From Alphaproteobacteria bacterium (GTDB taxonomy: Bacteria > Pseudomonadota > Alphaproteobacteria > Puniceispirillales > Puniceispirillaceae): a stretch of DNA of 64,000 nt. Under the pieces are notes generated by a model. The model did no database searches. It was not told where the DNA came from and was given only the letters and a program-made list of their open reading frames with translations. The translations under genes and the position numbers were made by a program. Location: positions 62,001 to 126,000 of the forward strand of contig JADHOL010000005.1 in the NCBI GenBank assembly GCA_016779005.1, written 5' to 3'. Shown here piece by piece: positions 1 through 64,000 of the stretch. Numbering within the stretch: position 1 is the first letter of the stretch; every line of letters begins with the position of its first letter.

Positions 1-631
1 ACAAGCACGTGTAATTGCGGATGTAAAAGAGACAATCATACGCCATATCACGGAATTGTCAGATGAAAATGATTATGTATTTACCTCTGGCGGCATTGGC
101 CCAACGCATGACGATATTACAACAGAGTCTGTAGCAGCAGCATTTAATGTCACAGTCGAGCGCAATCAAGAAGCGATGCGACGGCTTGAGCAACATTATA
201 AGGGAACCGAAATAGTTCTGAATGAAGTTAGAAAAAAAATGGCAGATATTCCAGTTGGCGCAACTTTGATTGATAATCCTGTAAGTGCGGCGCCTGGCTT
301 CCAGCTAGAAAATGTCTATGTAATGGCTGGTGTGCCCTCTATCATGCAATCTATGTTTGAAAGCCTTTCTGCAAGCTTAAAAGGTGGTATAATTCCGACA
401 AGACTGACTGTCCAATGTGCCACAGGGGAGGGTAATGTTGCCCATATATTAGAACAAATAAGCAATCAATATGAGACAGTATCAGTTGGCAGCTATCCTT
501 GGTTTAAGCCAGGTCAGTTTGGCACAGCAGTCGTACTTACAGGGCTTGATGAGAGCCTTGTATCTAATGCCGCAAAAGAATTATGTCAGCTTGTAAAGCA
601 TGCTGGCTTTGAAGCAGAGGACGCTGTTTAA
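1..631 (+). CDS. CinA-type molybdopterin-binding domain protein, 5' truncated by window edge
   Basis: The reading frame is open from base 2, so the true start lies before the window; the first ATG/TTG codons inside are not the start. The protein carries the MoaB/Mog-like fold signature SGGIGPTHDDIT, the phosphate-binding loop of the CinA N-terminal (MoCF-biosynthesis) domain. It stops after about 209 visible residues without the C-terminal nicotinamide-nucleotide deamidase domain of full CinA, so it matches the single-domain form common in Alphaproteobacteria. In related proteins this domain hydrolyses ADP-ribose or binds a pterin; the single-domain form has no firm role. It converges on the rhomboid gene. 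Confidence 0.85.
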   Translation, partial: QARVIADVKETIIRHITELSDENDYVFTSGGIGPTHDDITTESVAAAFNVTVERNQEAMRRLEQHYKGTEIVLNEVRKKMADIPVGATLIDNPVSAAPGFQLENVYVMAGVPSIMQSMFESLSASLKGGIIPTRLTVQCATGEGNVAHILEQISNQYETVSVGSYPWFKPGQFGTAVVLTGLDESLVSNAAKELCQLVKHAGFEAEDAV

Positions 632-676
632 ACCAAGGTTTGTTGAGGTTTGCTAGTACACTAAATTATTTGAAAG

Positions 677-1561
677 TTAGATATCCCACGGTCCTTTTCG
701 GCGTTTTCTGAAACTAGGAAGGGATCCGTTTTTCTCGCCCTTAACCAGTGTTCGGTGGGCATATTTATGCCTGGCCTGTTCTTTAACTTCTCTAAAGGTA
801 ATGGGCGTTGTTATATCAGATTGATGCATTGAAGGGTCATATTTTCCAAACAAGGGTAACTCGCGTCGCTTGAAGAAGGGGATTAGACATGCACCAGCAA
901 TAAATCCCCCAATATGAGCAAAATAAGCAACACCCCCTTCGTCTGAAAATGCAACAGGAGCAGCCGCAAATTGGGTTCCAATCCATACCCCCAAAACCAC
1001 CCATGCTGGCAGACTTATAAAACGAATAAATATCAGAATAATCATTAAAACCTGAATAGGTGCTTTTGGATGCAGAACAATATACGCGCCCAAAATGCCA
1101 GCAATACCGCCAGACGCACCAATCATTGGGGTGATGGAGTAGGGGGCAATAATGCTTTGTGCAAAGGCTGCTGCAGCACCGCAAATAATATAAAATAATA
1201 TAAATTTAAAATGCCCCATAGATGCTTCAATATTATCGCCAAAGATCCATAAATACAGCATGTTAGAAGCTATATGAAGCCATCCTCCATGTAGAAACAT
1301 AGAGGTGATAATGGAAAAATAGGGGTGAATAGATTGTAATTCAGCAGGGAGCGATTGATGCCCAAATAACACAGACGGGATAACCCCATATTTGAGGGTG
1401 ACTAGGCGTAATGTGTAGCTATCTAGTGATAATTGCCAGAGAAAAACAATCACACATGCACCCAAAATTCCCCAAGAGACATAAGGGGTGCGGGTGGATA
1501 CAAGTCGGTCAAAAAGAGGTAAAAAAAACATATTATTTTTAGTTCCGAATTTAATAGACAC
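677..1561 (-). CDS. Rhomboid family intramembrane serine protease
   Basis: A 294-residue polytopic membrane protein. Helices begin near residue 28. The rhomboid core is complete: HGGWLH...N at residues 91-100 (oxyanion-side His96 and Asn100), the GASGG motif with the nucleophile Ser150, and His216 in the AHIGG motif of the last core helix. Rhomboids cut transmembrane segments of substrate proteins within the inner membrane. The substrate here cannot be told. The basic C-terminal tail of about 65 residues is cytoplasmic by the positive-inside rule. The gene stands alone, converging with the CinA-type gene and divergent from the small membrane protein at 1742. Confidence 0.93.
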   Translation of the reverse strand: MSIKFGTKNNMFFLPLFDRLVSTRTPYVSWGILGACVIVFLWQLSLDSYTLRLVTLKYGVIPSVLFGHQSLPAELQSIHPYFSIITSMFLHGGWLHIASNMLYLWIFGDNIEASMGHFKFILFYIICGAAAAFAQSIIAPYSITPMIGASGGIAGILGAYIVLHPKAPIQVLMIILIFIRFISLPAWVVLGVWIGTQFAAAPVAFSDEGGVAYFAHIGGFIAGACLIPFFKRRELPLFGKYDPSMHQSDITTPITFREVKEQARHKYAHRTLVKGEKNGSLPSFRKRRKGPWDI

Positions 1562-1741
1562 TATTTAAATGCCATGAGGGGGCGGACTCTCATGAGAAGG
1601 TTGAATGTTATAAGAAGGCATAAGAAGAAAATTTAAACAAGATACCCTAATTAACAAGAGCCTTGTTAATGATTTTTTAACTTAATTGGACTTAATTGAG
1701 TGTTATCAAAAACTAATTGCAGAACGAAAGAAGAATAAACT

Positions 1742-2107
1742 GTGGTTATGTATCAATCTCATCATCCAATGATAAATGTCGTGTTCTCAACCCTATCGAA
1801 TTTAGTCAGGCTTGTAACCACGGCATCGATGTTGCTTGTTATCATTATTTTTGCAGGGGTGCCTTTTCGGGTTTTCCTGATGCAGCAAGAATTGATAGTT
1901 GGTATTTGGCTTGCCACTCTAACCATTGGTTTTTTTCTATTTGTTTATTTTCTATTTCATAAATCAAAGGGTTTATTCTATTCCTTTATTTTTATTATTC
2001 TAGTGCTTGGAAGTGCGTTTTTTATTCCCCAAATCTCTAATAGCTATTCTTTTATTTCCTGTTTTGAGATTGGTGGTCAATGGCATGATAATATCTGTCT
2101 TGTTTGA
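1742..2107 (+). CDS. Small three-helix membrane protein with a C-terminal two-cysteine motif, unknown function
   Basis: I do not recognise this 121-residue protein. It has three hydrophobic segments (about residues 20-45, 48-70 and 74-96) and ends in a short polar tail with two cysteines in the pattern C-x-E-x-G-G-x-W-x4-C. The first start is GTG at 1742; an ATG two codons later (1748) is equally possible, with a weak purine-rich stretch (GAAAGAAG) upstream. An overlapping +3 frame ORF (1717-1962) is less protein-like. It lies between the divergent rhomboid gene and the convergent tRNA-Leu. Coding status is supported by helix periodicity and the terminal motif, not by homology. Confidence 0.6.
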   Translation: MVMYQSHHPMINVVFSTLSNLVRLVTTASMLLVIIIFAGVPFRVFLMQQELIVGIWLATLTIGFFLFVYFLFHKSKGLFYSFIFIILVLGSAFFIPQISNSYSFISCFEIGGQWHDNICLV

Positions 2108-2185
2108 TAAAACGATACACAAGCAGATATTCACCAGAGTTAAGGATGCTGGTTTTAGTTAGAAATAATATTCATAAATAAAAGG

Positions 2186-2272
2186 TGGTGGGGACACCCG
2201 GACTTGAACCGGGAAGACTTATCGTCGGCAGATTTTAAGTCTGCTGTGTTTACCAAATTTCACCATGCCCCC
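2186..2272 (-). tRNA. tRNA-Leu (anticodon UAA)
   Basis: Read on the minus strand, the acceptor arms GGGGGCA and TGTCCCC pair (one G-U) with discriminator A and an encoded CCA at 2188-2186. The anticodon arm is GCAGA-CTTAAAA-TCTGC, giving UAA. A class II variable arm (GAC-GATAA-GTC) marks it as leucine, and the T arm is CCCGG-TTCAAGT-CCGGG. The gene is complete and stands alone. Confidence 0.96.
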
Positions 2273-2357
2273 AAAAATGACATGTTGTATCCACTCTTCT
2301 ACAATGCAAATAGTTGTTTTTACAAGTCCATTTCTGAATTACAGCAAAAATTTTATG

Positions 2358-2963
2358 CTATTCTTTAGCACCTCCCAACAATATAAAGCGGCGAGTGAAT
2401 GCGTCTTTTGCTTTTTTGGGAGATTCAGGAATTATTAAAATTTCTTTGGGTGTGCCTCTTGGTTTGGGAAAAAGCTTGCCTGCCTCTGAGCTTGTAAATC
2501 CTGCGATTTGAGTAGCTTCAATCCATGCTGCCATTTTATCAGCTCGTTTAATTGATTTGCTGATTGCTTCTGGTAAAATGGCTGGAAGACCAAATCGAAT
2601 ATGGATAGCCTGCTGTAATTTTTCCTCGATAGCTTTGTATTGTGTCCCTAACGCTGATTTCAGCGGCGTAATCATATCTCCGATAACATATTCAGGGGCA
2701 TCATGAAGCAGACTTGCAAGACGCCACTTATTGATAAGCCGTGATGAATTCAAATGCATGATCTGCTCGACCAATATGCTGTGCTGTGCAACTGATAAAG
2801 CAAAATTACCTGATGTTTGCCCATTCCACCTAGCTACCCTAGACAAGCCATGGGCAATATCATCGATTTCTATATCAAGTGGGCTTGGCTCTAGGATATT
2901 TAATCTGCGACCAGAAAGCATTCTTTGCCATGCGCGCGGTGGAGGATTTGTTTGTAATGCCAT
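2358..2963 (-). CDS. HD-domain hydrolase, YfbR-like
   Basis: A 201-residue protein of the HD phosphohydrolase superfamily. Metal ligands are visible as His61, the His87-Asp88 doublet (LLHDAPE) and Asp96 in the segment YVIGDMITPLK, which is typical of YfbR-type 5'-nucleotidases acting on deoxyribonucleoside monophosphates. The N-terminal PPRAWQRMLSGRR is common to the alphaproteobacterial members, which are usually annotated only as HD family hydrolase, so substrate is inferred. It is a single gene downstream of no obvious operon partner; the tRNA-Leu follows it on the same strand. Confidence 0.85.
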   Translation of the reverse strand: MALQTNPPPRAWQRMLSGRRLNILEPSPLDIEIDDIAHGLSRVARWNGQTSGNFALSVAQHSILVEQIMHLNSSRLINKWRLASLLHDAPEYVIGDMITPLKSALGTQYKAIEEKLQQAIHIRFGLPAILPEAISKSIKRADKMAAWIEATQIAGFTSSEAGKLFPKPRGTPKEILIIPESPKKAKDAFTRRFILLGGAKE

Positions 2964-3198
2964 ATGAATGAAGTCAGCTGTTTAATTCGAAGAAATGTTG
3001 TCAATCAAACCTGCCAAAATGTAAATAGTATTTGGAATTATTATAAGAAGAAAAATTATATAGGGTGTTTTTGAAAACAAATATACAGACAATCTATCCC
3101 TCTAGCCATTCTTCGGGTTGGCTACAGCAACTAATTCCGTTATTGACACATATAAATTTGCATAACGCTATTCTGCGTTTTTGTATAAAGGGTAATAT

Positions 3199-3900
3199 AT
3201 GGATTTTTTTGAAACTAGAGAGCGTTACAGAAAAAAAGAATATCGGATTTATATAAGTCTGGTAATTCGCGTAGCTGTACTCTTATTGGTTTTATGGATT
3301 GGATGGCAATGGGGGAATTTTGATCAGAAAAATCTATATGACACTACCAAGAATGAGTTGGATAAAACGCAGATACAACTCAGCCAGCTAAATCAAAATA
3401 TAGTAACGCTTATTCAGGAAAACAAAAAACTAGCAGCTGAAAATACGATTTCTGATTTAGAGTTAGAAGATTTTGATAAAACCTTATCCAATTCTATTAA
3501 ATTTTTGTTGGAATCAGATGTATCTCTAGAACAAATACGCCAATCCTTACTTGCCATATCATCTCCGATAAATTGCCGCAAACTAGCAGATGAAAACTTG
3601 GCGGTTGCAACCGAGTTATATACTGGCTCAGAGTCTAGCCTATCTCTTTTCCAAGGCGGATTGCGTGTTCATATTGATGGTGCTCCCTATTCCCAAGGTA
3701 ATAAGAATAATCCGTGGTTTGACCCTGATAAAGATATTGAGGTTAGATTAGCTTATTTAGGCGGCCAGAAAATCGAAACGGGTAAATTGCCTTTAAAACT
3801 CGTTATCCCAGCAGAATACTGGTTGCTCAAAGCAGAAATAACAGAATCAAACTTGCGCGGATATGTAAGAATAATGTTTGAGCAATGTAGCTTACGCTAG
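3199..3900 (+). CDS. Membrane-anchored coiled-coil protein, unknown function
   Basis: I cannot assign a family with confidence. The 233-residue product has a short basic cytoplasmic N-terminus, one transmembrane helix (about residues 21-39), a heptad-rich coiled coil (about 45-105, many Q/N/E/L) and then a C-terminal beta-rich domain of about 110 residues with one pair of cysteines (near 116 and the C-terminus). This bitopic, periplasm-facing layout resembles gammaproteobacterial proteins of the DUF6776 type, but I see no diagnostic motif. The start ATG at 3199 follows GGGTAATAT. A short run of T bases follows the stop. Confidence 0.7.
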   Translation: MDFFETRERYRKKEYRIYISLVIRVAVLLLVLWIGWQWGNFDQKNLYDTTKNELDKTQIQLSQLNQNIVTLIQENKKLAAENTISDLELEDFDKTLSNSIKFLLESDVSLEQIRQSLLAISSPINCRKLADENLAVATELYTGSESSLSLFQGGLRVHIDGAPYSQGNKNNPWFDPDKDIEVRLAYLGGQKIETGKLPLKLVIPAEYWLLKAEITESNLRGYVRIMFEQCSLR

Positions 3901-3910
3901 CCTTTTTTTT
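3887..3910 (+). terminator. Weak stem plus T-run after the coiled-coil gene
   Basis: A 4 bp stem (TAGC 3888-3891 with GCTA 3896-3899) overlapping the stop codon is followed by eight T bases. The stem is short, so efficiency is doubtful. Confidence 0.3.
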
Positions 3911-4099
3911 AATAATATTAATGGGGGGGTGAAGAAGTTTATTTTGCGTAATATAACAATAATTAAGCATCTATTATCTAAGCAGTCGCGTATAACAAAA
4001 GCGAATGATAAATAAGAACCCTGACCTTGATAATGACCCTATAACGAATAGGGGCATATTGGTAATGCAGCTTATAACGAACTTTATAGGAACTTAAAT

Positions 4100-4837
4100 T
4101 TGAGCCATTATTTCATAACAGGCGCCAGCTCTGGAATTGGACAGGCGCTTGCACTCGCGCTGTCATCAGATGGGCATCATGTAACCGCTGTTGCAAGACG
4201 GTTGGAGCGTTTGCAAAAATTACAAACCGATAGCCCTAATATCAATAGTTTTGCAGGGGATGTTAGTAATCTGTCAGATATGCAAAATATTATCGAAGAA
4301 TGCAGTAGGCACTCTGGCCCAATTGATTGTGCTATTTTAAATGCTGGCAAATATGTGCCTCTTGGCGGCGCAGATATCAATTCAAGCGAATTTTATGATC
4401 ATATGATGGTGAATTATATGGGGGTTGTGCATGTGCTTGATTGTTTAATACCCGCATTCAAAAGCACAGGCTCTGGACATATTGCCATTATGGGCTCAAC
4501 GGCTGGCTATAGAGGGCTGCCCCGTTCTGCAGCTTATGGGCCAACAAAAGCAGCTCTTGCCAATTTGGCAGAGGCTTTGTATTTGGATTTAGAGCCTTAC
4601 GGTATTAAAGTTCAAATGATAAGTCCTGGATTTGTGGAAACTGAAGCAACAGCCGTGAATGATTTTAAGATGCCTCAAATTATTTCAGCACACACAGCAG
4701 CAACTAAGATTATCAAGGGACTAAATAGAAACCAGTTCGAAATTTGTTTTCCGGCTGGTTTTGTATGGGTCATGAAGCTTCTTAGCGTATTACCTCATGC
4801 TCTCTACACTCCTATCATCAAATGGATCACTAAATAA
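4100..4837 (+). CDS. Short-chain dehydrogenase/reductase of the lipid-modification cluster
   Basis: A classical SDR of 245 residues: Rossmann glycine motif GASSGIG near the N-terminus, NAG motif, and the catalytic YGPTK (Tyr-x3-Lys). The C-terminus has a hydrophobic stretch (FVWVMKLLSVLPHALYTPII), suggesting membrane association. The start is TTG at 4100, with TAGGAA upstream. Its stop shares one base with the next start (TAATG), so it is translationally coupled to the NTF2-like gene. The same SDR/NTF2 pair accompanies the COG2907-DUF1365-methyltransferase genes in vibrios and other bacteria, which points to a redox step on a lipid; the substrate is unknown. Confidence 0.88.
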   Translation: MSHYFITGASSGIGQALALALSSDGHHVTAVARRLERLQKLQTDSPNINSFAGDVSNLSDMQNIIEECSRHSGPIDCAILNAGKYVPLGGADINSSEFYDHMMVNYMGVVHVLDCLIPAFKSTGSGHIAIMGSTAGYRGLPRSAAYGPTKAALANLAEALYLDLEPYGIKVQMISPGFVETEATAVNDFKMPQIISAHTAATKIIKGLNRNQFEICFPAGFVWVMKLLSVLPHALYTPIIKWITK

Positions 4838-5277
4838 TGGCCTCTCAGTCTCAACACCCTATTCATAATTATGCGTTATTATTCTCGCAATTAACGCCTG
4901 ATAATTTACCAGAAATCGGCGAATTAGTCTCAGATGACATGGTGTTTTCCGATCCCTTTAATCTGACCTATGGCAAAGATAAATTTATTCGCATTTTTCA
5001 ACATATGTTCGATGTGATGGAAAACCCTAAATTTGAAATTTTAGATGTCAGTATTTCTAGCCGGGCTGGATATATCAAATGGCGTTTAACGGGACAGGTG
5101 AAAAAATGGAAGCAGATTCCAATAGATATCACTGGCATGTCAGAGGTTGTAAATGACGAATCTGGTCAAATTACAGCTCATTATGACCATTGGGATAGTG
5201 CAAGCCAATTATTGGTATTTATTCCAGCTCTAGGCTTGCCAACAGCTTGGTTGTTGAATTTATTTAGATTAAAGTAG
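4837..5277 (+). CDS. NTF2-like (SnoaL-type) family protein
   Basis: A 146-residue protein of the NTF2-like cone fold, indicated by its size, the alternating helix/strand pattern, the motif FSDPFNLTYGKD near residue 33-44 and the later HYDHWD segment. Such proteins bind small hydrophobic ligands or act as isomerases or lyases. A hydrophobic C-terminus (LLVFIPALGLPTAWLLNLF) could touch the membrane. It overlaps the upstream SDR by one base and very likely works in the same pathway. The gene pair converges with the DUF3833 gene, the last of the minus-strand lipid operon. Confidence 0.8.
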   Translation: MASQSQHPIHNYALLFSQLTPDNLPEIGELVSDDMVFSDPFNLTYGKDKFIRIFQHMFDVMENPKFEILDVSISSRAGYIKWRLTGQVKKWKQIPIDITGMSEVVNDESGQITAHYDHWDSASQLLVFIPALGLPTAWLLNLFRLK

Positions 5278-5298
5278 GTAATGCATAATCAGGTGCAT

Positions 5299-5826
5299 TT
5301 AACCACTATTTGCAGCCCGCATCACTGGCTGAGATACCATAGCCTCGTCTGTTTTCATGAAGGTTATAAAAACCTCGCCAAGCAATAGACCATATTTCTT
5401 TACCTTAGCGTTATTTAACATAATCAGCGGCGTTTGCTGGATCATCACATCTTCAAACTTAACCTTAATTTTTCGGTTGAACATTTTTAGATTAAAATGA
5501 TACTGCCAGCTTAAATGAGCATCTGTTAATTTGCCAACAGCCTGACCACAAACATCATCGCACATACCAACATAAGTGTTCTGCCCTGATTTTTGGATTT
5601 CCCAACGTCTTAGTTCCTGCTCGCCATCATCAAATACAAAATATTCATCTAATGCAAAGCCAGTAGCTGTTTTCTGGCCTGTAATGGAAACGTTAAAGCG
5701 TCTTCTTATAATACCGAATCTGTCAATAAATACGCCAGTTGCTTCGATATCACCGACGAAATAGTTTTCTGGAACAAATCTATCAGATAACGTCATATCG
5801 GTATTTTGGCTCACTAACTCATTCAT
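5299..5826 (-). CDS. DUF3833 family protein
   Basis: The body of this 175-residue protein matches DUF3833: the segment ENYFVGDIEATGVFIDRFGIIRRRF and the following DEYFVFDDGEQ strands are characteristic in form. An upstream in-frame TTG at 5874 would add 16 residues; I prefer ATG 5826 because the family homology starts just after it. Many relatives are lipoproteins; no lipobox is seen here. It follows the CFA-like methyltransferase gene after about 175 bases, so it may have its own promoter or be the last gene of that operon. It is known only by association with lipid-modification genes. Confidence 0.8.
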   Translation of the reverse strand: MNELVSQNTDMTLSDRFVPENYFVGDIEATGVFIDRFGIIRRRFNVSITGQKTATGFALDEYFVFDDGEQELRRWEIQKSGQNTYVGMCDDVCGQAVGKLTDAHLSWQYHFNLKMFNRKIKVKFEDVMIQQTPLIMLNNAKVKKYGLLLGEVFITFMKTDEAMVSQPVMRAANSG

Positions 5827-6002
5827 TATAAGACACACCCAAATTTTATTTATGTAATATATACGGTGAGCCAATTCATTTGGTTCAATAGATAGGCTAA
5901 ATTATTACAGCTCTGTTTGGGTAGTGATGATGAATGACCGTTTTTGGACGATTTTTTCGTTATTTAGGTTTTTTTGACGTAACCATTTATGATTGGCGTG
6001 AC

Positions 6003-7199
6003 TTATATTTTATGAGTAATAAGCATCTGTTTAACATCGATAGTGCCGCCTCTAAACCCACCTTCACAATAGGCTAGATATAACTCCCACATTTTGAAAA
6101 AACGTGTATCAAATGTAGTATCATTTGCTAAATTCGGCCATGCTTCGATAAAGCGATCTCGCCATTTTTCTAGCGTTTTGGCATAATCTAAACCAAACCC
6201 GTAGCTATCATTAATCTGTAATCCTGCTTTGCTTATTGGGTTTTGGAGCGCTGAAATAGAAGGCAGCATGCCGCCGGGGAAAATATAGCGCTGGATAAAG
6301 TCAGGGGTGTTTCGGTATTTTGGAAATTCATGTTCGCTGATTGTGATAATTTGCAAGGCTGCTTTGCCGCCTTCTTTTAAGGACTGACCAATTTTATCGA
6401 AATAAACAGGCCAATATTGCTCGCCCACAGCTTCAAACATCTCAATTGAGATGATTTTATCGAATTTCTGGTTTAAATCTCTGTAATCCAATAGTTTTAA
6501 TTCTGTCTTATCTGACAGGCCTTGTTTTTGCATGCGCTTGCGTGCGAATTCGTATTGTTCATTGGAAATTGTAATGCCAGTTACGTGGGCATTAAGGTTC
6601 TTGGCTGCAAATTCCATAAATCCGCCCCAGCCGCACCCTATTTCAAGTACGCTATCGCCAGCTTTTAGATCGGCAAGCTCTGCTATTTTGCGATATTTAT
6701 TTTGCTGGGCCTCGGTAAGTCCTTGTTCCTCTGATGCAAAAATAGCGGATGAATAGGTCATAGAAGGGTCGAGCCATTTTTTATAAAAATTATTACCAAG
6801 ATCATAATGATAGGCAATATTCTTACGAGAGCCAGATTTACTATTTCTATTAGCAAAGTGAATTATTTTTGATAATGCTTGTTTTAAGAGACTGTGATTT
6901 AGGTCTTTGCTTAGAAGCTCTGAGTGAAGCGAGCCTAACTCAATCAAGCTAGCAAGGTTATTACTCTCAATTTCGCCAGCCATATACGCCTCACAAAACC
7001 CCATTCTACCATTTTGAAGCATTTGTTTAACGCCAAGAGGAGAGGATAGGGTTATATCAGCTACAGGGCCGTTTTGCTTGCCTTTATAAGTGGCCCTATC
7101 TCCGTTAGGGAAGGTAACTTGAAGCTCGCCAAGTTGAAGCTGTTCAAAAATTTTTCTAAGGGTTTTTACCCTAAGGCTTGTCAAAAGCTTGCTCGTCAT
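6003..7199 (-). CDS. Cyclopropane-fatty-acyl-phospholipid synthase-like methyltransferase
   Basis: A 398-residue class I SAM methyltransferase of the CFA synthase family. Visible hallmarks are YHYDLGNNFYKKWLDPSMTYSSAIF (about 130-155), the SAM-binding VLEIGCGWGGF near residue 187-197 and RYIFPGGMLPS near 303-313. Family members transfer a methyl or methylene group from SAM to the double bond of phospholipid acyl chains. In Rhodobacter, relatives make methylated trans-unsaturated chains that are precursors of furan fatty acids, so the product need not be a cyclopropane. It overlaps DUF1365 by four bases (ATGA). Confidence 0.93.
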   Translation of the reverse strand: MTSKLLTSLRVKTLRKIFEQLQLGELQVTFPNGDRATYKGKQNGPVADITLSSPLGVKQMLQNGRMGFCEAYMAGEIESNNLASLIELGSLHSELLSKDLNHSLLKQALSKIIHFANRNSKSGSRKNIAYHYDLGNNFYKKWLDPSMTYSSAIFASEEQGLTEAQQNKYRKIAELADLKAGDSVLEIGCGWGGFMEFAAKNLNAHVTGITISNEQYEFARKRMQKQGLSDKTELKLLDYRDLNQKFDKIISIEMFEAVGEQYWPVYFDKIGQSLKEGGKAALQIITISEHEFPKYRNTPDFIQRYIFPGGMLPSISALQNPISKAGLQINDSYGFGLDYAKTLEKWRDRFIEAWPNLANDTTFDTRFFKMWELYLAYCEGGFRGGTIDVKQMLITHKI

Positions 7200-8014
7200 T
7201 TAGTGCGCTTTCGGATTTGTGATTGGCTGATGGAAATATCTGGTGGGGTAGGCCTTGGATGATAAATGCATTTCTTTAAAAATAGTTTAACAGCTTCAAA
7301 ATGTATCGATATTAGGGGTCTAAGCGGGAATTGTCTATTAGCAATTATGTGTTTTATAATGTCAATTGATGTTAGAGGGTATAAATTGCCGCGCATGGTT
7401 GCGGTTAAGGCAGGCTTAGTATCTTTTAGATAGCGAACAATTACTGAAAAGCTATCGCCTCGTCTTTTGTAGGAGAGCATATATTCCCCCTCATTTGGAA
7501 AAAAGGGGGAGACATGCATCTTCTTCAACGCAATATGTGTTTCAGTTTTTTGGTGTTCGTCAATCACAGCTACATAGCTATGCGCATCCCCAAAAGTATT
7601 ATGGACTTCATATATAACAAAGCGGTCATTTCCATCAATATCTTGGCAGATAAATACTGAAATTGGATTAAAATTTAGATTGAATATTCTTGGAAAAGTA
7701 AGAAGAAAAATGTTTTTTATTGGTGTGTTTGGTAAATATTCATGTGCAATATTCCGGATGTTGTTTGCGAGTTTATCTGGTGCAGCCCCTTGTTTTTTGC
7801 GCTTTTGTTTCTGGAGATAATCAGTGCCGTAATCTGACTGATAAAACGAAATAAGATTAAATTTATCGATTGAAAACAACCTGCTTTGTGTGTTTGCCAA
7901 GACAAGATTGTCTAAATCGATCAAAATTGAAAGCCCAGAGCGAGATAAAAAATGAGACGGAGTTCCATGCCGGGTATGGGTGATAATAGAAGATGCCAAT
8001 CTTACAGCCTGCAT
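7196..8014 (-). CDS. DUF1365 family protein
   Basis: A 272-residue DUF1365 protein, seen in the segments TFPRIFNLNFNPISVF and the later MHVSPFFPNEGEYML. The family has no settled biochemical role and occurs almost always between a COG2907 flavoprotein and a CFA-type methyltransferase, as here. The start ATG at 8014 lies 15 bases after the flavoprotein stop, and the gene ends in an ATGA overlap with the methyltransferase, so the three are translated as one unit. No signal peptide or clear membrane helix is visible. Confidence 0.9.
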   Translation of the reverse strand: MQAVRLASSIITHTRHGTPSHFLSRSGLSILIDLDNLVLANTQSRLFSIDKFNLISFYQSDYGTDYLQKQKRKKQGAAPDKLANNIRNIAHEYLPNTPIKNIFLLTFPRIFNLNFNPISVFICQDIDGNDRFVIYEVHNTFGDAHSYVAVIDEHQKTETHIALKKMHVSPFFPNEGEYMLSYKRRGDSFSVIVRYLKDTKPALTATMRGNLYPLTSIDIIKHIIANRQFPLRPLISIHFEAVKLFLKKCIYHPRPTPPDISISQSQIRKRTK

Positions 8015-8029
8015 GGATGTTTATCCTGT

Positions 8030-9361
8030 TTAAGTTCCAGCAATTTTTGCTGTTTTACGATGCCAGATTTCCAGTAATTCTGGCGCATGACACGCAGGCG
8101 TAGGACTATCCCACGGAATGGTCACATCAAAAGCTTTGGCGATTGCGACAGCAGATAAAATACCATCTTCGTGAAATCCATACCGTGTCCATGCTCCACA
8201 AAAATAGGTGTGGGCTGGCCCTTGTACTGTATTTAACTGGTTTTGTGCGTCAATTGCGTTTTGATCAAACACCGGATGAAGATATGTAAATTCCCGAAAT
8301 GGTTTTTCAATAGGGGAGTCTTTAAACGGATTTAAGGTAACAAATAAGGGCAGTTTATCTGGCAGAGATTGTAATTTATTCATCCAGTAAGTCACGCATA
8401 ATTCGCTTTGCTTAGACGCATTGGAAAGGTAATTCCAAGCAGACCAGGCCGCTTTGCGTTTGGGCATATAGGAGGATTGTGAATGCAAGATAACTTTATT
8501 CTCCTGAAAACCGAATTGGCTTAACATATCATGCTCTTCATCACTGGCATCACTCAACAAGTTAAGGCTATCATCGGCATGGGCAGCAAGAATTACCTTA
8601 TCAAAAAACTGTGGTTTTTCACCCTCAATATAAATCATAGCGCCTTGTTCTGTGCGTTGGATTTTTTCAATCACGATATTACATCTGGCGCTTGCGCCTA
8701 GATCTTGTATTATTTTAGATACGTAGTTTCTCGAACCACCGCTTACAGTTCGCCAAACAGGACGTCCTGAAAAATCCAATAATTTGTGATTATTCATGAA
8801 TTTAATAAATGAGCGCGCAGGAAATTGCATTACTGTTTGGGATGGGCAAGACCAAATAGCAGCAGCCATTGGCAGCATATGCTCATTGATGAAGGTTTTG
8901 CTCATTCGCATTCTAATCATCAACTGCTCTAATGTTTCATCTTTGGGGCCTTGCTCTACTTCTTGTGTTGCTGATTTATAAAAACGAAACAAATCTACTA
9001 GCAAACGCCAATATTTTGGTTTTATAAAGTTTAAGGGCTGTGCACATAATCCGCGCAATGAGCCTGCATATTCAAAGCGCCCATTAGACAATGATACCCC
9101 AAAGGACATATCTGTCTCTTGGGTTTTTACATCTAGCGCATCAAAAAGCCCAATAAGATTAGGATAATTGTAACTATTATAAACAATAAACCCGCTATCT
9201 ACGCTAACAGGGTCTGATGCGGCGTCTTCTCGAACATCAACTGTATGCGCATGACCACCGAAACGATTATCTTTTTCGAGCAAGGTTACCTCATGTTCTT
9301 TATGAAGTAGCCAAGCAGCACTTAATCCTGCAATCCCAGAACCCACAACGGCAATACGCAT
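8030..9361 (-). CDS. NAD(P)/FAD-dependent amine-oxidase-like oxidoreductase (COG2907)
   Basis: The N-terminus MRIAVVGSGIAGLSAAWLL is a textbook FAD-binding Rossmann motif, followed by LLEKDNRFGGHAHT. The C-terminus has the second FAD contact FCGAWTRYGFHEDGILSAVAIA. At 443 residues it has the size of COG2907 predicted NAD/FAD-binding proteins. I place the start at ATG 9361, 12 codons after the longest in-frame start, because the Rossmann strand begins there and AGAAGGG lies just upstream. It heads the minus-strand lipid operon. It presumably oxidises or desaturates the modified acyl chain; that is inference from context. Confidence 0.9.
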   Translation of the reverse strand: MRIAVVGSGIAGLSAAWLLHKEHEVTLLEKDNRFGGHAHTVDVREDAASDPVSVDSGFIVYNSYNYPNLIGLFDALDVKTQETDMSFGVSLSNGRFEYAGSLRGLCAQPLNFIKPKYWRLLVDLFRFYKSATQEVEQGPKDETLEQLMIRMRMSKTFINEHMLPMAAAIWSCPSQTVMQFPARSFIKFMNNHKLLDFSGRPVWRTVSGGSRNYVSKIIQDLGASARCNIVIEKIQRTEQGAMIYIEGEKPQFFDKVILAAHADDSLNLLSDASDEEHDMLSQFGFQENKVILHSQSSYMPKRKAAWSAWNYLSNASKQSELCVTYWMNKLQSLPDKLPLFVTLNPFKDSPIEKPFREFTYLHPVFDQNAIDAQNQLNTVQGPAHTYFCGAWTRYGFHEDGILSAVAIAKAFDVTIPWDSPTPACHAPELLEIWHRKTAKIAGT

Positions 9362-9424
9362 AATCTGCCCTTCTCTTAATAATAATTTTATTATCAATAA
9401 CTAATAATTAGATTTTTTTCTATG

Positions 9425-10174
9425 TCATTTACATAAATTTGCAACATCGCGAATGTGATAAAGTTTTGTTCTATGGCAGAAATAAATTTCTGGAGCCTGT
9501 GAAAACAAACTGGAAATCGTTTTATCCCTAATATTTAAGCCCCCAGTAAATACCCCAAAGGCAGGTAGAATCATCCGACAGGTATCAAAAATAAAACATT
9601 TTCCTGAGGCTGTACCAGCACGCAGTCTTAATTTTGCTTTTGGATGATAATGAGCGATAATCTGACCGTCAGCAGGCGCTAACATAGTGTTAGGGTCATT
9701 CTGCTCTATCTGATGCCGAAGCTCAATCTTACCGATGCTAGATGATAGGCTTTGCGTGCCATTTAAAAAATCTGGCAGTAAGGGGTCATGATTTCCAAGC
9801 ACCCATGTAAATTCTCTTCCAACCATTAAGTGTTGTAGCTGCTTTTTATAGGTATCAGCTAGCGATTGTGCTGCTGCTATCGTGTGGAAACTATCCCCTA
9901 ATAAAATACAATGTGATACAGGGTTTCTATTTAATGCACTGCCTAGAAGCTCTAATGTTTCTATTGTATCATATCCAGGTAGCAGAGTGGCACTTGATTG
10001 CGAAAACGCTTTTTCAAGATGCAAATCAGCCACAATAAGTGTTTGGCTGTCTGCATGGTAACATGAGCCATCTGCATATAACCAAAAAAGCTGATTACAA
10101 AAAGTAATCTCAGCTTTGTCTAAATCACGATTAGACGCCAGATTAAGGCCGGCTTTTGGGGGCAGAAGATCCAT
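9425..10174 (-). CDS. pdeM: Ligase-associated DNA damage response endonuclease PdeM
   Basis: A 249-residue calcineurin-like metallophosphoesterase. The metal ligands are in order: Asp50 and His52 (VADLHLEKA), Asp94 (LLGDSFH), Asn129-His130-region GNHD at 127-130, and a late IIAHYHPK histidine pair. The motif VADLHLEK is typical of PdeM, which is encoded with the Lhr-type helicase, exonuclease and ATP-dependent ligase. The gene follows the helicase by four bases on the same strand and clearly shares its transcript. It is a cytoplasmic enzyme; its physiological substrate is not firmly known. Confidence 0.92.
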   Translation of the reverse strand: MDLLPPKAGLNLASNRDLDKAEITFCNQLFWLYADGSCYHADSQTLIVADLHLEKAFSQSSATLLPGYDTIETLELLGSALNRNPVSHCILLGDSFHTIAAAQSLADTYKKQLQHLMVGREFTWVLGNHDPLLPDFLNGTQSLSSSIGKIELRHQIEQNDPNTMLAPADGQIIAHYHPKAKLRLRAGTASGKCFIFDTCRMILPAFGVFTGGLNIRDKTISSLFSQAPEIYFCHRTKLYHIRDVANLCK

Positions 10175-10178
10175 ATAT

Positions 10179-12665
10179 TTAAATTTCTTTTATCTCATTG
10201 ATAAGGTTATATTCTAATTCTTCTAACATTGTCTCAAATGCAGATGACATAACTGATTCTCGTCCCACTTCAAGTAGCAGAGGGATAGCAAGAGCTGATA
10301 TTCTAGGTAAATCAACATGCGTAATCTTATTCTCAAACCGAATTAGAAGGTCTGAGAGCCTGCGGATATCTGTCAAACCTCTGGCGGAATCCTGCCGCGT
10401 TGCTTCAAGCAAAATATGATCTGGCTGATGTTTTCTTAAAACATCATAAATAAGGTCTGAATTAATAGTTACTTGTTTTCCTGTTTTTTCTGTTCCGGGA
10501 ATTTTTTTATCAATTAATCCTGAAATCGTGGCAACCTGTCTGAATGAGCGTTTCAGCATGGTTGATTCAGCCATCCATTCCTCTAATTCATCTCCTAATA
10601 TGTCAGGGTTAAATAAGGGGGCAGGTTGATTTACTTTTTCAAGAGACCAAATAGCAATCGCATAATCTGTTGCAACAAAACCAAGTGGTTTTAGACTTGT
10701 CCTTTCCATGCGTCTGGTAAGAAGCATGCCAAGCGTTTGATGCGCATTTCGACCTTCAAATCCATAGGCGACAAGATAATGTCGCTCACCGCGTTGGAAT
10801 GTTTCAACCAGCAAGCTATCGGTATCTGGCAGCTGTGAGTATGTTTGTTGAATTTCAAGCCATTCTCGCACTGGTTCTGGAAGAGATGGATGAATATCGG
10901 TTGATTGTAGAATATGTCTTACTGTTTCAGACATATCTGCTGTTAAGGGCAACCTGCCACCTGCATAGGCAGGCACTTTCGGCTCTTTTGCAATAGTAGG
11001 CTCAACAATGACCTGCATTTTTCTAATTTCCACAAAAGCCACGATTCGGCCTGCAAAAACAAAACTATCGCCTACCCGTAATGATTGGACAAAATACTCC
11101 TCTATTTCTCCCAAGGCTGGGCCGCGTGCAAATCTGATTTTTAATGTTGTCGTCTCTACAATCGTGCCTATATTCATACGCCATCTTGTAGCGACTCTGC
11201 GACTGGTTAGTCGGTATAATCCATCTATTCCTTTAACAATGCGGCGGAATTGCTCGTAATGCTCAAGCGCATAACCGCCTGTGCTCACAAACTCAAGAAC
11301 TTGATTAAATATATCGCGTTCAAGAGAGCGGTAAGGCGGAGCTGTGCAAATTTGTTGATATAGCGCATCAGCATTAAAAGGCCCTGCAACTGCCCGACCA
11401 ACTATATATTGTGCCAATACATCCAGACTGCCAGAATATTCCTCAAGCCTGTCAAGTCTTCCTTGACTTACATTCAGGCGAGCCGCAAAGGCTTCTATTA
11501 CTTCGAATCTATTAGCAGGAACAATAATTGCTTTTGAGGGTACCCCAAGGCGGTGTCCTGCGCGTCCAATTCTTTGGATAAGGCGCGAGGTTCCTTTCGC
11601 AGCGCCTACCTGTATTACAAGGTCAATGTCAGCCCAATCGATACCCAAATCCAGTGAGGAGGTGGCCACAACAGCGTCTAAGGCACCCTCTGCCATAGCC
11701 TTTTCTACGTTTCGGCGCTGACGGGCATCAAGAGAGCCATGATGTAATCCGATATGCAGATTATCTTTATTTTCTCGCCATAATGACTGAAATAATAATT
11801 CCGCCTGTGCTCTGGTATTCACAAAAATAAGGCTCGTTTTATGAGCAGATATCATGTGATAAATATCACCAACCGCATAATTGGCAGAGTGTCCTGCAAA
11901 CGGAATATCATTCTTATTTGGATGATAAATTTCGATATTAATTTTTTTATCTATGTTTGGGTTAATAATCGCTACTAAATCTGGGGTTGGTGATAGCCAG
12001 CACGCTAACTGGCTGGGATTAGCAACCGTAGCCGATAAGCCAATAAAGGCAGCATTAGGGGCGCAAACCCGAAGCGATGCGAGGGATAGCGACAAAAGAT
12101 CCCCGCGTTTATTGCCAATAACAGTGTGAATTTCATCAATAATAACAGCAGATAATTTAGAGAAATAAAATGCTGCTTCTGGCCATGCGAGCATTAATTC
12201 AACTGATTCAGGGGTAGTAAGCAGTATATTTGGGGGTGCTGTTTTTTGCCTATTACGCTTTGTCTGACCTGTATCGCCAGTTCTTGTCTCACAAATGATT
12301 TCAAGCCCCATTTCAGCAATCGGTGTTTGCAGGTTTCTGTGAACATCAACTGCAAGTGCTTTTAAAGGGGATATATAAAGTGTGTGTAAAAATGGCTCAG
12401 TTCGATTTTCCGAGGCCTGTTTGCTAAGTTCAATCAGACTTGGCAGGAACCCGGATAGTGTTTTTCCAGAACCGGTAGGGGCAATTAGCAGACAAGAATT
12501 ACCCTCTTTTAGGTGCGAGATTAGTGAGAGCTGATGCGGGTAGACACCCCAACCTTTAGATGAAAACCAATCTTGGAATTGCGTTGGTAAGTATGAGCTA
12601 TCAGGGCTGTTTTCAGATTCTGTTTTGCTCATTTTAGTCATCACACCTAGATTTTGGCTTTTCAT
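10179..12665 (-). CDS. lhr: Ligase-associated DEXH-box DNA helicase (Lhr core)
   Basis: An 828-residue superfamily 2 helicase: Walker A APTGSGKT at 62-69, DEIH at 177-180, the SAT motif near 211, and helicase C-terminal motifs including QRIGRAGHR. The remainder is the Lhr-core winged-helix and beta-barrel region. Lhr core unwinds DNA or DNA:RNA 3' to 5'. The first start (12665) may be too early: ATG at 12632 has AGGTG 11 bases upstream and begins a plausible MSKTESEN. The gene runs into pdeM. Unlike the usual arrangement, its ligase and exonuclease partners are on the other strand beyond a GST gene. Confidence 0.95.
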   Translation of the reverse strand: MKSQNLGVMTKMSKTESENSPDSSYLPTQFQDWFSSKGWGVYPHQLSLISHLKEGNSCLLIAPTGSGKTLSGFLPSLIELSKQASENRTEPFLHTLYISPLKALAVDVHRNLQTPIAEMGLEIICETRTGDTGQTKRNRQKTAPPNILLTTPESVELMLAWPEAAFYFSKLSAVIIDEIHTVIGNKRGDLLSLSLASLRVCAPNAAFIGLSATVANPSQLACWLSPTPDLVAIINPNIDKKINIEIYHPNKNDIPFAGHSANYAVGDIYHMISAHKTSLIFVNTRAQAELLFQSLWRENKDNLHIGLHHGSLDARQRRNVEKAMAEGALDAVVATSSLDLGIDWADIDLVIQVGAAKGTSRLIQRIGRAGHRLGVPSKAIIVPANRFEVIEAFAARLNVSQGRLDRLEEYSGSLDVLAQYIVGRAVAGPFNADALYQQICTAPPYRSLERDIFNQVLEFVSTGGYALEHYEQFRRIVKGIDGLYRLTSRRVATRWRMNIGTIVETTTLKIRFARGPALGEIEEYFVQSLRVGDSFVFAGRIVAFVEIRKMQVIVEPTIAKEPKVPAYAGGRLPLTADMSETVRHILQSTDIHPSLPEPVREWLEIQQTYSQLPDTDSLLVETFQRGERHYLVAYGFEGRNAHQTLGMLLTRRMERTSLKPLGFVATDYAIAIWSLEKVNQPAPLFNPDILGDELEEWMAESTMLKRSFRQVATISGLIDKKIPGTEKTGKQVTINSDLIYDVLRKHQPDHILLEATRQDSARGLTDIRRLSDLLIRFENKITHVDLPRISALAIPLLLEVGRESVMSSAFETMLEELEYNLINEIKEI

Positions 12666-12733
12666 GCGCCTAGACTATATCAATATCCAGCCAGATAATC
12701 ATATAGCAACCAATACCCAAAAAAGGATATCTC

Positions 12734-13438
12734 ATGATAGATTTATATTATTGGCCAACCCCAAATGGACACAAGATAACCATTGCTCTTGAAGAGATGG
12801 GATTGCCCTATAGTTTACATTATGTAGATATATCGAAAGGCGACCAATTTAAACCTGAATTTTTGCGCTTTTCGCCTAATAACAAAATGCCTGCTATTAT
12901 CGATCAAGATGGTATTGGCGGAATGCAAACCAGCATATTCGAATCAGGTGCTATTTTATTGTACCTATCTGGAAAAACAGGAAAATACATCCCCTCTGAT
13001 ATGAAAAGGCAGGTTTTAGTTTGGGAATGGTTGATGTGGCAAATGGCAGGTTTTGGTCCAATGCTTGGACAGGTGCATCACTTTAATCATTATGCGCCTG
13101 TAAAGATTGATTATGCGATAGAGCGTTATGTGAATGAGGCGAGCCGGTTATATGGGGTGCTTGATACTCAATTATCAAAGGGGGATTATGTGACGGGCGA
13201 TGATTATACTATTGCGGATATGGCCATTCTGCCATGGACAAAAAGTTATGCACGCCAAGGCATTGATCTAGCAAAATTTCCAAATATTGCACGCTGGCGA
13301 GAGACATTACATAATAGAAAAGCAGTGCAAAAAGCCTATGAAATTGAAGCGGAAATTGGAGAGAAGAATAAAACAGATCTTCGAGAGTTAAGTGGCGAGG
13401 AATGGCAAAAATTATTTGGCACAACCAAGCCAAAATAA
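12734..13438 (+). CDS. Glutathione S-transferase, YfcG-like
   Basis: A 234-residue GST with an N-terminal thioredoxin-fold domain (LYYWPTPNGHKITIALEE, then SPNNKMPAI with the cis-Pro, and FESGAILLYL that binds the glutathione carboxylate) and a helical C-terminal domain containing the YTIADMAI cap motif. The TPNGHK signature is that of the YfcG/Nu class, which has disulfide reductase activity. It lies divergent from the lhr gene (68 bases between starts) and 40 bases before the exonuclease, so it may be cotranscribed with the exonuclease-ligase pair. Confidence 0.92.
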   Translation: MIDLYYWPTPNGHKITIALEEMGLPYSLHYVDISKGDQFKPEFLRFSPNNKMPAIIDQDGIGGMQTSIFESGAILLYLSGKTGKYIPSDMKRQVLVWEWLMWQMAGFGPMLGQVHHFNHYAPVKIDYAIERYVNEASRLYGVLDTQLSKGDYVTGDDYTIADMAILPWTKSYARQGIDLAKFPNIARWRETLHNRKAVQKAYEIEAEIGEKNKTDLRELSGEEWQKLFGTTKPK

Positions 13439-13478
13439 TCCAATATTATAATTATCAAATGAGGTTGCACCAAGGCTG

Positions 13479-14495
13479 ATGATAGATACAAGCTGGCTAA
13501 AAATCTCCAAACCTGGTTTATATGTTCCACCCGCATACGCCCATATAGACCCTGTAAGGGCTGTTGATACTGCAATTATAACACATGGTCATGCCGACCA
13601 TGCCCGCGCTGGTCATGGCCATGTTATTGCAACACCAGAAACCCTTGCCATAATGTCTGCGCGATATGGCGCTAACTTTGCAGCTCAGCAAACAGCGCTT
13701 CCCTATAATCAGCAATTGATGCTAGGGGATGTAAACGTGAAATTAATTCCCGCTGGTCATGTGCTTGGCTCTGCTCAGATTGTGCTTGAATATGCCAATA
13801 CAAAGATAATTGCAGCGGGAGATTATAAAAGGCGAAGTGACCCCACATGCCGTCCCTTTCAGGTCGAGCACTGTGATGTATTTATTACAGAAGCTACTTT
13901 TGGATTGCCTGTTTTTGCGCATCCAGAGCCAGAGACGCAAATTAAAAAATTATTGGAGGTGCAGCATTTGTTTCCCGAGCGCTCAATTATAATTGGGGCC
14001 TATTCTCTTGGGAAGGCACAGCGCTTAATCGCTTTATTGCGCGAGGCAGGGTACGATGAGACAATTTTCATTCATGGCGCGATGAAAAAACTATGTGAGT
14101 TATATATATCATTTGGAATTGAGCTTGGAAGTTTGCAGACAACACCAATTGGCAAAATCGATAACCAACAAATCTCACTTGCTGGCAAGTTTATATTGGC
14201 ACCACCCTCAGCAATGGGAACAAAATGGGCACAGCGATTAAGCGACCCTCTGGTGGTTTCTGCCTCAGGCTGGATGCAGGTAAGACAACGTGCAAAACAA
14301 GGCGGTGTTGAGCTCCCTCTTGTGATATCTGATCATGCTGATTGGAATGATATATTACGCACCATAAAAGAGGTAAACGCATCTGAGATTTGGGTAACAC
14401 ATGGCAGAGAGGATGCTCTTATTCATGCCTGTTCTCAAATGGGTTTATCTGCCAAGGCACTCTCCCTTATCGGATATGAGGATGAGAGCGAATGA
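13479..14495 (+). CDS. Ligase-associated DNA exonuclease (metallo-beta-lactamase fold)
   Basis: A 338-residue protein of the metallo-beta-lactamase/beta-CASP-like type. The HxHxDH zinc motif is at residues 36-41 (THGHADHARAGH), further ligands are in PAGHVLGSAQI and SDHADW, and VTHGRED closes the site near the C-terminus. This is the exonuclease encoded with the damage-response ATP-dependent ligase. The gene ends in an ATGA overlap with the ligase start, so the two are translationally coupled. It is cytoplasmic. Confidence 0.93.
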   Translation: MIDTSWLKISKPGLYVPPAYAHIDPVRAVDTAIITHGHADHARAGHGHVIATPETLAIMSARYGANFAAQQTALPYNQQLMLGDVNVKLIPAGHVLGSAQIVLEYANTKIIAAGDYKRRSDPTCRPFQVEHCDVFITEATFGLPVFAHPEPETQIKKLLEVQHLFPERSIIIGAYSLGKAQRLIALLREAGYDETIFIHGAMKKLCELYISFGIELGSLQTTPIGKIDNQQISLAGKFILAPPSAMGTKWAQRLSDPLVVSASGWMQVRQRAKQGGVELPLVISDHADWNDILRTIKEVNASEIWVTHGREDALIHACSQMGLSAKALSLIGYEDESE

Positions 14496-16132
14496 GGGTT
14501 TTTGCCAATTTACTTCAGTCATTACTATATGCCCCTCAACGTTTGGTAAAACAGGCCTATCTAGTCGAGTTTATAAGAAACACGCCTGACCCGGATAGAG
14601 GATATGCCCTATCTGCCCTTACCGGGGAGTTACCTATTCAAGGCGTGAAAGCAGGTCTTATTCGCCAGATTGCCTATGAGAGGTGTGATAGTGTTTTATT
14701 TGATTTATCCTATGATTTTGTGGGTGATTTGGCAGAAACGGTTGCACTTATCTGGCCCCAGAATGATAATCTTTACGCAGAAATAAGCGTAAGTGAAATC
14801 ATCACCAAACTTAAGACGGTATCCAGAATAGATGCTCGTATAGTATTAAAACAATGGCTTGATCAAATGCCTGAAGCCCAAAGATGGGCCTTATTAAAGC
14901 TACTGACAGGCGGGTTGAGGGTTGGGGTCTCTGCCCGTATGGTTCGGCTTGCATTAGCACAAGCCTATCAAACTGATGTCAATGACATAGAGCAGATTTG
15001 GCCCTTGATTGAGCCTCCTTACGCAGAACTTTTTAACTGGTTAGAAGGAAGTGCAGACAAGCCAGATGCAGCAGGACGCGCGGTGTTCCGTCCGATGATG
15101 CTTGCGCATCCGCTTTTGGAGCCTGAAATAGAGCGATTGGATTTTACCTCATTTCAGGCAGAGTGGAAATGGGATGGTGCTCGAATTCAATTGGTATCTG
15201 GAACCGATGGGGTGCGCCTGTTTTCAAGGTCAGGAGATGATATATCAAGCACCTTTCCTGAAATCGCAAAACCTCTTTCATGGAAGGGGGTGATTGATGG
15301 CGAATTGCTAGCGGGCACCCCAGATCAGCTTGGAAGTTTCCAGCAATTACAGCTAAGACTTAACCGCAAAAAACCATCCTCTAAATTAATGTCAGAGAAC
15401 CCCGTTTTTGTGAGAGTTTATGATATCCTTATCGACGGGGATAGCGATCTGCGAGACAATAGCCTAGAGCACCGCAGGGCGCTTCTAGAAGCTCAGATGA
15501 AATCTGGACTTAATGTTGCGTATCTTGATTTGTCTGAGATATTAGCAGAAGCCAGCTTTGCTAATTTACAAATTTGGCGCGAGCAATGCCGGGCTGGCGG
15601 GCTGATTGAAGGGGTGATGCTTAAACATAAAACAAGTAGCTATCAGGCAGGGCGCATAAAAGGGAGTTGGTATAAATGGAAGCGGGCTCCGCTAACAGCT
15701 GATTTGGTGATTTTATATGCTCAAAGAGGACATGGTAGGCGCTCCTCATTTTTTTCTGATTTCACGCTTGGTGCTTGGGCCGAAGACAGCAAGACTGACA
15801 ACAAGACTGGCACCCAGACTGGCACCAAGACTGGCACCAAGACTGGTACAGCTACTCTGCTGCCCGTTGCAAAAGCTTATTCTGGCTTTAGTGATGATGA
15901 GCTTAAAATGCTAGATAAATTTGTAAGAGAACATATCGTCCAAAAATTTGGTCCAGTACGGGAAGTTGAAAAAACATTAGTGGTAGAAATAGCGTTTGAT
16001 TCTGTTCAGCGTTCCAAACGTCATAAATCCGGCATTGCAACCAGATTTCCAAGATTTAAAGCAATTCGCTGGGATAAGCCTGCCAATGAAGCAAATTCGG
16101 TCTCTGACCTTATCGCAATGATAGATATCTAA
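14492..16132 (+). CDS. ATP-dependent DNA ligase (cisplatin damage response type)
   Basis: A 546-residue ATP-dependent ligase. After an N-terminal helical DNA-binding domain (about 1-200), the adenylation motif is EWKWDGAR with the nucleophile Lys226, followed by FSRSGDD (motif III), VIDGELL, EGVMLKH and YKWKR. The OB-fold region follows with DLVILYAQRGHGRRSSFFSDF. An insertion of five 12 bp repeats encodes about 20 residues rich in K-T-G-T near residue 433-452, in a loop where relatives have only a few residues. It joins nicks in duplex DNA with ATP, in addition to the essential NAD-dependent LigA. Confidence 0.95.
   Translation: MRVFANLLQSLLYAPQRLVKQAYLVEFIRNTPDPDRGYALSALTGELPIQGVKAGLIRQIAYERCDSVLFDLSYDFVGDLAETVALIWPQNDNLYAEISVSEIITKLKTVSRIDARIVLKQWLDQMPEAQRWALLKLLTGGLRVGVSARMVRLALAQAYQTDVNDIEQIWPLIEPPYAELFNWLEGSADKPDAAGRAVFRPMMLAHPLLEPEIERLDFTSFQAEWKWDGARIQLVSGTDGVRLFSRSGDDISSTFPEIAKPLSWKGVIDGELLAGTPDQLGSFQQLQLRLNRKKPSSKLMSENPVFVRVYDILIDGDSDLRDNSLEHRRALLEAQMKSGLNVAYLDLSEILAEASFANLQIWREQCRAGGLIEGVMLKHKTSSYQAGRIKGSWYKWKRAPLTADLVILYAQRGHGRRSSFFSDFTLGAWAEDSKTDNKTGTQTGTKTGTKTGTATLLPVAKAYSGFSDDELKMLDKFVREHIVQKFGPVREVEKTLVVEIAFDSVQRSKRHKSGIATRFPRFKAIRWDKPANEANSVSDLIAMIDI
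15790..15849 (+). repeat. Five 12-bp tandem repeats inside the DNA ligase gene
   Basis: Consecutive units of the form CAAGACTGGCAC at 15790, 15802, 15814, 15826 and 15838, with one to three differences among them. The period is a multiple of three, so copy-number change keeps the frame and adds or removes four residues (K-T-G-T) each time. Confidence 0.92.
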
Positions 16133-16140
16133 ACATAAAG

Positions 16141-16302
16141 CTAGGCGCGTGTTTGAGATTCCTTTTTATGACGCTTGCACCTCTCTGAGCAGTAAATCAC
16201 ATTCTCCCAGTCTTTTGACCATTTTTTGCGCCATATAAAGGGTTTCTCGCATGTAGGGCATTGCTTTTCGGGAAGTTCGGATTTCTTTCTCATTTTAGCC
16301 AT
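16141..16302 (-). CDS. DUF2256 small zinc-ribbon protein
   Basis: A 53-residue protein with four cysteines in two pairs (CPTCEKPF and, later, YCSERCKR), the pattern of DUF2256, a predicted zinc-binding mini-protein. A longer in-frame start at 16377 would add 25 residues that overlap the 58-codon gene upstream; I prefer ATG 16302, where the family begins (MAKMRKKSELPEKQC), with AGGTGT upstream. DUF2256 genes often sit beside photolyase/cryptochrome genes in other bacteria. Here it ends the three-gene set with the YcgN-like gene and converges on the DNA ligase. Confidence 0.85.
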   Translation of the reverse strand: MAKMRKKSELPEKQCPTCEKPFIWRKKWSKDWENVIYCSERCKRHKKESQTRA

Positions 16303-16357
16303 TACACCGACACCTATATAAGCTACATAATGCTTTAAAAACTTTGATAGCGCTTCA

Positions 16358-16534
16358 TTAAGATGGAATAGAATCACCTTGATAGCGCAATGTGCATTCG
16401 CCTGTGATTAATTGTGTAAACAAAGACTCTTTGCATTTAGTCCAAGACATATCAGCCATTCCGCTCATATCTCGCCAAATAAAGGCTAGTACAAACAAGC
16501 TCATTAATAGCACCAACAGCCATCTTAAATCCAT
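16358..16534 (-). CDS. 58-residue single-span membrane protein, unknown function
   Basis: Found by reading the gap between the YcgN-like and DUF2256 genes. ATG at 16534 is preceded by a strong AGGAG (minus strand ACAGGAGATAAA). The product starts MDLRWLLVLLMSLFVLAF, a single hydrophobic helix (residues 3-19), then a polar tail with two cysteines (Cys34 and Cys47) and ends ...GDSIPS. It fits tightly between neighbours on the same strand (59 bases after the YcgN-like stop, 55 before the DUF2256 start). I know no family for it. The good ribosome site, helix and cysteine pair are the evidence that it is real. Confidence 0.65.
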   Translation of the reverse strand: MDLRWLLVLLMSLFVLAFIWRDMSGMADMSWTKCKESLFTQLITGECTLRYQGDSIPS

Positions 16535-16593
16535 TTTATCTCCTGTTTCTAAATAAGGTTCGTTTTCAAGAGCGGTTCTGCTTCGATATATTT

Positions 16594-17070
16594 TTATTCT
16601 ATCAATGCTTCATCCCAATCTGTAATATGATCCAACAGGTCATCTTCATTTTCAAGATCTGTTTCAGGAATTACGCGTCCTGCAACTGAATTTCCAGTCT
16701 CATGGGTGCTGGTTTTAAGGCCTGTAATTAATGGATGCCAGTCAGGTAGGTCTAATCCATTATGAATAAGTTTATAAGAGCAACTATCTGGCATCCAGCT
16801 TAGCGGCGCCAAGTTTGAGGGCGATAATATAATGCAATCAGGCACAATCGATTTGCGGTTTTCGTACTGGCTACATTGTGCTGTCGCGCAATTAAGTAAT
16901 TTACAACTCACATCTGTATAAAATGTGTGCTCGGTATCTACATCCTGAAGTTTTAAAACACAGCATTTACCACACCCATCACATAATGATTCCCATTCCA
17001 GATGGGTCATTTCTGATAGTGATTTTTCTTTCCAGAAAACAGACTTATCCATAATGGGGGTATCCTTCAT
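16594..17070 (-). CDS. YcgN-family cysteine cluster protein (UPF0260)
   Basis: A 158-residue protein with the N-terminal cluster CDGCGKCCVLKLQ (about 32-44) and further cysteines in SCKLLNCATAQCSQYENR and VPDCIIL. This arrangement is that of UPF0260/YcgN, related to the CxxCxxCC zinc/iron-binding (Fe-S oxidoreductase-like) proteins. Function is unknown. It is the first gene of a minus-strand set with the 58-codon gene and DUF2256, and is divergent from mnmC with about 93 bases between starts. Length agrees with the family (about 150). Confidence 0.9.
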   Translation of the reverse strand: MKDTPIMDKSVFWKEKSLSEMTHLEWESLCDGCGKCCVLKLQDVDTEHTFYTDVSCKLLNCATAQCSQYENRKSIVPDCIILSPSNLAPLSWMPDSCSYKLIHNGLDLPDWHPLITGLKTSTHETGNSVAGRVIPETDLENEDDLLDHITDWDEALIE

Positions 17071-17163
17071 TTTATACAGAAATATATCTTGCCTAGATAA
17101 TTTCTTTTGGTGTTGTAGCCGTTGTCCGTTTACGTGTCAGCCCTATCACTATAAAATGTTTAC

Positions 17164-19014
17164 ATGACAAAACAACTCAAACAACCAGTGCCAGTTTACA
17201 GAATGCCAGAACCAGATGCAAAGATTACGGATGGTGTGCTTCGCTCTGGTACATTTGGGGATATTTATTTTTCTGCAGAAAATGGCCTTGCCGAGACACG
17301 AAACGTATTTATTGATGGCACGAATTTAGAAAACCGAATTAAATCACACGCTCATCTGGTGATTGCAGAGACAGGTTTTGGTACCGGTTTAAATTTCCTT
17401 GCTGTATTAGATTTATTGGAAAAATCAGATTCAGATTGCAGGATAGATTATATTAGTTTTGAAGCCTATCCATTAGATGCAACTACTGCATTTGAGGCCA
17501 GAAAACCATTTGCAGAGTTACACAATAATAGCGCCCAATTAAAAGAAGTTTGGCCCGAGCGCTGGGCATGTGCGCATCATCGATTATTTCTTCAGGATAG
17601 AGTTCATTTGCACGTGCATTTTTCGGATGCGCTTACGGCGATGAAGCAGCTTGATTTCAAGGCTGATGTCTGGTTTTTAGACGGATTTTCACCTTCAAAA
17701 AATACAGAATTATGGTCTGAAGAACTCTTTTTACAAATAGCACGATTATCTGCGCAAAACGCAACTATTTCAAGCTTTTCAGTGGCTGCATTGGTAAAAG
17801 AAGGACTAACAAAAGCAGGATTTAAGATTGAAAAGAAAAAGGGTTTTGGCAAGAAAAGAGAAATGCTGACAGCTCGGTATAACACTATTTCTGCAGCACC
17901 AAGAAATCTGAGTTCAGAAAAAAACGTTATTATCATTGGGGCAGGTATAGCAGGGGCTAGCATTGCACATGGCCTGCGCGCAACCAATATCCCGCATATT
18001 ATTTTAGAATCAGCAGATAGGATTGCAAGCGGCTCATCAGGCAATCCAGCCGGGCTACAAACGCCCCAGCTAATGGCAGCACCGCATCCCTCCATGCAGA
18101 TGTCACTTGCTTGTTTTTCCTATGCAAGGCAACTTGCGCTTACACAAGATGTTGTTTTAGATAAGGGGATTATCAGCCTGCATCATCCAGAGAAGCAAGG
18201 CATGCGGCAGAAAAAAATGGCGGGTCAGGAATGGCCTGAAGATCTTGTAAAGGCGGCAAGTGCGCATCAGCTCACACAAAATGCCAATCTTGAACTTCAA
18301 ACAGAGGGCTTTATTCAGTCAGCAGGACAGCTCATAGACCCATCAAAGCTAACCTATCAGTTGCTTGATAAAAGTGAGGTTAAAACGGGTATAACCATAA
18401 TAGCCATGTCCAAAAAACAAGGGATTTGGGAGCTTAGAACGTCAAATGGAAGCATCCATACGGCTACTGATATTGTTTTGGCTATGGGCTCAGCTCTGCC
18501 TCAATTTTTAGAGCGATTCAGCCTTCCCTCGCTGAAATTGCAAGTCACTTCCGGTCAGTTAAGCTTTCTTCCCAGTAATACAAAGCTAAGCACGCTTGAA
18601 TGCAGTCTGCAGTATGGCGGCTATGTAACGCCGATGATAGAGGGTATTCAGGCTTTAGGCGCAAGCTTTGATTTATCAGGCACAATGCAGCTCACAAAAA
18701 AAGCGCATCTACATAATATAAGCCTACTGCCAACAGAATTACAAAAGCTTTTGCCAGATAGCCTTGAATTAACAGGCAGGGTCTCACGGCGTCTTGCAAG
18801 TCAGGATAGAGGGCCATTAATAGGCGACTGGCATGATACTATCCATCTGTTTAGTGCGCTTGGCTCGCGCGGGCTTACCAATGCCCCCTTATTAGGCTTG
18901 GTTCTAGCCAGAAAAATTGCAAATAGACCATCTGGATTAGATAGAGATATAATGCGTATTATCGATCCGCATCGATTTTCAATAAGAGCTACAAGAACTA
19001 ACTATCGACGTTAA
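17164..19014 (+). CDS. mnmC: Bifunctional tRNA 5-methylaminomethyl-2-thiouridine synthesis protein MnmC
   Basis: A 616-residue fusion. The N-terminal MnmC2/MnmD methyltransferase half has the SAM-binding AETGFGTGLNFLA (residues 69-80) and VWFLDGFSPSKNTELW. The C-terminal MnmC1 half is a DAO-fold FAD oxidoreductase beginning with VIIIGAGIAGASIAHGL near residue 254 and closing with SALGSRGLTNAPLLG. The oxidase half converts cmnm5s2U34 to nm5s2U34 and the methyltransferase half makes mnm5s2U34 in tRNAs for Lys, Glu and Gln. Length is slightly below E. coli MnmC (about 668). The gene stands alone. Confidence 0.95.
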   Translation: MTKQLKQPVPVYRMPEPDAKITDGVLRSGTFGDIYFSAENGLAETRNVFIDGTNLENRIKSHAHLVIAETGFGTGLNFLAVLDLLEKSDSDCRIDYISFEAYPLDATTAFEARKPFAELHNNSAQLKEVWPERWACAHHRLFLQDRVHLHVHFSDALTAMKQLDFKADVWFLDGFSPSKNTELWSEELFLQIARLSAQNATISSFSVAALVKEGLTKAGFKIEKKKGFGKKREMLTARYNTISAAPRNLSSEKNVIIIGAGIAGASIAHGLRATNIPHIILESADRIASGSSGNPAGLQTPQLMAAPHPSMQMSLACFSYARQLALTQDVVLDKGIISLHHPEKQGMRQKKMAGQEWPEDLVKAASAHQLTQNANLELQTEGFIQSAGQLIDPSKLTYQLLDKSEVKTGITIIAMSKKQGIWELRTSNGSIHTATDIVLAMGSALPQFLERFSLPSLKLQVTSGQLSFLPSNTKLSTLECSLQYGGYVTPMIEGIQALGASFDLSGTMQLTKKAHLHNISLLPTELQKLLPDSLELTGRVSRRLASQDRGPLIGDWHDTIHLFSALGSRGLTNAPLLGLVLARKIANRPSGLDRDIMRIIDPHRFSIRATRTNYRR

Positions 19015-19031
19015 TGTGACGCCGATTTTTT

Positions 19032-19760
19032 TTATGAAGAAATGTAGTCTCGCGCCTTAACAAGCTCGCCATGATAGGGGCAATCATCGCGCATTAATGC
19101 AACGAACGCAGGTGCAATATCTTCTGGTGTTGGAAGTTTCAACGGGTCTTCACCAGGAAATGCTGCTGCTCTCATTCCTGTTCGTGTGCCTCCAGGGTCA
19201 ATCATATTGATTTTCATCGCTGTCTGCTCACTCTCAGCTGCCCAAGCTCTGCCCATTGCCTCCACTCCTGCTTTGGAAACCGCATAGGCTCCCCAATAAG
19301 GGCGATGTCCAACTGCAGCAGCAGAAGACATTAGGATTACACGGCCAGCGGCAGAAGCGCGCAGTAAGGCATCAAAATTTCGTATTTGATGCCAAACCGC
19401 GGTTAGATTTACATTTATGGTTTCGTCCCAAGCCTTTGGCTCTATATGAGGCATTGGGGACATCTGGCCAAGTTGACCTGCATTTGCAATAAAGCCGTCA
19501 AGCCTTCCCCATTTATCGTGAATAGCCTTTGCCAGTCTTGGAAGCGCTGGCAGATCTGTTGAATCCAGTTCTACAATTGTTGATTTGCTTCCGACATTTT
19601 TAATGTCATCATCAACCTCTTCTAATGCGCCAGTGGTTCTGCCTGTGATAATTAATTCAGCACCTGCGCTAGCGCATGCGATAGCAGCAGCGCGGCCAAT
19701 TCCGCGGCTTGCCCCCGTAAGCAATATAATTTTTCCGTTAAGAGGTTTATCATCTGTCAT
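19032..19760 (-). CDS. Short-chain dehydrogenase/reductase downstream of purF
   Basis: A 242-residue classical SDR with the cofactor motif TGASRGIG, NAG, a catalytic serine in LMSSAA and YAVSK (Tyr and Lys present). Similar to the YciK-like SDRs that follow purF in many alphaproteobacterial chromosomes. It overlaps the purF end by 11 bases, so it is part of the cvpA-purF transcript. Substrate unknown. It converges with mnmC with 17 bases between stops. Confidence 0.9.
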   Translation of the reverse strand: MTDDKPLNGKIILLTGASRGIGRAAAIACASAGAELIITGRTTGALEEVDDDIKNVGSKSTIVELDSTDLPALPRLAKAIHDKWGRLDGFIANAGQLGQMSPMPHIEPKAWDETINVNLTAVWHQIRNFDALLRASAAGRVILMSSAAAVGHRPYWGAYAVSKAGVEAMGRAWAAESEQTAMKINMIDPGGTRTGMRAAAFPGEDPLKLPTPEDIAPAFVALMRDDCPYHGELVKARDYISS

Positions 19761-21207
19761 TATTCTTACTCCCTGAAATAAAATTCCGACTAGGTGCTAT
19801 TGGGTAATCACCTGTAAAACACGCATCACAATATTGCGGCGCGTCCTTATCACGGCTGTGCTCGCCCATAGCTCTGTACAATCCATCAATTGAAATAAAC
19901 GCAAGACTATCTGCTTCAATTTCGTCTCGAATTTCTTCCAAGCTATGCTGAGCCGCTATTAGATTTGCTTTATCAGGAGTATCTACCCCATAAAAACAGG
20001 GGTTTATTGTGGGTGGGCTTGCAATGCGCATATGCACTGATTTGGCACCTGCCTCGCGCATCATTTTAACGATTTTACGAGAGGTCGTTCCCCTCACGAT
20101 TGAATCATCTACTAAAATGATATCCTTGCCTGAAATAATTTCTAAATTGGCATTATGCTTCATCATTACGCTAGAAGAGCGGGCATCTTGAGATGGCTGA
20201 ATGAATGTTCTTCCAACATAATGGTTGCGAATAATGCCAAATTCAAACGTAATTCCAGATTGCTGTGCATATCCAAGCGCTGCTGGAACGCCTGAATCAG
20301 GAACAGGGATTACCAAGTCAGCTGAAATATCTGATTCGCGGGCTAATTCTGCGCCTATCATTTTACGGGCATTATAAACAGACTTTTTCTCAATCACAGA
20401 ATCTGGGCGAGAGAAATAGATATATTCAAAAATACAAAAGCGGCTTTTCACACGCTCTGAGATACGCAAAGACGTAACGCCATTTTGGTCAATCAAAACC
20501 ATCTCACCAGGGTCAATATCTCTTATGTAGCTGGCACCAATAATATCTAGGGCACATGTCTCTGAGGTAAGAATATAGGAATGATTGATTTTGCCCAGAA
20601 TTAAGGGGCGCACCCCAAGCGGGTCTCGCACGCCGATTAGCATATCATCAATCAGGGCAACCAGCGCATATGCGCCTTCAATTTGAAGCAACGCTTCTTT
20701 TATACGCTCTTCAGGCTTACTTCGTCTTGATCTAGCTACAAGATGGATTATGGCTTCTGTATCTGTGGTTGACTGAAACAGGCTGCCAGTATCAACAAGA
20801 GAGCGTCTAACGCGTTCTGCATTGGTAAGATTGCCATTATGGGCTATTGCAAACTCCCCAAAGGCAAGCTCTGTTAAAAAGGGCTGAATATTACGAATCT
20901 CCGATTGTCCAGTAGTGGAATAGCGGTTATGGCCAATGGCAGCATGACCTGCTAATTCATCCATCTGCATAGAAGAAGCATTAAAGTTTTCGCTGACGTG
21001 ACCAAGCCCGCGCTTTGCATGAAAGTGATTGCCATCAAAGGTAACCATGCCTGTGGCCTCTTGCCCTCGATGTTGAAGTGCGTGAAGGCCAAGTGCGGTT
21101 AGCAAATGCGCTTCAGAAGAGCCAAAAACGCCAAAAACGGCACATTCCTCTGATAATTTATCATCTAATGTATCATCCTCAAACGGATGCGTACTAATCT
21201 TACTCAT
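19750..21207 (-). CDS. purF: Amidophosphoribosyltransferase
   Basis: First committed enzyme of purine synthesis, forming phosphoribosylamine from PRPP and glutamine. Of 485 residues, the first 21 are a propeptide that is expected to be removed before Cys22 in EECAVFGVFG, the N-terminal nucleophile of the glutaminase domain; LHALQHRGQEATG follows. The C-terminal half is the phosphoribosyltransferase with the PRPP motif ILVDDSIVRGTT. It follows cvpA by two bases, the classic cvpA-purF order, and overlaps the next SDR. Confidence 0.97.
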   Translation of the reverse strand: MSKISTHPFEDDTLDDKLSEECAVFGVFGSSEAHLLTALGLHALQHRGQEATGMVTFDGNHFHAKRGLGHVSENFNASSMQMDELAGHAAIGHNRYSTTGQSEIRNIQPFLTELAFGEFAIAHNGNLTNAERVRRSLVDTGSLFQSTTDTEAIIHLVARSRRSKPEERIKEALLQIEGAYALVALIDDMLIGVRDPLGVRPLILGKINHSYILTSETCALDIIGASYIRDIDPGEMVLIDQNGVTSLRISERVKSRFCIFEYIYFSRPDSVIEKKSVYNARKMIGAELARESDISADLVIPVPDSGVPAALGYAQQSGITFEFGIIRNHYVGRTFIQPSQDARSSSVMMKHNANLEIISGKDIILVDDSIVRGTTSRKIVKMMREAGAKSVHMRIASPPTINPCFYGVDTPDKANLIAAQHSLEEIRDEIEADSLAFISIDGLYRAMGEHSRDKDAPQYCDACFTGDYPIAPSRNFISGSKNNDR

Positions 21208-21209
21208 CC

Positions 21210-21884
21210 TTAATCCACAGCTCTTTCTTGTAGGGTTACGGCAACAGGATTTTTAGCTGCCTGCGCATCGCCAGCAACTACCACGCCGGAGCGCTTTTGA
21301 TTAGCGGTGTCTGCCAAGGGCTGTTCTTGTGCTGCTGCATTTGAGCTGTCACTTTCAATAGTTGGGATTGATAAATCATCAAATTGATTTTGAATGGAAT
21401 GAGGTAGTAGGGGCTTAGTAAGATTGATAATAATAAGAGAGAAGCGCGCTGTGTTTGATTCACGTACCACATTAGGGGTCTGTTTTTCACCGCCAAAAAG
21501 AAACACCAGCACCAAATAACATAGAACAATAATAACCGCGCCTCTTGCAAGGCCAAAAAACACACCCATACCACCATCAAGTGCGCCTAATCCTGCACGA
21601 GATAAGCTAGGGGAGACTACGCTTGCAAACACATACCAAACAATGAACGCAGCAAAAAACGGGATTATCCATGAAATTGGGGTGATGATGCTGCTAACAG
21701 AAATAAAGCTATCGAGTAGGGGGATTAATACAGGCGATGATAATTTGGCAATGAAGATAGCAACAAACCATCCCACCAAGCCTAGAAATTCGCGTGTCAT
21801 ACCACGAATGGTTGATAGCATGGCAGATATAAACAGAATCGCAATAGCGAGATAGTCGACATAATTTAGGCTGGTGAATTCCAT
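21210..21884 (-). CDS. cvpA: CvpA family membrane protein
   Basis: A 224-residue protein with four predicted helices (about 10-30, 32-52, 65-90 and 103-125) and the CvpA-type start NYVDYLAIAILFISAMLSTIRGMTREFL, written here in part. The family is named for colicin V production and is linked to envelope homeostasis; its molecular role is not clear. The C-terminal 80 residues are polar and probably disordered. It lies between radA (46 bases) and purF (2 bases) on one transcript. Confidence 0.9.
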   Translation of the reverse strand: MEFTSLNYVDYLAIAILFISAMLSTIRGMTREFLGLVGWFVAIFIAKLSSPVLIPLLDSFISVSSIITPISWIIPFFAAFIVWYVFASVVSPSLSRAGLGALDGGMGVFFGLARGAVIIVLCYLVLVFLFGGEKQTPNVVRESNTARFSLIIINLTKPLLPHSIQNQFDDLSIPTIESDSSNAAAQEQPLADTANQKRSGVVVAGDAQAAKNPVAVTLQERAVD

Positions 21885-21930
21885 TAACTTCCGGCTTTAA
21901 GGCTGGTTTTTAGAGTTAGCGACATCATAA

Positions 21931-23301
21931 TCACGATATCCCGCCAAGAATGTCAATGAGTTCAGATAAATTTTCTGCATAAGATAATTCAAGGCCAAGT
22001 TTGACGTTAGTGCGTTTTCTTGGTTTTGGCAGATAAGCTCTCTCAAACCCAAGTTTTTCTGCTTCTTTGAGACGCTGTTCTGCTTGCGATACCTGTCTGA
22101 TTTCAGCAGATAGGGCAACCTCTCCAAAAAATACGGATCTGCTTGGCAATGGGCGGGTTGTTACCGATGAAATGAGCGCAGCCGCAACGGCAAGGTCGGC
22201 TGCTGGCTCCTGAACTTTCATACCGCCAGCTACATTCAGAAAAATATCGCGCCCAGATAAAGGCAGCCCGCATCTCGCCTCAAGCACAGCTGTTAACATA
22301 GCAAGCCTGCTAGACTCCCAGCCCACAACATTTCTGCGCGGGCTTGCAAGGGAAGAGGGCGCAACAAGTGCTTCAATTTCAACCAATAAAGGCCTGCTTC
22401 CTTCAATGCCAGCGAATACCGCAGTACCTGCAACCTCGTGTGTTCTCTCAGCCAGAAATAATTCTGATGGATTGGATATTTGCTGTAATCCAGCTGCAGT
22501 CATCTCAAAAACGCCTATTTCGTCGGTGGCGCCAAACCTATTTTTAATACCGCGCAAAATTCGGAAATGGTGGCTTCTATCTCCTTCAAAATGAAGAACA
22601 GAATCCACCATATGTTCCAGCACACGTGGCCCAGCAATCGCCCCATCTTTGGTAACATGCCCAACAAATATAAGGGCCGTATCATTTGCTTTTGCGGCCT
22701 GAATTAATTCTTGTGCAGAGGCGCGAACCTGACTTACCGTACCAGGGCTTGAATCTAAGGCTGGAAGATACATGGTTTGTATCGAATCAATGATTAAAAG
22801 CTCAAGCTCAGGACTTCTTCTTATGGTCTCTGCTATATCACTTGCATTTGTTGCGGTTGCAATACCGATTTGTGAATCTTTAAGGCCAAGTCTTTGTCCG
22901 CGGAGCCTGACTTGGTCTGCTGATTCCTCACCTGTTATATAGACTGTTTGTGTCTTATTGTGGGAGAGTTTACAGGCTAGTTGTAACAATAGCGTTGATT
23001 TACCAATTCCAGGATCCCCGCCTATCAAAAGAACTGAGCCTGGGACAATGCCGCCGCCAGTAACTCTATCAAATTCGGATATCCCAGATAACATGCGCAC
23101 TAAACCTTGCTTTGAGCTTTCTTGTTCAAGTGTGCTAAATTCAATTTTTCGACCTGATTTTGCAGATTTTGCAAGGCCGGGTCTGCTGCTTATCTGTTCT
23201 TCAACAATACTATTCCAGGCACTGCAAGCCTCGCATCTTCCTGCCCATTTTGGCGTAACAGAACCACATTGCTGACAGTGATATTGGGTATTTTTGGCCA
23301 T
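21931..23301 (-). CDS. radA: DNA repair protein RadA
   Basis: A 456-residue RecA-related branch-migration protein. N-terminal zinc finger Cys9, Cys12, Cys23, Cys26; Walker A GGDPGIGKST at 94-103; the RadA-specific KNRFG motif (GIKNRFGATDEIG); and a C-terminal Lon-protease-like domain. It promotes branch migration in recombination and fork repair. Its start ATG shares its last base with the mlaF stop region (both at 23301), so it is coupled to mlaF. Confidence 0.97.
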   Translation of the reverse strand: MAKNTQYHCQQCGSVTPKWAGRCEACSAWNSIVEEQISSRPGLAKSAKSGRKIEFSTLEQESSKQGLVRMLSGISEFDRVTGGGIVPGSVLLIGGDPGIGKSTLLLQLACKLSHNKTQTVYITGEESADQVRLRGQRLGLKDSQIGIATATNASDIAETIRRSPELELLIIDSIQTMYLPALDSSPGTVSQVRASAQELIQAAKANDTALIFVGHVTKDGAIAGPRVLEHMVDSVLHFEGDRSHHFRILRGIKNRFGATDEIGVFEMTAAGLQQISNPSELFLAERTHEVAGTAVFAGIEGSRPLLVEIEALVAPSSLASPRRNVVGWESSRLAMLTAVLEARCGLPLSGRDIFLNVAGGMKVQEPAADLAVAAALISSVTTRPLPSRSVFFGEVALSAEIRQVSQAEQRLKEAEKLGFERAYLPKPRKRTNVKLGLELSYAENLSELIDILGGIS

Positions 23302-24119
23302 TAAACAGGCATTTCAGAATGTTGAGCCACATTGGTATCAGGTGGATTTGATGTTAAGGGGCCATAAGCTTTGCCATTAACAAATTGGTCAACTTCTGCA
23401 ATGCCCGTATCATGCATGTCGGCAACCGGACCGCACCAGATGATTTGTCCTTGATGTATCATTGCAACTGTATCTGCAATTTGGCGAACAGATGCCATAT
23501 CATGCGAAATGGTAAGGGTGGTTGCGCCAAGCCTGTTGACCGAATTTAAAATTAAATCATTAATAACCCCCGACGTTATGGGATCTAAGCCTGATGTCGG
23601 CTCATCAAATAGCAGTATTTCTGGCTTATCCGCTATCGCTCTTGCTATTGCGGCTCTTTTTTGCATGCCACCTGATAATTCAGCTGGAAATAAATCAAGA
23701 ACATGAGGTGCAAGACCAAGCTGGTTTATAATATCGCCTGCGATTTCGCGTGCTATTTTTTTGCTTAATTTTTCTTTTTGGCGCAATCTGAAGGTCACAT
23801 TCTCCCAGATAGGAAGCGAGTCAAAAAGAGCGCCAAACTGGAATGTCATGCCAAAACGCCTCAACAATGCCTCGTTTTCAGCCCGGCTTTGGCCGATGGT
23901 TTCATGCCCATCTACCTTGATAGACCCTGAATCAGCAGAAACAAGTCCAATAAGACATTTTAAGGCAACAGATTTTCCGCATCCTGACGTGCCAATCAGA
24001 CATAGCGATTCGCCTTTTCTAATAGATAAATTAAACCCAGTTAAAACCTGATTATTCCCAAATTGTTTTTTGAGATTTGAGATTTCTATTTTAACAGCTT
24101 GTGTCTTATTTTCGCTCAT
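23301..24119 (-). CDS. mlaF: ABC transporter ATPase MlaF (phospholipid transport)
   Basis: A 272-residue ABC ATPase with Walker A GTSGCGKS (43-50), signature LSGGMQKRAAIARAI and Walker B ILLFDEPTSGLDP. The SGGMQKR form of the signature is typical of MlaF/MCE-associated ATPases. It energises lipid transport between outer and inner membranes with MlaE, which precedes it by five bases. No MlaD, MlaC or MlaB is adjacent in this window. Confidence 0.93.
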   Translation of the reverse strand: MSENKTQAVKIEISNLKKQFGNNQVLTGFNLSIRKGESLCLIGTSGCGKSVALKCLIGLVSADSGSIKVDGHETIGQSRAENEALLRRFGMTFQFGALFDSLPIWENVTFRLRQKEKLSKKIAREIAGDIINQLGLAPHVLDLFPAELSGGMQKRAAIARAIADKPEILLFDEPTSGLDPITSGVINDLILNSVNRLGATTLTISHDMASVRQIADTVAMIHQGQIIWCGPVADMHDTGIAEVDQFVNGKAYGPLTSNPPDTNVAQHSEMPV

Positions 24120-24124
24120 TATGA

Positions 24125-24898
24125 TTATCCAAAGAACAGGGCTGTTACGGTATAGTTAGCAATTAAAATCAAGATAGAAGCAGACACAACCGCATTTGTG
24201 GTTGCTTTGCCAACACCTTCTGCGCCGCGACCAGAATAATAGCCATGATAGCATCCCATTAAGGTGATGATAAAGCCAAATATAGCGGCTTTTACAAGTC
24301 CAATAAAAACATCTTCAAATTCAAGAAATTCTAGGGTTTTCGATAAATAAACAGAAGCATTAAAATCAAGGTTGTACACCCCAACCAGATAACCGCCAAA
24401 CACGCCAATTATATCACCTATCAGCACCAGAATAGGAAGACAAACTATTCCAGCTATGATGCGTGGGCCAACAAGATATTGCATAGGCCGTGTAGATAAG
24501 GTGTCTAATGCATCAATCTGGTCAGTAACCCGCATGGTTCCGATTTCAGCAGCGATTGAAGCACCAACTCTGCCAGCAACCATTAATCCTGCTAATACTG
24601 GCCCAAGTTCGCGTGTGATTGACAGTACGACAACTGTTGCCACTGTATCTTCTGCTGAAAAGCGCGCAAAACCAGTGTAACTCTGAAGAGCCAGCACCAT
24701 GCCAGAGAATAAGGTAGTAAGGCCAACCACAGGCAAAGAATAATAGCCAATATCAACCATCTGTCGTACTATTTGCCGCCCATAAAAGGGCGGTACTAGA
24801 ACCCAGCGAAGGGCAATAGTCGTAAATAGCACGATACCGCCTATCATACGCGACAATGCTAAAACACTTGCGCCAAGTGATTGAACAAAACCTATCAT
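24125..24898 (-). CDS. mlaE: ABC transporter permease MlaE
   Basis: A 257-residue inner-membrane permease of the MlaE/YrbE family, with about five helices and the conserved segments FSGMVLALQSY, ELGPVLAGLMVAGRVGASIAAEIGTM and GCYHGYYSGRGAEGVGKATT, each characteristic of the family. It forms the transmembrane part of the MlaFE transporter. It is followed by mlaF and preceded by alr on the same strand (about 73 bases). Confidence 0.95.
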   Translation of the reverse strand: MIGFVQSLGASVLALSRMIGGIVLFTTIALRWVLVPPFYGRQIVRQMVDIGYYSLPVVGLTTLFSGMVLALQSYTGFARFSAEDTVATVVVLSITRELGPVLAGLMVAGRVGASIAAEIGTMRVTDQIDALDTLSTRPMQYLVGPRIIAGIVCLPILVLIGDIIGVFGGYLVGVYNLDFNASVYLSKTLEFLEFEDVFIGLVKAAIFGFIITLMGCYHGYYSGRGAEGVGKATTNAVVSASILILIANYTVTALFFG

Positions 24899-24971
24899 GA
24901 ATGCCCTCAGCTACTTTTGTTATGACCCTCATCTTGTACCATGCAACAAGAATTAAAATCTAGATAATAAC

Positions 24972-26090
24972 CTATTCTTCATAAACTCGTTTCGGTCTTG
25001 TTCCAAGGCTTGTGAGAATCTCATAGCTAATAGTTGATATATCACAGGCCAAATCAGCGGCTGTATAATGCGCACCAAGTAGGCAGACTTGCGAGATGTT
25101 TGCTAATTTTGTTTCTGGAATATGACTTACATCAATCACAAGGCTATCCATAGAAATCCGTCCAACATTGTTGCATATATAACCTGCAACATTGATTTTT
25201 CCAATCTGTTGGAGCGAGCGTCTATACCCATCTGCATAACCAGCACCAATGGTTGCGATGCGCATAGGGGTGCTTGCGGTAAAATCAGCGCCATAGCCAA
25301 TTTGCTCGCCAGCATTAATAAATCGAACTTGCAGAATAGGGGCTGTCCATTTCAATATGGGCTTGCATCCAAACTCAGCAATAGGATTATCGCTATAGCC
25401 ATAAAGTGCAATGCCTGGACGTGTGATATCAAAATGAAATTTGTCTGAAAGCAGAATACCGTGACTTGCAGATAAAGAGCGAGGCAGGCGGGCAAATTGG
25501 GTGCTCATCTGCGTAAAACGCGCATGATGTTGCTCATTGGTGTGATGCGAGGGATTATCAGAGGATGATAAATGGCTCATGACAGCTCTAATATCTAGCC
25601 CGCTTAAGCTAACTGACTTGTTCCCAATAGATAAAGAGGATAATTCAGCCTCAGATATTCCAAGCCGGTTCATCCCTGTATCTAATTGTATCCAGACAGG
25701 CACGTTTTCGCCTGATTTGTGAGCGAATTTATTTGCATCTTCTATCTCTGATAATTGTTTTAATGCAGGGATGAGATTATAGGCGCGATAATCTGCTAGC
25801 CCGCCATCTTGCAAGCCATCAAAGCAAATAATCTCAGCCAATTCAGAAGCGTTATTGTCAGATGCTAGAATAGAGCGAAGCGCAATGGCCTCTTCTAATC
25901 TTGCAACGCAAAAGATACGGCAGCCAGCCTCAAAAAGGCTTGTGGCAACAGCCTGCATTCCATGCCCATATGCATTGGCTTTTACAACGCTTGCAGTTCG
26001 ACAATGGCGATGTGTTTTGGCATCAAGCCACTTCCAGTTGCGCTTTAGTTGCGTAAGATCAATATGAAATTTCGTTGAATTATTAGACAC
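24972..26090 (-). CDS. alr: Alanine racemase
   Basis: A 372-residue fold-type III PLP enzyme. The Schiff-base lysine is Lys37 in VVKANAYGHG; the second catalytic base is the tyrosine in EQIGYGADFTA; the C-terminal motif includes GRISMDSLVIDV. It supplies D-alanine for peptidoglycan. It sits between dnaB (about 70 bases upstream) and mlaE, as in many alphaproteobacteria where alr follows dnaB. Confidence 0.97.
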   Translation of the reverse strand: MSNNSTKFHIDLTQLKRNWKWLDAKTHRHCRTASVVKANAYGHGMQAVATSLFEAGCRIFCVARLEEAIALRSILASDNNASELAEIICFDGLQDGGLADYRAYNLIPALKQLSEIEDANKFAHKSGENVPVWIQLDTGMNRLGISEAELSSLSIGNKSVSLSGLDIRAVMSHLSSSDNPSHHTNEQHHARFTQMSTQFARLPRSLSASHGILLSDKFHFDITRPGIALYGYSDNPIAEFGCKPILKWTAPILQVRFINAGEQIGYGADFTASTPMRIATIGAGYADGYRRSLQQIGKINVAGYICNNVGRISMDSLVIDVSHIPETKLANISQVCLLGAHYTAADLACDISTISYEILTSLGTRPKRVYEE

Positions 26091-26160
26091 AAGTTAATTC
26101 CCGTTAAATAAATCCTTCGAGATAGAGTTAAATTGTGGTGTTTTTTTGCAGAGATAGCTA

Positions 26161-27666
26161 TTAAAAATTATCGGGAAGCTGTTCTGGCATTATGGGGTCG
26201 TGAAATCTAGTTAGACGGCCTTCAAATTGAACTGTTACGGTTCCAACAGGTCCATGTCGTTGCTTGGCAATTTGTATTTCGGCAAGACCAGCTGCTTTCT
26301 CTAGTCTTTTTGCCCAATTATCATAGCGCTCATTATATTTCTCAGTAGTCTCATTATCTTTTCGCTCAGGCTCACTCTTTGATAGGTAATATTCCTCACG
26401 ATACACAAACATCACAACATCAGAATCCTGTTCAATAGAACCAGATTCACGTAAATCAGCAAGATTAGGGCGTTTATCCTCTCTCTGCTCTACTGCGCGT
26501 GATAATTGGGATAAAGCCAAAACAGGAATATCCAGCTCTTTGGCAAGTGCTTTCAAGGAACGGGTAATATTTGAGATTTCCTGAACTCTGTTTTCTGGCT
26601 TGATACCGATTTGAGCTTGTAAAAGCTGCAGATAATCCACCACAATAAGCCCAAGTCCAGAGGTGCGTTTCATGCGTCTTGCGCGGCTGGCAAGCTGGCT
26701 AATAGATAATGCAGGCGTATCGTCTATAAAAAATGGCGCCGAATTTATTTCACGATTAGCGTCAACCAGTTGGCTAAATTCATCTGTTTTTAACTTGCCA
26801 CGTCTGATCTTCTCAGAATCAAGTTCCGAGCGTTCAGACAAAATTCTAAGTCCAAGTTGTTCTGCTGACATCTCAAGCGAGAAAAAAGCAACAGGCGCCG
26901 CATGCTCGCCTGTTCTGGTTGTGGTTGCCGCATGAAAGGCAATATTTGTTGCAAGGGCTGTTTTACCCATTCCAGGGCGTCCTGCAAGAATTATCAAATC
27001 TGATTTATGCATTCCGCCTAATAGATTGTTAAGTCCAGTAAGCCCAGTTGATAAACCAGATAAGTGCCCATCAGAATTAGCAGCTATTTCTGCTTGTCTG
27101 ATGGTTTCTGTTAAAACAGATAAAAATGGGCGAAGACCAGATTCAGCAACATCCTTCTCTGCCAGATTAAACAAATATTGTTCAGCAGCCTCTATTTGAC
27201 GAAAGGCTGAATTATCAATATCTGGCTGGCTTGCATCTCTTATAACCGTATCGGAAATGCGTATAAGTTCTCGTCTCAAATAATTATTATGAATAAGCTG
27301 CGCATAATCTGGTGCATCTGATATTGAAATGACCCCGTCAATCAAATCCCCTAGATAGCTATCAACATCCTCCTCCAAAATAGTAGCATCGGAGGTAATC
27401 ATTGCCTTAAGCGTTACATGATTGGCAACCTGACCTCGCATAATAAGTTTAGAGGCAGACGCAAATATTTTTCCATGTAGAGGGTCGAAAAAATGTTCTG
27501 GGCGCAACAAATCATTGGTTTTATCAAAAACCTGATTATCATAAAGCAACGCTCCAAGATAATTTTGCTCTGCTGCAATATTATTTGGTAGCTCACGAAT
27601 TGCACCAGCACTTGAATCGGCTCGCGGAAATAAGGCTACAGTTTGTTCAGATTTATTATCACTCAT
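26161..27666 (-). CDS. dnaB: Replicative DNA helicase DnaB
   Basis: A 501-residue hexameric 5'-3' helicase. The N-terminal DnaB domain (NIAAEQNYLGALLYDNQVFD) is followed by a RecA-fold motor with Walker A GRPGMGKTALA and Walker B LIVVDYLQLL, then SQLSRAVEQR and DLRESGSIEQDSD. It unwinds the fork ahead of the replisome. It begins the minus-strand run dnaB-alr and is separated from the ribosomal operon by a terminator at about 27750. Confidence 0.97.
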   Translation of the reverse strand: MSDNKSEQTVALFPRADSSAGAIRELPNNIAAEQNYLGALLYDNQVFDKTNDLLRPEHFFDPLHGKIFASASKLIMRGQVANHVTLKAMITSDATILEEDVDSYLGDLIDGVISISDAPDYAQLIHNNYLRRELIRISDTVIRDASQPDIDNSAFRQIEAAEQYLFNLAEKDVAESGLRPFLSVLTETIRQAEIAANSDGHLSGLSTGLTGLNNLLGGMHKSDLIILAGRPGMGKTALATNIAFHAATTTRTGEHAAPVAFFSLEMSAEQLGLRILSERSELDSEKIRRGKLKTDEFSQLVDANREINSAPFFIDDTPALSISQLASRARRMKRTSGLGLIVVDYLQLLQAQIGIKPENRVQEISNITRSLKALAKELDIPVLALSQLSRAVEQREDKRPNLADLRESGSIEQDSDVVMFVYREEYYLSKSEPERKDNETTEKYNERYDNWAKRLEKAAGLAEIQIAKQRHGPVGTVTVQFEGRLTRFHDPIMPEQLPDNF

Positions 27667-27733
27667 TTAACAAGCCTATACCTATTCTGATCTCTTTTCT
27701 AGTTGTGGATAACGAGGATAACAGGGATAAGTC

Positions 27734-27769
27734 GAAAAAAAATACCAGCCTTTTATAAAAGGCTGGTAT
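27734..27769 (-). terminator. Rho-independent terminator of the rpsF-rpsR-rplI operon
   Basis: A perfect inverted repeat, TACCAGCC...GGCTGGTA (27743-27750 and 27761-27768) with the A/T-complementary inner part TTTTATAAAA, is followed on the minus strand by a run of eight T bases. It lies about 75 bases after the rplI stop and before dnaB. Confidence 0.9.
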
Positions 27770-27842
27770 AATTGCGTCTTGCTACATTTTGCGAAAATAA
27801 TATGCTTGGCGCTTTATATTCACTCATGCGCCAAAAACTGCA

Positions 27843-28469
27843 TTATTCGCTGTTTGCTTCCTCAGCTTCTGGCGTATCAGCTTCTGCTGATTCTACTGTT
27901 TCTACTTCAGTCGCATCACTAGCTGCCGCTATTTCTGGTGCCGCTTCTACACGCTCATCTTCATCGTCTTCATCAAGATTTGAGATAACTGCTTTTCCTG
28001 ATTCTAGCTGTGTTTTTGCTTCTTCAAGAGAGCGCGCCACATTTACTACAATCTGCTTTGTTACTTCTGCATGAAGCGTGAGTTTTAGGGTAAACAGGCC
28101 GAGATTCTTAATGGCAGATTCCATTGTAACCTGCCTTTTGTCAACTTCGTGACCTGCTTGCGATACTGCCTCTGCAATATCACGAGCGGTAACAGAGCCA
28201 TAAAGCTGCCCCATCTCAGATGCGGCGCGAACCAAATTAACAGAGAGATCACCGATAGATTCGGATAGCATTTCAGCTTGTTTTTTAGCATCCGCATTGC
28301 GTTCCTCAATTGCGGAGCGCTCTGCTTCAAATTTTGCCATATTCTGTTTATTGGCACGTAATGCTTTTCCGCGCGGCAATAAATAATTTCTGGCATAGCC
28401 TGGCTTTACATTTACAACATCACCAATTTGGCCAAGTTTTTCAACGCGTTCTAAAAGTACGATTTCCAT
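27843..28469 (-). CDS. rplI: 50S ribosomal protein L9 with acidic C-terminal tail
   Basis: L9 begins MEIVLLERVEKLGQIGDVVNVKPGYARNYL, written here in part, with the GxxGDVVxVKPGYARNYLLPRG signature. The protein is 208 residues, against about 149 in E. coli; the extra 50 or so are an acidic low-complexity tail (D/E/A/V-rich) after residue 155. Tails of this kind occur in alphaproteobacterial L9. Binds 23S rRNA at the base of the L1 stalk. It follows rpsR by 14 bases. Confidence 0.96.
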   Translation of the reverse strand: MEIVLLERVEKLGQIGDVVNVKPGYARNYLLPRGKALRANKQNMAKFEAERSAIEERNADAKKQAEMLSESIGDLSVNLVRAASEMGQLYGSVTARDIAEAVSQAGHEVDKRQVTMESAIKNLGLFTLKLTLHAEVTKQIVVNVARSLEEAKTQLESGKAVISNLDEDDEDERVEAAPEIAAASDATEVETVESAEADTPEAEEANSE

Positions 28470-28483
28470 TATTTAAACTCCTA

Positions 28484-28738
28484 CTAGACAGATGCGTAAG
28501 GCATTAGAGCCAAAAAGCGCGCACGTTTAATTGCAGTTGATAGCTCACGCTGTTTTTTGGCAGAAACGGCCGAAATTCTTGACGGTACAATTTTACCACG
28601 CTCAGATGTAAATCTAGTGAGTAATTTTACATCCTTATAATCAATTTTCGGTGCGTTAGGACCAGAAAATGGGCAGGATTTGCGACGTCTATTCTGTGGG
28701 CGACGAACTGCTTCTCTTGTGATTTCTAATTGTGTCAT
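28484..28738 (-). CDS. rpsR: 30S ribosomal protein S18
   Basis: An 84-residue basic protein with CPF (residues 21-24) and the S18 core [23 protein letters not shown] shown in part, then [21 protein letters not shown]. It forms a pair with S6 on the platform of the 30S subunit. It is two bases after rpsF and ahead of rplI, the usual order. Confidence 0.97.
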
Positions 28739-28740
28739 CT

Positions 28741-29175
28741 TTAAGCTCCTTCAGCGACGCTAACATTAGCGGTTTCTGTATTTTGTGCTGGCTCACGGCG
28801 CTCCCCTCTATCAGGGCGCGGGCTATCAGAGCGTGGGCGCTCTGAGCGCTCTGGCTTGACTTGCATCATTACAGACGGGCCCTCATCTACCGCTTCGATA
28901 GATATTGTCATAAAGCGCAGAATATCTTCGTTCAGACCCATAATACGCTCAAACTCAGCAAGCGTTGCAGGCTCTGTTTCGATGTTTAATAGCACATAAT
29001 GGCCTTTTCGGTTCTTTTTAATCCGATAGGCAAGGGATCTCAGACCCCAATATTCACGTTTTTGGATTGAGCCGCCATCATTTTCAATGATAGCACAAAA
29101 TTCGTTTAATAACTCTTCAACATGTCCAGAAGACACATCTTGGCGTGCAATAATCACGCATTCATATAGCCTCAT
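28741..29175 (-). CDS. rpsF: 30S ribosomal protein S6 with charged C-terminal tail
   Basis: S6 with [15 protein letters not shown] at the start and the [18 protein letters not shown] strand pair. The reading frame extends 16 codons upstream, but ATG 29175 has a strong Shine-Dalgarno (AAGGAGAGAATT) and begins the family sequence. The 144-residue product has a tail of about 40 residues rich in Arg, Pro, Glu and Ser (repeated R-P-R-S/D). Heads the rpsF-rpsR-rplI operon. A stem-loop in its leader may be the autoregulatory S6:S18 site. Confidence 0.96.
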
Positions 29176-29215
29176 AATTCTCTCCTTATGGCTAATCGTC
29201 ACTATTTTTTGTTTT

Positions 29216-29246
29216 TGTGACAAGCCAGCACCGCTGCTGGCAAGGG
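29216..29246 (-). promoter_or_regulatory. Stem-loop in the rpsF leader, possible S6:S18 control element
   Basis: On the minus strand the 7-bp perfect stem GCCAGCA/TGCTGGC (29241-29235 and 29230-29224) with a GCGG loop lies about 50 bases before the rpsF start. Many bacteria have an S6:S18-binding hairpin in this leader with a conserved CCG bulge. I see a stem-loop but not that bulge clearly, so the match to the known motif is unproven. Confidence 0.35.
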
Positions 29247-29428
29247 AGTGTGATTAAAATGGATTTACACATTAATCATACGGAATTATCGAGGTTATGC
29301 ATTAATTTGTAAGGATTTGCAAGATAGCAGTTAAAAAAATGCACTTCACCATATATAGCAAATGAGGTACACCGATTTTTAACCATAGAATGACGGTATA
29401 CCGTAACGATACAATTAGGAAGAAAAAC

Positions 29429-30376
29429 ATGAATTCACCTGTTGCATTTTTATTTCCAGGTCAAGGCTCACAAATAGTGGGGATGGGCGCAGAACTTGCC
29501 GCTCAAAGCCCGTCAGCAAAAGCGGTGTTTGAACAGGTCAATGACGCAATTTCAGAGGATTTGTTTTCTATTATGAAAGAGGGTCCTGCCGAAATACTTC
29601 AACTGACACGAAATGCACAACCCGCGATTTTTGCAAGCTCTCTTGCTGTGATTGCAGCGATTGAAGAACGCTTTGGCAATATTGAAAATCACGCCTCGTT
29701 TGTGGCTGGTCATTCGCTTGGGGAATATTCAGCCCTTGCGGCATCTAAATCGATAGAAATTTCCATAGCAGCGCACCTACTTCGGCTGAGAGGCGATGCA
29801 ATGCAATCTGCAACCCCTGTTGGAACAGGCGCTATGGCGGCTATTCTGGGTGCTGATATAAATCAAATAGATGAGCTGATAACAACATTAAATTTCAAAA
29901 AACAAGGCTATGTAGTGCAAATTGCGAATGATAATTCGCCAGGACAAATAGTGGTAAGCGGTCATAAACAAGCGGTTGAAGATCTATGCGAGTTGGCAAA
30001 ACAAGCTGGGATAAAAAGAAGTCTTATGCTACCTGTTAGCGCGCCATTCCATTGCGATTTGATGGCTCCAGCCGCTGATATAATGTCTGAGCATTTGGCT
30101 GAAAGTGAATTTAGAACACCGCAGCTAGAGGTTTTTTGCAATGTCACAGCGATGCCTGAGGGAAATGTTCAACAACTTCGATTAAATTTAGTGAGCCAAG
30201 TTACAGCCAGAGTTCGATGGCGAGAGACATTGTTAAATTTAGCGGAACAGGGGGTTACAGATTTTGTTGAAATTGGAACTGGCAAAGTGCTGTCTGGGCT
30301 TGTAAAGCGTACTGTTCCAGATGTGAAAACCACCTCCCTTCAATCCTTTGAAGATATCACGGCGTATTTTTCTTAA
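29429..30376 (+). CDS. fabD: Malonyl-CoA:ACP transacylase
   Basis: A 315-residue acyltransferase with the N-terminal FLFPGQGSQ, active-site Ser96 in AGHSLGEYSAL and catalytic His in VSAPFHCDLM. It loads malonyl onto ACP for fatty-acid synthesis. The frame opens at 29390, but the family sequence begins at ATG 29429 with AGGAAG upstream. First gene of fabD-fabG-acpP-fabF-mltG-gmk, and divergent from rpsF. Confidence 0.97.
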   Translation: MNSPVAFLFPGQGSQIVGMGAELAAQSPSAKAVFEQVNDAISEDLFSIMKEGPAEILQLTRNAQPAIFASSLAVIAAIEERFGNIENHASFVAGHSLGEYSALAASKSIEISIAAHLLRLRGDAMQSATPVGTGAMAAILGADINQIDELITTLNFKKQGYVVQIANDNSPGQIVVSGHKQAVEDLCELAKQAGIKRSLMLPVSAPFHCDLMAPAADIMSEHLAESEFRTPQLEVFCNVTAMPEGNVQQLRLNLVSQVTARVRWRETLLNLAEQGVTDFVEIGTGKVLSGLVKRTVPDVKTTSLQSFEDITAYFS

Positions 30377-30460
30377 CCTATCTGTTTAATTAATATAAAT
30401 CTGGAGGCATGGCCAAGTTATGCCCAAAAATAACCCCCCAAAAAAAATAAGGATGTTCAT

Positions 30461-31201
30461 ATGTTTAACTTAAGTGGAAAAACAGCTCTTGTAACTGGCG
30501 CAAGTGGCGGTATTGGTAGCGCTATTGCAACTCTGCTACATGCTCAAGGGGCGCATGTTGTATTGCATGGTACCCGCACAGAAAAGCTACTCGCATTATC
30601 AAAGCGATTAGGCACAAACAACTCGGTAGTAACAGCTGATCTCAGTGATTTAGATGCGGTAGGCAATCTTATTGCTGATGCTAGCAAGGCATCTGGCGCG
30701 CCTATTGATATTCTTGTGAATAATGCTGGATTTGCAATTGATGGGTTGTTGATGCGAATGAAAATTCAAGATTGGCAATCGGTGCTAGATGTAAATCTCA
30801 CCGCAAATATGGTGTTATGCAAAACAGCAATGCGTTCAATGATGAAAGCTAAATGGGGCAGGATTATCTCAATTTCTTCTATTGTAGGGGTAACGGGTAA
30901 TCCAGGGCAGACTAATTATGCCGCATCAAAAGCAGGCGTTATTGGATTTAGTAAATCACTTGCTCAAGAAGTAGCCAGCAGAGGTATTACGGTAAATATG
31001 GTTGCGCCTGGTTTTATTGAAACGCCGATGACAGATTCTCTTGATGAAAAACAAAAAGATAATTTACTGGCTCAGGTGCCTGTTGGCAGATTAGGTACTG
31101 CTGATGAGGTGGCATCTGCTGTATTGTTTTTAGCAAGTTCAGAGGCAAGTTATTTAACAGGTGCTACATTGCATGTGAATGGCGGGATGGCAATGTTATA
31201 A
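30461..31201 (+). CDS. fabG: 3-oxoacyl-ACP reductase
   Basis: A 246-residue SDR with the cofactor loop TGASGGIG (12-19), Ser140 and the YxxxK pair Tyr153/Lys157, and the FabG ending ASYLTGATLHVNGGMAML. Uses NADPH to reduce the beta-keto acyl-ACP. It begins after an AAGGATG near ATG 30461. Located between fabD and acpP in the standard fab cluster, 84 bases after fabD. Confidence 0.96.
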   Translation: MFNLSGKTALVTGASGGIGSAIATLLHAQGAHVVLHGTRTEKLLALSKRLGTNNSVVTADLSDLDAVGNLIADASKASGAPIDILVNNAGFAIDGLLMRMKIQDWQSVLDVNLTANMVLCKTAMRSMMKAKWGRIISISSIVGVTGNPGQTNYAASKAGVIGFSKSLAQEVASRGITVNMVAPGFIETPMTDSLDEKQKDNLLAQVPVGRLGTADEVASAVLFLASSEASYLTGATLHVNGGMAML

Positions 31202-31210
31202 GGAAAGCGA

Positions 31211-31240
31211 TTGTGAAAACAGACACTAGCCTGATATAAA
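31211..31240 (+). promoter_or_regulatory. Candidate sigma-70 promoter before acpP
   Basis: TTGTGA (31211-31216) and TATAAA (31235-31240) with an 18-base spacer lie about 70 bases before acpP. A separate promoter for the abundant ACP would make sense, but the match is moderate and by eye only. Confidence 0.35.
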
Positions 31241-31309
31241 AAACTGTGCTAAACCACGCCAAATTATGAATGATCATGCCTATTATGGGCATTTAGATAG
31301 GGGATTATA

Positions 31310-31543
31310 ATGAGTGATATTTCTGATCGCGTAAAAGCTATAGTTGTTGAGCATCTCGGTGTAGAAGATTCAAAAGTGATTGATGGTGCATCTTTCATAG
31401 ATGATTTAGGAGCAGATAGTCTGGATACTGTTGAATTGGTTATGGCATTTGAAGAAGAATTCGAAGTCGAAATCCCTGATGATGCGGCAGAAAAAATACA
31501 GACTGTTAAAGATGCGGTAGACTTCCTTGAGAGTGCTGCCTAA
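31310..31543 (+). CDS. acpP: Acyl carrier protein
   Basis: A 77-residue acidic protein with the phosphopantetheine site Ser37 in [19 protein letters not shown]. Carries the growing acyl chain as a thioester. Strong upstream purine stretch (AGGGGATTATA). Sits between fabG and fabF; a stem-loop follows it, which could tune how much fabF is made relative to ACP. Confidence 0.98.
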
Positions 31544-31560
31544 TCTAGCTTTGCGAAAAA

Positions 31561-31596
31561 TTAGCCTGCCCGCCGATTATCGAGCGTTCAGGCTAA
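31561..31596 (+). other. Stem-loop between acpP and fabF
   Basis: Eight-base inverted repeat TTAGCCTG (31561-31568) and CAGGCTAA (31589-31596) with a 20-base loop. No T-run follows; instead the fabF ribosome site AAGGAG comes 8 bases later. It may act as an RNA processing or stability element, or as partial attenuation. Confidence 0.5.
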
Positions 31597-31616
31597 TCCT
31601 TCAAGGAGTTTAAAAA

Positions 31617-32879
31617 ATGCGTCGTGTTGTAATTACTGGCATTGGTATGGTAACGCCCTTGGGACAGGGGGTTGCCTCTAACTGGCAAGATTTGCTAGCT
31701 GGAAAATCCGGTATATCGAAAATTAAATCCTTCGATGTGTCTGACATTTCATGTCAGATAGCGGGTTCTGTTCCCAATAAGGACGAGCCAAACGGCCTTG
31801 ATTTGGATAATTTTATCGAGCCGAAAGAACAGCGTAAAATTGACCGGTTCATTCAGTTTGGTATCGTTGCTGCTATTGAAGCAGTTGAAAATTCAAAATG
31901 GGCTCCAAAAACGGTTTTAGAGCAGGAACGCTCTGGGGTGATGATAGGCTCTGGAATCGGCGGTCTGCAAACCATTGTAGAGACTGCAGAGCTTATGAAT
32001 GAGCGCGGGCCTCGCAGGATAAGCCCATTTTTCATTCCCTCTGCGTTGATAAATCTGATTTCTGGACATGTTTCAATTAAATACGGATTTAAAGGCCCTA
32101 ACCATTCGGTAGTAACAGCCTGTTCTACAGGTGCTCATGCCATTGGTGACGCGGCTAGAATAATCGCACTTGATGATGCGGATATCATGGTTGCTGGCGG
32201 GGCAGAGGCCGCGGTATGCAGATTGGGGATGGCTGGATTTGCCGCCGCAAGAGCGTTATCTGGCAAATATAATGACACACCTGAAAGTGCCTCTCGGCCA
32301 TGGGATACTGGGCGAGACGGTTTTGTAATGGGTGAGGGAGCAGGCGTGGTTGTTCTAGAAGAGCTAGAACATGCTGTTGCAAGAGGCGCTACCATTTATG
32401 GTGAGGTAAAAGGCTATGGTATGTCTGGCGATGCTCATCATATCACCGCGCCTGCCTCTGACGGAGATGGCGGATTTAGAGCGATGAGAAATGCGCTTAA
32501 AAGGGCAAATTTAGAGCCGAATGACATAGGCTATATTAATGCACATGGTACCTCCACGCCACTTGGAGATGTCATCGAAGCAGGGGCAGTTATGCGCTTG
32601 TTTGAGGGATGCCTTGATAGCGTGTCAATGTCATCTACCAAAAGTGCAACCGGGCATTTATTAGGTGCCGCAGGCGCAATTGAGGCTATTTATTCTGTAC
32701 TTGCGGTAAGAGATAATATCCTTCCTCCGACGTTGAATTTGAATAATAAGGAGGCGGCAATAGAAGCGTTGGACCTAGTTCCCTTAACATCACGCAAGAA
32801 AGAAATTCGTAACGCTATGTCGAACTCATTCGGGTTTGGAGGTACGAACGCATCCTTAATCATTGGTGAGGTCGATTAG
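31617..32879 (+). CDS. fabF: 3-oxoacyl-ACP synthase II
   Basis: A 420-residue condensing enzyme with the catalytic triad Cys169 (VTACSTGAHA), a histidine in INAHGTSTPLGD and another in KSATGHLLGAAGA, and the ending SNSFGFGGTNASLI. Elongates acyl-ACP with malonyl-ACP. Good ribosome site (AAGGAG) before ATG 31617. It is followed five bases on by mltG. Confidence 0.97.
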   Translation: MRRVVITGIGMVTPLGQGVASNWQDLLAGKSGISKIKSFDVSDISCQIAGSVPNKDEPNGLDLDNFIEPKEQRKIDRFIQFGIVAAIEAVENSKWAPKTVLEQERSGVMIGSGIGGLQTIVETAELMNERGPRRISPFFIPSALINLISGHVSIKYGFKGPNHSVVTACSTGAHAIGDAARIIALDDADIMVAGGAEAAVCRLGMAGFAAARALSGKYNDTPESASRPWDTGRDGFVMGEGAGVVVLEELEHAVARGATIYGEVKGYGMSGDAHHITAPASDGDGGFRAMRNALKRANLEPNDIGYINAHGTSTPLGDVIEAGAVMRLFEGCLDSVSMSSTKSATGHLLGAAGAIEAIYSVLAVRDNILPPTLNLNNKEAAIEALDLVPLTSRKKEIRNAMSNSFGFGGTNASLIIGEVD

Positions 32880-32883
32880 GTAG

Positions 32884-33894
32884 ATGAAACAGGCCTTCAG
32901 GCTGTTAATGCGCCTTACTCTTCTTTTTACATTTTTAGCTGTTGGTATTGGTATTGCAGGATATGTATTAGCTGATTTTGTAACCAATTCTGCTGGTAGA
33001 AATGAAAGCGCCGAAATCATAGTTGTGCAGCCAGGAGATGGCGATAATACCATAAGCTGGACGTTATATCGTCATCAGATTATTCCGAATAGATTATATT
33101 ATTTTCTTGCTAAATATACCTCAAGCGAGCCTTTTGTTCCAAAGGTCGGAGAATATGAAATTCCAGCGCGAAGCACACTTGCTAAAACCATGAATATTCT
33201 TAATGCTGGCGTATCTTTGCAACGAAAAGTAACCTTCCCTGAAGGGATAACATCTCAAAAAATCATATCTATTCTTAATAAATCGCCCTTTATGAGAGGT
33301 CAAATTATAGATATTCCAGAAGAAGGAAGTCTGTTTCCAGATACTTATTTTTATACTCACGGTATGTCGAGACACAAAATTCTTAAAAAAGCAGAACAAA
33401 AATTTGAGATGACGCTTGCTGAATTATGGTCAGATAGAAAAGCTAATTTGCCCATAACATCGCCAAGACAAGCGGTTATTCTTGCATCTATTGTAGAACA
33501 GGAAACAGGTCAGCCAGAAGAAAGGGCCCTTGTCGCATCTGTTTTTATTAACCGATTAAACTTAAAAATGCCGTTACAGTCAGATCCCACTGTTATTTAT
33601 GGCCTTGAAAAAAAAGGGGTAGCCCCTAAACGTCTTTTAAAAAAGCACTTAAAAGAAATGCATGAATGGAATACCTATATGCTTCGCGGCTTGCCGAAAA
33701 CAGCTATCTCTAATCCAGGCTTTGCCTCTCTTCAGGCTGTTTTAAACCCCGCATCAAGTGACTATTTGTATTTTGTTGCAGATGGTCTTGGAGGACATAG
33801 ATTTGCAAAAACACTGGACGAACATAATAGGAATGTAAGACAGTACAGAACATTTATGGCAGATAAAAACCAACAGGAAACAATTCGTAAATGA
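32884..33894 (+). CDS. mltG: Endolytic murein transglycosylase MltG
   Basis: A 336-residue inner-membrane protein: N-terminal helix at about 10-30, then a LysM-like region (VVQPGDGDNTISWTLYRHQI) and the YceG catalytic domain with the glutamate in ASIVEQETGQPEERALVASVF and the following NRL...MPLQSDPTVIYGL. Cuts nascent glycan strands and sets their length. Coupled to fabF upstream (five bases) and to gmk (ATGA overlap). Confidence 0.95.
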   Translation: MKQAFRLLMRLTLLFTFLAVGIGIAGYVLADFVTNSAGRNESAEIIVVQPGDGDNTISWTLYRHQIIPNRLYYFLAKYTSSEPFVPKVGEYEIPARSTLAKTMNILNAGVSLQRKVTFPEGITSQKIISILNKSPFMRGQIIDIPEEGSLFPDTYFYTHGMSRHKILKKAEQKFEMTLAELWSDRKANLPITSPRQAVILASIVEQETGQPEERALVASVFINRLNLKMPLQSDPTVIYGLEKKGVAPKRLLKKHLKEMHEWNTYMLRGLPKTAISNPGFASLQAVLNPASSDYLYFVADGLGGHRFAKTLDEHNRNVRQYRTFMADKNQQETIRK

Positions 33895-34526
33895 ACCTCG
33901 AGATAACCAGACGTGGTCTTATGCTTGTATTATCTTCTCCTTCTGGTGCTGGCAAAACGAGTATATGCAAAAAGCTCCTTGAACAGGAAAAAGAACTTAC
34001 ACTTTCTGTATCAGCGACAACACGCACAAGACGTCCAGGAGAAGTTGAAGGCGCGGATTATCAATTTATTTCAACCCCAGAATTTGAAACGCGGATTAAT
34101 AAAGCCCAGTTTCTAGAATATGCAAAGGTGTTTGGTCATTATTACGGCACACCATCACATCTAGTAGAAAATAGTCTTCAATCTGGAAGAGATGTTTTAT
34201 TTGACATTGATTGGCAGGGCACACAGCAGCTAAAGGCCAAAGCACGGCAAGATCTTGTATCTGTTTTTATTCTACCTCCGTCTATAAAGGAATTGGAGAA
34301 AAGACTTTTTAAACGTGCTCAGGATACAATTGAGGTAGTGGCTGAGCGTATGTCAAAATCAGCAAACGAAATGAGCCATTATCCAGAATATGATTATGTA
34401 ATTATCAATTACGATTTAAACCAATCTGTGCAGCAAGTACAATCAATACTGCATGCTGAAAGATTGCGCAGAGAAAGACAGGTTGGTTTAGTGGAGTTTG
34501 TAAAACAGCTTCGCTCACAGCTGTAA
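33891..34526 (+). CDS. gmk: Guanylate kinase
   Basis: A 211-residue nucleotide kinase with the P-loop SSPSGAGKTS near residue 16-25 and the GMP-binding region SATTRTRRPGEVEGADYQFIS. Converts GMP to GDP with ATP. Starts in an ATGA overlap with mltG; an alternative ATG at 33921 would give a shorter N-terminus beginning at the first strand. Last gene of the fab/mltG run, converging on rsmA. Confidence 0.96.
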   Translation: MNLEITRRGLMLVLSSPSGAGKTSICKKLLEQEKELTLSVSATTRTRRPGEVEGADYQFISTPEFETRINKAQFLEYAKVFGHYYGTPSHLVENSLQSGRDVLFDIDWQGTQQLKAKARQDLVSVFILPPSIKELEKRLFKRAQDTIEVVAERMSKSANEMSHYPEYDYVIINYDLNQSVQQVQSILHAERLRRERQVGLVEFVKQLRSQL

Positions 34527-34593
34527 GTTTATATAAAATATATCTTCATAACCGATTTACGATGCCACTGCTAAATGCGGCTTGCGATATTTT

Positions 34594-35427
34594 TTATTCT
34601 ATTTGGGTTGCCAAATGATTAGCAAGCTTGCAAAAATATTCAGTTGGTAATTCCTGAGGCCTTGATTGCGGGTCAATTCCAAGAGAGGCGAGCATATCTG
34701 CGCCGCCAAATTGTTTAAAACTGGCGCGAAGCATTTTCCGGCGCTGATTAAACGCGATTTGTGTTACTTTTTCAAGATGTTTTAAAGAGCAATCAAATTC
34801 AGGCTTTTGCCGCGGAATAAGCTGAATAACTGCCGATGTGACTTTGGGAGGGGGGGTAAATGCCGATGCGGGCACTTCAAATAGGATTTCAGAAAAAGTA
34901 AGCCAGTTGCAAAGAACCGATAGCCTGCCAAAATTACTATCACCAGGTTTAGCAGCAATGCGTTCTGCTACTTCTTTTTGAAACATTAACGTCATTTTGG
35001 TGAATGCTGGCGCATGTTCTAGCCATTGAATTAATAACGGCGTTGCAATGTTATAGGGTAGATTTGCAATGATTTGCCTTGGTTGCTGGCCTAACTCCCA
35101 TACTGGAAGTGTTAATGCATCTGCTTCCATTACGGCAAGCCTTGTTCCGGCGGCTTGTTGTAACGCCTCTAAATAGCTAACAGCACGCTTGTCCTTTTCA
35201 ATGGCTATGAGGTGGGGTGCTCCTTGTAGTAATATAGAGCGTGTAAGCCCGCCAGGCCCTGGACCAATTTCAATAACACTACCTTCAAATGGCGCTGCTG
35301 CCTGCGCTATCCTGTCTGTAATATAAGTATCAAGCAGGAAATTTTGACCAAGTGATTTTTTCGCTCTTAAGTCAAGTTTGGATAGCGTTTGTCTAAGAGA
35401 GGGGAGCTGGCTTACCGGATCTTGCAT
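34594..35427 (-). CDS. rsmA: 16S rRNA (adenine1518/1519-N6)-dimethyltransferase
   Basis: A 277-residue methyltransferase with LGQNFLLD, the SAM motif VIEIGPGPGGLTRSIL and the catalytic NLPYNIATPLL, which identifies KsgA/RsmA. It dimethylates two adjacent adenines in helix 45 of 16S rRNA during 30S maturation. It lies 12 bases after pdxA, the usual pdxA-ksgA pair. Confidence 0.97.
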   Translation of the reverse strand: MQDPVSQLPSLRQTLSKLDLRAKKSLGQNFLLDTYITDRIAQAAAPFEGSVIEIGPGPGGLTRSILLQGAPHLIAIEKDKRAVSYLEALQQAAGTRLAVMEADALTLPVWELGQQPRQIIANLPYNIATPLLIQWLEHAPAFTKMTLMFQKEVAERIAAKPGDSNFGRLSVLCNWLTFSEILFEVPASAFTPPPKVTSAVIQLIPRQKPEFDCSLKHLEKVTQIAFNQRRKMLRASFKQFGGADMLASLGIDPQSRPQELPTEYFCKLANHLATQIE

Positions 35428-35439
35428 GAATAGCGTTTC

Positions 35440-36453
35440 CTATTTGCGGATACTGGCAGGGGTTACGCTTTTGTGACTAAGCATTCTGGCATAATCGATA
35501 GCAGCAATTAAACTGTCAGGTTTAGCCTTATTTTTCCCAGCAATATCATATGCGGTACCATGGTCAGGAGAGGTGCGGATAAAATCAAGCCCAAGTGTAA
35601 TATTTACGGTTTTCATAAAATCCAGTGCCTTAACGACAGGTAGAACTTGGTCGTGATACATGCCAAGCACACAATCATATTCACTGCGCGCAGACTGATG
35701 AAACAGGCTATCAGCAGGCAAAGGGCCTGTTACATTCACCCCCTCAGATAAAAGTTGCAATAATACAGGCTTGATTATAGTGATATCTTCACTACCAAGC
35801 GTGCCTTGTTCTCCTGCATGGGGGTTTAACCCGCAAACCGTTATTCTGGGGTTCTCTATTCCAAAGCGGTTTGTTAAATCCTGTTGTGTCACTATCGCTG
35901 TTTTATAGAGTAACGCAGGCGTAAGCCGTTCTGAGATTTCGGATACAGGATTATGAATAGTGACTGGGATTACCCGCAAAAAATCATTTGCTAACATCAT
36001 CACAGGATGTTTTCTGTGCCGTGATAAAGAGGCTAGAAACTCTGTATGCCCTGGATAGGTAAAACCTGCTTTATATAACACATACTTGTTTATCGGGTTT
36101 GTTACCAATGCGGATGCATCACCTGCGAGCACGTGGGTTACTGCCTGTTCAATAGCTCCTAAAATTGAAGCGCTATTTGCGTCATCGGGATGTCCTGCAA
36201 TTACTTCGGCTGGCCATCGATGTGGAAAAATAGATAGATAGTGCTTGTCTAATTTTTGCCCCGGTTGCCAGATACATATATCCAAACTCAATCCAAGTTC
36301 AGCTGATAATTTTGCCATATGTTCTGGATCTGCGATTGCCACAAAGGGCGTTTTGCCTGTAAGAGCCGCTTTTAGCGTTATTTCAGGCCCAATTCCAGAG
36401 GGGTCGCCTGGCGTTACAATTACGGGTGTTTGGGTACTTGATAACGCACTCAT
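35440..36453 (-). CDS. pdxA: 4-hydroxythreonine-4-phosphate dehydrogenase
   Basis: A 337-residue enzyme of the DXP-dependent pyridoxal phosphate route. Motifs include TPGDPSGIGPEI at residues 14-25, FLASLSRH and GMYHDQVLPVVKALDF. Metal-binding histidines are in TGHTEF-like PGHTEF and YHDQ. Overlaps the surA stop by four bases and precedes rsmA. Confidence 0.96.
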   Translation of the reverse strand: MSALSSTQTPVIVTPGDPSGIGPEITLKAALTGKTPFVAIADPEHMAKLSAELGLSLDICIWQPGQKLDKHYLSIFPHRWPAEVIAGHPDDANSASILGAIEQAVTHVLAGDASALVTNPINKYVLYKAGFTYPGHTEFLASLSRHRKHPVMMLANDFLRVIPVTIHNPVSEISERLTPALLYKTAIVTQQDLTNRFGIENPRITVCGLNPHAGEQGTLGSEDITIIKPVLLQLLSEGVNVTGPLPADSLFHQSARSEYDCVLGMYHDQVLPVVKALDFMKTVNITLGLDFIRTSPDHGTAYDIAGKNKAKPDSLIAAIDYARMLSHKSVTPASIRK

Positions 36454-37733
36454 TCGGTTTTTATTTCGATACTGGCAGCGCGTCGTAGCCGCATCAGATA
36501 TCTAAGGCTTAGAACTGAATATAATTTATTAAATTCTGCTTCTTTCAGTTTTTCCAAAGATGGAATGTCAGGTGCTTCTTTTACGCGACTACATATCATG
36601 AATACGGACAGCTCATTATCAGCTGTTTGTATCACATCGCTCGCCTCTTCTACCTTGAGGCCAAGAACCAATTGTTGAAATGAATTTTCTAACTTTTCAA
36701 TCACAATATTATTAATTTGCCCAAGAACCTCACTGCCCAAAGATAAATGATATTTTCTTAAAGCATCACAGCTATTAATTTTTTCTGCTTCGGCTTTCAA
36801 TTTTGAAATTTGAGCGTCTTTTGCTTCTTCAGAAATGTTAGGGGGAAGCATGAGTACTGCACGCGCCATTGAAACTGTATCAAGCCTTGGATCGTTGAAC
36901 CCAAATTCTCGATAGCCTTCTAATCTAAAAATATAAGAAAAATCCTCAGATTTTAGTAAAACGATATTTTTTTCTGAAAGCCTCGTATTTTCAATTGCTT
37001 GCAGTATGTCTGAAGGTAATTTTTTTGCTTGCACCCAGCCAATATTGCCCCCATTTTTTGAACTTCCTGACATAGAATATTGAGCCGCTATTGCATTAAA
37101 GTCTGCCCCATCACTAATCGCTTTTTCCAATTGTTCGACAAGTTCGTGGGTTTTTGCGAGCGGTCTTGATGGGATAGGCATCAAAACAATCTCTGAAATT
37201 TTATATTGAGGAGCAGATAAGTCTGCTAAAATTTTTGTTCTTTCTGCATTTGCAAGTGTATCAACTTGTGCAAATTGACGCCGGAATTTCTGCGTTAAAA
37301 CCCCTGTCCAGACAATATCTGCTTTAATTTGGTCAAGTGCGGTGGAAGCTCGAATTCCTGCCGCTTGAAGCCGTTCTGTCGCACTCAGAATTTCATCAGC
37401 ATAAATATTCTCAAAGAAAGCACGCGCTGTTGTTGTGGCTTGTGTAAGTGATTCAGGGTTCAATGAACGCCCAGCCTGGATTTTTAATGTTTCATCAATA
37501 AGCATTTCAAGTGCTTCATCTCGGTATAGTTTCGCATTCTCTGCATTATCACTCTTTCCTGTTGTGAGTAGCAGTAATCGAATTTTATTTTCCAAATCAA
37601 CTGAAGAAATAGCCGTCCCATCTATGACGGCCACAACAGATGCCGTTGTTTGCGCGGTTGCAGGCAGTGATTGTGTCAAATACAAAGGCAATAACATCAA
37701 TAAAAAGCTTAGATATGACCTGAAAGACACCAT
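36450..37733 (-). CDS. surA: SurA-like periplasmic peptidyl-prolyl isomerase
   Basis: A 427-residue secreted chaperone. Signal peptide MVSFRSYLSFLLMLLP... with a likely cut after about residue 28 (PATAQ); SurA N-domain follows (IDGTAISSVDLENKIRLLL); a parvulin domain covers about 175-275 with ISDGADFNAIAAQYSMSGSSK and GGNIGWV. The C-terminal part has one cysteine pair and is less conserved. Escorts outer-membrane proteins. Placed between lptG and pdxA, the standard lptD-region order although lptD itself is absent here. Confidence 0.9.
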   Translation of the reverse strand: MVSFRSYLSFLLMLLPLYLTQSLPATAQTTASVVAVIDGTAISSVDLENKIRLLLLTTGKSDNAENAKLYRDEALEMLIDETLKIQAGRSLNPESLTQATTTARAFFENIYADEILSATERLQAAGIRASTALDQIKADIVWTGVLTQKFRRQFAQVDTLANAERTKILADLSAPQYKISEIVLMPIPSRPLAKTHELVEQLEKAISDGADFNAIAAQYSMSGSSKNGGNIGWVQAKKLPSDILQAIENTRLSEKNIVLLKSEDFSYIFRLEGYREFGFNDPRLDTVSMARAVLMLPPNISEEAKDAQISKLKAEAEKINSCDALRKYHLSLGSEVLGQINNIVIEKLENSFQQLVLGLKVEEASDVIQTADNELSVFMICSRVKEAPDIPSLEKLKEAEFNKLYSVLSLRYLMRLRRAASIEIKTE

Positions 37734-37793
37734 TTTAAAACCTAAGAAAATTGGAATTTTTTGGGAATTTTTTACAACTCTGAGATTTTGGTA

Positions 37794-38900
37794 TCAATGT
37801 TCATCTCCGCGGGCAAGCAGAAAGCCACTAATTGTAAAAATTAATATAGCAGGAAGCCATCCTGCCACAAAGTCAGGTAATCTTGAATTATGTCCAAGAA
37901 GAAAAATTAAGTCAGAGACAAAATAATATAAAAAACCTGCCCCTAATCCCATAATAATAATACGTATTCGCCTTTGTCTTGAAAAGGTCAGTAAGGTAAA
38001 GCTTGCCGCTAATAAGGCAAGACCGATAAGCTGGAGCGGTAGGGCAAGTGTTTTATGAAACTGTACACGTAATTTTTCCACAGGAATGCCAGCAGTTTGA
38101 AGGGTATCTATGTAATCCGATAATTCATACAAGCTGATAGTTCTAAGAGGTCGTCCTGCATTTAACATTATAGATCTATCTAATGTTGAGCTGGGTTTGA
38201 AGTTTTTTAAAACCTCAACCTGGCCATCTTGCCTTGTACGGCTTGGATTATCAAATACCCAAAACCCATTATTAAGTCTCATTGATTTTGCTTTTATTAG
38301 TGATTTTAATCCACCAGACTCACTAAGAACATATATAATCGGATTAAATATTATGGCCCGCTCAGTGTTCATATTTGAGCCATTAATATAGACATTATCA
38401 TTGAAAATTGTATCGCGCAGCCAAATACCTGAAGAGGATATAGACACCAGATTATTTTTCTGGTTCTTGAATATCGAATTCATCTGAGAGTCATGTTGCT
38501 GGCTAATAACCGCTGCGATAGGATTAAACACAAATATATAGGCCAGCCCGACCAAACCTGCCGCTAAAATCACAGGGAGCAATGTTTGCCAGATATTTTG
38601 ACCAAAACTTCTGATAGCCACAAATTGCTGTGATTTTGACCAGAAGTAAAAGCAAATAGCAGACCCAAATAACACCCCAAAGGGCAGAATTTCATCTAAT
38701 AATGTTGGCAGATTCATCAGTCCCAAAAGTAAAATACTAAGATTAGATACCTCTATGTCATATCTAGAAACACGTTGAAATAACCCAACAAAATCAAGTA
38801 GCGCTACAAAACATAGCAAGATGAATATGGTTCCGAATACCCACGCCAAATAGTTTCGTGCAAGATAAATCGTTATGGTAAGAGACGGAAACCAACTCAT
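37794..38900 (-). CDS. lptG: LPS export permease LptG
   Basis: A 368-residue YjgP/YjgQ permease with six helices in two groups of three (about 15-35, 60-85, 95-120; 275-295, 305-325, 335-355) around a periplasmic beta-jellyroll. The N-terminal TITIYLARNYLAWVFGTIFI is typical of LptG. With LptF and LptB it extracts lipopolysaccharide from the inner membrane. Overlaps lptF by four bases. Confidence 0.94.
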   Translation of the reverse strand: MSWFPSLTITIYLARNYLAWVFGTIFILLCFVALLDFVGLFQRVSRYDIEVSNLSILLLGLMNLPTLLDEILPFGVLFGSAICFYFWSKSQQFVAIRSFGQNIWQTLLPVILAAGLVGLAYIFVFNPIAAVISQQHDSQMNSIFKNQKNNLVSISSSGIWLRDTIFNDNVYINGSNMNTERAIIFNPIIYVLSESGGLKSLIKAKSMRLNNGFWVFDNPSRTRQDGQVEVLKNFKPSSTLDRSIMLNAGRPLRTISLYELSDYIDTLQTAGIPVEKLRVQFHKTLALPLQLIGLALLAASFTLLTFSRQRRIRIIIMGLGAGFLYYFVSDLIFLLGHNSRLPDFVAGWLPAILIFTISGFLLARGDEH

Positions 38901-40027
38901 TCATGAAGCTCCGCTAATTGAAACGATAATAACCTATCTTTCTGGCTACTGCTAATGATGCTCACAAAGCCGATTATTGCAGGAATAATAGGGACTAGAT
39001 ACATAGCAGGCCATAAAAATGGATAATTAATGACTAATGATTTGCTCATAACATACAAGATTTGGATAGCCAGTCCAAATAGACTTGCAAGTGTCAGTCG
39101 TTTGGCAAGGCTTACCTGTTTTGAGAGACGATAGAAAAACAAGGCAATTGCGGTAATAGATAACGAGATAACAAGCAATGGTGATGATAGTCTGTAATGC
39201 GCTTCAGCAAATCGCTGTCGCCAAAATAAATCATTAGCAGCAAGGTTGCGATTAAACAGATTGGATACAGACTCTTCATTTGCATCTTTTACACGCTCTG
39301 AAGGAGACTGTTTTTGTGTATCTCTTATGATGTTGAGTTTGTAGCTATCAAAGGATATGATGGTACTTTTTTCTGCTTCAACGCTTGTCTCAGTTCGCTG
39401 GCCATTTTTTAGAATTACCACTGGCTGGTTTTCAAGGGTAGTAAACTCTCCTATTTCAGCAGTATAGGTGACATGTTTTTTCTTGTTCTGGGTATCTTGA
39501 ATAAATACATTGCCAACTGAATTGCGAGAATGCTTCTCGCCGATAAAGATAGTTAAATTTTGGTCAATATCGATAAAAACATTATCTTGAAGCAGGAGTT
39601 TTGGTATCGTGTTTCGCACTTCATCTTGCACTGTTTTAAATCCAGAAAAACCTAGTGGAAGCAAAATTAGGGAGTTAAAAAACAAAAAAGCAGATAATAA
39701 TATACTGAATAAAACAGGTGCGACAGACAGCTGTAACGGACTTAAGCCTACAGCCTGCATAACAACAATTTCTCTATCTGATAAAAATCGATGCAAAGTC
39801 CATAAAATAGCAATGAAAGCGGATAGTGGAACAGTTACAATAAGCCAAAGAGGCGCTGCTAGAAAAGAGAAGCGCAAGAAATCGGCGAATGACGCACCTT
39901 GGGTAATAACCACATCTAATATTCTTAGCGACTGATTAAGCCAAATTACGGCCATAAGACAGCTTAAAATGATAAGCCAGATCCCCATAATATTGCTAAA
40001 GAAATATTTGTTAAGTTGGTTGTTCAT
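38897..40027 (-). CDS. lptF: LPS export permease LptF
   Basis: A 376-residue homologue of LptG with the same topology: an N-terminal three-helix bundle (about 12-32, 50-72, 95-122), a periplasmic domain to about 250, then three helices to 360. The segment FLSDREIVVMQAVGLSPLQL is a well-conserved LptF coupling-helix region. Heads the lptF-lptG-surA-pdxA-rsmA operon and is divergent from pepA over 218 bases. Confidence 0.93.
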   Translation of the reverse strand: MNNQLNKYFFSNIMGIWLIILSCLMAVIWLNQSLRILDVVITQGASFADFLRFSFLAAPLWLIVTVPLSAFIAILWTLHRFLSDREIVVMQAVGLSPLQLSVAPVLFSILLSAFLFFNSLILLPLGFSGFKTVQDEVRNTIPKLLLQDNVFIDIDQNLTIFIGEKHSRNSVGNVFIQDTQNKKKHVTYTAEIGEFTTLENQPVVILKNGQRTETSVEAEKSTIISFDSYKLNIIRDTQKQSPSERVKDANEESVSNLFNRNLAANDLFWRQRFAEAHYRLSSPLLVISLSITAIALFFYRLSKQVSLAKRLTLASLFGLAIQILYVMSKSLVINYPFLWPAMYLVPIIPAIIGFVSIISSSQKDRLLSFQLAELHE

Positions 40028-40245
40028 CTAAATGCCAAACACTATATCGAAAATATGTTATAACTATATTCACTCAAACTTGCCCATAACGAAATTATAC
40101 AAACGATAATAACACACATGATTTATTGAAAGTATTTTATATTGCAAATCATGATTATAGACTCCATTAATCGGACGTTTTATTCTAGTACGACAAATAT
40201 CCAAAAATTACTTACCCAAAAATCACTTAATAGGAATTTAAAAAA

Positions 40246-41703
40246 ATGAGTTTTCAATTCACAGCTACATTTGATCCCACGCCAGAACAGCGGGCTGCTA
40301 TTTACAGTGTAAATGAACAGCTGGAATTTAGTCAGGACCTAGAAGAAAATTTAGCTGCGGCTCTTAGTGATTATTTAAAACGAGCTTCATTCAAGGCAAA
40401 GATAGGAAAGTTTTTGCCGCTCTATCCAAGCCAAACAGATGTCTTGATTGGCGGGATAGGCGCTGGGCTTGCAACCTCATCTGAGGCTGAAATTTGGGGA
40501 GATGCGCTCTATAAATCAATGAAGAGCAAACCATTTAATGAGGCAGTTTTGTCAGCTGCAGAGTTTGAAGATGAAATTATCGAAGGAATTTTGCTAGGTG
40601 CAACTCTCGCCTCCTATGAGTTTAATAGCTATTTCACGAAAAAAGAAGAAGAGTCGCCAAGCGTAAATCTCATTATCACAGGGATTGATGAAGCCAGATT
40701 CAATCGGATTTTAGCCGAAGTCGACGCTATGGCAGATGGTGTGCATCTGGCGCGCGATCTGGTCTATGAACCTGCCAATATTTTATATCCAGAAAGTTTT
40801 GCCAAGAGATGTGAGCCGCTAAGAGACAAAGGGCTTGAGGTATCTATTTTAAATGAAAAAGATATGGAGAAGCTTGGAATGGGCTCCCTCCTTGGGGTGG
40901 GTCAGGGAAGCGTTCGCGAATCCGCGATTGTCATTATGAATTGGCGGGGCGGCGGCGATGAAGCCCCGCTTGCTTTGGTAGGTAAGGGGGTGTGCTTTGA
41001 TACTGGCGGCATATCTATTAAGCCTGCCAGAGGCATGGAAGATATGAAATGGGATATGGGCGGCGCTGCTGCTGTTACAGGGGCTATGTGCGCCCTTGCA
41101 GGACGAAACGCTAACCATAATGTTGTGGGTATCATTGGTCTTGTTGAAAATATGCCAGATGGCAATGCACAACGGCCTGGCGATGTTGTAACGTCCATGT
41201 CAGGGCAGACGATTGAAGTGATAAATACGGACGCTGAGGGGCGACTTGTATTGGCAGATGTACTCACATATGTCCAACAAGAATATAAACCAGAGGCCAT
41301 TATTGACCTTGCTACTCTTACAGGCGCTATTCTGGTGGCGCTTGGAAAAGAATATGCTGGCTTATTTTCCAATAATGATGCGCTCTCAGAGCAAATAACA
41401 TCAGCGGGACGAAAAGTATCAGAGAAAAGCTGGCGGATGCCGATGGAAGATGCCTATGATAAGATGCTAAAGTCACATATTGCGGATATGAAAAATATTG
41501 GTGGTATGTATGGCGGCTCTATCACGGCTGCTTGTTTCTTGCACCGGTTTGTTGAAAATAATACGCCTTGGGCACATATCGACATCGCTGGCAAGGCATG
41601 GTCAGACAAAGCATCCCCGACTGTACCGGCAGGCGGAACAGGATATGGCGTGCGATTATTAAACCAAATGATAGATGATTGGCAGCCGATTACAGATAGC
41701 TAA
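40246..41703 (+). CDS. pepA: Leucyl aminopeptidase (M17)
   Basis: A 485-residue metallo-aminopeptidase with an N-terminal M17 domain and the C-terminal catalytic domain: GKGVCFDTGGISIKP, the signature NTDAEGRLVLADVL and WAHIDIAGKAW. Binds two metal ions and trims N-terminal residues from peptides. The start ATG has a weak AGGAATTT. Followed by holC after 13 bases, an order seen in many proteobacteria. Confidence 0.95.
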   Translation: MSFQFTATFDPTPEQRAAIYSVNEQLEFSQDLEENLAAALSDYLKRASFKAKIGKFLPLYPSQTDVLIGGIGAGLATSSEAEIWGDALYKSMKSKPFNEAVLSAAEFEDEIIEGILLGATLASYEFNSYFTKKEEESPSVNLIITGIDEARFNRILAEVDAMADGVHLARDLVYEPANILYPESFAKRCEPLRDKGLEVSILNEKDMEKLGMGSLLGVGQGSVRESAIVIMNWRGGGDEAPLALVGKGVCFDTGGISIKPARGMEDMKWDMGGAAAVTGAMCALAGRNANHNVVGIIGLVENMPDGNAQRPGDVVTSMSGQTIEVINTDAEGRLVLADVLTYVQQEYKPEAIIDLATLTGAILVALGKEYAGLFSNNDALSEQITSAGRKVSEKSWRMPMEDAYDKMLKSHIADMKNIGGMYGGSITAACFLHRFVENNTPWAHIDIAGKAWSDKASPTVPAGGTGYGVRLLNQMIDDWQPITDS

Positions 41704-41716
41704 TTGGATATGAGTA

Positions 41717-42187
41717 ATGTTGCATCAATTTGATTTTTATCATTTAAGAGATGGTGATTTTGCCAAACCAGCACTATTAATTGCTGAAAAAGTGCTGGTT
41801 AATTCAGCTAAATTACTTATCCTTGCACCAAAGAACAAATTATCTGATTTAAGTGTTCGGTTTTGGAGTGATAAAACAGATAGTTTTATAGCGCATGGTA
41901 TGGGCGTTGAGGATGTGAGCGATTTTGCGCCAATATGGTTATCCTCTAACGCAGGCGATAATCCGATCTCAGCAGATTACGTAATGCTAACAGATGGTAT
42001 TTCTCTGGAGGATTTTTCTGCGTTCAAGCGTGTATTCAATTTGTTTGATGGCTCTTCACAAATAGCAACAGAACAGGCGCGGGAGCAATGGCGCAACTGG
42101 TCCTCACATCCAGAACATCTCTGCAGGTACTTTACTCAATCGCAAATAGGTGGATGGCAACAGACCGCCTCCAATGCCAAAGAGTAA
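41717..42187 (+). CDS. holC: DNA polymerase III subunit chi
   Basis: A 156-residue protein with the HolC form: an N-terminal strand and helix, then VLVNSAKLLILAPKNKL and the late ADYVMLTDGISLEDFSAFKRVFNLFDGSS region shown in part. Chi links the clamp loader to SSB. It is 13 bases after pepA on the same strand, matching the pepA-holC pair in other Alphaproteobacteria. Confidence 0.9.
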   Translation: MLHQFDFYHLRDGDFAKPALLIAEKVLVNSAKLLILAPKNKLSDLSVRFWSDKTDSFIAHGMGVEDVSDFAPIWLSSNAGDNPISADYVMLTDGISLEDFSAFKRVFNLFDGSSQIATEQAREQWRNWSSHPEHLCRYFTQSQIGGWQQTASNAKE

Positions 42188-42227
42188 GCATAAATATCGA
42201 TTTTTAGGGGCTCACGCTAACTATTTC

Positions 42228-42257
42228 AAAAAAGCACCTAATAGAAGGTTTTTTTTT
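42228..42257 (+). terminator. Possible terminator after holC
   Basis: A-run, short inverted repeat ACCT/AGGT and a run of about nine T bases. The stem is short with a two-base mismatch, so strength is uncertain. Confidence 0.4.
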
Positions 42258-42380
42258 GTGGGTTGATTTGCTATAACCCGCGCGTCGATAGATCAGTTGG
42301 ATTTATTTTATTGGTTTTTTAATAAAGCTGATATGACCGCCTCAAAGCGTGGAACTTTTATCTAAATAAGGAACAAATTT

Positions 42381-42803
42381 ATGTCTACACAACGTACTTT
42401 TTCAATTATCAAGCCAGATGCCACAAGACGTAATCTGACAGGCGCCATTAATTCCAAGATCGAATCAAGTGGTTTGCGTATTATCGCTCAAAAGCGAATT
42501 CAAATGTCTGATGCACAAGCAAAAGAATTCTACGCTGTTCACGCAGAACGCCCATTCTACAATGATTTGGTGTCTTTCATGACCTCAGGTCCCGTTGTTG
42601 TACAAGTGCTTGAGGGAGAAAACGCAGTATTAGCATATCGCGAGGTTATGGGCGCAACCAACCCTTCAGAGGCCGCAGACGGCACCATAAGAAAAGAATT
42701 TGCTGAGAATATTGAGGCTAACTCTGTTCATGGATCTGATAGTGATGAGAATGCTGCAATTGAGATTGCACATTTTTTTAGCGATGATGAAATTGTAGGC
42801 TAA
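42381..42803 (+). CDS. ndk: Nucleoside diphosphate kinase
   Basis: A 140-residue NDP kinase. The phosphorylated histidine is His117 in [20 protein letters not shown]. Balances nucleoside triphosphates with ATP. It stands alone with its own spacer upstream and a stem-loop downstream. Confidence 0.98.
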
Positions 42804-42814
42804 CACAAGAAAAT

Positions 42815-42840
42815 GCCAGCATGCGATGGCGTATGCTGGC
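42815..42840 (+). terminator. Stem-loop after ndk
   Basis: Inverted repeat GCCAGCAT (42815-42822) and ATGCTGGC (42833-42840) with a 10-base loop, about 12 bases after the ndk stop. The following bases TCTATAATT are only mildly T-rich, so it may stabilise the mRNA end rather than terminate by itself. Confidence 0.6.
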
Positions 42841-42933
42841 TCTATAATTGGAACGGAATTTCTAATTTAAATTCTTAAGTTTTTTAAATTCTTTGGTTTT
42901 TTATCTTATCGAGCCTGTTGATTAACTTCTTTT

Positions 42934-43065
42934 TTAAAGAAGAAAAATGGCCATCAGAACCAAAATTACGATAACACCCGCGATAATGACTTTTGATAGG
43001 GATAAAAACCCCTCATAAAAAGATAGATGATTGCTTGCTTGCTTATCAAAATTATCTGTTTTCAT
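42934..43065 (-). CDS. aa3-type cytochrome c oxidase subunit IV
   Basis: A 43-residue protein starting at ATG 43065 with GGGAG upstream. It has the short polar start, the SFYEGFLSLSKV motif and one transmembrane helix (IIAGVIVILVLMAIFLL) of the bacterial aa3 oxidase subunit IV family. The frame extends to 43134, but those extra codons look unlike the family. This small subunit belongs to the aa3 terminal oxidase of Alphaproteobacteria, whose other genes are not in this window. It follows purN on the same strand. Confidence 0.75.
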   Translation of the reverse strand: MKTDNFDKQASNHLSFYEGFLSLSKVIIAGVIVILVLMAIFLL

Positions 43066-43139
43066 TTGTGTGCCACTCCCCCTTAAACCAAACACATCTT
43101 TTAGTATAATGCCCTGAAAAAAAAAGATGCGCAATCTGT

Positions 43140-43832
43140 TTAATCTAGATTTTGCAATTTTAAATAGCTGTTGGAAACTATCTTAGCAGTATATTTTTTT
43201 TGGCGAGATAGAGTGTTGGTTGTTGGGGGTATTTGATGCCAGATTACTTTGGAATCTACGATTTCTAATTGCTTATTTACAAGAGATGTTAGAATCAGCG
43301 GATATAAAATATGTTCTTCGCGCAATACCCGACTTGCTAATGTTTCTGGAGTGTCATTAGCCCTTATCGAAAGTTCAGATTGGGCAATAATAGGCCCATC
43401 ATCAAGTTTGCTAGTGACTATATGAATAGTGGTGCCATGTCGCACCTCACCTGCTTCTAAGGCTCTCTCATGCGTATTTAGCCCTTTGAATTTTGGCAAT
43501 AAAGAGGGATGTATGTTTATAATTTGTCCCTTCACCTTATCTACAAATTCGCGTGAAAGTACTGCCATATATCCAGCCAGAAAAATCCAGTCAGCTTGAT
43601 GTTTTTCAAGCTCATTTAAAACCGCTATTTCATGTGCGTGTTTGCTTGGATATTCGGCGCGCGCAATACGCTTTGTTGTAATGGCGTGCGCATTTGCAAT
43701 CTCAAGACCTTGCGCCTGTTTATTTGCAATTACACATACTATTTTACAGTTTAGGTTTTGCTGTTCTATGGCGCTTATCAGTGCTGCCATATTGCTGCCG
43801 CGCCCTGAAATAAGAATAGCAAGTTTTAACAT
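43140..43832 (-). CDS. purN: Phosphoribosylglycinamide formyltransferase
   Basis: A 230-residue folate-dependent enzyme with LISGRGSNMAALI at the start, the catalytic motif IINIHPSLLPKFKGLN and HIVTSKLDDGPII. Adds the formyl group to GAR in purine synthesis. About 18 residues longer at the C-terminus than E. coli PurN. It is 27 bases after purM, the classic purMN pair. Confidence 0.96.
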   Translation of the reverse strand: MLKLAILISGRGSNMAALISAIEQQNLNCKIVCVIANKQAQGLEIANAHAITTKRIARAEYPSKHAHEIAVLNELEKHQADWIFLAGYMAVLSREFVDKVKGQIINIHPSLLPKFKGLNTHERALEAGEVRHGTTIHIVTSKLDDGPIIAQSELSIRANDTPETLASRVLREEHILYPLILTSLVNKQLEIVDSKVIWHQIPPTTNTLSRQKKYTAKIVSNSYLKLQNLD

Positions 43833-43859
43833 TGATATGTCGCTTCTATCTGTCTTGCG

Positions 43860-44933
43860 CTAACGCCAAGAATTCTCCATACCTTCCAGAATAACAGCGT
43901 CATTTGTTCGCTTCTCAATTTGACCTGCCAGCCAGGCATCTTCGCCAGTTTCCTGAATGGTGCGTAAAACGCTATCTGCTTTATCTTCTTTAACAAATAC
44001 GATGCCGCCAATTCCACAATTAAAGGTGCGCGCAAATTCAGCATCAGTCATATTTCCACTAAATTTAACCCATTGAAAAACAGGCAATAAAGGGCGATGC
44101 TTGACAGATAATCTAAGACATAAATCTTCGGAATAGCATCTTGGCGGGTTTTCGATTAAACCGCCCCCTGTAATATGGGAGAAGCCAGTAACACCGCCAG
44201 ATAAAAGTGCTGCCTCAACAGCATCGCGGTAAATTCGCGTTGGGGCGAGAATGCTCATCGCAAGTGACATGGTTCTATCAAATGGAGAGGGGCTGTTATA
44301 ATCCAAACCTTCTCTTCGAATTAAGTTTCGAATAAGCGAAAAGCCGTTTGCATGTATGCCAGATGACGGAAGGGCTATGGCGACATCACCCTGTTTTACC
44401 ATATCAGGGGTTAGTATTTGATCTCTTTCAACAGCGCCCACACAAAATCCAGCCAAGTCATATTGGCCAGCCTGATAAATGCCAGGCATTTCTGCTGTCT
44501 CCCCTCCTATAAGGGTGCAACCTGCTTCAACACAGCCATCTGCAATACCTGCCACGACTTCGGTTGCAACCTCTATCTGAAGTTTTCCAGTGGCAAAATA
44601 ATCAAGAAAAAATAGCGGCATTGCCCCTTGCGCTAACAAGTCATTTGCACACATTGCAACAAGGTCGATACCAAGCCCTCTATGAATGCCGCTATTATGC
44701 GCTATTTCTAGCTTAGTGCCAACGCCGTCCGTCGCAGCAACCAAAATCGGGTCATTAAAACCGGTATTCTTTAAATCAAAGAGCCCTCCAAACCCGCCAA
44801 GATCTGCTGTTCTGCCTTTTCTTGCAGTTCTCTTAGCATGCGGTTTTATAGCATCTATAAGTGCATTTCCTGCATCAATATCCACACCAGAATCTCGATA
44901 GGTAATGGGTGATGGATTGTTTTTTATATCCAT
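43860..44933 (-). CDS. purM: Phosphoribosylformylglycinamidine cyclo-ligase
   Basis: A 357-residue AIR synthetase with YRDSGVDIDAGNALI, LVAATDGVGTKLEIA and IGGETAEMPGIYQAGQYDLAG shown in part, and ITGGGLIENPPR. Forms aminoimidazole ribotide with ATP. Divergent from the DUF2066 gene; followed by purN. Confidence 0.97.
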   Translation of the reverse strand: MDIKNNPSPITYRDSGVDIDAGNALIDAIKPHAKRTARKGRTADLGGFGGLFDLKNTGFNDPILVAATDGVGTKLEIAHNSGIHRGLGIDLVAMCANDLLAQGAMPLFFLDYFATGKLQIEVATEVVAGIADGCVEAGCTLIGGETAEMPGIYQAGQYDLAGFCVGAVERDQILTPDMVKQGDVAIALPSSGIHANGFSLIRNLIRREGLDYNSPSPFDRTMSLAMSILAPTRIYRDAVEAALLSGGVTGFSHITGGGLIENPPRCYSEDLCLRLSVKHRPLLPVFQWVKFSGNMTDAEFARTFNCGIGGIVFVKEDKADSVLRTIQETGEDAWLAGQIEKRTNDAVILEGMENSWR

Positions 44934-45018
44934 GCTAGTAAGACCTTGATAATTTGTTATGTTAGAAGGTAACTTTATTTTTATAGTGGTTTTAATTTAT
45001 AGCATTAGGAATTGCAAA

Positions 45019-46116
45019 TTGTCCCGCATTTTGAACACACTAATGGTAATTATCAGTGTTGTATTTTTTAGTAGTGTCTGTAATGCAGAGCCAACTTGCG
45101 ATTCACCTGCTTTTGCCGTTGAAAATGTGCGTATAGATGAAATTGCTCAAACTGGAACTAAAGCTCGTGAAAATGGGTTAAGCAAGGCAACCAGCAAGGC
45201 CTTTAATCGAATCCTAACACGATTGCTCTTAAGTGAGGAGGATGTCTCAGCTCTTTTGTCAAAAGCAGAAGCACAGGATTATTTGGGATATTTTCATATT
45301 CACAATGAGACAACCCTTGCCAGAGGGTATTTAGGGGAAATCGATTTTTGTTTTGATGCCAAAGAGGTGCGGCGCTTATTCAGACAAAATGGCCTTGCCT
45401 GGTCAGAGTTAGTAAGCCCGCCCATTTTAACGATTCCAATTTGGCGAGAGGCATCAGGCGCTATTGTCTGGAGTGAAAATAATAACTGGTTAAACTCTTG
45501 GAACGAACATAGTAAGACTTATGATGGTTTATTGTCTTTTGTTTCCATAAAGCCGAATATAAAAACACAGCGGCAACTGCGAGAAGATGCGATTTTTGCA
45601 GAAGAGCCAGAGATATTAAAACTAGCAATCAATGCGGTTGGTGCCAGTCAGTTATTAACCGTAACTGCTGAAATTGATCATTATACTACTATTCCTGTAT
45701 TAAGATTAAGCGCTCGTTTATTTGATGAAAATGCAAGCCCTATCGCAACTCTGATTGAACAAAATCATGAATTAAATGGCACCAAGAATATCGCTTTGTT
45801 ATTTGAAGAGTTTCAATATGATCTGATCTCAGAGCTTGAGAAATTCTGGAAACAGCAAAATATAATTCTACCGCAATCAGATTTTGCATTTAGGGCATAT
45901 GTAACTGCTGAAACACTCTCAAAATGGCGCTCATTGCAGGAAACTTTGTCCTCTATGCCTATAGTACGCAAGGTAGACCCAATTTCGCTGTCAGATAGTA
46001 AGGGCCTTATTCAGGTTACTATTGCAGGTAGTATTCCCCAATTCACCGCAAATCTTAATTCAGTAGGATATATTCTGACGGAAGAGAGTGATGAAATTTA
46101 TATCTCTGAGAAATAG
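45019..46116 (+). CDS. DUF2066 family periplasmic protein
   Basis: A DUF2066 protein, 365 residues from TTG 45019 (AGGA eight bases upstream), with a signal peptide ending near VCNA-EPTC. The frame also opens at 44959, which would add 20 codons before the signal; I prefer 45019. Features are the AFNRILTRLLLSEEDVSALL and IPIWREASGAIVWSENNNW segments, partly given. Function unknown; the family is regularly found next to hda in Alphaproteobacteria, as here. Confidence 0.8.
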   Translation: MSRILNTLMVIISVVFFSSVCNAEPTCDSPAFAVENVRIDEIAQTGTKARENGLSKATSKAFNRILTRLLLSEEDVSALLSKAEAQDYLGYFHIHNETTLARGYLGEIDFCFDAKEVRRLFRQNGLAWSELVSPPILTIPIWREASGAIVWSENNNWLNSWNEHSKTYDGLLSFVSIKPNIKTQRQLREDAIFAEEPEILKLAINAVGASQLLTVTAEIDHYTTIPVLRLSARLFDENASPIATLIEQNHELNGTKNIALLFEEFQYDLISELEKFWKQQNIILPQSDFAFRAYVTAETLSKWRSLQETLSSMPIVRKVDPISLSDSKGLIQVTIAGSIPQFTANLNSVGYILTEESDEIYISEK

Positions 46117-46166
46117 AATGTGGTTTGTACCTGATTTATACCTGCTAAAGACGGATTTGATTCGCC

Positions 46167-46841
46167 ATGACTGAACAGCTCCCGCTCGTTTTTGGGGATG
46201 CATCAGATGTTTCTTCAGGCTTGATTACTGGTCCAGAAAATGAACTCGCCATAAAATGGCTGAAAAACTGGCCAGATTGGCCGCCGCCAAGTAGGTTCTT
46301 GAATATTTTTGGGCCTGTTGCTTGCGGAAAATCGCGCCTTGGTGAATTTCATCGCCAGCGAACACAGGCCCAGATATTAACACGTCTTGATAGTTGGGAT
46401 CCTCGCAGCCTAACAGGCTCTCATTTTATATTAGATGAGTTCACCCAATCAAAAATCTGGTCTGAAGAGGCTTTGTTTTTTTTATATCAGACGGTAACAG
46501 AAAATTCTGGCACGATACTGTTCCTCTCTGATAAACCTATATCTAACATGGCATGGCAATTGGATGATTTGCGCTCTAGATTTCGAAGTGTAAACCTGCA
46601 GGAGATATTGCCTCTTAGCGAGGCCTCGTTGAGGCCGCTTCTTGAACATCATTTCACACAAAGGCAATGTGTTATATCCCAAACAATATTGAATTTTCTG
46701 ATACCTCGAATTCAACGAGAATATTCTTATGTTCAAAAATTAGTGTATGAGATAGATACGCGTTCTCTAACTAACAAAAAAGCAGTTTCTATCGGACTTG
46801 TAAAACAAGTATTAAGTGAGATGTCAGGAGATAATTTATAA
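46167..46841 (+). CDS. hda: Hda/DnaA-related replication regulator
   Basis: A 224-residue protein with the fold of DnaA domain III: phosphate-binding loop IFGPVACGKSRLGE, FILDEFTQ as the Walker B region, and the SRFRSV arginine stretch. Lacks the DnaA domain IV helix-turn-helix. Hda-type proteins stimulate hydrolysis of ATP bound by DnaA after initiation. It sits between the DUF2066 gene and the SDR, overlapping the SDR start by one base (TAATG). Confidence 0.85.
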   Translation: MTEQLPLVFGDASDVSSGLITGPENELAIKWLKNWPDWPPPSRFLNIFGPVACGKSRLGEFHRQRTQAQILTRLDSWDPRSLTGSHFILDEFTQSKIWSEEALFFLYQTVTENSGTILFLSDKPISNMAWQLDDLRSRFRSVNLQEILPLSEASLRPLLEHHFTQRQCVISQTILNFLIPRIQREYSYVQKLVYEIDTRSLTNKKAVSIGLVKQVLSEMSGDNL

Positions 46842-47623
46842 TGTTGGACTTTGGAATTTCTGGCCGTAAAGCGCTGATTTGCGCAAGCTCTCGTGGTCTT
46901 GGCTATGGCTGTGCTGAAGCGCTTGCCAAATGCGATGCTAGGCTTGTTTTAAATGCAAGAGATGAAGATAAATTGCGGATTGCAGGAGATAGCTTGCGAC
47001 GTAAAACAGGGGCACAAATTGAATGCATTGCTGCTGACATAACAACCGAGGAAGGCAGAAATGCTGTTTTGGAAAAGGCTGGCAGCGTTGATATTCTTAT
47101 AAATAATGCAGGCGGGCCTCCAAAGGGTCATTTTAAAGATTGGAAAAGAGATGATTGGATAAGGGCAATTGACCAGAATATGCTGACCTCCATTGAGATG
47201 ATAAAAGCGGTTATTGATTCAATGGTTATGAATAAATTCGGGCGCATCGTAAATATCACCTCAGGCTCTGTTAAATCCCCCATTCCAGAGCTTGGCTTAT
47301 CCAATGGGGCACGTTCTGGATTAACAGGATTTGTTGCTGGAATAGCACGTGAATATGCTCAATATAATGTTACTATTAACAACTTACTTCCCGGTCAGTT
47401 TAATACAGCGCGCATTGAAAACCTTATAGAAAGCCGGGCAAAAGAAGAAGGCATCGCGCCCCAAAAGCTGCGAGCTACTTTGGAGCGAGAAAATCCATCA
47501 AGAAGGCTTGGTGAAATAGCAGAGTTTGGATTTGCTTGTGCGTGGATTTGCTCGGCCCATTCAGGTTATTTGGTTGGCCAGAATATTTTATTAGATGGCG
47601 GCGTATTTAATTCTACGCATTAA
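46841..47623 (+). CDS. Atypical SDR lacking the catalytic Tyr/Lys pair
   Basis: A 260-residue SDR with the FabG-like ending SGYLVGQNILLDGG. In an ungapped alignment to FabG of this window from R134-R135 on, the catalytic Tyr is replaced by Ser154 and the Lys by Arg158 (LGLSNGARSG), while the serine is kept at 141. The NGAR form occurs across an annotated subfamily of FabG-like SDRs, so the change is not a local mutation. The glycine motif is ASSRGLG. Its enzymatic activity cannot be assumed. Coupled to hda by one base, and convergent with rnd (4-base overlap). Confidence 0.85.
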   Translation: MLDFGISGRKALICASSRGLGYGCAEALAKCDARLVLNARDEDKLRIAGDSLRRKTGAQIECIAADITTEEGRNAVLEKAGSVDILINNAGGPPKGHFKDWKRDDWIRAIDQNMLTSIEMIKAVIDSMVMNKFGRIVNITSGSVKSPIPELGLSNGARSGLTGFVAGIAREYAQYNVTINNLLPGQFNTARIENLIESRAKEEGIAPQKLRATLERENPSRRLGEIAEFGFACAWICSAHSGYLVGQNILLDGGVFNSTH

Positions 47624-48786
47624 TCTTTTTCTGGATAAATCAACTCAAGCTTATTATTTCTGAGTGTGAGCGCAATCTCGCCAGATTTTAATTGAAGCGC
47701 GATATTTCCAAATAATTCTCGGCGCCATCCTTTTAACAGTTTGATATCGGCATTATCATCACGTGCCAGCGCCTCTAGCTCTTCTGCAGATGCTAATAGC
47801 TTAGGGGCAATATTTTCGGCTTCTGTGATATGCTTTAACAGCACTCGGAGTAATTCAAGTGTTGCTGCGGGTGCTTTATCTCGCCGGTAATCATTCCTGA
47901 TTTTGGGCCAGCTTTCACGAGGTGATTTTTCAGCTTCTGCTAACGTTTTGAGTATCTCAGGTACCAATTTACCAGTGCTTCCCCCTGGAAATCCCCTGAT
48001 GGATTGAAACTTTGCTACGTTTTTTGGATTTGTCCCTGCTATATCAATAAGAGTTTCATCTCGAATTATTCTGTTCTTAGGCATGTTTTTCGCAATCGCT
48101 CGTTGCTCACGCCATGATGCTAGAAATTTTAATCTATTGAGAAAATCAGGTTTATGGCTTCTAACCTTTAGTCTTTTCCATGCATCATCTGGGTTTGGTT
48201 TATATACAGACATTTGCGTTAGAGCAGAAATGTCATCATCAAGCCACTCAAGCCTATTACTGCGATACAATTCATCATGTATAATTGGGTAAATCTTTGC
48301 GAGATGAATTACATCATCTAGCGCATATTCTAACTGTCTCTCGCTCAAAGGACGTGCAGACCAATCTGTAAATCTGGATGATTTATCGAGTTCAATATTT
48401 AGATAATGTTGAACCAATTTATCATACCCTGCTTGATCCCCAAGCCCAATTACCATCGCCGCAATTTGGGTGTCAAAAATGGGGTCTGGAATATTACCTG
48501 TTAAATGAACAAATATTTCTATATCCTGACGTCCAGCATGAAACACCTTGAGGATATCTTTGTTAGTCATCATCTCAAATAATGCGGTGAGTTCTATCAT
48601 GTCGGATTGCGGGTCCACCGCAAAGTAATGGTCACCAGCCGCTAGTTGAATAAGACATAATTGTGGATAATAGGTAGATTCTCGAATAAATTCAGTATCT
48701 ATCGCGACCACATTAAATTCGCTTAGGATATTGAGTGCATGCTCTAATTCGTCAGTTGTGGTTATTAATCTAGAGGTATTATCCAT
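47620..48786 (-). CDS. rnd: Ribonuclease D
   Basis: A 388-residue DEDD 3'-5' exonuclease: DTEFI near the start (VVAIDTEFIRESTYYPQLCLIQ shown in part), LKVFHAGRQDIEIF, and YALDDVIHLAKIY; the HRDC domain follows. Trims tRNA precursors and other RNAs. The gene overlaps the SDR stop by four bases on the opposite strand. Confidence 0.95.
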   Translation of the reverse strand: MDNTSRLITTTDELEHALNILSEFNVVAIDTEFIRESTYYPQLCLIQLAAGDHYFAVDPQSDMIELTALFEMMTNKDILKVFHAGRQDIEIFVHLTGNIPDPIFDTQIAAMVIGLGDQAGYDKLVQHYLNIELDKSSRFTDWSARPLSERQLEYALDDVIHLAKIYPIIHDELYRSNRLEWLDDDISALTQMSVYKPNPDDAWKRLKVRSHKPDFLNRLKFLASWREQRAIAKNMPKNRIIRDETLIDIAGTNPKNVAKFQSIRGFPGGSTGKLVPEILKTLAEAEKSPRESWPKIRNDYRRDKAPAATLELLRVLLKHITEAENIAPKLLASAEELEALARDDNADIKLLKGWRRELFGNIALQLKSGEIALTLRNNKLELIYPEKD

Positions 48787-49062
48787 AAATTACCTTATAG
48801 GCGATGACTTCTGTTTTGATAGTCATTATCCTACCTTGTGGTAAAAATTAGTTTTTTTCTGCCAGAGATTATTCATCTTTTGGGGTTAATTTGTGTTTTT
48901 TATGGGATTATTAATGACGGTTCTTGTTTTTGGAATATGTGGACGTTTTAGTAAAAGGATAAAAAACTATCTATAAATCAACTTGGCAAATGGCTTTAAA
49001 GCTATCATATAGTGACTAAGCAATAATGTTGCATTTATACTAAAACCAAACTGGGTCAAAAT

Positions 49063-49959
49063 ATGTCTAATCACCAATATATAAAATGTTATGATGAAGC
49101 GTGTAATCAGAATATTCACGCGTTGGATTTAGCCAAATATCAGAAGCAACGAATTTTTTCACTTCTGGTTGGTTTGTGCGTTATGATATTGTCTGTATGC
49201 TTTTCGCGCGATGTAACTGCGGCAACATCATTGGTATCGCATAAAGCTAATTACACGCTAACCATGGGTGAGAAGAGTAAGAATGCGCTTGTTCAAAATG
49301 TGCTTGGAAAAATTTCATTCGAATTGCGCGATGAATGTGATGGCTGGTCTCTGACAGAGGATTATCTTTTTCAGTTTGTATATGAATCTGGTGAAGAGAT
49401 AACGATATTATCACATTCGGATTCATGGGAAGATAGTGAAGGCCAGCTTTACAGCTTTGATGTGCGTGAGCAAAATAGTTATGAGCCGGTATCTATTTAT
49501 ACTGGCTTTGCAAACCTGCCGCCAGAAAGCAAAGTTGGGGAAGCCAGCTATGCAGGTGCCTATAATGATAATTTGAAACTTTCTGATGATATTCTATTCC
49601 CAGTTACCTACACCAGAGCAATCATTGATGCTGCAGAAAAAGGCGAGAAATTTATGTCAAAGCAGTTATTTGTAAATAGCACCCCAGAAGATGCTCTGAA
49701 AACAGCTAGTGCGGCTATTGGAAATAAAAAGCCATTTAATTCTGATATTCAAATTGACGGTGTTACAACTTCACATTACTGGCCGATTGATATTGCCTAT
49801 TTCAAAACAGATGCAACACAAGCGACACCTGATTATCAGATACAAATGGATTTGCACGATAATGGGGTGGTAACAGATTTTCTGATTGATTATGGTGATT
49901 TTACCATCCATGCAACTATTTCAGATGGTAATTTGATAGAAAATCCAGATTGCAGCTGA
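49063..49959 (+). CDS. eipB: Cell envelope integrity protein EipB (DUF1849)
   Basis: A 298-residue secreted protein: a long N-terminal extension, a hydrophobic stretch at about 31-48 with a likely cut near TAA-T, then the beta-barrel domain. Two cysteines at Cys92 (RDECDGW) and Cys297 (NPDCS) match the disulfide pair known in Brucella EipB. EipB is periplasmic and supports envelope integrity, with genetic links to TPR proteins and cell-wall genes. Strong identity of the opening LVSHKANYTL. Confidence 0.88.
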   Translation: MSNHQYIKCYDEACNQNIHALDLAKYQKQRIFSLLVGLCVMILSVCFSRDVTAATSLVSHKANYTLTMGEKSKNALVQNVLGKISFELRDECDGWSLTEDYLFQFVYESGEEITILSHSDSWEDSEGQLYSFDVREQNSYEPVSIYTGFANLPPESKVGEASYAGAYNDNLKLSDDILFPVTYTRAIIDAAEKGEKFMSKQLFVNSTPEDALKTASAAIGNKKPFNSDIQIDGVTTSHYWPIDIAYFKTDATQATPDYQIQMDLHDNGVVTDFLIDYGDFTIHATISDGNLIENPDCS

Positions 49960-50005
49960 AATTATACGTTACAGCCTGCTCCTGTTTATCATGATTTAAA
50001 CTAGG

Positions 50006-50065
50006 ACATAATTATCGCGGAATTAATCATAGCGGGATTAATCATAGTGGAATTAATTATCGTGG
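50006..50065. repeat. Four 15-bp tandem repeats spanning the ROK stop codon
   Basis: Consecutive 15-mers at 50006, 50021, 50036 and 50051 of the form AATTAATCATAGCGG. On the minus strand each unit reads TTCCrCkATrATTAA-like and contains a TAA stop; the ROK stop codon lies in the unit nearest the gene. It sits between the convergent ends of eipB and the ROK gene. Confidence 0.88.
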
Positions 50066-50949
50066 AACAAAAGCGCAGCGCCGCGAACGCCGCTTGAATC
50101 CCCGTATTTTGGGGCTAATAGCTTGGTTGTAATGTCGTTGGAAAACACATAGCCAGGCCATTTTCGAGGTACATTTTCATATAATCTATCAATATTTGAA
50201 AGACCGCCTCCCAATATAATAATATCCGGATCAAGAATATTTATGACCATAGCAAGTCCGCGCCCAATTCTATCTTCTAGCGCTTGTAGGACAGCTTCTG
50301 CCACGATATCCCCGTTTTTGCTGTCAGTGACGATTTCGGGTCCCGTTTTTGAAGTTCCAGCTATCTGCTGATACTCTTTTTCAAAGGCCGTGCCAGATAT
50401 ATAGGTTTCAAGACATCCTGTTTTTCCGCACCAGCAATCATGATTATCAAATTCATTTGCAACAGGCCAGGGCAGGGGGGTATGCCCCCATTCTCCTGCA
50501 ATTCCGTTTACACCAGAAACAAGATGACCATTTACAATAATACCGCCGCCACATCCCGTTCCAATAATAACGCCAAAAACAACATTTGCGCCTGCACCAG
50601 CACCTTCAAGTGCCTCTGAAAGGGCAAAGCAGTTAGCATCATTAGAAAGCCGTACTGCACGGTTAAGAGTTGCTTGTAAGTCCTTTTGAAAATTTTGTCC
50701 GTTGAGGTAGGTTGTATTCGCACCTTGAATTAACCCTGTTTTCTTTGAAACGCTTCCTGGCATACAAATACCAACAGGTCCGTCATAGCCAGTATCATCA
50801 GCAGCTAAATCAACGCCTGCTTTTATAGCATGGATCATTGCTGTGTAATTATCTGGGGTATCAATGCGCTCTCGAAACAAAAATTCACCGCTATCTGACA
50901 GGATAGCGGTTTCAATTTTAGTGCCCCCAACATCTATGCCACATCGCAT
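50053..50949 (-). CDS. ROK family sugar kinase (fructokinase/N-acetylglucosamine kinase-like)
   Basis: A 298-residue ROK kinase with the ATP-binding start CGIDVGGTKIETAIL, the GIIGTGCGGG phosphate loop, and the zinc motif CWCGKTGCLETYISG. The sugar is not certain; NagK and fructokinase are the nearest types. Follows rpmG with 14 bases between. The C-terminus ends within the tandem 15-bp repeat. Confidence 0.88.
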   Translation of the reverse strand: MRCGIDVGGTKIETAILSDSGEFLFRERIDTPDNYTAMIHAIKAGVDLAADDTGYDGPVGICMPGSVSKKTGLIQGANTTYLNGQNFQKDLQATLNRAVRLSNDANCFALSEALEGAGAGANVVFGVIIGTGCGGGIIVNGHLVSGVNGIAGEWGHTPLPWPVANEFDNHDCWCGKTGCLETYISGTAFEKEYQQIAGTSKTGPEIVTDSKNGDIVAEAVLQALEDRIGRGLAMVINILDPDIIILGGGLSNIDRLYENVPRKWPGYVFSNDITTKLLAPKYGDSSGVRGAALLFHDN

Positions 50950-50963
50950 AATTTGGCTCTGTA

Positions 50964-51131
50964 TTACTTGATTTTGGCTTCTTTAAAAAGCACGTGCTTG
51001 CGTGCTTTTGGGTCGTACTTCATTAACTCTAATTTTTCTGGTTTAGTACGAGGGTTCTTTTTAGTTACATAATAAAAACCAGTATCGGCGGTGCTAACCA
51101 GTTTGATTTGAAGGGTTGCAGGCTTCGCCAT
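50964..51131 (-). CDS. rpmG: 50S ribosomal protein L33
   Basis: A 55-residue protein reading [20 protein letters not shown] at its start and [19 protein letters not shown] in the middle, the L33 signature. No zinc cysteines are present, so it is the cysteine-free form. It lies between rnr and the ROK gene on the minus strand. It was missed by length-based gene calling but the match is clear. Confidence 0.96.
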
Positions 51132-51225
51132 AACATACTCCGATAGATAATTGCTTAAAATTCCGCGTCAAATTGCGTTAATTGTACTTATTTGTCAAGC
51201 AAAGGCTTGCGTCGTTTTGCTGTTT

Positions 51226-53427
51226 TTATCGTCTGTTCATATTCTTTTTAGTCCGACTGCTTTTCTGGGACAATTTTCTTCGGTCTGATTTTTTGCTTCT
51301 TTTGTCTTTTGTAGGTGTTGTCATAACCCCGCCAGAGCGCCAAGATAATGCGATATTCCCGCTTATAGGGGATATTTCTGTTACCATTACCTGCACGGTT
51401 TGCCCTAGCATAAACTGCCAGCCAAGATGTCGTCCGGTAAGGCGGGTCTTTTTATCATCTAATATGTAGAAGTCATCCGGCAGTGATTTTCGGGATATAA
51501 ATCCCTCTGCTCTGCCATCAGCAATTGACGCAAATAATCCTGACTGAGTAATCCCAATAATTTTAGCGGCTTGTTCAGATCCAAGATAGGAGGCTAATAT
51601 AATATTTGCCATTCTATCAATAGTGCGTCGTTCAGCTTTGGCGGCTATTTGCTCTGTTCCGCTAATATGTGTACAGATTTCTGAGATTTGTTCCGCAGAA
51701 GTTTGTTTCATACCGTCAGCGCCAACATTACAGGCATCAATCAGCGCGCGATGGACCAGAAGATCTGAATAGCGCCTTATCGGGGACGTGAAATGAGCAT
51801 AGCGCTGAAGCCCAAGCCCATAATGCCCTGCATTTTCGATTGCATAATTAGCGCGCGATTGACAGCGAAGAATAGCATTCTGTAATAGCTCTCTATCCGC
51901 ATCTGTGGGTGCTTTTTCCAAAAGTAGGTTGAATTGCTTAGGCGTAAAATTCGGTGTTTCAGGTAGGTCGATATTCATCCCGTCAGCAAGCAAAGCCAAG
52001 TCAGCAAGTTTATCTGCACTTGGTGGTTCATGCACTCTGTACACACAGGTTTTATGGTGTTCTTCTAAAGTTTCTGCCGCACAAATATTAGCAAGAATCA
52101 TAAATTCTTCAATCAGCTCATTAGCTTCTTTCTGCTGGCGGATTTCTATTTCCAAAGGGTGATTATTTTCTGAAAATGTAATAGAGCGCTCCTTTAAGTG
52201 CAGCTCTAATGTTCCTCTTATATGGCGTAATTTTTTTCGGCATTGATATACTGCAAATAGATGATGAAGGGTTCCATTCTCAAGTTTAAGCTGTTTTTCA
52301 TCAAACAGCCCTTCATATACGGATTGTACTTCATCATAGGTCAGCCGAGCAGCAGACCTTAATTTCCCTCTGATAAAGCGATGTGATTTTTTGTTTCCAT
52401 TCTTGTCTAAGAATATTTCAACGGCAAGGCAGGCTCTATCTTCATTTGGTTTTAAAGAGCATAATCCGTTAGATAGGCTTTCAGGTAACATTGGTAGTAC
52501 TTTTGATGGCAGATACACCGAATTTCCGCGTCTTTGCGCTTCTGCATCAAGTTCTGTGTTTTGGCGTACGTAATGACTGACATCAGCGATAGCAATAACA
52601 AGGCGCCAGCCGCCATTTGAGCTTGGTTCTGCAAATACAGCATCATCAAAATCTTTGGCATCTGCGCCATCGATGGTAATCAGCGGTATCTGGGTTAAAT
52701 CTTCTCTTGGTGTGTTAGATATAGGTTTTGTATCGCTCGCTTGCGATTGCACTTCATCAGAAAATCCATCTGTGAGATTAAATTCAATCATCGTCAAAGC
52801 AAGGATGGATTCTGGCTCGTTAATATTTCCAATAATATCTAGGAACTTTGCTTTCCTTAGATATTTATCAGACGCTTTTACAAGCTCGGCCTTAATAAGC
52901 AAGTCCTCTTTGAGTAATTTTGTATCTGCAATTTCTAATAAGACAGGTCTTGGCGGGCCTTTCTCAGATGTTTCAATATACCATTTGCCTTTTGACTTAA
53001 ATGTCCGTCCATAGATATATGATTGGCGTGTATGCTTTGGCAATATACGCATTAACTCTGCTTTTGCAGGCGTTTGAGTTGCCTCTGTAATTTTGGCTAA
53101 AACATGATCTCCTAGAATGGGGCTATTGCCTCGGCTCGTTATGGTGTTGATTTCTGCAAGGAAGCCAGATTGCCTGAGAGTGGGGTCTGTAGGGGTTGCG
53201 ATGGCTATGCCGTCAAAATCCAGCGCCGTAATTTCAAAAATGCATAACTCTGGAATAGGTGATGCTGCTCCTATTTCATTTATTGGGGCGGCACCTATCT
53301 CCACCAATAAGCGCCTAAGAGCGGCTCTATCGCGAGGTTGCACGTCAAACGCGCGTGCAATTTCTCGTAATTTGGGTGGTTTTGAGGATAATGTTATAAA
53401 ATCCAGTATCGCTTTTTTGGATGGCAT
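51226..53427 (-). CDS. rnr: Ribonuclease R
   Basis: A 733-residue RNB-family exonuclease: cold-shock domains, the catalytic TIDGADAKDFDDAVFAE with the metal aspartates, RAxYxxxNxGHYGLGLQRYAHFTSPIRRYSDLL (given in part as ENAGHYGLGLQRYAHFTSP), and a C-terminal S1 domain and basic tail. GTG at 53460 is an earlier in-frame start, but MPSKKAILDF at 53427 matches the family. Degrades structured RNA 3' to 5'. Follows topA, precedes rpmG. Confidence 0.95.
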   Translation of the reverse strand: MPSKKAILDFITLSSKPPKLREIARAFDVQPRDRAALRRLLVEIGAAPINEIGAASPIPELCIFEITALDFDGIAIATPTDPTLRQSGFLAEINTITSRGNSPILGDHVLAKITEATQTPAKAELMRILPKHTRQSYIYGRTFKSKGKWYIETSEKGPPRPVLLEIADTKLLKEDLLIKAELVKASDKYLRKAKFLDIIGNINEPESILALTMIEFNLTDGFSDEVQSQASDTKPISNTPREDLTQIPLITIDGADAKDFDDAVFAEPSSNGGWRLVIAIADVSHYVRQNTELDAEAQRRGNSVYLPSKVLPMLPESLSNGLCSLKPNEDRACLAVEIFLDKNGNKKSHRFIRGKLRSAARLTYDEVQSVYEGLFDEKQLKLENGTLHHLFAVYQCRKKLRHIRGTLELHLKERSITFSENNHPLEIEIRQQKEANELIEEFMILANICAAETLEEHHKTCVYRVHEPPSADKLADLALLADGMNIDLPETPNFTPKQFNLLLEKAPTDADRELLQNAILRCQSRANYAIENAGHYGLGLQRYAHFTSPIRRYSDLLVHRALIDACNVGADGMKQTSAEQISEICTHISGTEQIAAKAERRTIDRMANIILASYLGSEQAAKIIGITQSGLFASIADGRAEGFISRKSLPDDFYILDDKKTRLTGRHLGWQFMLGQTVQVMVTEISPISGNIALSWRSGGVMTTPTKDKRSKKSDRRKLSQKSSRTKKNMNRR

Positions 53428-53548
53428 TGATATGCGAGGTTTTACCAAAATAAAAATCACTTTTCTGGAGGATTGTTTTCAACTGATATCTAGGGCAGCC
53501 GAGCATTTTTTAAAGACGCTAAACTTCTTATTGCGATAGCTTATTTTT

Positions 53549-56224
53549 TTAAGATGGCTTTTTTGCCGCCTTTTTAACTGTTGCTTTCTTTGCTGCCTTT
53601 TTGGCTGTTGCTTTCTGGGTTGTTGCTTTCTGGGTTTTTGCTTTTGGGGCAGCTTTTTTTGCGGTTGTTTTCTTTGCCGTTTTTTTAGCGGCCTTTTTAG
53701 AGGCCTTTTTTGGCTTTGGCGGATTTGCTGCCTTTTCCTGCAGAAGTGTAATCGCCTGTTCTAGGGTAACATCACTCATTTCTGTTCCACGGGGTAGTGA
53801 TGCGCGTAATTTCTTATGTTCTACATAGCTGCCAAATCGCCCGCGCTTTAATTCAACATCCCCGCCATCTGGATGCGCACCAAGCGTTCTTCCTGCTTTT
53901 AATTGAGCGGCTGCTAATAAATCAACAGCCCGGTTAATGCCGACACTCAAAACATCATCATCTGCTGGAAGGCTAACAAACTTGCCTTGATGCTTAAGGA
54001 ACGGACCGTACCGGCCGATCCCAGCTTGTATCATCTCTCCTGATTCAGGGTGATTGCCAATATCGCGTGGCAGAGATAATAGTGATATTGCTTGGTCAAG
54101 TGTTACCTGGTCAGCATCAACGCCTTTTGGCAGGCCTGTGCGTTTGGGTTTTTTTGTATCATCCCCGCCTTGCTGAACATACCATCCATAGGGGCCCTTT
54201 TTTAGCCAAATTGGCATCTCTGTTTGTGTATCTATTCCAAGCTCTGTATTATCTTGGCGCTGGGTAGCATCATCGCCATCACGGGAGTCATGCACCTGTT
54301 TTGTGTAGCTGCAATCAGGGTATTTAGAGCATCCAATAAAGGGTCCATATTTACTAAGCTTAAGCTCAAGAAACCCCTCATTACATTTGCTACAAACACG
54401 GTTTATTGTGCCAGTTTCATCTGGTTTAAAAAATAATCTCTCAAGGTCAGTATCCAGAGCTGCCATCACGTCTGGTTGAGGCAAATCCTTGGTTGCATCT
54501 ATTGTCTGTTTAAAATCTTGCCAGAATTGGGATAATACTTGTTTCCAGTCAAGCCTGCCGCCAGACACATCATCTAGCTGATTTTCAAGGCTTGCGGTAA
54601 AATCATATTGCACATATTTCTCAAAGAAATTCTCTAAAAAAGTAGAGACAATTCTGCCGCGATGCTCTGGAATAAAGCGCTTCTGGTCTTTTCTAACATA
54701 TCCTCTTTTTTCCAACACTTGAAGGATCGATGCATAGGTAGAGGGTCTGCCAATTCCAAGTTCTTCAAGGTTTTTAACAAGGCTGGCATCGCTGAAGCGC
54801 GGCGGTGGCTGCGTGAAATGCTGTTCTGGAAGGACTTCTTCTTGATGCAGAGCGCCTCCTTTTTTAACAGCGGGCAGAATAGCCTCTCCATCCTCTGCTT
54901 TATTATCATCATCTCCTGCTTCGTCTCTGCTTTCAAAATAGGCGCGTCTAAAGCCGTCAAAAACAATAACGCTTCCATTGCTTCTAAGCTCAATTGAATT
55001 ATCACTATTAAAAATCTGAATTGTGGTTTGATCGAGTTCTGCAGATGCCATTTGGCTTGCAACTGCGCGCTTCCAGATAAGGTCATATAAACGAAATTGA
55101 TCATAATCTAGATAAGAGCGAATATCATTTGGGTGTCGTGCAAAACTTGTCGGCCTGACCGCTTCATGTGCTTCTTGTGCATTGGCTGCTTTTGTTTTGT
55201 AGAAGCGTGGCTTTTCAGGCAAATACTGCCCGCCATAAATAGTGCCAATTTCATCCCGAAGTGCGCTAATGGCTTCATTGCTCATCTGCACACCATCTGT
55301 TCTCATATAGGTAATAAGCCCAGTGGTCTCCCGCCCTACTTGTACGCCTTCATATAATCGCTGGGCTATTTGCATCGTCCGTGACGCAGAAAACCCGAGT
55401 TTGCGAGAGGCCTCTTGTTGTAGCGTCGAGGTTGTAAATGGCGCAGATGGCTGGCGCTTTGTTCGTTTTGTATCAACCGAGGAAACCGAAAATGAAGATG
55501 CCTTTATCTGTTGCTCAATCTGTTTTGCGTGTTCTTCAGATGTAATGTCGAGCTTTCCAACTTTTTTGGAATCAAGGCCAACCAGCCGAGCGGAGAGATG
55601 CTTATTATCTTCTGTTTTAAATTTTGTATCTATCGACCAGTATTCTTTTGAATCAAACGCTTCTATCTCTGCTTCTCTGCTGCAGATCAACCTTAAGGCC
55701 ACTGATTGCACACGGCCAGCAGATTTCGCACCAGGTAACTTGCGCCATAATACCGGAGAGAGATTAAAACCAACTAAATAATCTAAAGCGCGGCGGGCGA
55801 GATACGCATTAACCAGATCATAATCAATCTCGCGCGGTTGTTCCATCGCAGATAAAATTGCTGATTTTGTTATTTCATTAAAAACAACCCGCTCACTTGG
55901 GATATCTCTTAGGGCTTTTTTCGATTTAACAAGCTCTTGCACATGCCAGCTTATCGCTTCACCCTCTCGGTCGGGGTCTGTTGCGAGGATTAATTTATCG
56001 GCTTTGGATAATGCGTCTGTGATATCTTTAACATGTTTGTTTGATTTGGCATCTGTTTGCCAGCTCATCTCAAATGCCTGTTCTGGTTGAACGGAGCCAT
56101 CTTTTGCGGGCAAGTCTCTTACATGACCATAAGATGCAAGAACAGTATAATCTGGTCCAAGATATTTATTTATGGTTTTTGCTTTAGCGGGGGATTCTAC
56201 AACAACAACTTTCATTCTGCTCAT
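53549..56224 (-). CDS. topA: DNA topoisomerase I
   Basis: An 891-residue type IA topoisomerase. TOPRIM domain at the start (VVVESPAKAKTINKYLG), active-site Tyr306 in ITYMRTDGV, and one C4 zinc finger (CSKCNEGFLELKLSKYGPFIGC region, partly given) plus further topoisomerase-C repeats. The last ~55 residues are a low-complexity Lys/Ala tail. Relaxes negative supercoils. Precedes rnr and follows the dprA locus. Confidence 0.97.
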   Translation of the reverse strand: MSRMKVVVVESPAKAKTINKYLGPDYTVLASYGHVRDLPAKDGSVQPEQAFEMSWQTDAKSNKHVKDITDALSKADKLILATDPDREGEAISWHVQELVKSKKALRDIPSERVVFNEITKSAILSAMEQPREIDYDLVNAYLARRALDYLVGFNLSPVLWRKLPGAKSAGRVQSVALRLICSREAEIEAFDSKEYWSIDTKFKTEDNKHLSARLVGLDSKKVGKLDITSEEHAKQIEQQIKASSFSVSSVDTKRTKRQPSAPFTTSTLQQEASRKLGFSASRTMQIAQRLYEGVQVGRETTGLITYMRTDGVQMSNEAISALRDEIGTIYGGQYLPEKPRFYKTKAANAQEAHEAVRPTSFARHPNDIRSYLDYDQFRLYDLIWKRAVASQMASAELDQTTIQIFNSDNSIELRSNGSVIVFDGFRRAYFESRDEAGDDDNKAEDGEAILPAVKKGGALHQEEVLPEQHFTQPPPRFSDASLVKNLEELGIGRPSTYASILQVLEKRGYVRKDQKRFIPEHRGRIVSTFLENFFEKYVQYDFTASLENQLDDVSGGRLDWKQVLSQFWQDFKQTIDATKDLPQPDVMAALDTDLERLFFKPDETGTINRVCSKCNEGFLELKLSKYGPFIGCSKYPDCSYTKQVHDSRDGDDATQRQDNTELGIDTQTEMPIWLKKGPYGWYVQQGGDDTKKPKRTGLPKGVDADQVTLDQAISLLSLPRDIGNHPESGEMIQAGIGRYGPFLKHQGKFVSLPADDDVLSVGINRAVDLLAAAQLKAGRTLGAHPDGGDVELKRGRFGSYVEHKKLRASLPRGTEMSDVTLEQAITLLQEKAANPPKPKKASKKAAKKTAKKTTAKKAAPKAKTQKATTQKATAKKAAKKATVKKAAKKPS
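53552..53716. repeat. Lys/Ala low-complexity tail of topA
   Basis: The topA 3' end encodes about 55 residues of K-K-A/T units (AAKKTAKKTTAKKA-like), with near-repeats such as TTGCTTTCTGGG (+ strand) recurring. Basic C-terminal tails are common in alphaproteobacterial TopA and probably bind DNA. Confidence 0.7.
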
Positions 56225-56251
56225 CCGAGATAATATACTTTATGAACGTTT

Positions 56252-57351
56252 TTAAACGCTTAATATTTGCGAAATTCTATTGCCACAATGACGCTGAATA
56301 AGTCCAGCAAGCTCTAATTCTAATATAGCCGCAGATATTTCCTGAGCAGAGACATGACACCAGTTAAGCAATTCGTCAATATCAATTGGCGTATGTGATA
56401 TATTTTCCATTATGCAGTTACGTGCTTTTTCGGTCTTTACTTCCGGATAATCGCTGGCATCATTAAGCATGTCAGACTGATAGAGATTATCTTGAGATTT
56501 AATGATAGGCGATGATAAAATTGAGATAATTTCTGAGACAGACTGAACAAGATAAGCCCCGTCTGAGATAAGCTGGTTGCATCCTTGAGCGCGGGGGTCA
56601 AGAGAGGAGCCTGGAATGGCCATAACCGGAACATTTCTGTCAGCTGCTTGTGATGCAGTGATAAGAGAGCCTGACTTAAAGGCAGCTTCAATTACAAGAC
56701 AGCCATCTGATAATGCTGCAATGATACGATTTCGTTGAGGAAAAAAACGGGCCGCTGGGTTTTGGGCAAAAGGCATCTCAGATAAAATTAAACCACTTTG
56801 TTTTATGGTTTGGTAAATATCACGGTTTTGCGAGGGATATGGAATATCAATCCCATTTCCCAATACAGCTATGGTTCCTGAAATCAATGCCCCTTGATGT
56901 GCTGACCTATCAATGCCTCGCGCCATTCCAGAGATGACAACATAACCCTGCTCACCTAATTCACGTGATATTCTCTCTGCATATTTGCAGCTATTCAACG
57001 ATGCGTTTCTTGCTCCAATAATGCTCAAACTAGTTTTTTTAAGTAAATGCATGTGCCCAAGGCAGGATAAAATAAAAGGAGAGTCGTCAAACTTTTTTAA
57101 ATGTTCTGGATAGCTATCTGAACCATATGCAATAAAATACCACCAATTTGGGTAAGTTTTTCATATTCGCGCTGTGCTGATGCCGCGCTTGCGGGCTGAA
57201 TTTTTCGGCCTCCTCGCTTAGGTAATTCAGGAATAGCTTCTAAGGCTTGTTTTGCATTACCATAGCGAGATATAAGCTGACGACTTGTGACAGGTCCAAT
57301 TGTTGGGGTTCTGATAAGCCTAATGCGGCTGATTAACTCTGAATGCTCCAT
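56252..57351 (-). pseudogene. dprA: DprA (DNA processing protein), frameshifted
   Basis: Two minus-strand reading frames together make one DprA. The first (57351-57097) gives the N-terminal helical domain (RIRLIRTPTIGPVTSRQLIS); the second (open from about 57150 to 56252) gives the Rossmann core with SIIGARNAS, GGMARGID-like SGMARGIDRSAH, FFPQRNRII and a C-terminal winged helix. Around 57139-57147 the frame passes from QIGG to a -1 frame reading WYFIAYGSDSYPEHL, which matches the DprA consensus IAxGxxxYPxxL. One lost base explains this. DprA loads RecA on incoming single-stranded DNA; if real, the lesion inactivates it. Confidence 0.85.
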
Positions 57352-57460
57352 AAATGATCTTATAGAAGCTAGTCATTAAATTTACATGAAGAGGTTAAAA
57401 AAACAGCTTATCTTTAGGTAAGAAAAATCACATTAAGACCAAAAATTATAGAGTTTTTGT

Positions 57461-58090
57461 CTATTTTTTTGATTTTGGCCTAGTTGAAATTCTACTCTCT
57501 TCTCCCGATAATAATCGCTTGATGTTTTCTGTGTGCCGGAAGAATGCCAGCAGGGTTATAAAGATAATAGCGATAGATATTTCATTATTTTCAAGAATAA
57601 GCGCTGAAATACTTGAGCTAGCAAACGCGGTAAGGGCGGCTAGAGAAGAATATTTCATTATATAGGCAATTAAAATCCAAGTCGCTATAAATAGAATTCC
57701 TGAAATAGGGGATAGCATTGTGATAACGGCTAATCCTGTGGCAACGCCTTTGCCGCCTGAGAATTTTAGCCAGACAGGATAGCAATGCCCAATTACAGCA
57801 CTAACGCCAACAAGTCCTAAATATGCGTCTGCCAAAACTGCTTTTGATAGAAAAAGACTAACAATAAAAATGCTAAATGCGCCTTTTGCAGCATCCAGTA
57901 TGAGCGTGGCTGCTGCGAGCGATTTACGCCCTGTGCGTAATACATTTGTGGCCCCGATATTGCCAGAGCCAATAGTTCTGATATCCCCGCCACCTGCCAT
58001 TTTGGTTAATATCAAACCAAAAGGAATACTTCCACAAAGATACCCAACAACTACACAAAATAATATATCGCCATTCATTAAATCACTCAT
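57461..58090 (-). CDS. plsY: Acyl-phosphate glycerol-3-phosphate acyltransferase PlsY
   Basis: A 209-residue membrane enzyme with several helices and the three PlsY motifs: GSIPFGLILTK, GSGNIGATNVLR and KFSGGKGVATGLAV. Makes lysophosphatidate with acyl phosphate. Lies between the dprA locus and the dihydroorotase-like gene. Confidence 0.96.
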   Translation of the reverse strand: MSDLMNGDILFCVVVGYLCGSIPFGLILTKMAGGGDIRTIGSGNIGATNVLRTGRKSLAAATLILDAAKGAFSIFIVSLFLSKAVLADAYLGLVGVSAVIGHCYPVWLKFSGGKGVATGLAVITMLSPISGILFIATWILIAYIMKYSSLAALTAFASSSISALILENNEISIAIIFITLLAFFRHTENIKRLLSGEESRISTRPKSKK

Positions 58091-58130
58091 TCTCCAATAA
58101 CACTTGGATGATAAATATTTAAGACGTAAC

Positions 58131-59408
58131 CTAACTGGTTACTGAGATACCGTTTACAAAACAGCCTGCAACCTTGCTGTCTATCAGATAATGTTCAAAA
58201 GGGGTTATTTGAGATTGAGACATAAAATCAGATCCTCGAATAACACTTGAAGAAGATAATTTTACTATTGTAATATTCGCTTTAGTGCCAATTGCCAGTT
58301 TTGGAATAGGCAGGCAAAGCGTTTTAGCAGGCGCAACACTCAGAGCATTCACAATTTTTGTCAAGCTAATGCTATGTGTATGGAACAAGCTAAAAGCAAG
58401 TGGCAACAAGGTTTCAACGCCTGCTGCCCCACAAGCTGCCTGTCCAAATGGCAGCATTTTTCTGTCCATCTCTATAGGGTGATGATCAGAGGCGATTGCA
58501 TCAATGGTGCCGTCTGCTATGGCATCAATTATGGCTAGTCTGTCTGCTTCATCACGGAGTGGCGGATTTAAACGAAAGGATGTATTATAGTCTGCTGTCG
58601 CTTTGTCATTGAGTAAGAAGTAAGCAGGAGAGGTATCTGCTGTTACTGGCAATCCTTTGCGCTTTGCCAGACGCAAAGCCTCAATCGATGATGCAGTTGA
58701 GATATGAGCTGCATGATATCTACATCCAGTAAGCGAGACAAGATTAAGATCTCGCTCTAATATAATGGTCTCTGCTATGGATGGCTCCCCAATTAATCCA
58801 AGGCGGATTGCGGTTTCGCTCTCATTCATGTCCGTGTCTTTGCTTAGATACGGATCTGAGCAATGATGAATAATAGGTTTATCCAGCATTTTTGAATAGG
58901 TCATTATCCTGCGCATGAGAAGGGAGTTAGAGACACTCTCAAGACTATTCGCAAAGCCAACAACGCCTGCCTTTGCCATCATTCCAAGCTCTGCCATATG
59001 CTTGTTATCAAGAGATTGTGTCATTGCCCCATATAGATGGAACAGAGCGCCCTTATAGCTTGATGCGCGAAGCTTAAGGGAATCTATCATCACAGCAGAA
59101 TCGATCACAGGAGATGTTGCTGGCAGACTAACAAGCTGGGTTATTCCAGCATTGCCTGCCGCAGCGAGTAAGTCAGATAAGGATTCTAAATGCTCAGCCC
59201 CAGGGTCAGCAGATTGCACTCTCATATCAATCGCGCCTGGCATTATAACGCATCCGTTGCAGTCTATTACAGTATCAAAATCAGCATTATCAGGTAGCTG
59301 TGTTCCCACTGAAGCAATATGATTGCCCTCAATGATAATATGACCAAGCATATCAAGCTTTTCAGAAGGGCAAATTAATCGTCCATTTTTTAATAATGTT
59401 TTGCTCAA
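58131..59408 (-). CDS. pyrC: Dihydroorotase-like protein lacking the HxH motif
   Basis: A 425-residue amidohydrolase of the dihydroorotase type. From TTG 59408 (AGGAG upstream at 7 bases, TTGA overlap with the pyrB stop) the metal motif that is normally HxH is R63-V-Q65 in [14 protein letters not shown]. The later aspartate in ASDHHP is kept. The same loss is known for the pseudo-dihydroorotase paired with aspartate transcarbamoylase, where it is needed for ATCase assembly rather than catalysis. A true dihydroorotase is not in this window. Confidence 0.88.
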
Positions 59409-60373
59409 AGCTTTGCTCCTGCAACTGCTTCTAGGCAAGCCATGCGAGTTGCAACGCCAAGCTCGACTTGCGTGCGTATTAGACTTTTACTATTATCATC
59501 TGCAATTTTTGAGTCTATTTCAACGCCTCTATTCATCGGCCCTGGATGCATAATAAGCGCATCAGGAGCAGCCTTTTGTAGCTTATGCGTATCAAGCCCG
59601 AATAAATGAAAATATTCATGCTGGCTTGGTGCTTCTCTGCCTTCCATACGCTCTGTTTGAAGGCGAAGCATCATAACAATCTCGCATCCGGCAATCCCTT
59701 GTTCCATATCGGTATATATAGGAACGCCCATTTCAGCAAAATAAGGCGAGACAAGAGTAGCAGGGCTAACAAGCCTTACTTCAGCGCCTAATGCAGATAA
59801 AAGATAAAGGTTAGAGCGCGCAACCCTGCTATTATTAATATCGCCGCAAATTGCAATTTTTAACCCTGCTATTCTTCCAAGGCTGCGTTTAATGGTTAGG
59901 GCATCAAGAAGCGCTTGGGTTGGATGTTCATGCCTTCCATCGCCTGCATTAATAACGGCCGCATCAACATGCTGGCTCAGTAATAATGGTGCCCCAGATG
60001 CATGATGCCGTGCCACCAATATGTCTGGCCGCATCGCATTTAAGGTTGTTGCTGTATCAATTAGGGTCTCCCCTTTTTTAACAGAAGATCCGTTCACCGA
60101 TATATTCAACACAGATGCGCCAAGACGCTTTGCCGCTATTTCAAAAGAAACACGAGTTCTAGTTGAATTTTCAAAAAACATATTCAAGACAGTGGTATTT
60201 GATAAAATATCGGGGAATGATTGCTTTGGTCTATTGGCAAAATAATCGGCTCTATCCAGAAGGTCATTAATTTCAGGAATGGGCATTCCTTCAATACCAA
60301 GCAGATGCTTTTTTGAAAGCATAACTGCGGCCTTGTGTGTATCGTTCAGCTTAGATATATCTCTGGTCATCAA
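59405..60373 (-). CDS. pyrB: Aspartate carbamoyltransferase
   Basis: A 322-residue catalytic chain with the carbamoyl-phosphate loop STRTRVSFE and [11 protein letters not shown]. Catalyses the first committed step of pyrimidine synthesis. A regulatory PyrI is absent. Coupled to the dihydroorotase-like gene by a four-base overlap (TTGA), consistent with a PyrB-PyrC' complex. Confidence 0.97.
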
Positions 60374-60399
60374 GATGCATTATATACACGCTAATTTGG

Positions 60400-60897
60400 T
60401 TATTCGTCCAGAATCTTTATTTTTTTATTCTGATAGCGTTGTTGATACTGGTCAAAAGCAGACTGTAATATCCAACTTGCCGCAAGTGCATCTCGTTTAT
60501 TATGCCTTTTTTTCCGTGTTAAATCTGCTTCAATCATACTTTTCTCAACAGCATGTGTGGATAATCGCTCATCCTGAAACATTACCGGGACATCTTTAAT
60601 CCGCATTAATGCATGCGCAAAATCTCTTACAGAATCGCATGCCGGACCTTTATCCCCATTCATAAGTAATGGCCAGCCAATAACAAGCCCGCCAACCGCT
60701 AACGCTTCCATCTCGTTGAATAATTCAGCCATGTCCGTGGAGAACTTTTGTCGCCATAATATTCGATGTGGGGATGCTATTTTATGGCCTGGATCCCCAA
60801 GGGCTATTCCAATGGTTTTTTTGCCAACATCAAGCCCCATCAAGCGCTGACCCGCTTTAATTTGGGTTATTGTATCATCTATGTTGCAGATTGTCAT
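60400..60897 (-). CDS. ruvX: Holliday junction resolvase-like RuvX/YqgF
   Basis: A protein of 165 residues with the RNase H-like fold: GLDVGKKTIGIALGD near residue 23-37, VIGWPLLMNG and DERLSTHAVE. Processes the 16S rRNA 5' end and may act on junction DNA. GTG 60912 is an earlier start but ATG 60897 is preferred. Divergent from gatC. Confidence 0.92.
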   Translation of the reverse strand: MTICNIDDTITQIKAGQRLMGLDVGKKTIGIALGDPGHKIASPHRILWRQKFSTDMAELFNEMEALAVGGLVIGWPLLMNGDKGPACDSVRDFAHALMRIKDVPVMFQDERLSTHAVEKSMIEADLTRKKRHNKRDALAASWILQSAFDQYQQRYQNKKIKILDE

Positions 60898-60972
60898 AAG
60901 CCGTGCTAGCACCTATAATTTATATATATAAGCATAACCAAAATCGGAAATATCACAATTGGAATTATCACA

Positions 60973-61260
60973 ATGGCCGTTGATAAACATGCTGTAAAGA
61001 AAATTGCCCGTCTTGCTAGACTGCAAATATCTGAAGAAAAATCAGAGTTATTATCAGCTGATTTAGGTAATATCCTGAACTGGATTGAACAGCTAGAAGA
61101 AGTTGATACTACTGGCATTGAGCCATTAGCGAGCGTTAATGAGCATTCGCTGCCTTGGCGCGAGGATTTAGTTACAGATGGTGAAATAAACGATCAGGTC
61201 TTAAAAAATGCGCCAGAGACTGCAGGGGAATTTTTTGTAGTACCTAAGGTTGTAGAATAA
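60973..61260 (+). CDS. gatC: Asp/Glu-tRNA amidotransferase subunit GatC
   Basis: A 95-residue protein with VKKIARLARLQISEEKSE and the DLGNILNWIEQLEEVDTTGIEPL helix, shown in part. It stabilises GatA in the GatCAB complex that makes Gln-tRNA or Asn-tRNA. First gene of gatC-gatA-gatB. Confidence 0.97.
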   Translation: MAVDKHAVKKIARLARLQISEEKSELLSADLGNILNWIEQLEEVDTTGIEPLASVNEHSLPWREDLVTDGEINDQVLKNAPETAGEFFVVPKVVE

Positions 61261-61290
61261 AAAATTTCACATATACGATAAGGGTTTTTC

Positions 61291-62772
61291 ATGTCAGACT
61301 TATTAAAAATGACGGCCACGCAAGCGGTATTTTCTCTATCACAAAAAGAGATATCGTCTATTGAGCTAACAAACGCCTACATCGATGCTATGGAAACAAC
61401 ATCGGCATTAAATAATTATGTAACGCCGACGATTGAAATCGCAAAACAAATGGCAGAAAACGCTGATAAGGCCTATGCCGCTGGAAGCGCAGGCCCATTA
61501 GCAGGTCTGCCTATTGGCGTTAAAGATTTGTTTTGCACAAAGGATACTCAAACAACCGCGTGTTCTGGCATTTTAAAAGGGTTTACCCCTACTTACGAAA
61601 GCACCGTGACTTCTCAGATTTGGCAGTCTGGCGGTGTGATGCTTGGCAAACTGAATTGTGATGAGTTTGCGATGGGCTCATCTAATGAGACAAGTATCTT
61701 TGGCCCTGCTGTGAATCCATGGAGTGCTAAAGATGGCGCCGCGCTTTCTGCGGGCGGTTCTTCTGGTGGTTCTGCCTCTTCGGTTGCGGCTGGTTCTGCA
61801 TTGATGAGCGTTGGAACAGATACTGGTGGCTCTATCCGGCAGCCTGCTGCTTTTTGCGGGGTAGTTGGATTAAAGCCTACTTATGGCCGCTGTTCTAGAT
61901 GGGGCATTGTTGCTTTTGCATCTTCTCTTGACCAAGCAGGCCCGTTCACGCGTACGGTTGGGGATTCAGCGCTTATCTTTTCAGCAATGGCAGGGCATGA
62001 TAGCAAGGATTCAACCTCAGCATCTGTTAGTGTACCTAATTTCTCTGACGTGGTTAATTCTAGCGTTGAGGGCATGCGCATTGGTATTCCTGGCGAATAT
62101 CATATGGATGGAATGGATGATGAAATAACGCGTATATGGAAGCAGGGCCGGTCTTGGTTAGAACAGGCAGGGGCAACCATTGTTGATATAAGTCTTCCTC
62201 ATACAAAATATGCCCTCCCATGCTATTATATAATAGCGCCTGCAGAAGCCTCATCAAATCTTGCGCGCTATGATGGAGTGCGATATGGCAACAGAGTAGA
62301 TGCTGAAACGCTTGATGAGATGTATGAGGCAACACGTGCCGCAGGGTTTGGAGAAGAGGTGCAACGTCGCATTCTTATTGGAACCTATGCGCTATCTGCT
62401 GGGTATTATGATGCGTATTATCTAAAAGCTCAACAGGTTAGGCGATTGATAAAACAGGATTTTGATTCAGCATTTAACAATGTGGATGCTATTTTAACGC
62501 CCACTACGCCTACGGCGGCCTTCGAATTAGGTGCAAAAATATCAGACCCGATTACCATGTATTTAAATGATATTTTTACCGTTCCTGCAAACCTTGCAGG
62601 GATTCCAGGAATATCTGTTCCAGCAGGATTATCGAAACAGGGTCTGCCGCTTGGCCTGCAGCTATTAGCGGCACCGTTCAGAGAAGATAGATTATTTTCG
62701 GTTGCAAGCGCTATTGAAACACAAGCCCAGTTTTCGCTAGCACCCGCACGTGCAGCAGGAGAATTATCATGA
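61291..62772 (+). CDS. gatA: Asp/Glu-tRNA amidotransferase subunit GatA
   Basis: A 493-residue amidase with the Ser-cisSer-Lys triad: Lys78 (GVKDLF), Ser157/158 in [12 protein letters not shown] and Ser181 in [12 protein letters not shown]. Releases ammonia from glutamine for amidation of the misacylated tRNA on GatB. Ends in an ATGA overlap with gatB. Confidence 0.98.
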
Positions 62773-64000
62773 GCGCGCTTGTATCTGGTAGAACCGGTGA
62801 TTGGGAAATTGTAATTGGCATGGAAGTGCATGCTCAAGTCGTATCAAACGCCAAATTATTTTCTGGCTCGTCTGCTGTATTTGGGGCAAGCCCAAATCAT
62901 CATGTTTCTCTTGTAGATGCAGCAATGCCAGGAATGCTTCCCGTGATTAACGCAGAATGCGTAAAACAAGCCGTTATCACAGGGCTAGGATTAAACGCAA
63001 AAATCAATAAATTTAGCGTATTCGACAGAAAGAATTACTTTTATGCCGATTTACCGCAAGGCTATCAAATAAGTCAATTCAAACACCCTATTGTAGGGGA
63101 GGGCGAGGTTCAAATAGAGCTTGCTGATGGCAGCTCACATATTATTGGGGTAGAACGGCTTCACCTTGAACAAGATGCTGGCAAATCATTGCATGACCAA
63201 CATCCCTCAAAAAGCTATATTGATTTGAACCGCTCTGGCGTTGCTTTGATGGAAATCGTATCAAAGCCAGAGATGCATTCAGCAGAGCAGGCAGCAGCTT
63301 ATATCAAAAAATTAAGATCTATTTTACGATATCTTGGGACCTGCGATGGGAATATGGAAGAAGGCTCGCTTCGGGCAGATGTCAATGTATCTGTTAGAAA
63401 GCCAGGAGAGCCACTTGGCACCAGGACTGAAACTAAAAATCTTAATTCAGTTCGTTTCATTATGCAGACAATTGAGTATGAGGTGCAACGCCAGATAGAG
63501 CTTATTGAAGATGGCGGCGCGGTTACGCAAGAAACAAGACTATTTGATACCACAACTGGAATGACCAGAACTATGCGTGGCAAGGAAGATGCGCATGATT
63601 ATCGTTATTTCCCCGACCCTGACTTATTACCCTTAAATTTTGATGATGCATTTATTGCAGATCTTAAAAAAGATATGCCTGAATTACCAGATGAGATCAA
63701 AAGTCGAATGGTAACTGAATATGGTCTGTCCTCCTATGATGCCAACGTGCTTACAGAAGAAAAAGAAGTCGCCGCATTTTATGAGCTAGCAAGCGCTGGG
63801 CGAGATAGAAAAATAACAGCAAACTGGATGAGTGTAGAATTATTTGGTGCTCTTAATAAAGCTGGTATTGATTTAGCACAAAGCCCGGTTAGCCCAGAAC
63901 AGCTTGGCGGCTTGGTTGACCTTATTTCTGATGGGAGTATTTCTGGTAAAATCGCAAAAGAAGTGTTTGCAGAGATGTTTGAGACTGGAAAAGATGCCAA
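62769..64000 (+). CDS. gatB: Asp/Glu-tRNA amidotransferase subunit GatB, 3' end cut by window
   Basis: Starts at ATG 62769, overlapping the gatA stop (ATGA). The visible 410 or so residues have [29 protein letters not shown] and [14 protein letters not shown], the cradle domain of GatB that activates the tRNA-bound carboxylate with ATP. The helical and YqeY parts are incomplete because the window ends in the frame. An opposite-strand frame at 63779-64000 is a shadow. Confidence 0.97.

Follow-up and report, generated by a model that had tools for sequence, protein, structure and literature searches.

Furan fatty acids (FuFA) scavenge radicals and occur in fish, algae and certain marine bacteria; few bacterial producers have been named (PMC3528120; here and below, papers are cited from the excerpts available). 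The steps performed by UfaM, UfaD and UfaO have been demonstrated for both R. sphaeroides and R. palustris: UfaM is a methylase, UfaD an FAD desaturase and UfaO an O2-dependent, furan-forming enzyme bearing the domain DUF1365 (PMC7380195). Six genes in two convergent sets had been proposed, from a sequence-only reading, for part of the window, i.e. the whole stretch of 64,000 nucleotides analysed here. Open reading frames and Pfam matches, which exceed the family cut-off for all six proteins, confirmed each of them at its position:

4100–4837, plus strand: short-chain dehydrogenase (SDR) gene, 245 aa, TTG start (Pfam adh_short, 135.8 bits)
4837–5277, plus strand: NTF2/SnoaL-like gene, 146 aa (Pfam SnoaL_2, 40.9 bits)
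5299–5826, minus strand: DUF3833 gene, 175 aa from the ATG at 5826, open frame to 5874 (Pfam DUF3833, 142 bits)
6003–7199, minus strand: ufaM-like gene, CMAS-family SAM methyltransferase, 398 aa (Pfam CMAS, 305.9 bits)
7196–8014, minus strand: ufaO-like gene, DUF1365, 272 aa (Pfam DUF1365, PF07103, 183.4 bits)
8030–9361, minus strand: ufaD-like gene, FAD/NAD-binding oxidoreductase, 443 aa, ATG at 9361, mechanical ORF extending to 9397 (Pfam Amino_oxidase, 64.4 bits; NAD_binding_8, 58.6 bits)
9362–9424, minus strand: gap of 63 bases separating ufaD from pdeM, a candidate promoter without a canonical ECF11 motif

The minus-strand run ufaD-ufaO-ufaM, in which ufaM and ufaO overlap by 4 bases, is very probably a FuFA operon. 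We base this on the domain content of all six proteins together with the published chemistry of the same families, on a core order as in R. palustris and on linkage in 60/60 loci of relatives. The six-gene cluster is a pathway of an already known type and not an uncharacterised one; the earlier claim that DUF1365 has no known reaction falls with UfaO, the DUF1365-bearing enzyme that forms the furan ring using O2 (PMC7380195). By analogy, phospholipid-bound cis-vaccenoyl would receive the methyl group of SAM through UfaM, yielding 11Me-12t-18:1. Desaturation by UfaD would produce 11Me-10t,12t-18:2, from which UfaO would form 9M5-FuFA by closing the furan ring with oxygen taken from O2. In a rhodopsin-bearing cell of the surface ocean this product may scavenge singlet oxygen and peroxides within the membrane; a rhodopsin gene was found in the genome of the window organism.

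We determined the distribution of the cluster within the order Puniceispirillales (SAR116), to which related loci assign the window genome and in which UfaO was found in 99/121 genomes. Loci were fetched from 60 of the 98 genomes already known to hold UfaO/DUF1365. UfaM and UfaO were present in all 60, UfaD and the NTF2-like protein in 58 and the SDR in 57, with the absences of the latter three falling at contig ends; ufaD heads the ufaD-ufaO-ufaM run in 58/60. DUF3833 is optional (30/60). Comparison of gene order showed the linkage to be kept in all 60 loci, in agreement with the linked lipid-tailoring set that had been proposed. Together with linkage of the core genes in 20/20 loci fetched from the SAR11 order this rules out scattered, unlinked homologues. 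The same run also occurs in named loci including Bradyrhizobium, there with rpoE-chrR nearby.

Two other products were considered. The methyltransferase might be a conventional cyclopropane fatty acid synthase, with general membrane hardening, the role assumed for cfa genes in the paper on IMCC1322 (PMC11813361), as the purpose of the cluster; we regard this as very unlikely. UfaM does belong to the CMAS family, its solved relatives are Cfa enzymes, and its best NCBIfam matches are cyclopropane synthases, but all of these remain below cut-off: scores amount to 40–72% of the curated cut-offs for the four best models, and 297.3 of 600, 288.2 of 400 and 261.5 of 650 bits were obtained with Cfa models. 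The fixed linkage to UfaD and UfaO, neither with a described role in cyclopropanation, also argues against it. For IMCC1322, a SAR116 member, 0.66% "cyclopropane" and 1.0% polyunsaturated chains are given and furan is not reported in the part of the source available, which holds the only SAR116 fatty acid figures we found (PMC11813361). Window UfaM is the sole CMAS protein above cut-off in its genome, and therefore no separate Cfa was seen. The methyl esters of 11-methyl-18:1 and cyclo-19:0 are equal in mass, so that routine profiling may confuse them.

Alternatively, the cluster could yield a related but different lipid, for instance ending at methylated dienes or acting at another chain position. 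Identity between window UfaO and 58 relatives is just 27–51%, and SAR116 retains an NTF2-like gene while none is described for the R. sphaeroides operon in the excerpt available (PMC7380195). Across the 59 UfaO sequences, however, 15 positions are invariant and 13 nearly so, and all three core genes remain together across loci, so that we consider a different product unlikely and FuFA the preferred reading. The UfaO model is confident (pLDDT 93.9); its PDB matches are weak, with a best Foldseek E of 7.8e-3 and a best Z of 6.6, and a sequence search of the PDB yielded no relative.

As for the accessory genes, the model of the DUF3833 protein (pLDDT 87.5, ten strands) matches solved calycin-like (lipocalin/nitrobindin) ten-stranded barrels, with Z of 14–15 and an rmsd of 2.8–3.3 Å over about 135–141 residues against nitrobindins. 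The predicted structure suggests that the protein is likely a lipid-binding barrel, and we infer a role in acyl or product binding. The SDR and the NTF2-like protein might be accessory as well, perhaps acting on oxidised chains. Such roles find no support in R. sphaeroides, since deletion of RSP1087, 1088 and 1089 left FuFA unchanged there (PMC7380195).

Furthermore we assessed the control of the cluster. That neither chrR/rpoE nor photolyase lies alongside holds locally, but does not extend beyond the locus: while the window is on contig C34, Cupin_7 matches were found on contigs C1, C12, C31 and C7, and three photolyase-type matches on C38 and C26. On C1 (locus L002) rpoE (528–1157) is followed by chrR (1168–1827), whose cupin metal-site pattern is intact. 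The anti-sigma domain of model ChrR has His-His-Cys-Cys as zinc ligands (PMC6852236). In 19/19 SAR116 ChrR proteins this domain reads HxxxNxxS, i.e. the two Cys ligands are missing, and HxxxCxxC is also missing in 12/21 other named ChrR loci.

This rpoE-chrR pair may control the window cluster from its separate contig. The cluster would then be a normal member of the RpoE-ChrR regulon, merely unlinked, an explanation compatible with the FuFA reading and in our estimate nearly as probable as its opposite. It is favored by the intact cupin site, by a second sigma-32 gene in the genome and by the published core regulon, which includes these genes; the earlier assignment of the cluster to RpoE-ChrR core regulon genes of Rhodobacter agrees with the published table (PMC5507510). 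We searched for ECF11-type sites (TGATCC-N15-17-CGTA, up to 2 mismatches), a consensus that may not suit the sigma factor of the clade. Upstream of ufaD such sites occur in 7/18 ChrR-bearing loci compared to 3.8 expected, about twofold above expectation. Before rpoE itself, on the other hand, they are rarer than expected (3/19 compared to 6.1), none was detected near window ufaD, and UfaO is retained in 78/100 ChrR-less genomes of the order, all of which speaks against the regulon explanation. One site with 2 mismatches is present upstream of the window SDR; in this genome, the regions before rpoE, ufaD and SDR showed no clear canonical ECF11 promoter. The sigma factor of the clade may prefer a different promoter sequence. 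AATC-type sites with CGTA were seen upstream of ufaD in a few of the fetched loci.

In relatives the uncoupling of the cluster from ChrR is well supported, as a ChrR orthologue was found in only 21/121 Puniceispirillales genomes. Among SAR116 genomes that carry the cluster, two consisting of a single contig encode RpoD, RpoH and FliA-type factors but no ECF sigma factor; in the SAR11 order, each of the 17 genomes examined has only two sigma factors. RpoD throughout and some RpoH were assigned by length only. The proposed control by other means is well supported for relatives, most of which carry the cluster without ChrR. For the window genome, in which rpoE-chrR is present and the promoter search found nothing canonical, it may or may not apply. 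The ORF lists of eight ChrR-less loci contained no obvious alternative regulator adjoining the cluster. Loss of RpoE-ChrR paired with a second RpoH was also considered and set aside; two genomes (G007 and G015) suggest it, but a third (G001) does not, since there ChrR is missing although two proteins match RpoH in length and one is of ECF type.

DUF1365 was found in 137/197 genomes of the SAR11 order and no credible ChrR among these 197. The 20 loci fetched were hand-picked from the 137, mixing strong and weak matches. In 18/20 of the extended loci ufaD begins 3–14 bases after gcvP, behind a glycine riboswitch. In a concatenated tree SAR11 and SAR116 clusters were each monophyletic, and under midpoint rooting they were not sisters. 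Two sigma factors alone make RpoE-ChrR unusable, so that the lipid would be constitutive or set by another signal, e.g. the glycine riboswitch. We tentatively propose, as a possibility rather than an expectation, that FuFA is a standing membrane lipid of SAR116 and SAR11, largely without RpoE-ChrR, that in SAR11 the genes were appended to the riboswitch-controlled gcvT-gcvH-gcvP operon, tying lipid methylation to glycine and one-carbon supply, and that these bacteria are a major FuFA source of marine food webs. If true, a pathway conserved in both groups names abundant candidate producers, testable in existing cultures, and separates FuFA from the singlet-oxygen switch that led to its discovery. 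A literature search, thin on subscription journals, turned up no paper linking furan fatty acids with either SAR11 or SAR116; the only co-mention is in a paper on dinoflagellate volatiles, as far as its available excerpt goes (PMC9230497).

In comparison with known systems, UfaM shares the CMAS family with bacterial cyclopropane fatty acid synthases and differs from them in staying below curated Cfa cut-offs and in being embedded with UfaD and UfaO. From the RpoE(ECF11)-ChrR core regulon, RSP1087, RSP1090, RSP1091 and RSP2144 have counterparts in the window (PMC6852236, PMC5507510), and rpoE-chrR and photolyases are present elsewhere in the genome; a difference is that SAR116 ChrR lacks both Cys zinc ligands of the model. 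The window SDR is the counterpart of RSP_1087, the SDR of that regulon (PMC5507510), and identical to it in length (245 aa); the DUF3833 protein is similar in length to RSP1088 (PMC7380195). Unlike the FuFA system of R. sphaeroides and R. palustris, the window cluster has a convergent SDR and NTF2-like pair and no adjoining ChrR/RpoE. While in R. sphaeroides ufaM (RSP2144) is located outside the RSP1087-1091 operon, window ufaM adjoins ufaO (PMC7380195). The three protein families of the UfaM-UfaD-UfaO pathway are the same in the window, and, compared by family and gene order, the core order ufaD-ufaO-ufaM equals that of R. palustris RPA2571-2570-2569 (PMC7380195).

The cluster at 4100–9361 of the window is most probably a furan fatty acid cluster, and it is kept across SAR116, the clade for which Puniceispirillales is the order name (PMC12262181) and to which named loci assign the genome. 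The six genes in two convergent sets described in the sequence-only reading were recovered as open frames at the coordinates claimed, each above the named Pfam cut-off. The three minus-strand ufa genes are closely spaced: ufaO starts 15 bases after ufaD, and ufaM overlaps the end of ufaO by 4 bases. DUF3833 comes after a gap of about 176 bases. SDR and NTF2-like share one base on the plus strand, and 21 bases separate the ends of the two sets. Two features were mapped outside the cluster:

Window 9425–16132: ligase-associated DNA damage response set (PdeM, DEXH helicase, presumed exonuclease-type gene, ATP ligase), adjoining the cluster
Window 2189–2272, minus strand: tRNA gene (Rfam), the sole Rfam match in the window

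PdeM and the helicase (TIGR04121, 1043.9 bits) share the strand of ufaD and lie ahead of it, and the cisplatin-response DNA ligase (TIGR04120, 674.6 bits) and the exonuclease-type gene follow past the helicase on the opposite strand. The same set borders the cluster in several relatives as well as in the window's genus. A 233-aa protein without Pfam match over cut-off is encoded at window 3199–3900; its gene lies ahead of SDR in many relatives, directly so in several loci of family f4.

According to excerpts of PMC7380195, UfaM converts cis-vaccenoyl phospholipid into 11Me-12t-18:1 by methylation, this product is desaturated by UfaD to 11Me-10t,12t-18:2, and furan formation by UfaO draws its oxygen from O2. 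The same excerpts state a DUF1365 domain for UfaO; the earlier description of DUF1365 as lacking a known reaction is therefore out of date. Apart from window UfaM no protein of the genome exceeds the CMAS cut-off; the top NCBIfam matches of UfaM are cyclopropane synthases, all under their cut-offs. For SAR116 the sole lipid figures found are those of IMCC1322 in the excerpted PMC11813361, with 1.0% polyunsaturated and 0.66% cyclopropane chains; furan chains are compatible with these figures but not indicated by them. DUF3833 is predicted to fold into a ten-stranded barrel with matches including nitrobindins, spirocyclases and fatty-acid-binding proteins (Z 14–16 and about 10). From this model we infer a possible lipid-binding role, kept conditional because a common fold shows no function. 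A lipoprotein-type signal is present in DUF3833 of SAR11, Elioraea and Thiodiazotropha and missing in the window and SAR116 copies. UfaO gave a confident structure model with weak structural matches.

The absence of chrR/rpoE and photolyase noted beside the cluster did not extend beyond the locus. Searching the rest of the genome (48 contigs totalling 1.97 Mb, at 92% completeness) revealed an rpoE-chrR pair on contig C1, in which a ChrR-type cupin gene comes immediately after an ECF-type sigma gene, as well as three photolyase-family matches on contigs C38 and C26. On C38 two photolyase-type genes, the second of which we take to be of this type, lie side by side (locus L324, 4113–7087); the pair is a possible partner of a light-damage response. 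A rhodopsin gene is located on contig C32. The genome encodes five sigma factors: RpoE, RpoD (assigned by length), a FliA type and two sigma-32 types. ChrR at locus L002 1168–1827 and 18 further SAR116 ChrR proteins keep the cupin metal ligands HxHxxxE...H, and in all 19 HxxxNxxS replaces HxxxCxxC, the anti-sigma zinc site, which is also missing in 12/21 ChrR frames from further named proteobacterial loci.

Across the order UfaO is found in 99/121 genomes and 40/43 of the high-quality ones. Strong ChrR matches (345–394 bits to profile A1, from 19 sequences) occur in 21/121 genomes, all of family f1; 11 further genomes reach just 21–37 bits, with matches that cover part of the cupin domain. Among high-quality genomes 15/43 carry strong ChrR, all with UfaO, and UfaO is thus present without strong ChrR in 25/43. 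The profile still scores 89–148 bits on the 21 ChrR frames from elsewhere in the proteobacteria, so it should have picked up a diverged ChrR. The single-contig genomes G007 and G015 contain the cluster and just three sigma factors each: RpoD (by length), sigma-32 (confirmed in G007, by length in G015) and a FliA type. Gene order in relatives, the comparison proposed earlier, bears out the linkage: in the 60 SAR116 loci fetched out of 98 available, UfaM and UfaO occur together in 60/60, UfaD and NTF2 in 58 each, SDR in 57 and DUF3833 in 30. Photolyase is found in 11/60 loci, upstream of ufaD in families f2, f3 and part of f4; in several families other than the window's it sits between PdeM and ufaD.

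RpoE control was assessed with the consensus TGATCC-N16-CGTA given in the excerpted PMC5507510, allowing ≤2 mismatches and spacers of 15–17; counts in relatives were compared with shuffled sequence. The 270 bases scanned for window ufaD held no match, and one two-mismatch site lies upstream of window SDR. Sites were found upstream of rpoE in 3/19 relatives (6.1 expected), upstream of ufaD in 7/18 ChrR-bearing (3.8) and 8/37 ChrR-less loci (6.7), and upstream of SDR in 6/19 (4.4) and 17/37 (7.0), the SDR excess within the window's genus stemming from preceding coding sequence. These counts neither establish nor exclude RpoE control of the cluster. Upstream of rpoE at locus L325 (1900–2240) lies a block with AAATCGCAAAACTTT, conserved in the genus and partly in other genera.

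The scan of named genomes yielded 80 loci, of which 15 bear Pelagibacteraceae or Pelagibacterales in their titles; these 15 carry ufaO, ufaM and DUF3833 in 15/15, ufaD in 14/15 and a clear convergent SDR in 14/15 (weak in L177). In the SAR11 order (that of genome G121) DUF1365 exceeds the cut-off in 137/197 genomes, and the ChrR profile search gave three weak matches of 20–24 bits, none credible. All 17 chosen genomes of this order encode exactly two Sigma70_r2 proteins (610–631 and 299–314 aa), and one of the short ones was confirmed as RpoH. The ufaD-ufaO-ufaM trio is present in 20/20 fetched loci, with DUF3833 and SDR in 10 and photolyase upstream in 5 others. In 18 of 20 extended loci (strong matches on long contigs, 10 sharing genomes with the fetched 20) gcvP ends 3–14 bases ahead of ufaD, 6 in most, and a glycine riboswitch (RF00504, 46–71 bits) lies 4.4 kb upstream in each. 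Both sets combined, gcvP precedes ufaD in 18/30 distinct genomes. In L296–L312 and L314, the 18 extended loci concerned, ufaD-ufaO-ufaM-DUF3833 follows gcvP of the riboswitch-bearing gcvT-gcvH-gcvP operon. Judged from the spacing, gcv and ufa genes may be co-transcribed in SAR11. L313 and L315 are devoid of both junction and riboswitch; there and in L177 a gene read as an EamA-like membrane protein precedes ufaD instead of gcvP, and this setting is a second genomic site of the SAR11 cluster. The gcvT riboswitch in SAR11 is already known (excerpts of PMC2704228 and PMC5069720), and the latter excerpt reports no further riboswitch-linked genes beyond gcvT in its assemblies.

New to us are how widely the cluster occurs in SAR116 and SAR11 and that it stands apart from RpoE-ChrR. 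In R. sphaeroides the core regulon comprises RSP1087 (SDR), 1088, 1090, 1091, 2143 and 2144 together with rpoE and chrR (PMC5507510, in excerpt). Deletion of RSP1087, 1088 or 1089 left fatty acids unchanged in the excerpted PMC7380195, and no role is therefore demonstrated there for the accessory genes. In R. palustris, as the same excerpts show, RPA2571 (ufaD), RPA2570 (ufaO) and RPA2569 (ufaM) follow the same gene order as in the window.
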